A stretch of DNA of 39,050 nucleotides from Desulfobaccales bacterium (GTDB lineage: Bacteria; Desulfobacterota; Desulfobaccia; Desulfobaccales; 0-14-0-80-60-11). The notes beneath the pieces are model-generated. The model saw only the letters and a program-made list of their open reading frames with translations. It was not told where the DNA came from and searched no databases. Location: NCBI GenBank assembly GCA_037481655.1, contig JBBFLF010000023.1, positions 1-39,050 of the forward strand. The letters are read 5' to 3'. The position numbers and the translations under genes were made by a program. Positions 1 through 39,050 of the stretch are shown here, in pieces. Numbering within the stretch: the stretch's first letter is position 1; every line of letters starts with the position of its first letter.

Positions 1-64
1 CCATAAAGGGTTGGGAGGGGGGGCGGGGGGAGGGCAGGGAGCCACAGCTCCCTGGCCCTCCCCC
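1..64. repeat. Composite hairpin repeat, copy R1 (cut by window start)
   Basis: This is the right-hand part of a three-hairpin intergenic repeat seen seven times in the window. Bases 1-25 hold half of the central GC-rich hairpin. Bases 26-64 form hairpin A: a 10-bp G-run/C-run stem, a one-base bulge, the stem AGGGAGC/GCTCCCT and a CACA loop at 43-46. It ends 8 bp from the priA stop codon. There is no T-tract after the stem, so it is not a canonical intrinsic terminator. Confidence 0.8.
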
Positions 65-72
65 GCTTCCTT

Positions 73-2343
73 CTACCACACGTTTCCCGGGTCGATGTCC
101 AGGGTGAGGTCGAGTTTGGATTTGGCGGGGGGGTGGAAGAGGTGGGGGAGGAGGTCCAGGGTGCGGCTTAAGGCCGGGCGGCCGCAGGCTTTGAGGAGGA
201 TTTGCCAGCGGTGGCGGCCTTTGAGTTTGGCCACGCCAGCGGGGGCGGGGCCCAGGAGGCGGACATGCCGGCTCAGGTCCGGGTCGGCGGCTAAGTGGCG
301 GCTCAGGCGTTGGGCCAGGTGGCGGGCGGCGTCGGCCACGGTGGTCTCGTCGGGGCCGCTTATGCGGAGGAGGGCCAGGCGGGTGAAGGGGGGGTAGCCC
401 AGGCGGCGCCGGGCCTGGATTTCGGCCTCGTAGAAGGCCTGGTAGTCCTGGGTGCGCACGGTCTGGAAGACGTAGTGCTCCGGGTTGTAGGTCTGGATGA
501 GGACCCGGCCCGGGGCGTCCCCCCGGCCGGCCCGGCCCGCCACCTGGGCCAGGAGCTGGAAGGTGCGTTCCCCGGCATGGTATTCGGGGAAGAAGAGGCT
601 GAGGTCGCCGGCGATGACCCCCACCAGGGTGACTCCGGGGAGGTGGTGGCCTTTGGTGATCATCTGGGTACCCACCAGGATGTCCAGCTCCCCCCGGGCC
701 ACGGCCTCCAGGGTGGCCACGGCCTTGCCGCTGTGGGGGGCCACGTCTCGGTCCAGGCGGGCCACCCGGGCGGCGGGGAAGAGGCGCCGCACTTCGGCCT
801 CCACCTTTTCGGTGCCGATGCCGTAGCGTTTGAGCAGGCTGGAGCGGCACTGGGGGCAAGTCTCGGGCGGCTCCAGCCGGTAGCCGCAGTAGTGGCACAA
901 AAGCGCGCCTGCGGCCTGGTGGTAGGTGAGGGCGACGCTGCAGTGGCGGCAGGTGAGCACATGCCCGCACAGGAGGCAGAAGAGCACCGCGGCGTAGCCC
1001 CGGCGGTTGAGAAAGAGCAAGGCCTGTTCCCTCCGGGCCAGGGTGTCGCTCAGGGCCTGGGCCAGGGGCTGGGAGATGACTTTGAGGCCGCGGCTCCCCC
1101 GTTCCCGGCGCAGGTCCACCAGCTCGATCTCAGGGAGATCCTGGGGGGTGACCCGGCGGGGGAGGGTGAGGCAGGTGAGGCGGTTGGTCTGGGCCCGGTA
1201 GTAGGTGGCCACCGCCGGGGTGGCGGAGACCAGCACCACCGCCGCTTCCTGCAGCTTGGCGCGATACAGGGCCACATCCCGGGCCTGGTAGGGGAGGCCG
1301 CCTTCGTGTTTGTAGGCCGGGTCGTGCTCTTCGTCCACCACGATGAGGCCGGGGCGGCTCAAAGGCGCGAAGACGGCGGAGCGGGCCCCCACGGCGATGT
1401 CGGCCTCGCCTGTGAGGAGGCGGCGCCACTGGGCCAGGCGCTGGGATTCCGTCATGCCGCTGTGCAGCAGGGCCACTCGATCGCCAAAGCGGCGGCGGAA
1501 CTCCTGGGCCAGGGGGTGGGTGAGGGCGATCTCCGGGGCCAGCACCAGGACCTGGCGGCCCTGGGCCAAGGTGGCGGCCGCCGCGGCCAGATACACCTCG
1601 GTTTTGCCGCTGGCGGTGACTCCATGGAGGAGAAAGGGGGCAAATTCCCGGCGGGCCACCGCAGCCACGATGGCCTCCACCGCCTGGGACTGTTCGGGGA
1701 GCAGGGTGAGGGGAGGGGCGGGCTCCCCCACGTCGCCGGCGGCTTCCGGAGCAGCGGGAGGGCGCTCCTTTAAAGTCAACAGGCCCCGCCGGGCCAGCCG
1801 GGTGACCACTCCGCGGCACCCGGGGAAGGCGGCAGTGAGGGCCCGCCAGGGGAGGGGCCCCTGGTCGCTCAGGAAGTCAAGAATCAGGCGCGCCTTGGGG
1901 CTGGGACGGCGCCCGGGGGGGTGATCTTTCGCTTGCGTGGCCGCCACCCACACCTCGGGGCGGGCAGGTCCGGCCTGCCCCGGCAGGATGGTTTTGAGCG
2001 CTTCCCCTAAGGGATAGCGGTAATACTCCGACAGCCAGCGAAACAGCGGCACAAGCTCCGGCGGAAAGCGGGGTTCCGGGTCCACCAGGGCGGTCACCGC
2101 CTTGAGGGCGGCGGGCGGCGGGGTGTCGGTGGGGGCCAGGAGACAGCCCAAAGCCTGGCGGCGGCCCACGGGCACCCGCACGAGACACCCGGGGCGGGCT
2201 GCCGCGGCCAGCTCCGGGGGCACCAGATAGGTCAGGGGGCCGGGCAGGGGCAGAAAGACCGCCACTTCCCACAGGGCCCCCGGTGGGGCAGCGGGTGGAC
2301 GCGGCTCAGTCGAAGCGGGGAGAGAAACCGAAGAGCCGGGCAT
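73..2343 (-). CDS. priA: Primosomal protein N' (replication restart helicase PriA)
   Basis: PriA is the superfamily 2 DNA helicase that recognises stalled forks and reloads the replisome. The 756-residue product has the expected length. An N-terminal DNA-binding part is followed by Walker A GVTASGKT at residues 241-248 and the DEEH box at 337-340. The zinc-binding insert supplies eight cysteines (456, 459, 465, 468, 483, 486, 496, 499). The late helicase motif reads GTQMITKGHH, followed by QVAGRAGRG. The ATG start lies inside the preceding gene, a 38-nt overlap. An in-frame GTG at residue 27 (VAVFLPLPG) would shorten the product and remove the overlap, but leaves almost nothing before the conserved region, so I keep the ATG. 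Repeat R1 begins 8 bp beyond the stop. Confidence 0.97.
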   Translation of the reverse strand: MPGSSVSLPASTEPRPPAAPPGALWEVAVFLPLPGPLTYLVPPELAAAARPGCLVRVPVGRRQALGCLLAPTDTPPPAALKAVTALVDPEPRFPPELVPLFRWLSEYYRYPLGEALKTILPGQAGPARPEVWVAATQAKDHPPGRRPSPKARLILDFLSDQGPLPWRALTAAFPGCRGVVTRLARRGLLTLKERPPAAPEAAGDVGEPAPPLTLLPEQSQAVEAIVAAVARREFAPFLLHGVTASGKTEVYLAAAAATLAQGRQVLVLAPEIALTHPLAQEFRRRFGDRVALLHSGMTESQRLAQWRRLLTGEADIAVGARSAVFAPLSRPGLIVVDEEHDPAYKHEGGLPYQARDVALYRAKLQEAAVVLVSATPAVATYYRAQTNRLTCLTLPRRVTPQDLPEIELVDLRRERGSRGLKVISQPLAQALSDTLARREQALLFLNRRGYAAVLFCLLCGHVLTCRHCSVALTYHQAAGALLCHYCGYRLEPPETCPQCRSSLLKRYGIGTEKVEAEVRRLFPAARVARLDRDVAPHSGKAVATLEAVARGELDILVGTQMITKGHHLPGVTLVGVIAGDLSLFFPEYHAGERTFQLLAQVAGRAGRGDAPGRVLIQTYNPEHYVFQTVRTQDYQAFYEAEIQARRRLGYPPFTRLALLRISGPDETTVADAARHLAQRLSRHLAADPDLSRHVRLLGPAPAGVAKLKGRHRWQILLKACGRPALSRTLDLLPHLFHPPAKSKLDLTLDIDPGNVW

Positions 2344-3034
2344 AAGCGGCGGTGATGGCGCCGTAAGTCACCGGGAAACTGATGACCAGTCCTACCCCCA
2401 GGGCCAGGAGCCCCGCCAGGTTGACGAGCAGGAGCACAAGGAAAAAGGCGAAGAAGCCGAACCAGCGTGGGGTCACCGCCCGGCGGCTCTCCTCCAGGGC
2501 GGGCCAGAAATCCAGGCCCCGATCCAGAAGGATGAGGCTGGCGAACATGTAGGAGACGGCCAGGTAGATGCCGGGCGCAATGAGCAGGACGAGGCCGAGG
2601 GTGATGAGCACCTGGCTCACCACCCCCAGGAGCACCAGGGGGAGGAGCCTGCGGGACTCAAAACCGGCGAAGAAGTGGCGGAATTCCACTTCCTGGCCGG
2701 TGAGGAGGCGGCCGTGGACCACAAAATACCCGGCGGCCAGAGGCGTGTGCGCCAGGATGAAGGCCACGCTCCCCACCCCCGGCACGGCGTGCAGCACCGC
2801 ACCGATGAGAAAGTAAAGCAGGGTGAAGCCGATGAAGCCGCCGGGATAGCGCTTGAAGAGCTCCCAGCCGGTTTTGAGATATTCCCCCGGGGTCAGGTCG
2901 CCGGTAAGGGCAGAGGCAGGAGGTCCCGCCGGTTCTGTCTCCGAGGCGGTGGCGGCCTCAAGAGGCCGGCCGCAATGGCTGCAATAGCGGCTGTCCGGCA
3001 AAATCTCCTGCTGGCAGTGGGGGCAGGCGGGCAT
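2306..3034 (-). CDS. Zinc-ribbon multi-pass membrane protein
   Basis: This 242-residue protein starts with a zinc ribbon (C4, C7, C18, C21 in CPHCQQ...YCSHCG). A Pro/Ala/Thr-rich linker follows, then a membrane domain from about residue 60 with roughly five or six hydrophobic segments; examples lie around GFIGFTLLYFLIGAV and FGFFAFFLVLLLVNLAGLLALGVGL. The arrangement resembles the widespread proteins that join a zinc-ribbon head to a DUF975-like or similar integral membrane domain, whose function is not established. Its 3' end overlaps priA by 38 nt, so the two are probably co-transcribed and translationally coupled. I assign no specific function. Confidence 0.85.
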   Translation of the reverse strand: MPACPHCQQEILPDSRYCSHCGRPLEAATASETEPAGPPASALTGDLTPGEYLKTGWELFKRYPGGFIGFTLLYFLIGAVLHAVPGVGSVAFILAHTPLAAGYFVVHGRLLTGQEVEFRHFFAGFESRRLLPLVLLGVVSQVLITLGLVLLIAPGIYLAVSYMFASLILLDRGLDFWPALEESRRAVTPRWFGFFAFFLVLLLVNLAGLLALGVGLVISFPVTYGAITAAYARLFGFSPRFD

Positions 3035-3224
3035 TAATGGACCTCGGGGGTGAGTTGGCCTCAGTTCTTCTCTTACATATCATGATCCAGGCGGCGGTGC
3101 CATGGGAATGGGGTCCTAAATCTTCAGGGAAGAAGGCCGTTGCCAGGCTCCCAGGGGAGGCCGGGGAGAGCACCGGCGACCCCGGCGCCGCCTTCCCTGC
3201 CACTCTTCAAGAGACGGTTAAAGA

Positions 3225-3254
3225 TTTAACCTTTGTCATGAAAAATCCTCTAAT
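3225..3254 (+). promoter_or_regulatory. Possible sigma-70 promoter for the small exported protein
   Basis: TTTAAC at 3225-3230 and TCTAAT at 3249-3254 are separated by 18 bp in an AT-richer patch about 60 bp before the start codon at 3316. Both boxes depart from consensus, so this is tentative. The 3035-3315 interval separates divergent genes and holds nothing else I can support. Confidence 0.3.
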
Positions 3255-3315
3255 CCCGTAAAAGGAAACTTTACTTGGCGACCCGCAAAATATTTCATCA
3301 AGGAGGGGATTCAGC

Positions 3316-3648
3316 ATGACATCTTGGCGCAAAATGGTCATGGCCGGCATGATGTGCACCGGTTTGGCCTTCGCCAGCCTGCCGGCGTGGGGGGAGATCT
3401 CCAGCCCCTGGATTGACCAGCGAGAACTCAGACAGCAGGAGCGCATCTACCAGGGGGTGGCGTCCGGGCAAATCACGCCGCGGGAGTTTTATCGCCTGGA
3501 AAGGCAGCATAACCGGATACTGGCGGCGGAAGCCCGCATGAAGGCCGACGGTTACTACAACCGCCGGGAACGCCTCCGGACGCATCAGATGCTCGACCGC
3601 GCCAGCCAGAGCATCTATCGGGCCAAGCACAACCGCCGCATCCGCTGA
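3316..3648 (+). CDS. Small exported helical protein
   Basis: The 110-residue product starts with a clear Sec signal peptide (positive TSWRK, hydrophobic core, likely cleavage after SLPAWG near residue 25). A strong ribosome site, AGGAGGGG at 3301-3308, precedes the ATG. The mature part is charged and predicted helical, with the phrase GVASGQITPREFYRLERQHNRI followed by EARMKADGYYNRRERLRTHQMLDRAS. I recognise this pattern from short periplasmic proteins of unknown function in proteobacteria ('SGxLTPxExxRLE...ExxMKADG'). It stands alone between a divergent gene and a convergent one, with its own hairpin behind it. A role in the cell envelope is only inferred from the signal peptide. Confidence 0.85.
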   Translation: MTSWRKMVMAGMMCTGLAFASLPAWGEISSPWIDQRELRQQERIYQGVASGQITPREFYRLERQHNRILAAEARMKADGYYNRRERLRTHQMLDRASQSIYRAKHNRRIR

Positions 3649-3665
3649 GCCTGGGTAAAAGAAGC

Positions 3666-3692
3666 GAGGGGGCCGCGACTGTCGGCCCCCTC
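3666..3692 (+). terminator. Perfect 10-bp hairpin after the small exported protein
   Basis: GAGGGGGCCG (3666-3675) pairs perfectly with CGGCCCCCTC (3683-3692) around a 7-nt loop, 18 bp after the stop codon at 3648. No T-tract follows, so efficiency as an intrinsic terminator is uncertain. It also lies about 50 bp beyond the stop of the converging activase gene and could serve both strands. Confidence 0.6.
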
Positions 3693-3744
3693 AATGGAGA
3701 AACAGTTTCACCCGGCAAAGAAAGCCTGGGCCCTCCCCCTGAGC

Positions 3745-6700
3745 TTACTTGCCGGTTCGGGCCCGGCGCCGCTCCTGGAACTGGCGCACCTGGTACATGA
3801 AGGCCTCCAGGCGGGTGCGGGTGTGGGTCTGTTCCTGGCCGTCGAAGGAGAGGTTCAGGAAGGGGATGTTGTCATGCTCCTGGCGGAAGCGGTGGAAGAG
3901 GGAATTCACCACCGTGCCGGGCATGCAGGTGAAGGGCATGAGGTTCACCAAGCCGCTGGCGCCTTTGCGGTAGAAGTCCTCGGCCTTGCCCATGCTGAGG
4001 ATGGCCTCGCCCTCAAAGGAGGGGTGCAAATAAGGCCGGGCCATCTTCAGGGTCTGAGCGATGGTGGGCTCCTCCAGATGGCGGATGGAGCCGTGGAAGA
4101 GGTGCCCCAGCTGGTGTTCGTCTTTGGTCTGCACCAGGTGCTTCAGCCATAAGTGCACCAAGGTGCGGTATTTCCGGGCCTGCCAGGCCCGGCGCCGGGA
4201 GGTGTGGGTGACGTAGAGCAGCCACTCGCCGATGGGCGGCATCATGGCTTCGCCTCCCAAGGCCTCGATCTCCCGGACAGTGTTTTCGTTGCTGAAGCGG
4301 TTGGAGCGCACGTAGATCTCGCCCACCACCCCCACCAGGGGCTTGTCGCCGTGGCCGTTTAAGGCCAGGTCGTCGAAGGCCAGGCGGGCTTCCTTGAGCA
4401 CCGCGGGGAGATCGCCCCGGTCCCTGAGGGTGCGGTAGACCTTGTCCAGGTAGTATTGATAGACCTTGTCGGCCTCGCCGGCCTGACGCTCGTAGGGCCG
4501 GGTCTGGAGGAGCTTTTTCTCCAGGAGGTCGATGGCCACCACCCCCCGCCAGGCGATGCGGTCGAAGTCCTCCCCCATCATGCCCACTTCCTCGTACATG
4601 GTCTCGCTCTGGTCGGGGGAGTAGACCGGCACCTGGGGGTAGCCCAGCTCGTCCAGCACCAGGCGGTGGTAGCGGCGGTACTGGCCGAAGCGGCAAGGGC
4701 CGTTGGCCGCAGGCATGAAAAAGGCGCTCTTGTCCGGGTCGAAGTCCGGGCGCCGCACCATCTTGGCCAGGTCGCCGGTGGTGAGGATGAGGGGATAGCA
4801 CTCCTTGCCGGAGGTGAGCCGCCGGCCCAAAGCCAGGGTCTCCTCGTCGGATTCAGGCAGCAGCACCGCGTCGCCGCCGCAGGCCTGGAAGGCGGCCACC
4901 AAAGCCAGGGCGTGGTCGGTCATGGGCGGCAGGTAGATGCGGCGCTTCAGGGCGCCGGTGACCCGGTAACGGAAGGGCGAGGTGGGCCGCTCCACTTCCC
5001 GGGGGGTGACGTTTTTCAGGCTGTCCAGAAAGGCCTCCAGCCGGGTGATGGCCCCCACGTCCGAGGAATGCTCGTCGATCTCGATCTCCAGATACGGCTT
5101 GCCCCGCATCTGCTCCCGGAAGAAGTGCTCGATGAAGGAGTCCGGCCCGCAGCCGAAGTTGGTGATGAAAATACCGTAAAGCCGCGGGTCTTTGCGGATG
5201 TATTCCGCCGCGCCCAGGATCTTCTGGCCGAAGCGCCAGTACATGGGCTTGACCTCCTCCAGCAGGCTGTCCACGTCATCCAAGGGGAGGAAGTCCATGG
5301 GCATGGCCAACACACCCAGCTGGCGCAGCTTGCGGTGCAGATTGAGGTTCATGCCCGGATCCAGGGCATTGTACGGCCGGCCGATGAGGACCATCAGGCG
5401 CTCGCCCTCTTTAAGGCCGGAGAGGATCTCCCGGCCCCGGGCATGCAGGCGGCGGTAATAGTCTTCCTGGGCGGCCAGAGCCCTTTCCATGGCCCTATCC
5501 GCCGCGAAGCGGGACACCCCCAGCATGCGGCCCAGGTCCCGCAGGCCCTCCCGGAGGCGCTCCTTGCCCCGGCCGAAGTAGAGGACCGGGGTCAGAAGCC
5601 GGGCCCCATAGGAGGCCACGTCAATGGCGGTGGGGAGGGTATAGGCCAGGGACTGCACCATGGGGCAGACCACCCCGGATTTCACCTCCGGGTGTTTGTG
5701 GGGCAGGTCGATGATGCTGGGAAGGAGGATGCGTTGGACGCCGTTTTTCAGTAAATCCAGCACGTGCCCATGGGCCACTTTGACGGGATAACAAGGCTCC
5801 GCCGCCAGGCACTCCACCCCCTGGCGGATCACCGCCTTGTTGGTCTTGGGGGAATACACCACCCCGAAGCCCAGCTCCTCCAGGAAGGTGCGGAAAAAGG
5901 GCATGTACTCCTGGAAGTACATGGTGCGGGGAATGCCGATCTGCCCCCGAGGGCCCTCGGCGGGCGGCTCCGGACCATAGAGCAGGTCCTCCCGCTCTTT
6001 CACCAGATCCGGAAGGTCAACCTGCACCCTTTTGGTGTCCACTTCGTACTTTTCGCAGCGGCTGCCGTAGAACAGGGGGCGCTCGCCTTCGATCTGCACC
6101 TGGCGGATCTCGCAGCGGTTGGGACAGCTCTGGCATTCGAAGGACTGGATGGTGTATTTCCGCTCCGCCAGATCGAAGCCCTTGAAGCGGGAGGTCTTCC
6201 AGGTGCGCTCCCGCATGGCCAGGATGGCGGCGCCGATGGCCCCGGTGACGTCGTGGTGCGGCGGCACGGTGATGGGCTTGCCCAGGACCGACTCGAAGGC
6301 CGCCACAATGCCCTTGTTGGCCGCGGTGGCCCCCTGGTAGAAGATCTTCTTGCCGATGCGGCGGTCCTCCACCACCTTGTTCAGGTAGTTATAGACGATG
6401 GAGTACGAGAGCCCGGCCACCAGGTCATCCTTGGCCGCGCCCCGCTGCTGGTGGTGAACGATGTCCGATTCCATGAACACGGTGCAGCGCTCGCCCATGC
6501 GCACCGGCTTTTCCGCCTCCAGGGCCAGGCGGCCGAACTCCTCCTTGATGGAGATGCCCAGCTTTTCCGCCTGCTCTTCCAGGTACGAGCCGGTGCCGGC
6601 GGCGCAGACCTTGTTCATCATGAAATCCACGATGGCGCCGTTGTCCAGGGCGATGAACTTGGAGTCCTGACCGCCGATCTCAAAGATGGTGTCCACCTCC

Positions 6701-7938
6701 GGGTCGATGGCCGCGGCGGCGGTGGCCTGGGCGGTGATTTCGTTGCGCACCACGTCGGCGCCGATGAAGTCCCCGGTGAGGTAGCGGCCGGAGCCGGTGG
6801 TGGCCGCGCCCATGATCTTCACCCGGCCGGCCAGACGTTTCCCCACCCGGCGCAGACCCTCGGTGATGGCCTCCAGGGGGCGGCCGGCGGTCATGAGATA
6901 CTCCCGGGCCAGCACCCGCATGTCCTTGTCGATGACCACCACGTTGGTGCTGATGGAGCCCACGTCAATGCCGAGATAGGCCTCGGTGTCGGAGCCCAGA
7001 GGCGGGGGCTCAGCCACGGCGTAGCGGTCGTAGCCCGGGTCGGCGGGGGGCTTGAGGCGGGGCAGGGGATGCTCCGGTTCGGCTTCCCGGGCCAGGTATT
7101 CCTCCAGAGGGGTCAGGTTCAGGGCGAAGTGAGCAGGAGGCTCCTCGGCAGTCACGAGCGCCGCGCCCAGAGCCCCCAGGGCGCAGAAATGGGGCGGGAT
7201 GATGAGCTCGCCGTCGGCCAGCTCCAGGACCTCCTGGAAGGCCTTGCGCACCCCCAGGTTGTGGGCCACCCCGCCCTGGAAGGCCACCGGCGGGGTGAGC
7301 TTTTTCCCCTTGGCGATGTTGCTCTTGAGATTGCGGGCCACCGCCTGGCAGAGGCCCGCCACGATCTCGTAATCCGGGGTGGCGCCCTGCTGCAGATGGA
7401 TCATGTCACTTTTGGCAAAGACGCTGCAGCGGCCGGCGATGCGGGGCGGGGTGGTGGATTTCAGGGCCAGGGTGCTGAACTCCTCGATGGTGTAGCCCAG
7501 GCGGTGGGCCTGCTGGTCCAAAAAGGAGCCGGTGCCGGCGGCGCACATGGTGTTCATGGCAAAATCCACGATCACCTGCTTGTCCCCTTCCCGGTCCACC
7601 AGAATCAGCTTGGCGTCCTCACCCCCCATGTCAATGATGCTTTTGACCTCGGGGTGGAAATGGAAGGTGCCCCGGGCCAGGGCGATGACTTCATTGACGA
7701 AGGGGCAGCCCAGAAGCTCCGCCAGGACCTTGCCGCCCATGCCGGTGCAGGCGGCCAGGCGGAAGGAATCCAGAGGGAATTCCCCGGTCAGGTCGGTGAG
7801 CAGGCGGTGGGCGGTGCGGTAGGGCTCGCCCAGATGCCGCCGGTATTCCTCCCTAAGCACTCTCCCATCCTGATCTACTACCACCAGATTGACACTGACA
7901 GAGCCGATATCCAGCCCCAGAGACAGTCCCCGGTTCAT
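3745..7938 (-). CDS. Tandem ASKHA acyl-CoA dehydratase-type activase (HgdC/BadF family, 1397 aa)
   Basis: This giant protein belongs to the family of ATP-dependent activators of 2-hydroxyacyl-CoA dehydratases and benzoyl-CoA reductases (HgdC/BadF/BadG), fused to extra domains. Two ASKHA ATPase domains are visible at about residues 5-265 and 320-575. Each starts with a phosphate loop (GLDIGSVSVN; GIDVGSISTN) and carries the [4Fe-4S] signature: C132 in MCAAGTGS with C171, and C445 in VCAAGTGS with C485. A short Cys motif (C602, C605, C609) follows. A DUF2229-type region begins near 665 (GIPRTMYFQEYMPFF), and an HgdB-like C-terminal region contains GKECYPLILTTGD. Members of about 1400 residues are common in anaerobes, but their substrate enzyme is usually unknown. 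No dehydratase alpha or beta genes lie nearby. ATG start. Confidence 0.93.
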   Translation of the reverse strand: MNRGLSLGLDIGSVSVNLVVVDQDGRVLREEYRRHLGEPYRTAHRLLTDLTGEFPLDSFRLAACTGMGGKVLAELLGCPFVNEVIALARGTFHFHPEVKSIIDMGGEDAKLILVDREGDKQVIVDFAMNTMCAAGTGSFLDQQAHRLGYTIEEFSTLALKSTTPPRIAGRCSVFAKSDMIHLQQGATPDYEIVAGLCQAVARNLKSNIAKGKKLTPPVAFQGGVAHNLGVRKAFQEVLELADGELIIPPHFCALGALGAALVTAEEPPAHFALNLTPLEEYLAREAEPEHPLPRLKPPADPGYDRYAVAEPPPLGSDTEAYLGIDVGSISTNVVVIDKDMRVLAREYLMTAGRPLEAITEGLRRVGKRLAGRVKIMGAATTGSGRYLTGDFIGADVVRNEITAQATAAAAIDPEVDTIFEIGGQDSKFIALDNGAIVDFMMNKVCAAGTGSYLEEQAEKLGISIKEEFGRLALEAEKPVRMGERCTVFMESDIVHHQQRGAAKDDLVAGLSYSIVYNYLNKVVEDRRIGKKIFYQGATAANKGIVAAFESVLGKPITVPPHHDVTGAIGAAILAMRERTWKTSRFKGFDLAERKYTIQSFECQSCPNRCEIRQVQIEGERPLFYGSRCEKYEVDTKRVQVDLPDLVKEREDLLYGPEPPAEGPRGQIGIPRTMYFQEYMPFFRTFLEELGFGVVYSPKTNKAVIRQGVECLAAEPCYPVKVAHGHVLDLLKNGVQRILLPSIIDLPHKHPEVKSGVVCPMVQSLAYTLPTAIDVASYGARLLTPVLYFGRGKERLREGLRDLGRMLGVSRFAADRAMERALAAQEDYYRRLHARGREILSGLKEGERLMVLIGRPYNALDPGMNLNLHRKLRQLGVLAMPMDFLPLDDVDSLLEEVKPMYWRFGQKILGAAEYIRKDPRLYGIFITNFGCGPDSFIEHFFREQMRGKPYLEIEIDEHSSDVGAITRLEAFLDSLKNVTPREVERPTSPFRYRVTGALKRRIYLPPMTDHALALVAAFQACGGDAVLLPESDEETLALGRRLTSGKECYPLILTTGDLAKMVRRPDFDPDKSAFFMPAANGPCRFGQYRRYHRLVLDELGYPQVPVYSPDQSETMYEEVGMMGEDFDRIAWRGVVAIDLLEKKLLQTRPYERQAGEADKVYQYYLDKVYRTLRDRGDLPAVLKEARLAFDDLALNGHGDKPLVGVVGEIYVRSNRFSNENTVREIEALGGEAMMPPIGEWLLYVTHTSRRRAWQARKYRTLVHLWLKHLVQTKDEHQLGHLFHGSIRHLEEPTIAQTLKMARPYLHPSFEGEAILSMGKAEDFYRKGASGLVNLMPFTCMPGTVVNSLFHRFRQEHDNIPFLNLSFDGQEQTHTRTRLEAFMYQVRQFQERRRARTGK

Positions 7939-8100
7939 TGTCCTTTCCTCAAATCCTCTTGGCCCCCGGAGGCTGGCTGCCCCCGGGGCCTGGTTCCGTC
8001 AAATGAGCCATTTCCAAAGTCAATGCGAGGGCCGGGAGAGCCTGGCTCCCATGCCCGTGATTTATTCTCTTCGCATCCCCTCACACGGGATAGAGGAGTA

Positions 8101-8158
8101 AGTGGGGAGAGGAGAAAAAGCCCGCGACCTCTGGCCCCCTTTCCCCCAGGCTTCTTTT
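8101..8158. repeat. Diverged hairpin related to hairpin B of the composite repeat
   Basis: GTGGGG (8102-8107) and AGAGG (8108-8112) face CCTCT (8128-8132) and CCCC after a GG spacer, ending CCCCCTTTCCCCCAG. The same layout with different but still paired stem bases occurs at 17871-17932. It lies directly beyond the stop codon of the radical SAM gene, as full repeats do for other genes. The rest of the 7939-8159 gap holds nothing I recognise. Confidence 0.45.
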
Positions 8159-8159
8159 A

Positions 8160-9104
8160 TTAGCGCGCCGCCGCGCTTTTGGCGGTGCGGTAAAAGGCCT
8201 CCTGATAATGCTTCTCCAACTTCACCAGCCCCCGGCGGGCCAGCTTCGCCAGCCGGGCAGCCACCTCTTCCGGGGCCACGCCCAAGGCTTGGGCCAGATC
8301 CCGGGCGGTCATGGGCCGCCGGGCCAGCATCTCCAAGCAGGCCTCATCCGATAACCGGGGCAAGGTCTCCGAGACGCGCTCGGCCGCGGCAATGATCTCC
8401 ACCTCCACCTCGCCCCCTAAAAAGGCGGCGGCCTGGGCCATCTCCTCGGGAGACAAGGGCTTGGCCCAATCCTCCACCACCGGCCGCACCGCGGTGTTGA
8501 GCTGCACCTTGTCGGGCCGCACCCGGACAATCTCCCGGCGCAGGGCCGCCAGCTCCGCCTCAGTGTCGTTGACGCCCCGAAGGAGCATCACCTCCAGCCA
8601 GAGACGCCCGGCAAACTCCCGGCGAAAGGCCATGAGGCCGCTTATGATCTGGGGCAAACTGAGGCGGGGATGGGGCCGGTTAATCCGCCGGAAAGTGGCT
8701 TCAATGGCCGTATCCAGGGACGGGAGTACCAGATCCGCTTGAGCCGCCTCCCGGCGCACCTCCGGCAGATGGAGCAACGCCCCGTTGGTCAAAAGCGCCA
8801 CCGGTAGATCGGTCAGGGCCTTGATGCCGGCGATGATCTCCCCCAGGCCGGCATTGAGGGTGGGTTCGCCGGAGCCCGCCAGGGTGATGACTTCAGGCGC
8901 GGTGGGATTTTCCCTAAGATAGGTATCCAGCTCTTCAAGGATGGCCTGGGGGCTCATGAAGGCGCGGCGGGACACCGTCAGGTGGGTGGTGGGTCCCACC
9001 TCGCAATAGACACAGTCAAAACAGCAGGTTTTGGGCGGCACCAGGTCCACCCCCAGCGACCGTCCCAGCCGCCGGGAGGGCACCGGCCCGAACAGGAAGG
9101 ACAT
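8160..9104 (-). CDS. Radical SAM protein with C-terminal winged helix (COG0731-like)
   Basis: The 314-residue product has a radical SAM [4Fe-4S] motif of the CxxxCxxC type at C27, C31 and C34 (CCFDCVYCE), close to the N-terminus as in the COG0731 group. The SAM-binding LAGSGEPTL motif follows near residue 90. After the barrel (about residues 20-240), residues from about 255 form a predicted winged helix (MTARDLAQALGVAPEEVAARLAKLARRGLV), suggesting nucleic acid or protein binding. Family members are annotated as wyosine-related or Fe-S oxidoreductases without proof. It starts 2 bp after the stop of a tiny Cys-tailed protein, so the two form one unit. The substrate is unknown. Confidence 0.9.
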   Translation of the reverse strand: MSFLFGPVPSRRLGRSLGVDLVPPKTCCFDCVYCEVGPTTHLTVSRRAFMSPQAILEELDTYLRENPTAPEVITLAGSGEPTLNAGLGEIIAGIKALTDLPVALLTNGALLHLPEVRREAAQADLVLPSLDTAIEATFRRINRPHPRLSLPQIISGLMAFRREFAGRLWLEVMLLRGVNDTEAELAALRREIVRVRPDKVQLNTAVRPVVEDWAKPLSPEEMAQAAAFLGGEVEVEIIAAAERVSETLPRLSDEACLEMLARRPMTARDLAQALGVAPEEVAARLAKLARRGLVKLEKHYQEAFYRTAKSAAAR

Positions 9105-9106
9105 GG

Positions 9107-9280
9107 CTAAAAGCAGCCCAATTGGCAGTTGATGATTTTGATTTTCAGTTCATTGAGCAGGTGCCCCAACTCCGCCCGGGACACCCCCAGTTCGTCCGCC
9201 AGCTTGAAGGCCGCGGCACAGGTGATCTTGCCTTGCGGCGCCGCGGCCCGGATCTTGGCCGCCATCTCTTCCCGGGTCAT
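9107..9280 (-). CDS. Tiny helix-turn-helix-like protein with C-terminal Cys tail
   Basis: This 57-residue protein has a predicted winged-helix-like fold: GKITCAAAFKLADELGVSRAELGHLLNELKIKI. It ends in a conserved-looking tail, NCQLGCF, with two cysteines four residues apart. I recognise similar short proteins ending in 'CQLGCF' from sulfate reducers and relatives, but know of no function. I chose the ATG at 9280 because GGTGA precedes it by 5 nt; a GTG at 9301 would add seven residues but has no ribosome site. It is 2 bp upstream of the radical SAM gene and certainly co-transcribed. The cysteines could bind a metal or be the substrate of the partner enzyme; this is inference. Confidence 0.75.
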   Translation of the reverse strand: MTREEMAAKIRAAAPQGKITCAAAFKLADELGVSRAELGHLLNELKIKIINCQLGCF

Positions 9281-9427
9281 GTCTGTCACCAGAGTTCCCA
9301 CAGGTTAGCCATTCACCACCATAGCCCAGCAGCCCGGCAAAATCAAGGCACCTCTGGCTTTTGAAGCGTGCATAACAGAAAAAATACAGATTCGCTTGGC
9401 CCTGCCCCGCCACCGAGGGGCAAGGAT

Positions 9428-10000
9428 TTACGCCGGCACCCGCAGCACCCGGAAACAGGCCTGGGTGAGCTCGTCGGCCAGTTCCGAGAGATCCCGGCGG
9501 ACCCGGCCGTAAATCTTGAAGACCGCCACCTGCAGCACCACCCCCAGGACCATGGCCGCGGCCACCTCGGGGTCGCAGCGGGGTACCTCACCTTCCGCCA
9601 TGCCCCGGGCCACCAGCTCCCGCACCACCGTCACCGGGTTGGCCATGTCCTCCGTCACTTTGTGGAGCTGGGCATGCTGGGCCAGGAGCAAGTAACTGAA
9701 GAGCAACGGATCCCGGTCAAAAAACTCACAGAACCGCCGGACCATGGCCGCCAACCGGGCCTGGAAGCCGTCTTTCCCCCGGGCCAGCTCCTCCAGCTCC
9801 CGGGCGAAGGCCATGAAATTACCGGCAAAAAGCTCCCAAGCCAGATCCTCCTTGCTGACAAAATGGCGGTAGAGCGTCCCCTCCGCCACCCCCGCAGCCT
9901 GGGAGATGTCCCGCACCGTGGCCTCAGTAATGCCCTTTTCCACAAAGAGCCTGAGGGCACTGCGGGTGATCCGTTCCTTGGTGCGATGCCCGTCACGCAT
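9428..10000 (-). CDS. TetR/AcrR family transcriptional regulator
   Basis: The 190-residue product has the TetR DNA-binding domain at the N-terminus: a first helix (ERITRSALRLFVEKG) and the helix-turn-helix TVRDISQAAGVAEGTLYRHFVSKEDL at about residues 28-53. The variable C-terminal ligand domain (residues 60-190) gives no clue to the inducer. The gene has its own promoter, with an operator-like palindrome between the -10 box and the ATG, pointing to autorepression. The iron-sulfur flavoprotein gene is divergent and the obvious candidate target, although repeat R2 separates it from the operator. Confidence 0.93.
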   Translation of the reverse strand: MRDGHRTKERITRSALRLFVEKGITEATVRDISQAAGVAEGTLYRHFVSKEDLAWELFAGNFMAFARELEELARGKDGFQARLAAMVRRFCEFFDRDPLLFSYLLLAQHAQLHKVTEDMANPVTVVRELVARGMAEGEVPRCDPEVAAAMVLGVVLQVAVFKIYGRVRRDLSELADELTQACFRVLRVPA

Positions 10001-10007
10001 AATATTT

Positions 10008-10027
10008 AATGTGAACGCTCACTCATT
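10008..10027. promoter_or_regulatory. Candidate TetR operator
   Basis: The 20-bp stretch has outer arms AATG/CATT and an inner near-palindrome TGAACGCTCA (10012-10021; four of five pairs match). This resembles TGAnCGnnnTCA-type TetR sites. It begins at the inner edge of the -10 box and ends 8 bp before the regulator's start codon, where a bound repressor would block its own promoter. Confidence 0.45.
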
Positions 10028-10054
10028 ATAGAAACACCGCCCCTCTGAAGGCAA
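10025..10054 (-). promoter_or_regulatory. Sigma-70 promoter of the TetR gene
   Basis: On the minus strand, TTGCCT (10054-10049) and a perfect TATAAT (10030-10025) are 18 bp apart. Transcription would begin about 10-18 bp before the ATG at 10000, inside the operator-like palindrome. Confidence 0.55.
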
Positions 10055-10124
10055 GGAAAAATTTCCCCCGCCATTATTTTCCCAGCCCCCGGCCCTTGCT
10101 ATGATGAGGCCGTGGCACACGGCT

Positions 10125-10252
10125 CTGGGAGAGGGGGCCAGGGGTCGTGGACCCCTGCCCCCTCTCCCAGCCCCTCTCCCCCAACCCCTTACAGGGGGTT
10201 GGGAGGGGAGAGGGGAGGGCGGGGGAGCCACCGCTCCCCCGGCCCTCCCCTC
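10125..10252. repeat. Composite hairpin repeat, copy R2 (order B-mid-A)
   Basis: All three hairpins are present. B (10125-10170) has a 21-bp stem, CTGGGAGAGGGGG then CAGGGGTC, interrupted only by one bulged C. The central hairpin uses 10171-10188 and 10194-10215. A (10210-10252) has GGGGGAGC/GCTCCCCC around CACC. The copy lies in the leader of the iron-sulfur flavoprotein gene, ending 18 bp before its ribosome site. Confidence 0.85.
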
Positions 10253-10280
10253 ACAATAAAATTTATGCCAAGGAGGAGTG

Positions 10281-10847
10281 ATGAAAGTCCTGGCCATATC
10301 CGGTTCCCCCCGCCCTCGGGGCAACACCTATACCCTGCTCACCCATGCCCTGGACATTCTGGCCTCTGGGGGCTTGGAGACCCAGTATGTGTCCCTGCAC
10401 GACAAGGAGATCCGCCCCTGCCTGGCCTGTGAGAAATGCGCCACCGACAAGAACCGCTGCGCCCAGGAGGACGATTTCAATGAACTTTACCAGCTGATGG
10501 CCGCGGCCGATGCCCTGCTGGTGGGCTCCCCGGTGTATTTCGGTTCCGCCACCCCCAATCTCATGGCCCTGCTGGACCGGGCCGGCTACGTGGCCCGCAT
10601 GGGCGACAATCCCTTCCACCGCAAAGTGGGCTCCCCCATCGTGGTGGCCCGCCGGGCCGGCGTCAACTTCACCTACGCCCAACTGCTCTTTTTCTTCATC
10701 ATCAGCGGCATGATCGTCCCCGGCTCCACCTACTGGCCCATCGCCTACGGCCGCACCCCCGGTGAAGTCACCAAAGACGAGGAAGGCCTCAAAACCATCA
10801 CCGACCTGGCCCACAACCTCGCCTGGCTGCTGAAGAAGCTGGCCTGA
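10281..10847 (+). CDS. Iron-sulfur flavoprotein / NADPH-dependent FMN reductase family
   Basis: The 188-residue product starts with the FMN phosphate-binding loop of flavodoxin-like reductases (ISGSPRPRGNTYTL, residues 6-19). It carries a compact cysteine motif C47-x2-C50-x2-C53-x6-C60, typical of archaeal-type iron-sulfur flavoproteins (Isf), and the flavin-contact segment GSPVYFGSATPNLMALLDR. Such proteins pass electrons between ferredoxin and acceptors, or reduce oxygen species in anaerobes. AGGAGG at 10271-10276 and a 4-nt spacer support the ATG at 10281 over a GTG three bases earlier. It is divergent from the TetR gene. Its leader carries repeat R2, and R3 begins 3 bp after its stop. Confidence 0.92.
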   Translation: MKVLAISGSPRPRGNTYTLLTHALDILASGGLETQYVSLHDKEIRPCLACEKCATDKNRCAQEDDFNELYQLMAAADALLVGSPVYFGSATPNLMALLDRAGYVARMGDNPFHRKVGSPIVVARRAGVNFTYAQLLFFFIISGMIVPGSTYWPIAYGRTPGEVTKDEEGLKTITDLAHNLAWLLKKLA

Positions 10848-10850
10848 GGA

Positions 10851-10980
10851 GCGGGGGGAGGGCCAGGGAGCGGTGGCTCCCTGCCCTCCCCCCGCGCCCC
10901 CCACCCAACCCTTTATGGGTTTGGGGGTGGGGGCGTGGGGGAGGGCGTAAGGGCCTGCGGCCCTTAGCCCCCTCCCCCAC
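10851..10980. repeat. Composite hairpin repeat, copy R3 (order A-mid-B)
   Basis: Hairpin A (10851-10895) has a 13-bp outer stem, a bulged C, AGGGAGC/GCTCCCT and loop GGTG. The central hairpin (about 10896-10934) has ACCCAACCC facing GGGTTTGGGGGT. Hairpin B (10935-10980) runs from GTGGGGGAGGGC to GCCCCCTCCCCCAC. It fills the whole gap between two convergent genes, 3 bp from one stop and 2 bp from the other. Confidence 0.88.
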
Positions 10981-10982
10981 TC

Positions 10983-12923
10983 TCACCGGCCCGCCTTAAG
11001 GCGGGCGGTGATGGTGGGGAAGTAGTCGGCTTTGGTGTGGGGGAGGAAGAGGGCGGAGATGTATTGGTCCATGTAGCTGGGGACTTCGGAGAGTTCGAAG
11101 TTGGTCATCATGTCGGCGACGCGGCGTTCCTCTTCCAGGAGTTCTCGGGAGAAGGCCAGCAGGGTGGCGCCCATGAGCGAGGCGTTGCCCACGAATTGGA
11201 AGCAGTCCCGGGGCAGGTCGGGGAGGAGGCCGATGGTGATGGCGTTTTCCAGGTTGATGAAGCTGCCGAAGGCGCCGGCCAGGATGACCTGTTGGAGGTC
11301 GCTGAGTTTGAGGCCGACGCTGTCCAGCAGGGTGAGGTAGCCGGCGAACATGGCGGCCTTGGCTCGCATGAGGTTGTCGATGTCCAGTTCGCTCAAGGTG
11401 AGGTCTTCGCCGCTGTCGGTGTCGCTGCCCCAGGCGAGCACGTATTCCCGGCCGTTTTCCGAGTCCCGGAGGCGGGGGGTGTTGAGGTCGTCCCGGAATT
11501 TGCCGTTGGGGAGCACGATGCCCGCCTCCATGAGGGCGGCCAGGAGGTTGATGAGGCCGGAGCCGCAGATGCCCTTGGGTTTGGCCATATCGATGGTCAT
11601 GAACATGGGCTCGTAAGTTTCCGGGTTGATGGTGACTTCCTCCACCGCGCCTTTGGCGGCCCGCATGCCGGCCCGGATGCCGCCGCCTTCGAAGGCGGGG
11701 CCGGCGGAGCAGGCGGCGCAGGCCAGCCATTCCTGGTTGCCGATGACGATCTCGCCGTTGGTGCCAATGTCGATATAGAGGGTGAGCTTGGGTTCCTTAT
11801 AGATGCCGCTGGCCAAAACGCCGCTGACAATGTCGCCGCCCACGTAGCTGGAGACCGAGCTGACGCAGTAGATGAAGACGTGTTCCGGCAGCTCCAGGCC
11901 CAGGTGCCGGGCCCGGACCGGCGGGATGTGGCAGGCGGTGGGCGTGTAGGGGCTTAAGCGGATGTATTTGGGGTCAATGGCGTAAAAGAGGTGGGTCATG
12001 GTGGTGTTGGCCGCCAGGGTGAGGTGGGAGATGTCCTCGGCGGCCAGGCGGTGTTTCTTGAGCAACCCGGCGATGATGCGGTTTAGGGTGGTCACCACCG
12101 CCTTTTGCAGGGTGGCGAGACCCCCCTCTTTCTGGCTGTAGAGGATGCGGCTGATGACGTCGTCGCCGTAGGCCATCTGGCCGTTGTAGTCGGCGGCCTG
12201 GCCGATGATCTCGCCCTGGGCCAGATCCAGGAGCTGCACCCAGACGGTGGTGGTGCCGATGTCCACCGCCAGGGCGTAGTGCCGGGCGGTGGTGTCGCCG
12301 GCCTCCAGATTGACCAACCGGGGGTTGCGGGAGCGGCGCTGGGCAAAATCCAGGGTGGCGGTGACGGCAAAGTTTTCCTGGCGCATGACCCGGGCCAGCT
12401 TGCGCACCAGGAGGAAGTCCAGGGTGAGGTTGTTCAGGCCGTGCTGCCGGGCCAAGCCCCCTTCCAGCCGGGAGAGATCGCAGAGGTTGTCCGCCAGGCT
12501 GGGGGGCGGCAGCTGCAGGAATTTTTTCTGGAAGGCGGGGTCATAAAGGCCCTGGGCCTTAAGGGCGGGGATGTCGATGGGGGCGGGGCGCAGGGACAGC
12601 CCGGCCCGGCGGCGGGTGATGGTCCGCTTGTCCAGGAGGGATTCGGGGGGGATGCGCACCACCACGTCGGAGAGGACCCGGCATTGACAGGCCTGGCGGT
12701 AGCCCTGCTGCCATTCCTCCCGGGTGAGGAGGGTGGTTTCGGGGCAGTCCACCTTGCCGGCCTCCAGGATGACGCGGCATTTGCCGCAGACCCCGGCGCC
12801 GCCGCAGGAGGCGTTGATGTGGACGCCGGCCGCCAGGGCCGCCTTCAGGAGATTGGCGCCCTCCTCCACCTCCACGGTGAGGTCATAGGGCAGGAAGGTA
12901 ATCCGCTTAGTCATGGTGCACAC
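10983..12923 (-). CDS. Ferredoxin-ASKHA protein, RACo-like corrinoid reactivator (DUF4445 family)
   Basis: The 646-residue product joins an N-terminal plant-type [2Fe-2S] domain (residues 5-95; C40, C46, C49 and C79 in CGGAGVCGKC...ACQ) to an ASKHA ATPase domain. The latter starts near 215 with DIGTTT and has a second phosphate loop DIGTNGE. This is the architecture of RACo, which uses ATP to reduce inactive cob(II)amide back to cob(I)amide in corrinoid methyl-transfer proteins. The partner is not encoded here, so it could serve CoFeSP or a methyltransferase system. The GTG at 12923 is preceded by AGGGA at 5 nt; an ATG at 12914 is the alternative. Either start overlaps the end of the glycosyltransferase gene (17 or 8 nt), indicating coupling. 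Confidence 0.93.
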   Translation of the reverse strand: MCTMTKRITFLPYDLTVEVEEGANLLKAALAAGVHINASCGGAGVCGKCRVILEAGKVDCPETTLLTREEWQQGYRQACQCRVLSDVVVRIPPESLLDKRTITRRRAGLSLRPAPIDIPALKAQGLYDPAFQKKFLQLPPPSLADNLCDLSRLEGGLARQHGLNNLTLDFLLVRKLARVMRQENFAVTATLDFAQRRSRNPRLVNLEAGDTTARHYALAVDIGTTTVWVQLLDLAQGEIIGQAADYNGQMAYGDDVISRILYSQKEGGLATLQKAVVTTLNRIIAGLLKKHRLAAEDISHLTLAANTTMTHLFYAIDPKYIRLSPYTPTACHIPPVRARHLGLELPEHVFIYCVSSVSSYVGGDIVSGVLASGIYKEPKLTLYIDIGTNGEIVIGNQEWLACAACSAGPAFEGGGIRAGMRAAKGAVEEVTINPETYEPMFMTIDMAKPKGICGSGLINLLAALMEAGIVLPNGKFRDDLNTPRLRDSENGREYVLAWGSDTDSGEDLTLSELDIDNLMRAKAAMFAGYLTLLDSVGLKLSDLQQVILAGAFGSFINLENAITIGLLPDLPRDCFQFVGNASLMGATLLAFSRELLEEERRVADMMTNFELSEVPSYMDQYISALFLPHTKADYFPTITARLKAGR

Positions 12924-14097
12924 TGAATTCCCTAGGGGAGATTGGATGATTCTGCCGGTGGGGGAGCAATTCGGCCACTGCCCGGATCACCGAGCCAGGA
13001 GAGATGGATTCCATGCAGACCGACTTGTCATAAGGACAATGGTAATAAATTTTCTCATAAGTGTAACAGGGGTAACAATCTGTTGTGCCGTGGATAATTT
13101 TCACATTATGGTGTTTCGGTGCGTAAAGGTGGGCATCCGCCCGGCCAAAGAGCATGACGGTGGGTTTTCCCAGGGCGATGGCCATGTGGCTGGCGCCGGT
13201 GTCTCCGCCGATAAACACCTCGCACCCGGCAATCAAGGCCGCCAGCTCCCGGAGGGTCGTTTTTCCCAGCAAGGGAAAGACCCTAGGGTCGGAAAAGACC
13301 GGCGAGGACAGCATTTCTCCCAAACAGTCAGCGTCCTGGCGGGTGCCGGTGAGAAGCAGAGTAAACTGGGGATAGTCGTTTTGGAGCAACCGAATCAGTT
13401 CCGGCCAGCGATACCAGAGGTTTTCCCGGTTGCGGGCGCCGGGGTGCAAAATAATGTAACTTCTTTCCTTTAAATGGAAAGTGAGCAATGTCTGGTGGAT
13501 TTCAAGGGGAGGAAGGTGAATTTCCATCTGGCGGTGAGGAATAGTCACACTTAATTCTTCCATGATCTCAGCATAATAATCCACGATGTATTGGCCCTTA
13601 TAGGGAATTACCTGATCGTGCAGCCAGGAAAAGTCATGCAGCAGAAAATGCCCCACTTGATGCTGATTCTGACGGGCAACTCGCAGTTTTGCCCTTAAAA
13701 AGCGAAAGACAAAGCTCCACCAGAACAATGTGGAATAATCTATAAGGATATCATATTTGGCATTAAGATTTTTAATAACAAAAGATAAGGCCTGAGGGTA
13801 ATTATTAACTAAAATAAGATTATCAATATAAGGATTATTTTGAAGAAGTGAGAAGGCTGAAAAATCATTTATGATAACTGTTATATTAATTTTCGGAAAT
13901 CTTTGTTTCAATTCACGATAAATAGGTGTAAGAAAAAGACAGTCTCCTATATAAAAACATGAAATGAAAATAATGCTTTCATTTCCGCAAATCTTTTTGT
14001 GACCTTCTTTTCTCTTGACAAAAAATCCTAAAAATCTGTAAATCAGGTAGCCGATATCCTTAATGAAGGTCTTAAAATATTCATTGAAAGAAGGCAT
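12907..14097 (-). CDS. Glycosyltransferase family 9 (heptosyltransferase-like)
   Basis: GT9 enzymes add heptose or related sugars to lipopolysaccharide core on the inner face of the membrane. The N-terminal Rossmann half shows IIFISCFYIGDCLFLTPIY, where the GD is the usual GT9 signature. The C-terminal half has the donor-site motif GGDTGASHMAIALGKPTVMLFG. I chose the ATG at 14097 (MPSFNEYF; 396 residues) because family members start shortly before the first Rossmann strand; the frame stays open upstream to 14265, without a good ribosome site. Bases 13700-14100 are strikingly AT-rich next to the neighbours and to the gene's own 3' end, which suggests recent transfer or a mosaic gene. Several cysteines near the C-terminus (CYPC...CPYDKSVC) are unusual. 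Confidence 0.88.
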   Translation of the reverse strand: MPSFNEYFKTFIKDIGYLIYRFLGFFVKRKEGHKKICGNESIIFISCFYIGDCLFLTPIYRELKQRFPKINITVIINDFSAFSLLQNNPYIDNLILVNNYPQALSFVIKNLNAKYDILIDYSTLFWWSFVFRFLRAKLRVARQNQHQVGHFLLHDFSWLHDQVIPYKGQYIVDYYAEIMEELSVTIPHRQMEIHLPPLEIHQTLLTFHLKERSYIILHPGARNRENLWYRWPELIRLLQNDYPQFTLLLTGTRQDADCLGEMLSSPVFSDPRVFPLLGKTTLRELAALIAGCEVFIGGDTGASHMAIALGKPTVMLFGRADAHLYAPKHHNVKIIHGTTDCYPCYTYEKIYYHCPYDKSVCMESISPGSVIRAVAELLPHRQNHPISPREFSVHHD

Positions 14098-14287
14098 TAA
14101 ATTAATCAATCCCCGGTTTGCAAAGGGTTGGAGCAGTGAGGCCGCCGCCTTTCGCCGCTTCAAGTGGCCCCGGAAACGGCCAGGAAGATGGCTGTCAGGC
14201 CAAAGTTCCTGAGCAAGAGGAGGTTTTAAGTAATTCTTCCCCAACTCTTGCCAGATTACGCACAATATAGCAAAACCTGGGCGTGGT

Positions 14288-14995
14288 GTGGAAAAAAACG
14301 CAAGCTGCCGCAGGGGGACCGCAGCCCTTTTGAAGGCATTGTATGATCGCCTCCTTGATGCCTTTGGGCCTCAGGGCTGGTGGCCAGGGGAGACGCCCTT
14401 CGAGGTGGCCCTGGGGGCCATCCTCACCCAGAACACCAACTGGCAGAATGTTGCCCGGGTCCTGGAGAATCTCAAGGCCCGGGGACTTTTGGACCCCTTC
14501 CGTCTGTACGAGTTGCCCGCGGCGGAGCTGGCCGCTCTCCTGCGACCGGCGGGCTATTACAACGTCAAGGCCGAGCGGGTCCGTCACTTTCTGGCTTTTC
14601 TCCTGGAGCGGGCCGGGGGCTCCCTGGCCCGGCTGGCCGAGGAGCCGTTGGAGGCTCTCCGGCCCGCCCTTCTCACGGTCAAAGGCGTGGGCCCGGAGAC
14701 CGCGGACAGCATCCTCCTTTATGCCCTGAATAAACCCACGTTCGTGGTGGATGCCTATACTTTACGGGTGCTGTCCCGCCATGCTTTGGTGCCAGAGCGC
14801 CTCCCTTACGAGGACCTGCGCCGGCTGTTCATGGACCATCTGCCTCCCGAGGTCCCTCTCTACCAGGAATTTCATGCCCTGCTGGTCAGGCTGGGGAAGG
14901 AATTTTGCCGCCCCCGGCCCCGCTGTGCCGGCTGTCCGGCGGCGGGCTGGCCACAACTTCAGCTTCGCAATATCTCTGGCCCAGTTATTGCATAA
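14288..14995 (+). CDS. Endonuclease III-like DNA glycosylase (COG2231, MagIII-like)
   Basis: The 235-residue protein has the HhH-GPD fold of base-excision DNA glycosylases: ILTQNTNWQNV near residue 45, the helix-hairpin-helix VKGVGPETAD at 131-140, and the catalytic Asp, D155 in VVDAYTLRV. The position of the endonuclease III lyase lysine is glutamate (E137), as in the COG2231 group that includes the 3-methyladenine glycosylase MagIII, so it is probably monofunctional. Only three of the four cluster cysteines remain (C207, C213, C216); the fourth is absent, so an intact [4Fe-4S] cluster is doubtful. The start is a GTG at 14288, not well fixed. It is divergent from the glycosyltransferase gene. 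Confidence 0.9.
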   Translation: MEKNASCRRGTAALLKALYDRLLDAFGPQGWWPGETPFEVALGAILTQNTNWQNVARVLENLKARGLLDPFRLYELPAAELAALLRPAGYYNVKAERVRHFLAFLLERAGGSLARLAEEPLEALRPALLTVKGVGPETADSILLYALNKPTFVVDAYTLRVLSRHALVPERLPYEDLRRLFMDHLPPEVPLYQEFHALLVRLGKEFCRPRPRCAGCPAAGWPQLQLRNISGPVIA

Positions 14996-15017
14996 TCCCG
15001 ATGCAAAGGAAAGGCTT

Positions 15018-15230
15018 ATGGCATACCTGGGCAGCGAGCTGGAGCTGGTGGCATGGGCGTGGGGGGGGGAGGTGGGCGAGAGCCTGGATACCTGGCTGGT
15101 GAGCGGTCCGGAGGACGGCGATCTGGGCGAGCCTTCAATTGAGGACTCCCCCCGGGGCTTCATCATCCGCAACTGGTTCGGGCCGTTCCTGCTGGGGCCG
15201 GCCAGCCGTTATCTGCGGGGCCGGTGCTGA
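15018..15230 (+). CDS. Small hypothetical protein
   Basis: A 70-residue frame follows the DNA glycosylase by 22 bp, in a different reading frame, starting MAYLGSELELVAWAWG and ending FLLGPASRYLRGRC. AGGAAAGG lies about 5 nt before the ATG. The third codon positions are mostly G or C, as in neighbouring genes. I do not recognise it; the acidic middle (EDGDLGEPSIEDSPRG) and aromatic C-terminus give no clear fold. It may be a real short gene co-transcribed with the glycosylase or a chance open frame. Confidence 0.45.
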   Translation: MAYLGSELELVAWAWGGEVGESLDTWLVSGPEDGDLGEPSIEDSPRGFIIRNWFGPFLLGPASRYLRGRC

Positions 15231-15686
15231 GGCGGCGCCTGGGCCGGGGCCGCTTGCGGGGCAAGAAAGGGAGGAGAGGCGGGAGGCGGTGAGCTTAAGG
15301 TGAAACGGCAGGCATGGTATCCTGGGGGTCAAGGCGCCGCTGAGCCGGGAAGGGCAGCCTAAGAGGCCATCTTCGCAAGGGGGGCTCCGGGACACCGGGC
15401 ACGCCGGTGACTCCCTTGGAGGACCGAGAGGCTTGCTCTTTTGAACCGCCGCCGGACTGGGCAGATGCCCCGAAAGGGGGACCAGGAGGGGTTCCAGTAA
15501 GCGTATCCGCCGGAGGGGCTAGGGGGCTCCCCAGGCGAGGGGTGCGGGTGACCCGGGCGGCAGGGGGGCTTCTCCGACAAAGCGGAGGAGGCGCGCCCTT
15601 TTGCAGCCCCGGGGTAGGCAGTGGACCCCGGGCGTGCTACCATAGACAGCCGGAAAGGCGTAAACGACTCCAGTTTGTTCACTGCC
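15231..15686. other. 456-bp gap without a recognisable gene
   Basis: This GC-rich stretch has no convincing ORF, tRNA or riboswitch. It contains several short inverted repeats, such as CACCGGGCACGCCGGTG around 15392-15408 and a CTCCG...CGGAG pair around 15572-15588. Some phrases (GCCGCTG...GGGAAGGGC near 15340) recall pieces of a cobalamin riboswitch, but its defining boxes are missing. It could be the leader of the ParB-like gene or decayed sequence. Confidence 0.4.
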
Positions 15687-16337
15687 ATGAACATCATTGC
15701 CCTGACCCGCCACTCGCCTGTGGCCCTGGAGGAGGCCCTGAGACAGGTGCCTCTGCTTCACCAGCCGGAAATCCGGATCTATGAGCGGGCCCTCATCACG
15801 CTGGAGACCATCCACCCCGATTGCCTGAACCCGCCGCAGAACTATGTCTGGCTTAAGGAGCTCAAAAAAGTCCAGGAACTGCGCTGGAGCCTCAGGGAAT
15901 GGGGGGTGGACCTCTTCCGCCTGGACGGCTATGTCACCTTTACCGTCAGGCACCCTGACGGCAGCGAGGGGGTCTATGACGTCTATCCCCCCATTGTGGA
16001 GGAATCCTTTGAGGCCGACGGCCGGGTGGCCCTGATCATCAACGACGGCATGCACCGGGTCTATCTGGCCCGGCTGGAGTGGGTCATCCCCCAGGTGGTC
16101 TATATCCGGGGGGTGCCCAAGGAATATCCCTATTACGCTTTCCCTCGGCCCGAGGGCTGGCAGGGCATCGAGATCCTGGCGGACAATCCGGATCCGGCCC
16201 GCTATCTGAAAAAATGCCACCGGACCCGGGACAACAAACGCCTCTACCGGGACTTTCAGGCGGTGTTCAAGAATGTCGGCCGCTCCCGCAGCGCCCTGCT
16301 TGGCGGAGGATCACAGGGGGACCCGGCCAGGGGCTGA
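15687..16337 (+). CDS. Conserved hypothetical protein with a ParB/sulfiredoxin-like 'DGMHR' motif
   Basis: The start is best placed at the ATG at 15687 (MNIIALTRHSP; 216 residues); the frame is open further upstream but that part looks non-coding. I recall similar conserved proteins of unknown function with the phrases YDVYPPIVEES, IINDGMHRVYLARLEW and GVPKEYPYYAFP. The N119-D-G-M-H-R124 segment resembles the DGxHR motif of the ParB/sulfiredoxin nucleotide-binding fold. That suggests a nucleotide-dependent enzyme, but this is inference from one motif. No operon partner is evident, and gaps of 456 and 713 bp flank it. The last 20 residues are Gly/Ser-rich and probably disordered. Confidence 0.75.
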   Translation: MNIIALTRHSPVALEEALRQVPLLHQPEIRIYERALITLETIHPDCLNPPQNYVWLKELKKVQELRWSLREWGVDLFRLDGYVTFTVRHPDGSEGVYDVYPPIVEESFEADGRVALIINDGMHRVYLARLEWVIPQVVYIRGVPKEYPYYAFPRPEGWQGIEILADNPDPARYLKKCHRTRDNKRLYRDFQAVFKNVGRSRSALLGGGSQGDPARG

Positions 16338-17050
16338 CGGTGGCGAAGAACCGGCCGGCGTCATGGGGGCCCTGGCAGGAGGCAGGGTTGGGCCGGGCGA
16401 GCAGATGGGTAAGTGAGGAGAGAGAAAGGACTTCCCAGAAATTGCCAGAGACGGCTTGGCGGGGAGAAGGCCCCAAGGCGAGTGGAGGCAGGGGTGGGGG
16501 AGGCCCAGGGCCGATGCCGGCTGAGTAACTACCGGGCGCCGAAGCCTAAGAGAGACTTCAGGCTCGCAGCCTGATGCCGCCCCAGAAAACGGCGTCGGTC
16601 AGGCCGGAAGCAGGGGTGTTGCCCCAGGAGGAGGTTCCGGCGGACGGTCTCACCCCCGGGTCGGGCCAGAAGGGCCGACGCCAGCAAGCCCCGCCTCATT
16701 GTTTCACCCTCCGGGGAGAGCCAAAAGTCTGCTTCGCTTTTCGCCGTCCGGGGTGGAATGGGAAGGGAGGCGACCGGCAGCGAGTGCCCCTTAAGCACCC
16801 GCCGCTTTAAACTGAGGCTGGCAAGCGCAGACAACCCGCCCTCCCCGTCTGGACGCAACAGCCCAGGAACGGGAGGGGGGACAGGGTCCGGGCCCGTGTG
16901 GACCTCCGGGAGCGAGGCTTCGGGGTCAGTGCGGGGACCGCCCCCCGCTGGCCGAGGCAGGCAGGGCGGGCATCCAGGAGCGTGCCCCGGCGTCATCGCG
17001 GGTTTTTGAACACATCCCCTTCCTGGATCCGGGTCAGCCTCCCCCCTGCC
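16338..17050. other. 713-bp gap without a convincing gene
   Basis: This is the longest stretch in the window without a gene. The open frame on the minus strand at 16529-16996 is Pro/Arg-rich, lacks a ribosome site and looks like GC-driven chance. Small perfect hairpins occur, such as CAGGCT-CGC-AGCCTG around 16559-16573. Two similar phrases lie near 16638 and 16700 (TCTCACCCCCGGG and TTTCACCCTCCGGGG). No tRNA, tmRNA, RNase P or SRP RNA signature is present. It might hold a structured RNA or be gene debris. Confidence 0.4.
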
Positions 17051-17686
17051 TCAGCGGGCGGCCACGCGCCCCGCGGCCATGGTCTGGCACATGCGCTCGG
17101 CAAGGACCCCGGCCAAGGCGTAAACATCCGGGGTCGGGTCCGGCCGGGTTTCGGTGACGATGAGGTCAATGACCGGCCGGGGGGTGGCCCTCAGGGCATC
17201 CGAGAGATACCACAGCAAATGCCCGCTTCTCACCTCCACCACCCTCAGGTCCACCTGCAGGGCGGTGGTGCCCACGGTGCCGCCGTCCAGGAAATAAGGG
17301 GCCTCGCCCAGGAGCAGGAGATCCACCCCCTCCTGACGGCCCACCGCCAGGGCCTCCGCCAGGCTGCCATAGGCCCGGGGAATGAAGACCACCTCCCGAA
17401 ACGGCCGGGTGGCCAGGAGGCGCTGATAAAAGACCTGGCTGAGGGGGTGACCCACTTCCGGCAGGTGGGGCGGAGGCCGGAAGAGCAGCACTCCCACCCG
17501 CTGGCTGCGGTAAGCGTTTGTGGGAGGGGAGACCAGCACGGTGCGGCGCTGATCCAGGGTGGGCGCGGCCAGGGGGGCCGGATTGAGGGACGGGGCGGGA
17601 AAGGTGCGGGTCTGCCAAGTAGAGCCGCATCCCAGCCAGCCTCCGGCCACCGACGCCAGCCACATCAGAATCAGCAGGGCCTTCAT
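17051..17686 (-). CDS. Probable lipoprotein, LpoB/FlgO/CsgG-like fold
   Basis: I place the start at the ATG at 17686 because AAGGAGGAG precedes it by 7 nt. The 211-residue product begins with a short signal, MKALLILMWLASVAGG, and a cysteine in WLGC, an imperfect lipobox. The body reads like the small alpha/beta domain of CsgG/FlgO/LpoB-type envelope lipoproteins: RVGVLLFRPPPHLPEVGHPLS, then a middle strand (GVDLLLLGEAPYF) and ALQVDLRVVEVRSGHLLW. Such proteins sit on the inner face of the outer membrane and assist assembly or regulate other proteins. The exact role is unknown. It is divergent from the SPFH gene, in a small envelope-related cluster. Confidence 0.8.
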   Translation of the reverse strand: MKALLILMWLASVAGGWLGCGSTWQTRTFPAPSLNPAPLAAPTLDQRRTVLVSPPTNAYRSQRVGVLLFRPPPHLPEVGHPLSQVFYQRLLATRPFREVVFIPRAYGSLAEALAVGRQEGVDLLLLGEAPYFLDGGTVGTTALQVDLRVVEVRSGHLLWYLSDALRATPRPVIDLIVTETRPDPTPDVYALAGVLAERMCQTMAAGRVAAR

Positions 17687-18058
17687 GGGCCAGCTCCTCC
17701 TTTCCATGACCACAGAACCTCTTTATGAGACCGTTGCGGCAGTGATTTCCGGGGGGAAAGCGGGGGCAATGGAACCAGCGCCCTCACCTCACCCCCTCCT
17801 CCCCCCTCTGGGGATTGGGGGAAATCACGGCCAATGCTTTGAAAACATTATAAAATTCGTTAGGTTGGAGGGTGGGGCTGAGAGAACAGCAGGGCTGTGC
17901 GAACCCTGGCCCCCTTTACCCCAGCCCTCTTTATTTTTTTCAGTTTGCAAAAGGCGCGCCGGGACGGAGGGCGGTCACGGAAAAGCCTTTTATCTGGAAC
18001 TCCCTGGATTTTTCCGGTATTCTCGTCTCAAGTCGCCGATCCCACCGGGAGGATGCAG
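17687..18058. other. Divergent intergenic region between lipoprotein and SPFH genes
   Basis: This 372-bp gap has an AT-rich patch at 17839-17860 (TTGAAAACATTATAAAATTCG). Read on the minus strand, it contains TATAAT without a good -35 box. A GC-rich hairpin with a T-run follows at 17871-17940, annotated separately. A short C-run/G-run stretch at 17787-17822 recalls the central hairpin of the composite repeat. Confidence 0.4.
17871..17940 (+). terminator. Hairpin with T-tract, related to the composite repeat
   Basis: GGTGGGG pairs with CCCC further on. The inner stem is CAGGG/CCCTG (17890-17907) with a CTGTGCGAA-type loop, and the sequence ends CCCAGCCC then CTCTTTATTTTTTT. The T-run on the plus strand makes it terminator-like, yet no plus-strand gene precedes it, so it may end a short untranslated transcript. 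The outer part matches the element at 8101-8158 (shared CTGGCCCCCTTTnCCCCAG). Confidence 0.45.
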
Positions 18059-18922
18059 ATGACCTTTATCCTGCTCGGCATTTTTCTCTTCATCGCGCTG
18101 GCCATCCTGGGGCAAAAATTTCCCCAGGTAAGCCAGTACCGCTGGTGGCTGGCGATCCCCCTGGCCTTGGTGCTGGTCGTCATGGCCATGGTGAAGATCA
18201 TCCCGCCGGGACATGTGGGCGTCCTGGTGCTTCTGGGAAAGGTCCACGGCGTCATCCCTGAGGGCCTCCACCTGGTCAATCCGCTGGTGAATGTGGAGCT
18301 GATGAGCGTGCGCACCCAGGAGGTCTTTGAACATGCGGAGGTGCCCTCCAAGGAAGGCCTCAACATGGTGGTGGATGTCTCCCTCCTTTTCCACCTCAAT
18401 CCGGACGCCGCCATGCAGGTCTACCGGCAACTGGGCCCCCGCTACCGGGAGGTGCTGGTCATTCCCCAGTTCCGCTCCGCCATCCGCAGTGTCACGGTGC
18501 GCCATGAAGCCAAGGATCTGTACACCGCCGGCCGGGAGATCATCACCAATGAAATGCTCCGGATCCTGGAGGAGGAGTTGTCTCCCCGGGGGTTGAAGGT
18601 GGAGTCGGTGCTCATGCGGCGCATGATTCTGCCCAAGGCCATTGAGGAGGCCATCAACGCCAAGCTGGCGGCGGAGCAGGATGCCCAGCGCATGCGCTTC
18701 GTGCTGGAGAAGGAGCGGCAGGAGGCGGAGCGCAAGCGGGTGGAGGCCCAGGGCATCCAGGATTTCCAGCGCATCATCTCCATGGGCTTAAATGAGCAGC
18801 TCCTGCGCTGGAAGGGGATTGAGGCCACCGAACACCTGGCCAAATCCCCCAATGCCAAGGTCGTCATTGTGGGAGGCAAGGACGGCCTGCCCTTGATTCT
18901 CAATACCGGCGAGGGCAGGTAG
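18059..18922 (+). CDS. SPFH/Band 7 membrane protein (prohibitin-like)
   Basis: I chose the second of two close ATGs (18059) because GGGAGG at 18047-18052 then lies 6 nt upstream. The 287-residue product starts with two hydrophobic segments (TFILLGIFLFIALAILG; WWLAIPLALVLVVMAMV). The SPFH domain follows at about residues 45-215 (VPSKEGLNMVVDVSLLFHL, prohibitin-like). A charged helical stretch rich in Glu/Arg/Gln (about 205-250: EQDAQRMRFVLEKERQEAERKRVEAQG) is typical of the coiled coil used for ring assembly. Such proteins form large membrane-bound cages that organise proteases or membrane microdomains. The next lipoprotein gene starts 32 bp later. Confidence 0.92.
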   Translation: MTFILLGIFLFIALAILGQKFPQVSQYRWWLAIPLALVLVVMAMVKIIPPGHVGVLVLLGKVHGVIPEGLHLVNPLVNVELMSVRTQEVFEHAEVPSKEGLNMVVDVSLLFHLNPDAAMQVYRQLGPRYREVLVIPQFRSAIRSVTVRHEAKDLYTAGREIITNEMLRILEEELSPRGLKVESVLMRRMILPKAIEEAINAKLAAEQDAQRMRFVLEKERQEAERKRVEAQGIQDFQRIISMGLNEQLLRWKGIEATEHLAKSPNAKVVIVGGKDGLPLILNTGEGR

Positions 18923-18954
18923 GGATGGCTTCGGGCCAAGGGGGAGGAATGCGG

Positions 18955-19362
18955 ATGCTGCGACTTTTTCATTCACACAGGCGGAGGGCAGCGGGGCTCT
19001 CTATGCTGCTGCTCACTCTCGCCGCGGGGTGCGCCCTGCCGCCGCCGGAGCCCCTGCCCCTGGACGCCCGGGCGGCCCGCCAGACCCTGGACCGCTGGAA
19101 CCCCCAATACTCCAAGGTGGTGGAGTTTTACGGCTTTCACGATCCGGGGGGCGGTCACACCCGGGTGGCCTATGTGCTCCTGGCCGCGCCCGGAGACCCG
19201 GCGGGAAAACCCATTGTCTTTGAGGCCACCTTCAAGCTTCTGACCCGGCCGGACGGCCGCCAGCAGTGGTTTCTCACCAGCCTGGTCAATCACAGCGGCG
19301 GCCTTACCCGCCGCCAGGGCTGGGACAACCTCCTGGTGCCGGTGGAAGCCGAAGGCCGCTGA
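18955..19362 (+). CDS. Small putative lipoprotein
   Basis: The start is the ATG at 18955, 6 nt after GGAGGA; an earlier ATG at 18949 directly touches the ribosome site. The 135-residue product has a positively charged start (RLFHSHRRRAAG), a hydrophobic core and a lipobox-like LAAGC. A Pro-rich linker (PPPEPLPLDARA) follows. The mature part (WNPQYSKVVEFYGFHDPGG...VAYVLLAAPGDPAGKPIVFEATFKLLTRPDGRQQWFLTSLV) looks like a small beta-rich domain. I do not recognise a family. Its position 32 bp after the SPFH gene suggests one operon and a shared envelope role. Confidence 0.78.
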   Translation: MLRLFHSHRRRAAGLSMLLLTLAAGCALPPPEPLPLDARAARQTLDRWNPQYSKVVEFYGFHDPGGGHTRVAYVLLAAPGDPAGKPIVFEATFKLLTRPDGRQQWFLTSLVNHSGGLTRRQGWDNLLVPVEAEGR

Positions 19363-19679
19363 GCCGCCGGTGAGAATAACGTGGGACCATCGCAGAAACC
19401 CTCCCGGTAAGGGAGCCGCGGGAAGGGCGCCATAGCATCCTCAGCGCCTTTCTCTGACCTCCTGCCTTTTCAGGGGATCCATGGGGTGAATTTCATATCG
19501 TCAAGTTAAGGAAGCGGAAGGGGAAACGGGGGAAGCGGCAAGTTCGCCAAGTCCATCCCCACACGGGCGGAAGCGCTGTTTTAATAAATCATGGTCCCTG
19601 CCTTTTCCATTGACCCGGCGGCCGAGGGATCGACTGACGTGGCGGCAGGCCTCAGCCCGGGAGGCGGGAGAAAGGGCGC
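19363..19679. other. Leader region of the por operon
   Basis: This 317-bp gap contains a small hairpin, CTCCC-GGTAA-GGGAG (around 19404-19418), that could end the SPFH transcript. AT-richer patches lie at 19488-19510 and 19578-19592 (TGTTTTAATAAATCATGG) and could hold a promoter, but no paired -35/-10 boxes are convincing. GAAAGGG precedes the porGD start codon at a suitable distance. Confidence 0.4.
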
Positions 19680-20594
19680 ATGTATCGCCTCCGGTTTCAT
19701 GGCCGGGGCGGCCAGGGCATCAAAACCGCCGGCCGCATCCTGGGCACCGCCTTTTTCCGGGCGGGCTTTGAGGTGCAGGACGCGCCCCGCTATGGGGCCG
19801 AACGCCGGGGCGCGCCCATCTTTGCCTACGTCCGGGCCGCCCGCCGCCCCATCGGGGAGCGGGGCATCATCCGGCGGCCGGATCTGGTGGCGGTGGCCGA
19901 CGATACCCTGGTGACCATCCCTGGGGCGGGGGTGCTGGCGGGAGTGGCCCCCCATACCGTGCTGCTCCTCAGCAGTTCCACCCCGGCCGCGGTCTGGCGG
20001 GAGCGGCTTAAGCCCCCCGGCCTGCTCCTCACCCTGCCCCTGGGGGAGGTATGGGAGCCGGCTGCGGAGCGCTTTCTGGGCGCCACCCTGGCCGGGGCCG
20101 CCGCCCGCCTGGTGGGGGTGATTCCCCGGGAGGCGCTCTCTGCGGCCATTGCCGAGGAGCTGGCCCCTTTGGGCCCCGCCCTGGTGGCGGAAAACCAGGC
20201 CCGGGCCCTGGCTGCCTTTGATCTCCTGGCGGAACACGCCGGCTGCGTCATTGAGGGGCCGGAACCTTCGGCGGTGGCTTACGAGCGCCCCCGCTGGGTG
20301 GAGCTGACCCCCGAGGAGGCCGACCTGGCGGCCCCGGCCATCCATGCCCCGGCCACCAGTGAGGCGGTGCCCACCGGGCTGTGGCGGGTGGTGCGTCCGG
20401 TGGTGGACCTGAGCCGCTGCCGCCGTTGCGCCTGGATCTGCAGCACTCTCTGCCCTGATGGCACCATCAGCGTGGATGCCGAGGGCTTTCCGGTGATTGA
20501 CTACCACCATTGCAAAGGGTGCCTGGTGTGTGCCAGCTCCTGTCCGGCCCATGCCATCCAGGCGGTGCCGGAGCGGCAGGCGGCAAGCGGCTGA
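19680..20594 (+). CDS. porG: 2-oxoacid:ferredoxin oxidoreductase, fused gamma-delta subunit
   Basis: The protein joins the gamma subunit (residues 1-about 185; HGRGGQGIKTAGRILG and DAPRYGAERRGAP) to a C-terminal delta-type ferredoxin domain. Two [4Fe-4S] motifs are visible: CRRCAWICSTLCPDG and CKGCLVCASSCP. The first is atypical, with three residues rather than two between the second and third cysteines. The enzyme oxidises pyruvate or another 2-oxoacid with CoA to acyl-CoA and CO2 and reduces ferredoxin, or runs in reverse as a pyruvate synthase. The alpha and beta genes follow on the same strand, but after a 286-bp gap. Substrate cannot be read from sequence; pyruvate is the likeliest. Confidence 0.93.
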   Translation: MYRLRFHGRGGQGIKTAGRILGTAFFRAGFEVQDAPRYGAERRGAPIFAYVRAARRPIGERGIIRRPDLVAVADDTLVTIPGAGVLAGVAPHTVLLLSSSTPAAVWRERLKPPGLLLTLPLGEVWEPAAERFLGATLAGAAARLVGVIPREALSAAIAEELAPLGPALVAENQARALAAFDLLAEHAGCVIEGPEPSAVAYERPRWVELTPEEADLAAPAIHAPATSEAVPTGLWRVVRPVVDLSRCRRCAWICSTLCPDGTISVDAEGFPVIDYHHCKGCLVCASSCPAHAIQAVPERQAASG

Positions 20595-20880
20595 GGACGC
20601 CGGGCAGGTGGCGGTCTGCCCTTCAGCCGGCCAGCGGATCTTGCAATCCGGAATGCAAACTGCGTTACTTGAAAGACATCCCATCTGTGGCCGCCAAAGG
20701 TGGAGGGTTGGCAGAATTGAGAAATGGCGCAGATGAGCGGGGATGGGGGCCTCTGCCCTCTCCTCATCGTCGTAGCCAGGGGACGGGCAGGACAGGCAGG
20801 ACTGTGAGCCCGGCGGGGCGACCTGTGCTCCCGGCTTTCTCAACTGTTTCCTTCGCAAGTAATCAGCCCGGAGCCTTGCC
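20595..20880. other. 286-bp gap inside the por gene cluster
   Basis: No ORF with a ribosome site is visible here. The stretch is less GC-rich in its first half (ACTGCGTTACTTGAAAGACATC). It has inverted pieces such as GCCTCTGCCCTCTCC and GGGCAGGACAGGCAGG. It could hold an internal promoter for porA-porB or an untranslated regulatory RNA. No recognised riboswitch fits. Confidence 0.35.
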
Positions 20881-22140
20881 ATGAAAGTCACTGCTCCCGG
20901 GCGGGCGCTTTTGACCGGCAACGCCGCCGCGGCCTGGGCCGCCCGGCTGGCCCGGGTGGATTATGTGCCCGCCTTTCCCATCACCCCCCAGACGGAGATC
21001 ATCGAGACCCTGACCGGCTGGATTGACGCCGGGGAGCTGGACTGCCGGCTGGTGACCATGGAATCGGAGCACGCCATGGTGGCTGCGGCCGGGGCCGCCG
21101 CGGTCACCGGAGTCAGGGTCTTTACCGCCACTTCCAGCCAGGGACTGCTCTATGCCCTGGAGATGCTCTACGCCGTGGCGGGCTGGCGGGCGCCCTTGGT
21201 GTTGGTGAATGTCTCCCGGGGCTTGGCCGCGCCCATCACCCTGGAGCCGGACCACAACGACGTCCTGGCGGCCCGGGATACCGGCTTTTTGCAGATTCAC
21301 TGCGCCACCTGCCAGGAGGTGCTGGACAGTGTGCTCCTGGCCTTTCGGCTGGCGGAGGACCGCCGGGTGCGCCTGCCGGTCATCGTCAACCAGGACGGCT
21401 TCTATCTCTCCTTCACCCGGGAGCCGGTGGAGCTGCCCCATCCCGAGACCGCCGCCGGCTTTGTGGGCCCCTTCGATCCGGGCAGCCTGAGGTTCACGGC
21501 CAGCGCGCCCATAAGCCAGGGGGTGGCGGTGCTCGGAGGCGGCCCTTATTCTTATTTCCGCTATGAGATGCACTTGGCGGCCCAGGCGGCTTTGAGTGTT
21601 TATGACGAGATCGCCGCCGAGTTCGCCACTAAATTTGGCCGCCACCACCCGGCGGTGGAGGCCTACCGCCTGGAGGACGCCGAGTTTGCCTTTTACATGA
21701 TGGGCTCCTTCGCCACCCGGGCCCAGGAGGCGGTGGATTGCTTAAGGCAGGCGGGCTGGCGCATTGGCCTGGTTAGGCCCCGGCTCCTCCGGCCCCTCCC
21801 CGATGCCCGGCTGCGGGAATTGCTGGCCGGCAAAAAGGCGGTGGCGGTCATCGACCAGAACCTTTCCCTGGGGAAAGGAGGGGTGCTTTTTGCGGAGCTG
21901 GCCTCGGCCCTTTACGGTCAGCCACAGGCGCCGCTTTTAGTGAGCTTCGTGGGCGGCCTGGGCGGGCGGGATCTCCCCCCGGAGGAGTTCTTCGCCATGG
22001 CCGAGGTGCTGAAGGCGGCCGCTCAGGAGGGTGTGGCCCCGCCTCCTCGCCTGCTCTTCACCGCCGAGGAGCTGGCGGAGGTGCAAAAACTCCGGGCCAT
22101 CGCCGGCGCGGAGCGGGCCCGGCTTAAGGAGGCCCCATGA
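20881..22140 (+). CDS. porA: 2-oxoacid:ferredoxin oxidoreductase, alpha subunit
   Basis: The 419-residue alpha subunit carries the pyrimidine-binding domain at the N-terminus (PAFPITPQTEIIETL; ESEHAMVAAAGAAAVTGVRVFTATSSQGL) and the transketolase C-terminal-like domain from about residue 260 (MMGSFATRAQEAVDCLRQAGWRIGLVRPRLLRPLP). It binds thiamine diphosphate together with the beta subunit. Length and motif order fit four-subunit-type PFOR alpha chains. Its stop overlaps the porB start (ATGA, 4 nt), a tight translational coupling. The last 60 residues are helical and charged. Confidence 0.95.
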   Translation: MKVTAPGRALLTGNAAAAWAARLARVDYVPAFPITPQTEIIETLTGWIDAGELDCRLVTMESEHAMVAAAGAAAVTGVRVFTATSSQGLLYALEMLYAVAGWRAPLVLVNVSRGLAAPITLEPDHNDVLAARDTGFLQIHCATCQEVLDSVLLAFRLAEDRRVRLPVIVNQDGFYLSFTREPVELPHPETAAGFVGPFDPGSLRFTASAPISQGVAVLGGGPYSYFRYEMHLAAQAALSVYDEIAAEFATKFGRHHPAVEAYRLEDAEFAFYMMGSFATRAQEAVDCLRQAGWRIGLVRPRLLRPLPDARLRELLAGKKAVAVIDQNLSLGKGGVLFAELASALYGQPQAPLLVSFVGGLGGRDLPPEEFFAMAEVLKAAAQEGVAPPPRLLFTAEELAEVQKLRAIAGAERARLKEAP

Positions 22141-23054
22141 GCGAGAAAAAGCCGTCCTTCCCCAGGCCCTTGCCCTCCACCCACCTTCTGGGCACCGGCA
22201 CCCCTATGTGCGCCGGCTGCGGCGGCCTGCAGGTGCTCCATGAAATCTACGATCTCCTGGGCCCCAAGACCGTCTTTGTCAACGCCGCCGGCTGCCTAAC
22301 CTTGTTGGCGGTCTATCCCTTCACCCCCTTCCGGGGCGGCTGGCTCTACACTGCCATGGCCGCAGCCCCGGCCGGGGCCCAGGGGGTGCGGGATGCCCTG
22401 GACATCCTCATAAGCCAGGGCCGCCTGCCGCCGGAGGAGAACCTGGAGGTGGTGGCCCTGACCGGCGACGGCGCGGCCTACGGCATGGGGCTTTCCGCCA
22501 CCTCCAGCGCCATCGAGCGGGGGCTGGATTTCCTTTACCTGTGCTACGACAACGAGGGCTTTGGCAACACCGGCCAGCAGTATTCCGAGGCCACGCCCCA
22601 CGCCGCCCGCACCGCCACCAGCGGCGGACCCCGGGGGTTTTTCGGCTACAAAAAAGACCTCTTCGCCATCTGGGCGGCCCATCGGCCGGTGTATGCCGCC
22701 ACCGTGGTGGGGGCGGAGATCATGGATCTGGCCCGCAAGGTGGAAAAGGCCAAGGGCCTCAAAGGCCCCCGGCTGATCCTGGCTCTAGCCCCTTGCCCCA
22801 CGGGCTGGGACTTTGACCCTAAAGAGACGGTGGAGATCGGCCGGCTGGCGGTGAAAACCGGCATCTGGCCCCTGAAGGAGTATGTGGACGGCCGGGTGGT
22901 GCACACCAAAATCCCCCATCCCCGCCTGCCGGTGGAGGAATATTTAAGACGCCAGGGGCGCTTTGCCCACCTCTTTCAGCCGGTGCGCCAGGAGGAGCTG
23001 CTCCGGGAACTGCAGGCCCAGGTGGCTGCCTACTGGGCCCAGGTGACAGGCTAA
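22137..23054 (+). CDS. porB: 2-oxoacid:ferredoxin oxidoreductase, beta subunit
   Basis: The 305-residue beta subunit binds thiamine diphosphate and the proximal [4Fe-4S] cluster. Cluster ligands are C25 and C28 (PMCAGCGG), C53 (NAAGCLT) and a later Cys in ALAPCPTGWDF. The ThDP/Mg motif is GDGAAYG at 110-116 with DNEGFGNTG about 25 residues further. The AAPAGAQGVRDAL stretch and the C-terminal VEEYLRRQGRF are typical of PorB. It is the last gene of the cluster. The 233-bp gap after it, before a convergent gene, shows no clear terminator. Confidence 0.95.
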   Translation: MSEKKPSFPRPLPSTHLLGTGTPMCAGCGGLQVLHEIYDLLGPKTVFVNAAGCLTLLAVYPFTPFRGGWLYTAMAAAPAGAQGVRDALDILISQGRLPPEENLEVVALTGDGAAYGMGLSATSSAIERGLDFLYLCYDNEGFGNTGQQYSEATPHAARTATSGGPRGFFGYKKDLFAIWAAHRPVYAATVVGAEIMDLARKVEKAKGLKGPRLILALAPCPTGWDFDPKETVEIGRLAVKTGIWPLKEYVDGRVVHTKIPHPRLPVEEYLRRQGRFAHLFQPVRQEELLRELQAQVAAYWAQVTG

Positions 23055-23287
23055 AGGTGCAAAAAATGCGGCTGGCGCCGGGAAGCTGGCAAGGTGCGTA
23101 TGAAAGGGGGGACACAATTCCTTTGGCCTGCCTGAACTTGCGGGCTAAGGGAGCAAGTGCCAAGCAGAATTCCCGGGACTGAGAAATTTGAGATTGGAGG
23201 GAGAATGTTTGAGGAATAGCTAAGACGCCCGGCCCACCTCTTCTCCCCCCAAGAAGGTCCCACGCACGGACTCACCTTGCCGATGGC

Positions 23288-23749
23288 TCAGCGTGCCCGC
23301 CGGTAGAGCCATGCGGCCAGGGCCAGCAGCGCCAGGTCCTCGGCCAGGGCCGCCGGCCCCACCAGCCGCTGGAAAAAGAGGCCGCAGCCACAGGCGATCT
23401 TCAGGCCCCGGGCCATGGTCACCAGAAGGAGGACCACAAACAGGGCGGTGAGGAGCACCAGGAGCAGCAGGGCCCCCCGGCGCAGGTGCCCCATCGCGGC
23501 GAGGCTCCGGGAGTCGGCCCACTGGGGCAGGAGCGCCCCCAGGGCCACCACGGCGCCGGCGACGATCTCCAGCCAGGGGAGGAAGGCGGCCGTGAGGGCG
23601 GCGCCGGAGGGGGAGAGCAGCTCATAGGCCAGGATGGCCTCGGTGAACTCATAGGGGGAGAGGTGTTTCTGCAGGCCGGCAAAGACAAAGAGGCCCCCCA
23701 GCCCCAGGCTCAGGAGGCGGACGATCCAGGAGGTGACCGGAGACGGCAT
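23288..23749 (-). CDS. MauE/DoxX-like membrane protein
   Basis: I start it at the ATG at 23749 (MPSPVTSWIVRLLSLG; 153 residues); an upstream extension would run through the rhodanese gene. The product has four hydrophobic segments. The phrase GLGGLFVFAGLQKHLSPYEFTEAILAYELLS and the later GLKIACGCGLF are typical of MauE/DoxX-type redox-associated membrane proteins, whose CxC cysteines are thought to take part in disulfide or thiol electron transfer. It begins 8 bp after the rhodanese stop, so the two form one operon, consistent with periplasmic sulfur or thiol chemistry. The precise substrate is unknown. Confidence 0.85.
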   Translation of the reverse strand: MPSPVTSWIVRLLSLGLGGLFVFAGLQKHLSPYEFTEAILAYELLSPSGAALTAAFLPWLEIVAGAVVALGALLPQWADSRSLAAMGHLRRGALLLLVLLTALFVVLLLVTMARGLKIACGCGLFFQRLVGPAALAEDLALLALAAWLYRRAR

Positions 23750-23757
23750 GGAGGCCC

Positions 23758-24294
23758 TCAGCGGACGATATCCACGGGATAGCCGGCCTCGTCCCACTCC
23801 CGGAAGCCGCCCAAATAAGCCATCACCCGGGTGTAGCCGGCCTCCTTCAGGCGGCGGGCCAGCTTCAGGGCATCGTCGCAGCTCTCCTGACTGCAATAGA
23901 CCAGGAGGGGCCGGTCTTTGTCCGCGGGGAGAGGGGGGCTGGTGAGGCGCTCCCAGGCCTCCGGCGGCAGATTCACCGCCCCGGCGATGTGCAATTCCTC
24001 ATAATCCGGAGCCGGCCGGGCATCCACAAACAGGGCCACCTTCTCCTGCCACAGGCGGTAGGTCTCCGCCAGATCCGGGGTGGGGATGCCCTCAAACTGC
24101 TGGGCCCGCCGCTCCTGGCGCTGGGCCGCCAGGAGGGGGGTTACCTCCCCCCGCAGTGCGGCGGAGACCAGAGGCCATTGGAAAAGGAGCCCGAAGGCCA
24201 GCGAGATCATCAGCAGCACCAAGCCGGCGGCCAGATCCTGCCCCAGGTTGTTGGCTGAGGTGCCGGTGGGGGAATTTCTCTGCATGGCCTCCAT
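23758..24294 (-). CDS. Membrane-anchored rhodanese-like protein
   Basis: The 178-residue protein has one transmembrane segment at about residues 21-44 (LAAGLVLLMISLAFGLLFQW) and a rhodanese domain at about 75-175. The domain shows FVDARPAPDYEELHIAGAVNLP and the active loop YCSQESC with catalytic C134. Rhodaneses move sulfane sulfur between thiols. A short linker separates anchor and domain, so the catalytic part probably faces the periplasm. Two starts are possible: the first ATG at 24294 or the ATG three codons on, which has GGAGG before it. The downstream MauE-like gene is co-transcribed. Confidence 0.88.
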   Translation of the reverse strand: MEAMQRNSPTGTSANNLGQDLAAGLVLLMISLAFGLLFQWPLVSAALRGEVTPLLAAQRQERRAQQFEGIPTPDLAETYRLWQEKVALFVDARPAPDYEELHIAGAVNLPPEAWERLTSPPLPADKDRPLLVYCSQESCDDALKLARRLKEAGYTRVMAYLGGFREWDEAGYPVDIVR

Positions 24295-24382
24295 CCTTGA
24301 TGAGCGGGTTAGCGGGTCCGGCGTGTCCGGCCCCGTTTCTCGTGTAATTCTAAGATGTTCCCTGACGACCTGCCTGCCGCCC

Positions 24383-25231
24383 TCAGCTTAACTCCCCCCG
24401 GGCTTTCAGCTCCAGGTAGGCCTGGTATACCTGGCGCCGCGGGAGCCCCAGGTCAGCCGCCACCTGCTCCGCCAGGCGCCGGCCGGTGAGTCCGCTCTTC
24501 TGAGCGGTGGTCAAAAGGGCTCCGGCCACATCCCTTATCTGGGGCTCCGGCGCCGCGGGCCGGGAGAGCACCAGGGTGCACTCGCCCTTGATTTCCCGCC
24601 CCCCAAGAGCAGCGGCCACCTCGGGGAGCGGGCCCCGCCAGCGCTCCTCGAAGAGCTTGGTGAGCTCCCGCACCACCAGCACCTGCCGATCGGGCATGAA
24701 CTCGGCCAGCTCTGCCAGGGTGGCGGCCAGGCGCCGGGGGGACTCATACAGGATGAGGATCCGGTCTTCGGCGGCCAGGCGGCTTAAAAATTCCCGGCGT
24801 TTGCCGCCCCGGCGGGGGAGAAAGCCCAGGAAGGTGACATCCCCGGGGAAGCCGGAGATGGACAGGGCCGCCACCCCGGCGGCGGGGCCGGGCACCGCCT
24901 CCACCTGCACCTTTGCCTCCCAGGCGGCGGCCACCAGGGCGGTGCCGGGGTCGGAAAAACCGGGCGTGCCGGCATCGCACACCAGGGCCAGGTTCTCCCC
25001 GGCAAGGAGCCGGCTCACCAATTCCGGAAGGCGGGCCGCCTGGTTGTGGGCGTGGAAACTCACCAGCGGCTTTTTAATGCCGTAGTGGCTCAGGAGCTTG
25101 AGGGTGCGGCGGGTGTCCTCACAGGCGATGCGGTCCACCTCCTTGAGCACCCTTAAAGCCCTGAGCGTGATGTCCTCCAGGTTGCCGATGGGGGTGGCGA
25201 CGATGAACAGGCGGCCCGGGGCGTCCGGCAT
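24383..25231 (-). CDS. rsmI: 16S rRNA 2'-O-ribose C1402 methyltransferase
   Basis: RsmI methylates the ribose of C1402 in the 30S decoding centre using SAM. The 282-residue product begins with ATPIGNLEDITLRAL, then ACEDTRRT, YGIKKPLVSFHAHN and CDAGTPGFSDPG, all hallmarks of this tetrapyrrole-methylase-fold family. The C-terminal 60 residues form the small helical domain of RsmI (TGRRLAEQVAADLGLPRRQVYQAYLEL). It is the last gene of the ffh-rpsP operon, 8 bp after yraN. The length is normal. Confidence 0.96.
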   Translation of the reverse strand: MPDAPGRLFIVATPIGNLEDITLRALRVLKEVDRIACEDTRRTLKLLSHYGIKKPLVSFHAHNQAARLPELVSRLLAGENLALVCDAGTPGFSDPGTALVAAAWEAKVQVEAVPGPAAGVAALSISGFPGDVTFLGFLPRRGGKRREFLSRLAAEDRILILYESPRRLAATLAELAEFMPDRQVLVVRELTKLFEERWRGPLPEVAAALGGREIKGECTLVLSRPAAPEPQIRDVAGALLTTAQKSGLTGRRLAEQVAADLGLPRRQVYQAYLELKARGELS

Positions 25232-25239
25232 GGCGGGCT

Positions 25240-25623
25240 TCAGAAGGCGTCCTCGATGAGCTCGATCACGGGGCCCCGGTCGGTGAAGCGGATGGCCACC
25301 ACGTCAAAGCGCACCGGCATTTCCCTGAGGCCCTGCTCCTGAAGATAATGCTCCGCCACGACTCGGAGTTTCTCCTGCTTGGCCGCATGCACCGCCTCCT
25401 GGGGCAGGCCGAAACGTGGGCTCTGCCGGGCCTTCACCTCAATGAAAACCACAAAGCCCCGATGGCGGGCAATGAGGTCCACCTCCCCCCAGGGGGTGCG
25501 GTAGTTGCGGGCCAGAAGCCGATAACCCTGGCGCTGCAAAAAGTCCGCGGCCAGCTCCTCCCCCCGCCCTCCCAGCCGGTGCCGGGGATCGGCCTCGCCT
25601 TTCCTTACCCGGGGGCCGGTCAT
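25240..25623 (-). CDS. YraN family endonuclease-like protein
   Basis: The 127-residue product is a typical UPF0102/YraN protein: GEELAADFLQRQGYRLLARNYRTPWGEVDLIARHRGFVVFIEVKAR. The GEVDL...FIEVKAR pattern is the PD-(D/E)xK-like nuclease core. Family members are tied to DNA uptake or RNA/DNA processing, but the biological role is not settled. The gene start overlaps the rnhB stop by 4 nt (ATGA). The rnhB-yraN-rsmI order is common in bacteria. Confidence 0.93.
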   Translation of the reverse strand: MTGPRVRKGEADPRHRLGGRGEELAADFLQRQGYRLLARNYRTPWGEVDLIARHRGFVVFIEVKARQSPRFGLPQEAVHAAKQEKLRVVAEHYLQEQGLREMPVRFDVVAIRFTDRGPVIELIEDAF

Positions 25624-26267
25624 GGGCCGGCCTCCTCCGGGGGCAGACCCTCAAACCATTCCCGCACCCCCCGGAAGGTGCGCCGGTGCAACGGGCAAGG
25701 ACCCCAGCGCCGGAGGGCCTCCAGGTGTTCGGCGGTGGCATAGCCTTTGTGGCGGGCGAAATTGTATTGCGGATACTGGCGGTGGCAGGCCTCCATGAGG
25801 TGGTCCCGGTGCACCTTGGCCAGGACCGAAGCGGCGGCGATGGAAAGACAGCGGGCATCGCCGTCCACCACCGGCTGCTGCGGCAAAGCCAGGGGCAGGG
25901 GCTCCCGGCCGTCCACCAGGATAAGCTCCGGAGTGAGGCTCAAGGCCGCCACCGCCCGGGCCATGGCCTTCAGGGAAGCCGCCAGGATCCCCCAGCGCTC
26001 AATCTGGCGGGGGCTGAGCTCCGCCACCGCGAAGGCCAGGGCGCGGCGACGGATCTCCTGGGAGAACTCCTGGCGCTGGGCGGGGGTCAGGAGCTTGCTG
26101 TCGGTGAGCCCCGGAAACTGCGCCCCCGGCGGCAGGATCACTGCCGCGGCCACCACCGGGCCGGCCAGAGGCCCCCGGCCTGCCTCATCCACGCCGCAGA
26201 TGCGGCTGAGGCCCTTGCTCCGCCAGAAGGCCTCCGGGTCGTCCATCGCCCCGCCTGCCCCTGCCAT
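25620..26267 (-). CDS. rnhB: Ribonuclease HII
   Basis: RNase HII removes RNA from RNA:DNA hybrids and single misincorporated ribonucleotides. The active-site start GVDEAGRGPLAGPVVAAAV lies near residue 24; it supplies the first Asp and Glu. Later conserved parts are ILPP...LTDSKLLTPAQR and the C-terminal SIAAASVLAKVHRDHLM. The 215-residue length is normal. Two ATGs are possible, at 26267 and 26246; both lie after purine-rich stretches, and I keep the first. The stop overlaps the yraN start by 4 nt; the rplS stop is 10 bp upstream. Confidence 0.96.
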   Translation of the reverse strand: MAGAGGAMDDPEAFWRSKGLSRICGVDEAGRGPLAGPVVAAAVILPPGAQFPGLTDSKLLTPAQRQEFSQEIRRRALAFAVAELSPRQIERWGILAASLKAMARAVAALSLTPELILVDGREPLPLALPQQPVVDGDARCLSIAAASVLAKVHRDHLMEACHRQYPQYNFARHKGYATAEHLEALRRWGPCPLHRRTFRGVREWFEGLPPEEAGP

Positions 26268-26277
26268 GGGCCGGCCC

Positions 26278-26631
26278 TCAGACCGTGGCGGTCCGCTTTT
26301 CCTTCAGGCGGGCGGCCTTGCCGGAGCGCTGGCGCAGGTAGTACAGCCGGCTGCGCCGCACCCGGCCCCGGCTCACCACCACAATGCGCTCGATATTGGG
26401 GGAGTGCAAGGGAAAGATGCGCTCCACCCCCACGCCGTAGGAGACCTTCCGCACCGTGAAGGTGGCCCCGGTGAGGGCCCCCCGCTTGCGGATGACCACG
26501 CCCTTGAAGACCTGCACCCGCTCCTTGTCGCCTTCCACGATGCGCACATGCACTTCCACGGTATCACCGGGCCGAAAGTCGGGCAGATCCGCCCGCATCT
26601 GCTCCCGGGATAACTGCACCAAACTGTCCAT
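26278..26631 (-). CDS. rplS: 50S ribosomal protein L19
   Basis: L19 lies at the 30S-50S interface. The 117-residue sequence matches the family throughout: [28 protein letters not shown], then [29 protein letters not shown] and the basic C-terminus [22 protein letters not shown]. It is 4 bp after trmD in the standard rpsP-rimM-trmD-rplS order. The final TATV is short and unremarkable. Confidence 0.98.
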
Positions 26632-26635
26632 AGCC

Positions 26636-27379
26636 TTATCCGTCCTGCTGTTCAGAGATTTCCGTCAACTGTGCCAAAAATTCCCGGTCCGCGGGGCTCA
26701 AAGCGGCCCGGCTGAGGAGCTCCGGCCGCCGCCTGAGGGTGCGCCTGAGGGCCTCCTGCCGCCGCCAGCGGGCCACCGCGGCGTGGTCTCCGGAGAGGAG
26801 AATCTCCGGCACCGCGTGTCCCTCGAAAACCCGAGGGCGGGTGTAGTGCGGATGATCCAGCAGCCCCGTCTGAAAGGATTCCTCGGCCGCCGAGCCCTCG
26901 CAGCCCAACACGCCAGGCAAAAGCCGCACCACCGCGTCGGTCACCACCAAGGCGGCGGGCTCCCCGCCGGTGAGCACGTAATCGCCGATGGAGAGCTCCT
27001 CATCCACATAATGCGCCAGGCGGTCATCCACCCCTTCATAATGCCCGCAGACGAGGAGGAGATGAGGCCGGGCCGCCAGTTCCTGCACCTTTTTCTGGGT
27101 CAACAGCCCGCCTGCGGGCGAAAGCAAAATGACCCAGACGCCTTCATCCGCCGCCCTCACCGCCCGGATGGCCGCCACCAAAGGCTCGATTTTCATCACC
27201 ATGCCCGGCCCGCCCCCGTACGGCCGGTCATCCGCGGTGCGGTGGCGGTCGGTGGTGAAGTCCCGGAGATCAATGACCCGGAAGGTCACCGCCCCCTGTT
27301 CCTGGGCCCGCTTCAGGATGCTTTGTTTCAGCGGGCTGGCGAAAAACTCCGGGAACAGGGTGAGGATATCAATCTGCAT
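26636..27379 (-). CDS. trmD: tRNA (guanine-N1)-methyltransferase
   Basis: TrmD methylates G37 of tRNAs to prevent frameshifting. Its deep-trefoil-knot motifs are all visible: [37 protein letters not shown] and [30 protein letters not shown]. The 247 residues match the normal length. The ATG overlaps the end of rimM by 11 nt, and rplS follows after 4 bp, so the genes are translationally linked. Confidence 0.98.
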
Positions 27380-27890
27380 AGATATCCAGCAACCCCGGCG
27401 GCGGCTGCACCTTCATGCGGCCCTGGGCCGTGTCCACCTCCAGGACCACCTCCTCCAGGGCCGGCAGGAGAATCTCCCGGGAGCCCCGGCGCACCACATA
27501 GACGTCATGGGCCGGGGTGACCAGGATGTCCGTGAGCTCCCCCAGCACCTCGCCGGTCTCCGCCAGCTCCACGGTGAGCCCCAGGAGCTGGAAATGGTAA
27601 TACTCCCCGGGGGGCAGAGGAGGAAAGCGCTCCGGGTCGGCCGTCACCTCCTGGCCCCGGAGGGCCTCGGCCTCCTCCCGGGTGCGGATGCCCTCCACGT
27701 CCAGCAGCACCACGCGCCGGCCCTCCCGTGCCTTCAGCACCCGGTGGCGGCTTGGGCCGATCATCACCTCGCCCACGGCCTCAAAGACCTCGGGCTGGGG
27801 CTCCAGGGTGCCCACCTTGAGGGTGCCCCGGATGCCGTGGGCCCCCACCACCGTGCCCAACCGCACCCGCCGGGGAGGCTCGCTACTCAA
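27369..27890 (-). CDS. rimM: Ribosome maturation factor RimM
   Basis: RimM helps assemble the 30S head through S19. The N-terminal domain reads [22 protein letters not shown]; the C-terminal PRC-barrel part has [32 protein letters not shown] and [14 protein letters not shown]. No ATG fits the start. A TTG at 27890, overlapping the khpA stop and preceded by GGAG at 4 nt, gives 173 residues and is my choice. A GTG at 27866 is the alternative. Longer open frame upstream lies over khpA in another frame and is non-coding. The stop overlaps trmD by 11 nt. Confidence 0.93.
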
Positions 27891-28113
27891 TGATCTCCAA
27901 AACGGCGCGCTTGCGCATCTTGGTGGAGGCGGCGTTGAGGATGGTGCGCATGGCCCGGGCCGTGCGCCCCTGCTTGCCGATGACCTTGCCCAGATCCTCC
28001 TTGGCGACCTTGAGCTCGATGACCGACGTCTGCTCCCCTTCAATCTCCTTCACCGACACCTGATCCGGGTGGTCCACCAGAGCTTCCGCAATGAACTTGA
28101 TGAGGTCCTTCAT
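27883..28113 (-). CDS. khpA: KH-domain RNA-binding protein KhpA
   Basis: KhpA (YlqC) is a small RNA-binding protein that in other bacteria pairs with KhpB/Jag and influences cell division and small-RNA action. The 76-residue product contains one KH domain with the signature [18 protein letters not shown]. The ATG at 28113 follows GGAGGTG at about 6 nt. Position between rpsP and rimM is the usual one. Its stop overlaps the proposed rimM TTG start. Confidence 0.95.
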
Positions 28114-28206
28114 CCGACCCACCTCCGAGGCGGCAGGGACGGGCGGGCGCCAGGAGCCGGCGGGGTTCTCAGCCGCCTGGTCGGGGTTGGGGCCCGACCG
28201 GGCGCC

Positions 28207-28458
28207 TCAGGACACGCTGCGGCTGCGCCACTGCTTTAAGAGACTGGCCACCGTGTCCGTGGGCGTGGCCCCCCGGCTCTGCCACAACGCCAGCCGGTCC
28301 TCCTTGATGGAGATGGCCGCGGGCTCCTGCCGGGGATCATACGTGCCCACAATCTCCAGAAACCTCCCGTCCCGGGGAGACTCACTGTTCGCCACCACAA
28401 TGCGATAAAAAGGCCGCTTCTTGGCCCCATAGCGGGCCAACCGAATCCGTAACGCCAT
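28207..28458 (-). CDS. rpsP: 30S ribosomal protein S16
   Basis: S16 is a core 30S assembly protein. The 83 residues match the family from the start ([42 protein letters not shown]). The later [24 protein letters not shown] is the usual S16 C-terminal half. A ribosome site (GGAGGA) lies 8 nt before the ATG. Repeat R4 sits between it and the ffh stop, so the ffh transcript must pass three strong hairpins to reach rpsP, unless rpsP has its own promoter. Confidence 0.98.
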
Positions 28459-28490
28459 TACGCCGTGTCGTCCTCCTGTGAGGTGATGGG

Positions 28491-28617
28491 TTGGGGGGAG
28501 GGCCAGGGAACACAGTTCCCTGCCCTCCCCCCAAGCCCCCCTCCCAACCCTTTAAGGGATTGGGGAGGGGGGGTGGGGGAGGGGTAAGGGGCCACCGCCC
28601 CTTAGCCCCTCCCCCAC
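28491..28617. repeat. Composite hairpin repeat, copy R4 (between ffh and rpsP)
   Basis: Hairpin A (28491-28534) has a 13-bp outer stem, a bulged C and AGGGAAC/GTTCCCT around ACA. The inner stem differs from R3 (AGGGAGC/GCTCCCT) on both sides at once, a paired change. The central hairpin uses CCTCCCAACCC and GGGATTGGGGAGG around TTTAA. Hairpin B (28573-28617) has a 20-bp stem around CACC. B ends 5 bp from the ffh stop codon. Confidence 0.88.
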
Positions 28618-28622
28618 AACTC

Positions 28623-29957
28623 CTACAACAAACCGCCGGGGAGAGGCATTTTGCCTTTTTTGGCCGCCCGACCCATCTGTTTCATCATTTTTTGGGTGAG
28701 GGCGAAGTTTTTCAGCAGGCGGTTGACCTCTTCCACGGTGGTGCCGCTCCCTTTGGCGATGCGCCGCCTCCGGGAGCCGTTGATGATCTGGTAGTTGTCC
28801 CGTTCGGCGGGGGTCATGGAGTTAATGATGGCCTCCACCCGTTTGAGTTCCCGCACGTCGGGTTTGGCGCCTTTGAGGGCCTTGATTTTGTTCAGTCCCG
28901 GGATCATGTCCAGGAGCTGTTCCAGGGAGCCCATCTTCATCATCTGGCGGATCTGTTCCCGGAAATCCGTCAGGGTGAAGCTCTCTTCCCTGAGTTTGCG
29001 CTCCAGGGCCTTGACCTGTTCGCTGTCGAAGGTCTCCTGGGCCTTTTCGATGAGGCTTAGGACATCCCCCATGCCCAGGATGCGGCCGGCCAGGCGGTCG
29101 GGGTGGAAGGGCTCCAGGGCGTCCAGTTTTTCGCCCACGCCCAGAAACTTGATGGGCCGGCCGATGACGGCCCGCATGGACAGGGCCGCGCCCCCCCGGG
29201 CGTCGCCCTCCACCTTGGTGAGGATGACTCCCGTGAGGTTGAGGAGGTCATGGAAGCTTTGGGCCACGGTGACCGCGTCCTGGCCGGTCATGGCGTCGGC
29301 CACCAAGAGGATCTCCCGGGGTCGCACCCGCTCCCGGATGGCCTGCAGCTCCGCCATCAGGGGGCCGTCGATGTGCAGGCGGCCGGCGGTGTCCAGGATG
29401 ACGGTGTCGTAGCCCACGGCGTGGGCCGCCTCCATGGCCGCCTCCGAGATGGCCACGGGGTTGTCCGTGGAGCGGGTGGGGTGCACCGCCACGCCGATCT
29501 GCTCCCCGAGTTTGGTGAGCTGCTCGATGGCCGCGGGCCGCTGGACGTCCGCGGGGACGAGATACGGCTGGCGGCCTTGGGCCTTGAGGCGTTTGGCCAA
29601 CTTGGCGGCGGTGGTGGTCTTGCCGGAGCCCTGGAGGCCTACCAGCATCAGGGCCACGGGGGGCCGGCCGGAGAGGTCCAGCTTGGGGGATTCGCCGCCC
29701 AGGAGCCGGGTGAGCTCCTCGTGGACGATCTTGATGACCGTCTGGGCGGGGGTGAGGCTGGCCATGACCTCCTCGCCCACGGCCCGCTCCCGCACCTGGT
29801 CGATGAAATTCTTGGCCACCTTGTAGTTGACGTCGGCCTCCAAGAGCGAGAGGCGCACTTCCCTCAGGGCCTGGGTGACATCGGCCTCGGAGAGCTTGCC
29901 CCGCCCTTTGAGCTTCTTGAAGACCTGGGCCAGTTTATCGGATAAGCGCTCAAACAT
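28623..29957 (-). CDS. ffh: Signal recognition particle GTPase Ffh
   Basis: Ffh binds signal peptides and SRP RNA and delivers nascent membrane proteins to FtsY. The 444-residue product has the N domain, G1 loop GLQGSGKT (107-114), DTAGR, a G4 region reading [10 protein letters not shown], and a Met-rich M domain ([24 protein letters not shown]). In G4 the usual TKxD is TKVE; I believe this Asp-to-Glu form occurs in related bacteria, so it is probably functional. The ATG at 29957 has only a weak ribosome site (AGG, 3 nt). The leader lies in AT-rich sequence belonging to the foreign insert upstream. Confidence 0.97.
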
Positions 29958-30012
29958 TTACCTAGTAGTAAACTCAGTTATCAGCTTGTAGTGTAGGATT
30001 AACCAACTATTT

Positions 30013-30759
30013 TCAGCGGTTAATGCCATTTCTACTTCGAAAATATTGTTCAGTAAAATTCTTTCTATAATTACATCTTTTTATTAAATTAATTGTTTCT
30101 TTATAATGAATAGCATATTTTTTATCAAGCATTTTGGAATTATGTTCCAAAATCTTAATTATACTATTTTCTTCCATAGTATCAGGTTCTATTTCAACCC
30201 ATGCATATAATAGCTCATAAAAATTATTATCTGGAGTTGGGCATATCCTTCTTAAAATATCATTTTTATTAATTTCATTATATAAATTTCCATTATACCC
30301 CTCTATCGTCTTCCATTCAGGAATTGATTTCAATAATTTGTCTATTAAACTATTCTCTATTAGTAGTCTTGCTCCCTTTTGTCTGCTTCCCAGCCAAACA
30401 GCGCGAGCCAAACAATCACTATTAGGCAACTGTTTTTGAAAATCGTCTCTGGTTAGCCTCTGGTCATATTCTAATTTTCCTTTAACAACAGCCCCTTTAA
30501 GTAACATACCCTTTTTTAAAAGATTTATATAAAGTTTCTGCAAATTTTTTAAAATATTTTTAAGTTCTTTGCGGCATCCCGTAATCAAAAGGCTATCGCT
30601 AAACATAGAAATCTTTGATTCGCGATCATAATCAGCAAATTTGTTGAATATAGAGAATGTTTCATTGTAGAAAAAATTTAGCTTTGAATAAGCCACATCC
30701 CATCCCAATTGATAATATCCTGAGATGCCCAATAAATCACCGTAATAAGTAAACCCCAT
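30013..30759 (-). CDS. AT-rich orphan gene; possible class III nucleotide cyclase-fold protein
   Basis: This 248-residue protein comes from DNA far more AT-rich than anything else in the window, a strong sign of recent transfer. A good ribosome site (AAAGGGGGG) precedes its ATG. I do not recognise a named family, but the order of motifs recalls the adenylyl/guanylyl-cyclase palm fold. A first strand with an acidic residue (YYGDLLGIS, D8) comes first, then a second with another (ISMFSDSLLITG, D55), then LLKGAVVKGKL (K88-G94), resembling the 'RGGIxxG' strand of cyclase-like hypothetical proteins. ARAVWLGSRQKGARLLIENSLI follows, as in those proteins ('AYxLE...PRIVI'). Activity as a signal-nucleotide cyclase, for instance in phage defence, is speculative. 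No effector gene is adjacent. Confidence 0.8.
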   Translation of the reverse strand: MGFTYYGDLLGISGYYQLGWDVAYSKLNFFYNETFSIFNKFADYDRESKISMFSDSLLITGCRKELKNILKNLQKLYINLLKKGMLLKGAVVKGKLEYDQRLTRDDFQKQLPNSDCLARAVWLGSRQKGARLLIENSLIDKLLKSIPEWKTIEGYNGNLYNEINKNDILRRICPTPDNNFYELLYAWVEIEPDTMEENSIIKILEHNSKMLDKKYAIHYKETINLIKRCNYRKNFTEQYFRSRNGINR

Positions 30760-30814
30760 TTATCCCCCCTTTAATAACAATGACCTTTTATTAGTTTAAA
30801 TGTATTTAAAATAT

Positions 30815-30943
30815 TTACCCAAGTTTGATCATCCCCAACGGCTTCAGCTTGGCCACCTTTTTGGAAATGCCGGCGCCGCGGGTGACGTTCACCACGATCG
30901 CAACGCCCTTATAGGCGTCGGAGATGTCCTCGTAAATGGTCCC
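30815..30943 (-). pseudogene. C-terminal fragment of a second rtcB
   Basis: About 41 codons resemble the last part of the intact rtcB next door. The fragment ends VVNVTRGAGISKKVAKLKPLGMIKLG and then TAA; the intact gene ends VVNVTHGAGISKKVAKLKPLGVIKG. Roughly 70 percent of residues match, so this is not a recent copy but a remnant of a diverged paralogue or foreign allele. Its codons are in the same frame as rtcB, 68 codons beyond that gene's stop. It has no start codon or ribosome site of its own. Its end marks the border to AT-rich DNA. Confidence 0.85.
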
Positions 30944-31021
30944 CAAGCAACCCTCGGACTCTGGACTTTGGACCTTGGACTTTGGACTATCAACTTCGAA
31001 CTTTGAACCCTGAACCCGGAA
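30944..31021. repeat. Degenerate short tandem repeat linker
   Basis: Between the rtcB stop and the rtcB fragment lies a run of seven- to eight-base units, such as GGACTTT, GGACCTT, GGACTTT, GGACTAT, then GAACTTT, GAACCCT, GAACCC. This looks like slippage or a simple repeat that expanded at the junction of the duplication. Confidence 0.6.
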
Positions 31022-32467
31022 CTAACCCTTGATCACCCCCAACGGCTTCAGCTTGGCCACCTTTTTGGAGATGCCGGCGCCGTGGGTGACGTTCACCACG
31101 TTCTCCACATCCTTGTAAGCCTCGGAGATCTCTTCGTCGATGGTGTCCCGACCGGCGCCCCGGACGATGATGCCCTTGGCCGCCATCTCCTGCACCACCC
31201 GCCGGCCCTTGGCCGCCTTGATGGCCGCGGCCCGGCTGAGCTCCCGGCCGGCGCCGTGGCAGGTGCTGCCAAAGGTCTCCTCCAAGGCGCGCTGGGTGCC
31301 CACCAACACAAAGGAATAGCGCCCCATGTCCCCGGGGATGAGCACCGGCTGGCCGGTCTCCCGGTAGGCGGGGGGCACCTCCGGATGCCCGGGGGGAAAG
31401 GCCCGGGTGGCGCCTTTGCGGTGCACGCACACCGTCTTTTCCTTGCCGTCGATGACGTGCTTCTCGATCTTGGCGATGTTGTGGGCCACGTCGTAGATGA
31501 GCTCCAGACCCAGGTCCCGGGGGCCCATCTTCAGGACCTGCTCGAAGGACTCCCGGACCCAGTGGGTGATCATCTGGCGGTTGGCAAAGGCGAAGTTGGC
31601 CGCCGCCGCCATGGCCGCCAGATACTGCTGGCCCTCCGGCGAGCGAATGGGCGCCGAGCAGAGCTGACGGTCCGGCAGCTCAATGCCATACTTGGCACTG
31701 GCCTTGAGCATCACCTTGATGAAGTCGTCGCACACCTGATGCCCCAGCCCCCGGGAACCGGTGTGGATGATGACCGTCACCTGGCCGGGGAAGAGCCCCA
31801 GGGCCCTCGCCAGCGGCTCATCATAGATTTCGGCCACATAGCCCACTTCCACAAAATGGTTGCCGCTCCCCAGAGTGCCCAGCTGGTCCTTGCCCCGGTC
31901 CATGGCGAACTGGCTCACCAGGTCGGGATCGGCCCCAGGAATCTGCCCGCCGGCCTCGATGTGGGCCAGGTCATCGGTCGTGCCGAAGCCCTGCTTCACC
32001 GCCCAGGCGGCGCCGTACCGCATCACCTCCTTCAGGGTAGGGACGGTGAGCTTCAAATCTTTGCGCCGGGAACCCACCCCGGTGGGGATGTTGTCAAAGA
32101 GGGCGTTGACCAGCTCCTCGATCCGGTCGGCGATGGCCTGCCGCTCCAGATTGGTGCGCAACAGCCGCACCCCGCAGTTGATGTCGTAGCCCACCCCGCC
32201 GGGGGAGACCACCCCCTCCTCCAAATTGAAGGCCGCCACCCCGCCGATAGGGAAACCATACCCCCAATGAATGTCGGGCATGGCCATGGACGGCCCCTCA
32301 ATCCCCGGGAGCGTGGCCACATTGGCCACCTGCTCCAGACTGCGGTCCTCATGAATCTTGGGGAGCATCTCCTTGGAGGCAAAAATCAGCCCCCGAGTAC
32401 GCATCTTCCCCTCCCGGGGAATCTCCCAGCGATACTCATCCACCTGCCGAAGCTTGATCTGCGCCAT
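31022..32467 (-). CDS. rtcB: RNA-splicing ligase RtcB
   Basis: RtcB joins 2',3'-cyclic phosphate and 5'-OH RNA ends in a GTP- and Mn-dependent reaction, in tRNA splicing or RNA repair. The 481-residue product starts MAQIKLRQVDEYRW at 32467; the open frame upstream to 32608 is only the translated repeat R5. Visible features are MPDIHWGYGFPIGG, the metal-binding C98 in GYDINCGV, HTGSRGLGHQ, and the nucleophile H404 in STCHGAGREL, which takes GMP. The archease gene lies directly upstream. A diverged fragment of a second rtcB lies directly downstream in the same frame. Confidence 0.97.
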   Translation of the reverse strand: MAQIKLRQVDEYRWEIPREGKMRTRGLIFASKEMLPKIHEDRSLEQVANVATLPGIEGPSMAMPDIHWGYGFPIGGVAAFNLEEGVVSPGGVGYDINCGVRLLRTNLERQAIADRIEELVNALFDNIPTGVGSRRKDLKLTVPTLKEVMRYGAAWAVKQGFGTTDDLAHIEAGGQIPGADPDLVSQFAMDRGKDQLGTLGSGNHFVEVGYVAEIYDEPLARALGLFPGQVTVIIHTGSRGLGHQVCDDFIKVMLKASAKYGIELPDRQLCSAPIRSPEGQQYLAAMAAAANFAFANRQMITHWVRESFEQVLKMGPRDLGLELIYDVAHNIAKIEKHVIDGKEKTVCVHRKGATRAFPPGHPEVPPAYRETGQPVLIPGDMGRYSFVLVGTQRALEETFGSTCHGAGRELSRAAAIKAAKGRRVVQEMAAKGIIVRGAGRDTIDEEISEAYKDVENVVNVTHGAGISKKVAKLKPLGVIKG

Positions 32468-32479
32468 AGTCCGGGTGAT

Positions 32480-32608
32480 GAGGGGAGGGCCGGGGGAGCA
32501 GTGGCTCCCCCGCCCTCCCCTCAAACTCCCCTCCCCACCCCCTTTATGGGGTTGGGGAGGGGGCTTGGGGGAGGGGCAGGGGCCGTCGGCCCCTGGCCCC
32601 TCCCCCAA
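32480..32608. repeat. Composite hairpin repeat, copy R5 (between archease and rtcB)
   Basis: A (32480-32522) has GAGGGGAGGGC, a bulged C and GGGGGAGC/GCTCCCCC around AGTG. The central hairpin spans about 32525-32564 around CTTTA. B (32565-32608) has TTGGGGGAGGGGCAGGGGCC facing its complement around GTC. B ends 5 bp from the archease stop, and A begins 12 bp before the rtcB start codon, over its expected ribosome site. Confidence 0.88.
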
Positions 32609-32613
32609 GATCC

Positions 32614-33057
32614 TTACAAATCCAAAATCACGGTGGCCTGCCAGCCGTCGGGCACCTGGGTGATGGCCAGGCGGTGGTAGGTGGCGGCCTTGACCGCGGT
32701 TTTGCTGAGGTGCCGGGTAGGGTCGTAGGTATCGCCCACGGCCCGGGCTTCCAGGCGTTCCGGGGTCAGGGAGGTGATGATGAAGTCCCGGCCCAGGAAG
32801 GCCTCGGTGTCATAAAGATAAAGCAGGTGATTCAGCCAGGCCACCAGGAGGGCCTCCAGGTCGGGGGCCTCCACGGTGATCTGCCGGCTGATGGTGCCCT
32901 TGAGGCGTCGCCGGTCCACCATGACGGCGGTGAGGGCCCGGGCAGCGTTGGCGAACAGGGCCTCCAGGCTCTCCCCCCAGATTTTCAGGCCCACATCGGC
33001 AGTGTGGGACAAAAAACGGTATGGGCGCCGGCGCGGCCTTGGGGGGGAGGCGGCCAT
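32614..33057 (-). CDS. Archease (RtcB activator)
   Basis: Archease helps RtcB load GMP and turn over. The 147-residue product has the family's FLSHTADVGLKIWGESLEALFANAARAL with the His/Asp metal site, the middle LLVAWLNHLLYLYDTE, and VKAATYHRLAI near the C-terminus. A basic, Pro-rich start (MAASPPRPRRRPY) precedes the domain. Its location directly upstream of rtcB on the same strand is the typical pairing and supports both calls. Repeat R5 lies between the two genes. Confidence 0.95.
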   Translation of the reverse strand: MAASPPRPRRRPYRFLSHTADVGLKIWGESLEALFANAARALTAVMVDRRRLKGTISRQITVEAPDLEALLVAWLNHLLYLYDTEAFLGRDFIITSLTPERLEARAVGDTYDPTRHLSKTAVKAATYHRLAITQVPDGWQATVILDL

Positions 33058-33120
33058 ATCAGGGCATACTCCAACAAATTATAACTGTACTAAATTTTCA
33101 TGAGGGTGCAAAGTTTTTCC

Positions 33121-33741
33121 TCAGGCAGCCGGGCGCCGGTGCCAATTTTCCGGGTCCCGGGCGGCGGCGGCGCCCAGGTCGAAGGCGGTGAGGTTGGCGT
33201 CCACAAAGCGGGGGTTGGTCTTGTCCCGGATGACCTGCTTGAGGTCCTCGGCGCTCACGGGGAGGGTGTCGGTGGCGGCCAGGGCCCCCAGGAGCACCAT
33301 ATTCACCGCCAGGGGGCTGCCGGCCTGGCGGGCCAGGGCACTGGCGTCAAAGGCGAGAAGGCCGCCCACCTGCCCGGCCACCACGGCCAGCATGTCGCCC
33401 ACCGGTGGGTAGCTCACCTGGCCCACGGCCACCGGGTAGGGGGGGATGACGGCGGTGTTGGCCAGCATCAGGGTGTGGGCGTGGCAGAATTCCAGGGCCC
33501 GCAGGGCTTCCAGGGCCTCGAAGGCCAAAACGATGTCGGCCTCGCCGGGGGAGATGATGGGGCTTTTGAGGTCGCCCAGGATGACGGTGGAGGTTACCAC
33601 GCCGCCCCGCTGAGCCATGCCGTGGGTTTCGCTCAACAGGGGAGTGAAGCCGGCGGCCAGGGCCGCCTCGCCCAGCACCCGGCTGGCCAGGAGTGTCCCC
33701 TGGCCGCCCACGCCGGTCATGAAGATGCGCATCCGCAGCAT
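33121..33741 (-). CDS. iorB: Indolepyruvate:ferredoxin oxidoreductase, beta subunit
   Basis: IorB is the gamma-type subunit of the enzyme that oxidises aryl 2-oxoacids from aromatic amino acids to aryl-acetyl-CoA, or runs in reverse for biosynthesis. The 206 residues begin with FMTGVGGQGTLLASRVLGEAAL, then SETHGMAQRGGVVTSTVILG and GEADIVLAFEALEALRALEF, as in IorB. A second ATG (MRIFMTG) nine bases on is also possible. The alpha subunit gene lies upstream, separated by the hairpin repeat R6 and 135 bp. Confidence 0.95.
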   Translation of the reverse strand: MLRMRIFMTGVGGQGTLLASRVLGEAALAAGFTPLLSETHGMAQRGGVVTSTVILGDLKSPIISPGEADIVLAFEALEALRALEFCHAHTLMLANTAVIPPYPVAVGQVSYPPVGDMLAVVAGQVGGLLAFDASALARQAGSPLAVNMVLLGALAATDTLPVSAEDLKQVIRDKTNPRFVDANLTAFDLGAAAARDPENWHRRPAA

Positions 33742-33808
33742 AGGATGTCCTTGTGGATGATGATGAGGTTAACGGCTGAAAACCTTTGTTTATCCCTTTT
33801 TATCAGGA

Positions 33809-33870
33809 TTGGGGGTGGGGGTTTGGGGGGAGGGGGTAAAGGGCCACTGCCCCTTAGCCCCCTCCCCCAC
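33809..33870. repeat. Composite hairpin repeat, copy R6 (partial; between iorA and iorB)
   Basis: Hairpin B (about 33824-33870) is complete, with GGGGGGAGGGGGTAAAGGGC facing GCCCCTTAGCCCCCTCCCCC around CACT. Only half of the central hairpin remains (33809-33823), and hairpin A is absent. B ends 6 bp from the iorA stop codon. Confidence 0.8.
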
Positions 33871-33876
33871 CACATA

Positions 33877-35757
33877 TTAGCTTTTACCCCTTTTGGCCGG
33901 GCGGATGTGGTCGCACAGCTGCACGCAGAAGGCGCAGCCGGCGCACAGGTCCGGATCGATGAGGAGCTGGCGCCGGCTTTCGGCCTCGGTCACATACATG
34001 GCCGGGCAGCCCAGGTATTCCAGGCAGTGCCGGCACTCGCCGCAGTCGCCGGAGATCTGAAAGCGCGCCGTGGGGCGTTTGCCCTTGAGGCGGGCCACAT
34101 ACAGCGGGCAGGGGGACTGGGCCAAAAGCACCCTGACGCCTTGGGCCGCCACCGCCTCCTTGGCCGCGGCCAAAGATTCTTTATATTTCAGGGGGTTGAC
34201 TCGCCAGAACTGGGTCACCCCCAGACCCCGAACGACGGCGGCCAGATCCACCGGCTGGCCGGGATAGTCCGGCGGGGTGAGGGTCACTCCGGGATGGGGC
34301 TGGTGGCCGGTCATGGCGGTGGTGCCGTTGTCCAGGATGACCAAGAGGAGGTCGTGGCGGTTATGCACTGCGTTGGCCAGCCCGGTGAGCCCTCCGTGGA
34401 AAAAGGTGGAATCCCCGATGAAGGCCACCACCTTCTGGCCGCTGGCCCGGGAGAGCCCGCAGGCGGTGGTGATGGAGGAACCCATGCAGATGAGGTAGTC
34501 CGCCATGGACAGGGGCGGCAGGAGCCCCAGGGTGTAGCAGCCGATGTCAGTGGGAAAGACCCCCTCCACCCCCAGATCCCGGAGGGCGATCTTGATGGCG
34601 TAGTACATGGCCCGATGGGGGCAGCCCGGGCAGAGGATGGGGGGCCGCTCCGGCAGGGGCCGGCCCAGGAGCTCGGCAGCCGCAGGGAGGGGCTGAGGCG
34701 CCTCATGAGGCATCTGGCAAAACTCGGCCAGCACCCGGCGCACCAGGCCGGGGTGAAACTCATACAGGCGGGAGAAGAGCCCCTCCCCCTTGCCCCGGAT
34801 GGGCACAGTGAGCCCTCGGCTCTGGGCGAGGGCCTTGAGGGCGTCCTCCAGATAGGGCTCCAGCTCCTCCACCACCAGGACCTTATCCACCCGGGAGAGA
34901 AACCGGGCGATGAGGTCTTCAGGGAGGGGATAAGTAAAGCCCAGCCGGAGGAAGGTTACCCGGTCTTGCAGGCCCAGCTCCAGGAGGGCGTCCGCCACGT
35001 AGGCTGCGGCCACGCCGCTGGCCACAACTCCCAGGGGGCCGCTGCCGAGGAGACGGTTGAAGGGCGAGCTCTCTGCCAGGGCCCGGGCCCGTTCCTGTTT
35101 GGCCAGGAGCCGGGCGTGGGCCTGGCGGGCCACCGCCGGCACCATCACCAGGGAAAAGGGGTCTTTGACGAAGCGGCCCGGTGGGGGCGGCGGTGCCAGC
35201 TCCCCCAGGCTGACCACGCCCCGGGTGTGGTTGACCCGGGTGGTGGTGCGCAGCATCACCGGCAGCCCCAGCTCCTCGGAGAGGGCAAAGGCGGCCAGGG
35301 TCATGTCCTTGGCTTCCTGGGGGCTTTCCGGCTCCAGCATGGGGATGCCGGCAAAGCGGGCATACAGGCGGTTGTCCTGCTCGTTCTGGCTGGAAAAGAG
35401 CGACGGGTCGTCGGCGCTCACCAGCACGAGGCCCCCTTTCACTCCCACGTAGGCCAGGGTCATGAGGGCGTCCGCGGCCACATTTACCCCCACGTGCTTC
35501 ATGGAGGCCAGGGCCCGCCAGCCCGCGGCGGAGGCCCCGGCGGCCACCTCCAGGGCCACCTTTTCGTTGGTGGAATACTCGAAGACCAATCTCCCGGTGC
35601 GGGAGACCTCATAGAGCCGGTCCCCGATCTCCGAGGAGGGAGTGCCGGGATAACAGGCCGCCAGGGCCACCCCGGCTTCCAGGGCCGCCCGGGCGATGGC
35701 CTCATTGCCCAAAAAAAGCCGGCGCTCTCCCGGCTGTCCGGCCAGCAGTTCCGACAT
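33877..35757 (-). CDS. iorA: Indolepyruvate:ferredoxin oxidoreductase, alpha subunit
   Basis: The 626-residue product fuses the pyrimidine domain (GNEAIARAALEAGVALAACYPGTPSSEIGD), the central domain and the ThDP-binding domain (CPGCPHRAMYYAI; GDSTFFHGGLTGLANAVHN; LDNGTTAMTGHQPHPG). Two C-terminal [4Fe-4S] motifs follow: C572, C575, C578, C584 and C605, C608, C611, C615. In the second the usual Cys-Pro is Cys-Asp (QLCDHIRP), a mild oddity. Length and architecture are normal for IorA. Transcription comes from the 35758-35954 gap or from fmdB upstream. Confidence 0.96.
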   Translation of the reverse strand: MSELLAGQPGERRLFLGNEAIARAALEAGVALAACYPGTPSSEIGDRLYEVSRTGRLVFEYSTNEKVALEVAAGASAAGWRALASMKHVGVNVAADALMTLAYVGVKGGLVLVSADDPSLFSSQNEQDNRLYARFAGIPMLEPESPQEAKDMTLAAFALSEELGLPVMLRTTTRVNHTRGVVSLGELAPPPPPGRFVKDPFSLVMVPAVARQAHARLLAKQERARALAESSPFNRLLGSGPLGVVASGVAAAYVADALLELGLQDRVTFLRLGFTYPLPEDLIARFLSRVDKVLVVEELEPYLEDALKALAQSRGLTVPIRGKGEGLFSRLYEFHPGLVRRVLAEFCQMPHEAPQPLPAAAELLGRPLPERPPILCPGCPHRAMYYAIKIALRDLGVEGVFPTDIGCYTLGLLPPLSMADYLICMGSSITTACGLSRASGQKVVAFIGDSTFFHGGLTGLANAVHNRHDLLLVILDNGTTAMTGHQPHPGVTLTPPDYPGQPVDLAAVVRGLGVTQFWRVNPLKYKESLAAAKEAVAAQGVRVLLAQSPCPLYVARLKGKRPTARFQISGDCGECRHCLEYLGCPAMYVTEAESRRQLLIDPDLCAGCAFCVQLCDHIRPAKRGKS

Positions 35758-35954
35758 AACCTTTGCTCCTCACCACGCCGCCATAAGAGAGGGGGCCGGG
35801 CTTGCCTCCGGTCCCCTCGGTCGGGTTTTCCTTTGGGTATGCTCCCGCCAGGATTCCCGGCTGACTCCTCCGGTCGGAAAATCCTGGGCGGGAAAATGAG
35901 AAATTTATCGCTTGGGAAAGGACTTTTGTAAAGGGCTTTTTCACGTCGCCCCTG

Positions 35955-36314
35955 TCAGTCCAGCTCTTCCTCCCCCGTCAGGCCTTCACCCTCGCCCTCT
36001 TCCGCCGCCAGGGCCTCCTCCACCATTTCATCCACGTCGCCCTCAAAGTCCTCGCCCAGCTCGGGCCCCAGCATTTTCAGCATCTTGGCCACGCTTCTCG
36101 GGTCATTTTCATCCAGGTCCCGGAAGCGGGCGGGATCGGCCAGGCGCTCCAGACGGGTCTCCTCGGAGAGGCGCACCCTGACCCGGGAGAGCACCCGGGT
36201 CATCTCAGGGCTGCCGCAGCGGCGGCACACCGGAGTGGCCTCCTCCGCCCGGCTGAGGAAGAGGTATTCCGAAATCCGGCCACAGGCGGCGCAGCGGAAC
36301 TCGTAGATGGGCAT
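35955..36314 (-). CDS. FmdB-type zinc ribbon protein
   Basis: I start it at the ATG at 36314 (MPIYEFRCAACG; 119 residues), as all FmdB-type proteins begin this way; the open frame upstream is non-coding. The zinc ribbon has C8, C11 and a second CxxC (VCRRCGSPEMTRVLS). After it comes a helical, very acidic tail (VDEMVEEALAAEEGEGEGLTGEEELD) not present in minimal family members. The family was named for a putative regulator of formamidase, but its role is unknown. The gene lies 122 bp after the M48 protease. Confidence 0.9.
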   Translation of the reverse strand: MPIYEFRCAACGRISEYLFLSRAEEATPVCRRCGSPEMTRVLSRVRVRLSEETRLERLADPARFRDLDENDPRSVAKMLKMLGPELGEDFEGDVDEMVEEALAAEEGEGEGLTGEEELD

Positions 36315-36436
36315 GGTCCCTCCAGCATCCGGAAAATGTGGGCTCGCACCTTTGGGGCAGGACCCTGGCCCCCCTGGACTTGGGAGGGCGATCAGGCAAG
36401 GGGGGACCGAGGCCCTGGCCCCGGCGCTGGTGAGCG

Positions 36437-37855
36437 TCAATTGGGCACTTTCACCTTCATCTTCTGCAAGCGGGCCACCTGCCGGCGGGCCTCCGCCAGC
36501 CGGCGATCGCTGGCCCCCAAATGCTCCGAGGCCTTGCGAAAATGAAAGAGCGCCGTGGGATAGGCCTTGGTCATCAGGCTGTGAAGGCCCAGATAGTAAT
36601 GCGCCAGCCCCAGATCGCCCTTTTCCCCATACAGGGTGCCCAGATCCAGGTAGACCTCCACAAAGGTGGGGTTGAGGCGATGGGCCTTCTCAAAGAGGGC
36701 CAGAGCCTGGTCATTCTGGCGGCGCTCCCGGGCCATGCGGGCCAGATAATAAAGCGAGGTGGCATCCCCCGGGTCCCGGCGCAGGAGCTCTTCGAAGAGA
36801 GGCTGGGCCTCGGCGTAGCGGGTGCGCTCGAAATAGAAGATGGCCAGGTCCCGGGTGATGAGGGGGTGCCCCGGGGCCAGCTTCAGGGCCTGGCGGAAGG
36901 CGGCCTGGGCCTCCTCCGGACGCTGCAGCTTGGCCAGGGCCAGGGCCTGGCCATAATGAGCCGCGGGATCCTGGGGCCGCCGTTGCAGATCCTGGCTCAC
37001 CCGGCGCAGCAACTGGGCGGGCCGGCCCACCAGGCTCTCCAGCTTCAGGACGAAAAAGGGGAAATCCGGATCATTGCGGGAGGCGCGGGGGGCCTCGTGG
37101 GCGCTTAAATGATGGGCCAAATCCACGATGCGGCTGTTGATGTCCGGGTGGGTGCTTAAGTACACCGGGATATTGCTCCCCTCAAACCAGCGCTGGCGGC
37201 CCATCTTGCGGAACACGGCCATCATGTCCCGGGGGTCATAGCCCGCCTTGGAGAGCCAGAGGATGCCCAGGCCGTCGGCCTCCGCTTCGTGTTCCCGGCT
37301 GTATTTCAGCATGGAGGCTTCGCCCGCGGCCATGGAGCCCACCATCAGGGCCTGGGTCAGGGGCCCCACCCCCACCAGCAGGCCCGCCAGGGCCCCCAGC
37401 ACCGAGGCCACGTTCACCACCCGGCTGCGCTCCAGTTGCCGGGCCAGATGCCGGGCGTGGATGTGGGCGATCTCATGGGCCAGGACGCCGGCCAGCTCCC
37501 CTTCCCGCTCCATCAGGCGGATGAAGCCGCTGGTGACATAGATATACCCCCCCGGCACCGCAAAGGCATTCATGGTGGGGTCATCAATGATATGGAAGCG
37601 GTAGGAGAAGGGTTGCGGCCCGATCTGGCTCACCAGCCGCTGGCCCAGCCGATTGATATAAGAGACCAGAAAGGGGTCGTTGATGACCAGGTAGTATTGT
37701 TGGAGCTGCATGGCGAATTCCTCGCCCAACTGCCGCTCCTGCTCGATGCTGAGGCCGCCGCCCAGAAAGGCCGCCGCGGTCTGAGGGGTGAACACGGCCA
37801 GCCAGACCACCAGCCAGCTGCTCACCAGCCGCCGGGTCCAGGAACTGCGGAGCAT
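36437..37855 (-). CDS. BepA-like M48 metalloprotease with TPR domain
   Basis: The 472-residue protein has a signal peptide (RRLVSSWLVVWLAVFTPQTAAA), an M48 peptidase domain at about residues 35-250 and a tetratricopeptide region at about 290-470. Zinc-site residues are HEIAH at 127-131 and the Glu of EHEAEADGLG near 190. FAVPGGYIYVTSG is a family hallmark. In Gram-negative bacteria BepA works in the periplasm, folding or degrading LptD and other outer-membrane proteins. This suggests a lipopolysaccharide-bearing outer membrane here. It starts 12 bp after the rsfS stop, so both belong to one operon with nadD. Confidence 0.94.
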   Translation of the reverse strand: MLRSSWTRRLVSSWLVVWLAVFTPQTAAAFLGGGLSIEQERQLGEEFAMQLQQYYLVINDPFLVSYINRLGQRLVSQIGPQPFSYRFHIIDDPTMNAFAVPGGYIYVTSGFIRLMEREGELAGVLAHEIAHIHARHLARQLERSRVVNVASVLGALAGLLVGVGPLTQALMVGSMAAGEASMLKYSREHEAEADGLGILWLSKAGYDPRDMMAVFRKMGRQRWFEGSNIPVYLSTHPDINSRIVDLAHHLSAHEAPRASRNDPDFPFFVLKLESLVGRPAQLLRRVSQDLQRRPQDPAAHYGQALALAKLQRPEEAQAAFRQALKLAPGHPLITRDLAIFYFERTRYAEAQPLFEELLRRDPGDATSLYYLARMARERRQNDQALALFEKAHRLNPTFVEVYLDLGTLYGEKGDLGLAHYYLGLHSLMTKAYPTALFHFRKASEHLGASDRRLAEARRQVARLQKMKVKVPN

Positions 37856-37867
37856 GAGAACCTCCGG

Positions 37868-38233
37868 TCAGGCAGGGCCGCCGGTGGCAGGGGGTGCCCC
37901 CGCCAGATATTCCGCCGCCGTCATCCGGGGCGCCTCGGCCCACAGGCCCTCCAGATCATAAAACTCCCGGAAGGGCGGCAGAAACAGGTGAATGATGACG
38001 TCGTTGTAGTCCAGGAGGATCCAGTTTCCCTCCTCCACCCCTTCCCGCCCCAGGGGGTCAATGCCCGCCGCCCCCAGATCCTCCTCCAGATGCTGCGCCA
38101 GGGCCTGGACGTGGCGCCGGGAGGTGCCGGAGGCGATGAGAAAATAATCGGCAAAACCGCAGATCTTCCGCACATCCAGGATCACCAGGTCCACGGCCTT
38201 GTGCGCCGTCATGGTCCTGGTGGCCAGGGTCAC
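37868..38233 (-). CDS. rsfS: Ribosomal silencing factor RsfS
   Basis: RsfS binds L14 and prevents subunit joining when nutrients are scarce. The 121-residue product has the core of the family: VDLVILDVRKICGFADYFLIASGTSRRHVQALAQHL, then EGNWILLDYNDVIIHLFLPPFREFYDLEGLW. The start is uncertain. The GTG at 38233 is the only common start codon, but the frame upstream (LPEDLV before the GTG) looks like a normal RsfS beginning and contains no ATG, GTG or TTG back to the nadD stop. A rare start codon is possible. nadD-rsfS order is typical. Confidence 0.93.
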   Translation of the reverse strand: MTLATRTMTAHKAVDLVILDVRKICGFADYFLIASGTSRRHVQALAQHLEEDLGAAGIDPLGREGVEEGNWILLDYNDVIIHLFLPPFREFYDLEGLWAEAPRMTAAEYLAGAPPATGGPA

Positions 38234-38317
38234 CAGATCTTCGGGAAGGAGAGAAGGGGCCGGGGTCTGCGTGACGTCACTCCCGGGCGCCGGGCCTTTA
38301 GCCCAGCGCCATGCAAC

Positions 38318-38977
38318 TTAACGATACAATTTGTTTTTCAGTATAAATCGCCGCACCCCCTCGGGCAAGAGAAAGCGGATGGAGCGGCCGGCCCGCACCA
38401 GCGCCCGGATACGCGTGGCGGAGATGTCCATCAGCGTCGTGGGCCACCACAGCACCCGGCAGCCTGAAGGGTGCTCAAAACCCTGCCCGTCCGTCAGCTC
38501 CCGGAAGTCCGGGTGCACCTCCCGGCGCAACACCACCCCCACCTCATCCCGGGGGAACCCGGGCCGGTCCAGGACCACAAAATGACTCAGGGTGAAAAGC
38601 TCCCGGTAATCCTTCCAGGTCTGGATCTCCAAAATGGCATCCAAGCCCACCACGAAAAAGAGCTCCGTGTCCGCCCCCAACTCCCGCCGGAGCAGACGCA
38701 GGGTCTCCACCGAATAAGACTTCCCCGGCCGCCGGCCCTCAATGTCCGAGACCTTGAGCCGGGGGTGGCGCCCCACCGCCAGCTTGGCCATGGCGAGCCG
38801 CACCTCAAAGGGGGTCAGGTCCGCGGGGGCCTTGTGCGGCGGAATGGCCGCGGGCACAAACCACAAGGCATCCAACGCCAACCCCTCCGCCACCTCCTCC
38901 CCCGCCCGCAAGTGCCCATAATGAATGGGATTGAACGTCCCCCCAAAAAGCCCCAGGCGCGTGAGTTTCCTTGCCAT
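38318..38977 (-). CDS. nadD: Nicotinate-nucleotide adenylyltransferase
   Basis: NadD adenylates nicotinate mononucleotide in NAD synthesis. The 219-residue product shows GLFGGTFNPIHYGHLRAGEEV near the N-terminus, FVPAAIPPHKAP, FVVGLDAILEIQTWKDY, and the C-terminal DISATRIRALVRAGRS that matches the ISxTxIR motif. AAGG lies 7 nt before the ATG. Repeat R7 starts only 9 bp further upstream. Confidence 0.97.
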   Translation of the reverse strand: MARKLTRLGLFGGTFNPIHYGHLRAGEEVAEGLALDALWFVPAAIPPHKAPADLTPFEVRLAMAKLAVGRHPRLKVSDIEGRRPGKSYSVETLRLLRRELGADTELFFVVGLDAILEIQTWKDYRELFTLSHFVVLDRPGFPRDEVGVVLRREVHPDFRELTDGQGFEHPSGCRVLWWPTTLMDISATRIRALVRAGRSIRFLLPEGVRRFILKNKLYR

Positions 38978-38986
38978 CGGGTTGCC

Positions 38987-39050
38987 TTGAGGGGAGGGCT
39001 GGGGGAACGCAGTTCCCCCACCCTCCCCTCAAACTCCCCTCCCCACCCCC
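38987..39050. repeat. Composite hairpin repeat, copy R7 (cut by window end)
   Basis: Hairpin A is complete (38987-39032), with TTGAGGGGAGGG and GGGGGAAC/GTTCCCCC around GCA. The beginning of the central hairpin follows to 39050 (ACTCCCCTCCCCACCCC, the same as in R5). The copy lies in the leader of nadD. Confidence 0.8.

Follow-up and report, generated by a model that had tools for sequence, protein, structure and literature searches.

The 39,050-bp stretch of DNA analysed here (the window) is an entire contig (C23) of a 2.87-Mb genome, which is assembled in 50 contigs and rated 100% complete, and it carries copies of a three-hairpin repeat. By anatomy, the element behaves as a BIME, and the tests made place it outside both the tagged REP superfamilies and the RAYT-dependent REPINs. 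The repeats probably, though far from certainly, constitute an order-wide family of non-autonomous BIME-like elements among the relatives of Desulfobacca (sulfate-reducer-like bacteria that have received little study), forming 3′-UTR hairpins and served by a mobilising enzyme. The preliminary description had likened the copies to BIME/REP elements in kind, a likeness borne out by the number of copies, their position between genes, the inverted arrangement of bulged hairpins, and the covariation of the stems.

In a complete copy, hairpins A and B enclose a palindromic centre whose loop is TTTAT-like. Matching sequence is present at all seven sites in the 39 kb at which copies had been reported. 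The single plan ascribed to these seven copies holds for four complete ones, one of which lies on the minus strand; the remaining three are partial, two being truncated by the contig ends and one a degraded half copy. The minus-strand copy, 10125..10254 (113 bits with the covariance model; folding z −9.2), is composed of a B hairpin (~10125–10170), a centre (~10171–10209), and an A hairpin (~10210–10254), which is 3′ on the plus strand. The orthologous site in a sister species (G001) is a spacer of just 16 nt. On the plus strand, the copy at 10851..10980 (128 bits, z −9.5; A ~10851–10895, centre 10897–10933, B 10934–10980) lies between convergent genes and starts 4 nt past the stop of a flavodoxin-like gene (end 10847). 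The ffh–rpsP spacer holds a plus-strand copy at 28491..28618 (128 bits, z −10.8), with A at ~28491–28534, then the centre, and B at 28573–28617; at this position G002 and the Desulfobacca MAG L102 have decayed forms. The last complete copy, 32478..32609 (plus strand, 124.7 bits, z −10.7), is found in the archease–rtcB spacer, with A at ~32478–32524 and B at 32563–32609 on either side of the centre.

Among the partial copies, the degraded one at 33770..33872 (plus strand, 46 bits, z −2.5) comprises the right half of the centre and the B hairpin, and lies in the iorA–iorB spacer, a site that measures 13 nt in G002. The contig start truncates a minus-strand copy at 1..69 (49.7 bits, cut off at its 3′ side), leaving half of the centre and the A hairpin (~23–66) directly behind priA. 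At the contig end, a plus-strand copy at 38985..39050 (49.9 bits, z −7.2, also cut off at 3′) retains the A hairpin (~38987–39032) and half of the centre upstream of nadD. Like both ends of C23, the ends of contigs C41, C46, C48, C1, C31, and C35 fall inside copies, which indicates that the repeats break the assembly. Folding was compared with dinucleotide shuffles (n=200 per copy): the complete window copies reach z values of −9.2 to −10.8 and 113–128 bits, and 0/200 shuffles fold as well, against the z of −2.5 for the degraded half copy. The A stem pairs quoted in the preliminary description are present in the copies. The window also contains a 116-bp direct repeat (30825–30940 and 31029–31144; 87% identical, 204 bp apart), whose second copy overlaps the 3′ end of rtcB. 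At 3745–7938, a 1397-aa ORF is presumably a fusion of a 2-hydroxyacyl-CoA dehydratase activator and component, to judge from how it reads.

The anatomy of the unit was derived from a 28-copy alignment, which gave a covariance model of 135 positions and 48 pairs, and from hairpins fitted copy by copy in the source genome (G000; 64 well-fitted copies). Across the latter, hairpin A has 12 basal and 7–9 apical pairs with a bulged C on its 5′ arm; hairpin B likewise has 7–9 apical pairs, and its bulge is a G on the 3′ arm. Each bulge is kept in 61/64 copies. Inverted, hairpin B has the plan of A: the bulge positions mirror each other, and the loops of inverted B are those of A (AGTG, GGTG, GCA, and ACA). 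Loops of the reverse complement of B match A loops in 25/58 cases, compared with 2 for untransformed, 2 for reversed, and 8 for complemented controls. From the mirrored bulges and the common loop sets it follows that the unit is a hairpin (REP), a palindromic structured spacer, and an inverted hairpin partner, which is the BIME plan. Some copies bear an additional hairpin of ~50–60 nt in the central TTTAT-like loop. It occurs in other genera (L065 in G006, L069 in G014, and L073 in G013) and in the source genome at C1:142687–142869 and C20:7148–7338, and its sequence differs among the copies examined.

Pairing in the stems is retained through changes on both sides. In the 28-copy MAFFT alignment, 97.1% of pair cells hold standard pairs versus 90.7% after shuffling, 108 cells show two-sided changes versus 36.4, and 16 pairs show such changes versus 9.6. 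None of 500 shuffles reaches the pairing and two-sided-change values, although deriving the structure from this very alignment biases the comparison somewhat in its favour. The signal vanishes when partners are slid by 1–3 columns. The outermost A pair is complementary in 74% of cases (31% expected) and the next pair outward is at chance; in B the pattern recurs one position further out, with values of 66% and 32% and chance level beyond. There is almost no constraint on the type of the outermost A pair (TA 20, GC 13, CG 8); all four types occur at the outermost pair, and complementarity is retained. In copy pairs at 90–95% identity, 47% of the stem pairs that differ have changed on both sides and still pair, and apical pairs switch from G-C to C-G without a wobble intermediate. 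None of the models considered fully explains the two-sided changes at highly variable pairs.

Uncompensated stem changes had been named as a test of the earlier claim that structure rather than sequence is kept, and compensation proves to be far above the shuffled level. The claim itself holds between copies within the genome (two-sided changes 108 versus 36), but same-site copies in sister species often decay via one-sided changes. Among the 64 fitted copies, pairs that fail are mostly A-C in A and mostly G-U in B; in terms of the mirrored hairpin, both amount to G-to-A or C-to-T changes on one and the same arm. This pattern suggests strand-asymmetric deamination.

A genome-wide search with the covariance model, as had been proposed, returned at least 150 matches in the 2.87-Mb genome; since the unit is quasi-palindromic, the model scores both strands of every element, and the doubles this produces were removed by hand in a hit list made after that search. 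Several relatives have at least 67–107 matches per genome. Among 30 relatives searched, the element is present in all 18 further family members and in 5/7 genomes of the sister family of the same order; the sister-family genomes often have just one or a few matches. In a phylum sample, 15/297 genomes were positive. Eleven of them belong to the same order; the remaining four, among ~286 genomes outside it, gave a single weak match apiece. The repeat is thus frequent in its family, present in the sister family, and nearly absent elsewhere in the phylum. By RtcB and gene order, the nearest named relatives are Desulfobacca and other deltaproteobacterial MAGs. Rfam gave no match in the window at gathering scores; at E up to 1 it gave sub-threshold matches, the top ones mostly of microRNA models to GC-rich hairpins. 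Plasmid and phage collections returned no matches, in searches whose low-complexity filter may mask such sequence. The literature search found no paper naming the repeat family, and in this respect the earlier statement that no named family was recognised stands.

Gene context was taken from 0.82 Mb (28%) of the source genome with a homemade gene caller, checked against the window only. Of 106 sampled elements, 104 (~98%) are intergenic, one lies inside a weak ORF, and one is at a contig edge. The intergenic elements comprise 68 between tandem, 27 between convergent, and 9 between divergent genes, and elements occupy 27/105 convergent versus 9/84 divergent gene pairs (p = 0.009). Copies typically begin 2–25 nt after a stop codon, and between tandem genes the median distance from the upstream stop is 5 nt. 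Where boundaries are exact, 24/35 tandem copies are no more than 15 nt from the stop (69%, whereas uniform placement in the spacer would give 46%), and 15/17 convergent copies are equally close to at least one stop. In the same 0.82 Mb, orientation relative to transcription shows no preference (37 to 31), as expected from a mirror-symmetric unit. TTTT occurs within 10 nt in 5/58 copies after B and 3/58 after A. An intrinsic terminator was rejected as an identification since a U tract after the hairpin is not generally present.

The history of the sites was followed in 45 ortholog comparisons with G001 and G002 (~85–90% nucleotide identity). Short spacers were found at two (16 and 13 nt), which could represent insertion in one genome or deletion in the other; no target-site duplication, such as a MITE of a DDE transposon would leave, was seen at either. 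The remaining spacers measure at least 54 nt. Decayed elements can be recognised in several of them, and in some no element is detectable. Clean empty sites are rare, and no insertion was seen that was both clean and accompanied by target duplication. One-sided stem breaks occur where orthologous copies are comparable, and in sister species the copy at a given site has often decayed or belongs to a different stem type. Assembly breaks inside copies leave intact orthologous copies under-sampled. At archease–rtcB, an element is present in G000, G001, G002, G005, and G007 and absent from G003. The site is occupied in at least three genera, and the copies in G000 and G002 are of different stem types. 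With the exception of one tandem duplicate, all sampled copies are at most 95% identical to one another, which means that recent transposition is not visible; the lack of near-identical copies also speaks against recent bursts of copying. Tandem duplications of the element with its flank occur in G000 at 304-bp spacing (C9:121725, 122029, and 122333) and at 288-bp spacing (C1:81332 and 81620); the latter pair is identical across the element.

The search for a TnpA-REP (RAYT) gene, also suggested at the outset, found none in the source genome or in two congeners. No match to PF01797 (Y1_Tnp) was obtained in G000, G001, and G002 (genus g1; 95–100% complete) or in G011 (84% complete), all of which are element-rich, nor in G019 and G020 of the sister family. 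Other family members carry 2–8 PF01797 matches. Element number and Y1 number are unrelated (Spearman −0.09, p = 0.65; top element counts at least 107). At 20 RAYT-like loci in relatives, no intact element copies flank the gene, and weak matches (at most 43 bits) occur at three loci. A RAYT as neighbour was rejected, being absent from the genome itself and accompanied by no intact copies at the relatives' loci. The sequence tags of known REP families are not enriched at the hairpin feet: GTAG was found at 6/116 and CGTC at 1/116, with shuffled expectations of 6.2 and 1.9.

Several other accounts bear on these observations. The elements may be host 3′-UTR regulatory RNA (terminator or stabiliser) under selection at fixed sites rather than mobile DNA, with copies that duplicated long ago and persist for the sake of RNA folding. 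This account is doubtful, if by no means negligible: location just behind stop codons, convergent enrichment, compensated stem changes, and the archease–rtcB site shared by at least three genera all agree with it, but the general lack of a T tract and the random orientation do not, and same-site copies in sister species have often decayed or changed stem type. Moreover, on the given strand the breaks are A-C in A and G-U in B, so that no one transcript shows a uniform preference for G-U. Two-sided change without functional selection would also arise if replication copied one hairpin arm from the other. Such hairpin-templated correction accords with the large share of two-sided, fully paired changes at 90–95% copy identity, with the outermost pair being of any type yet complementary, and with the direct apical flips, but it should erase a single-base bulge that both hairpins keep almost throughout. 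With one-sided breaks at orthologous sites also against it, and with two-sided differences that may be inherited subtypes common to several copies, it is unlikely. A broader proposal, that a repeat population with no resident transposase is kept intact by joint rewriting of both arms, is put forward very tentatively; the route would be hairpin-templated correction or conversion between copies at old, fixed 3′-UTR sites. If true, position would be inherited and sequence renewed, whereas REPINs depend on copying by a RAYT.

Ordinary REPINs whose RAYT was recently lost, or is absent from the draft assembly, are improbable. The architecture is that of a BIME, and E. coli REPs likewise have a bulged C, which is contacted by TnpAREP (PMC8266576); other members of the family do have RAYT-like genes, and copies could persist after loss of the gene, a situation known from E. 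coli strains without a RAYT (PMC8049555). Against this, Y1_Tnp is missing from four element-rich family genomes and from G019 and G020, element and Y1 numbers are unrelated, the 20 RAYT-like loci show weak matches at three, and the GTAG/CGTC tag is absent. Chance GC-rich hairpins or an assembly artefact have next to no probability, despite the G/C-rich low-complexity sequence and the contig ends inside copies: the plan is identical across many separately assembled genomes, ~286 other phylum genomes give almost no matches, and folding z is about −10 against dinucleotide shuffles. These controls refute that account.

The preferred explanation, a mobilised family of BIME-like repeats, would operate at two levels. 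In RNA, the three GC-rich hairpins may form a 3′-end barrier that shields the upstream cistron from 3′–5′ exonucleases, and/or may dampen read-through; the barrier role is suggested by placement and by the known behaviour of REPs (cited in PMC8049555 and PMC3733652). In DNA, the fixed bulge and inverted pairing point to a single-strand hairpin-binding enzyme that may once have spread the unit, or may still spread it. The spreading enzyme is not a RAYT encoded in the same genome. Against the preferred explanation, just 2/45 ortholog comparisons show a short spacer, either possibly a deletion, neither a clean insertion with target duplication nor recent transposition is visible, and the search for a mobiliser yielded none. 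The family shows that such a repeat population can be large and structurally intact without a resident Y1 transposase. Its members fill many long intergenic gaps and disrupt short-read assemblies, and they provide a natural setting in which to ask whether such hairpins persist as selfish DNA, as 3′-UTR modules, or via hairpin-templated repair.

Among known systems, intrinsic terminators also place GC-rich hairpins after stop codons and between convergent genes, but the repeats have three hairpins and no general T tract, and lie within conserved gene strings (archease–rtcB and ffh–rpsP). Like REPINs, they are persistent paired inverted hairpins with many decayed members (Bertels and Rainey; PMC3116915, PMC8049555); unlike REPINs, they have no RAYT in the genome or its congeners, and their population size is unrelated to Y1 number. 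With the GTAG and CGTC REP superfamilies they share high copy number (at least 150 matches), intergenic location (104/106), imperfect palindromy, dimers with structured spacers near stop codons, and stem subtypes with complementary changes (PMC3733652). CGTC families, too, have no known transposase (Di Nocera 2013, PMC3733652). The present hairpins differ in being longer and purine/pyrimidine polarised, with no tag enriched at either foot. Compared with the E. coli BIME, they lack the GTAG tag and a RAYT in the genome, have stems of ~20 bp with a single-base bulge instead of a two-base mismatch, and use a long palindrome as spacer. In common with it, two bulged hairpins are inverted around a spacer in more than 100 intergenic copies, and the unit is amplified in tandem with its flank. 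BIME-type repeats are thereby extended to the Desulfobacca order, in a form without the sequence tag and the RAYT that serve as search hallmarks.
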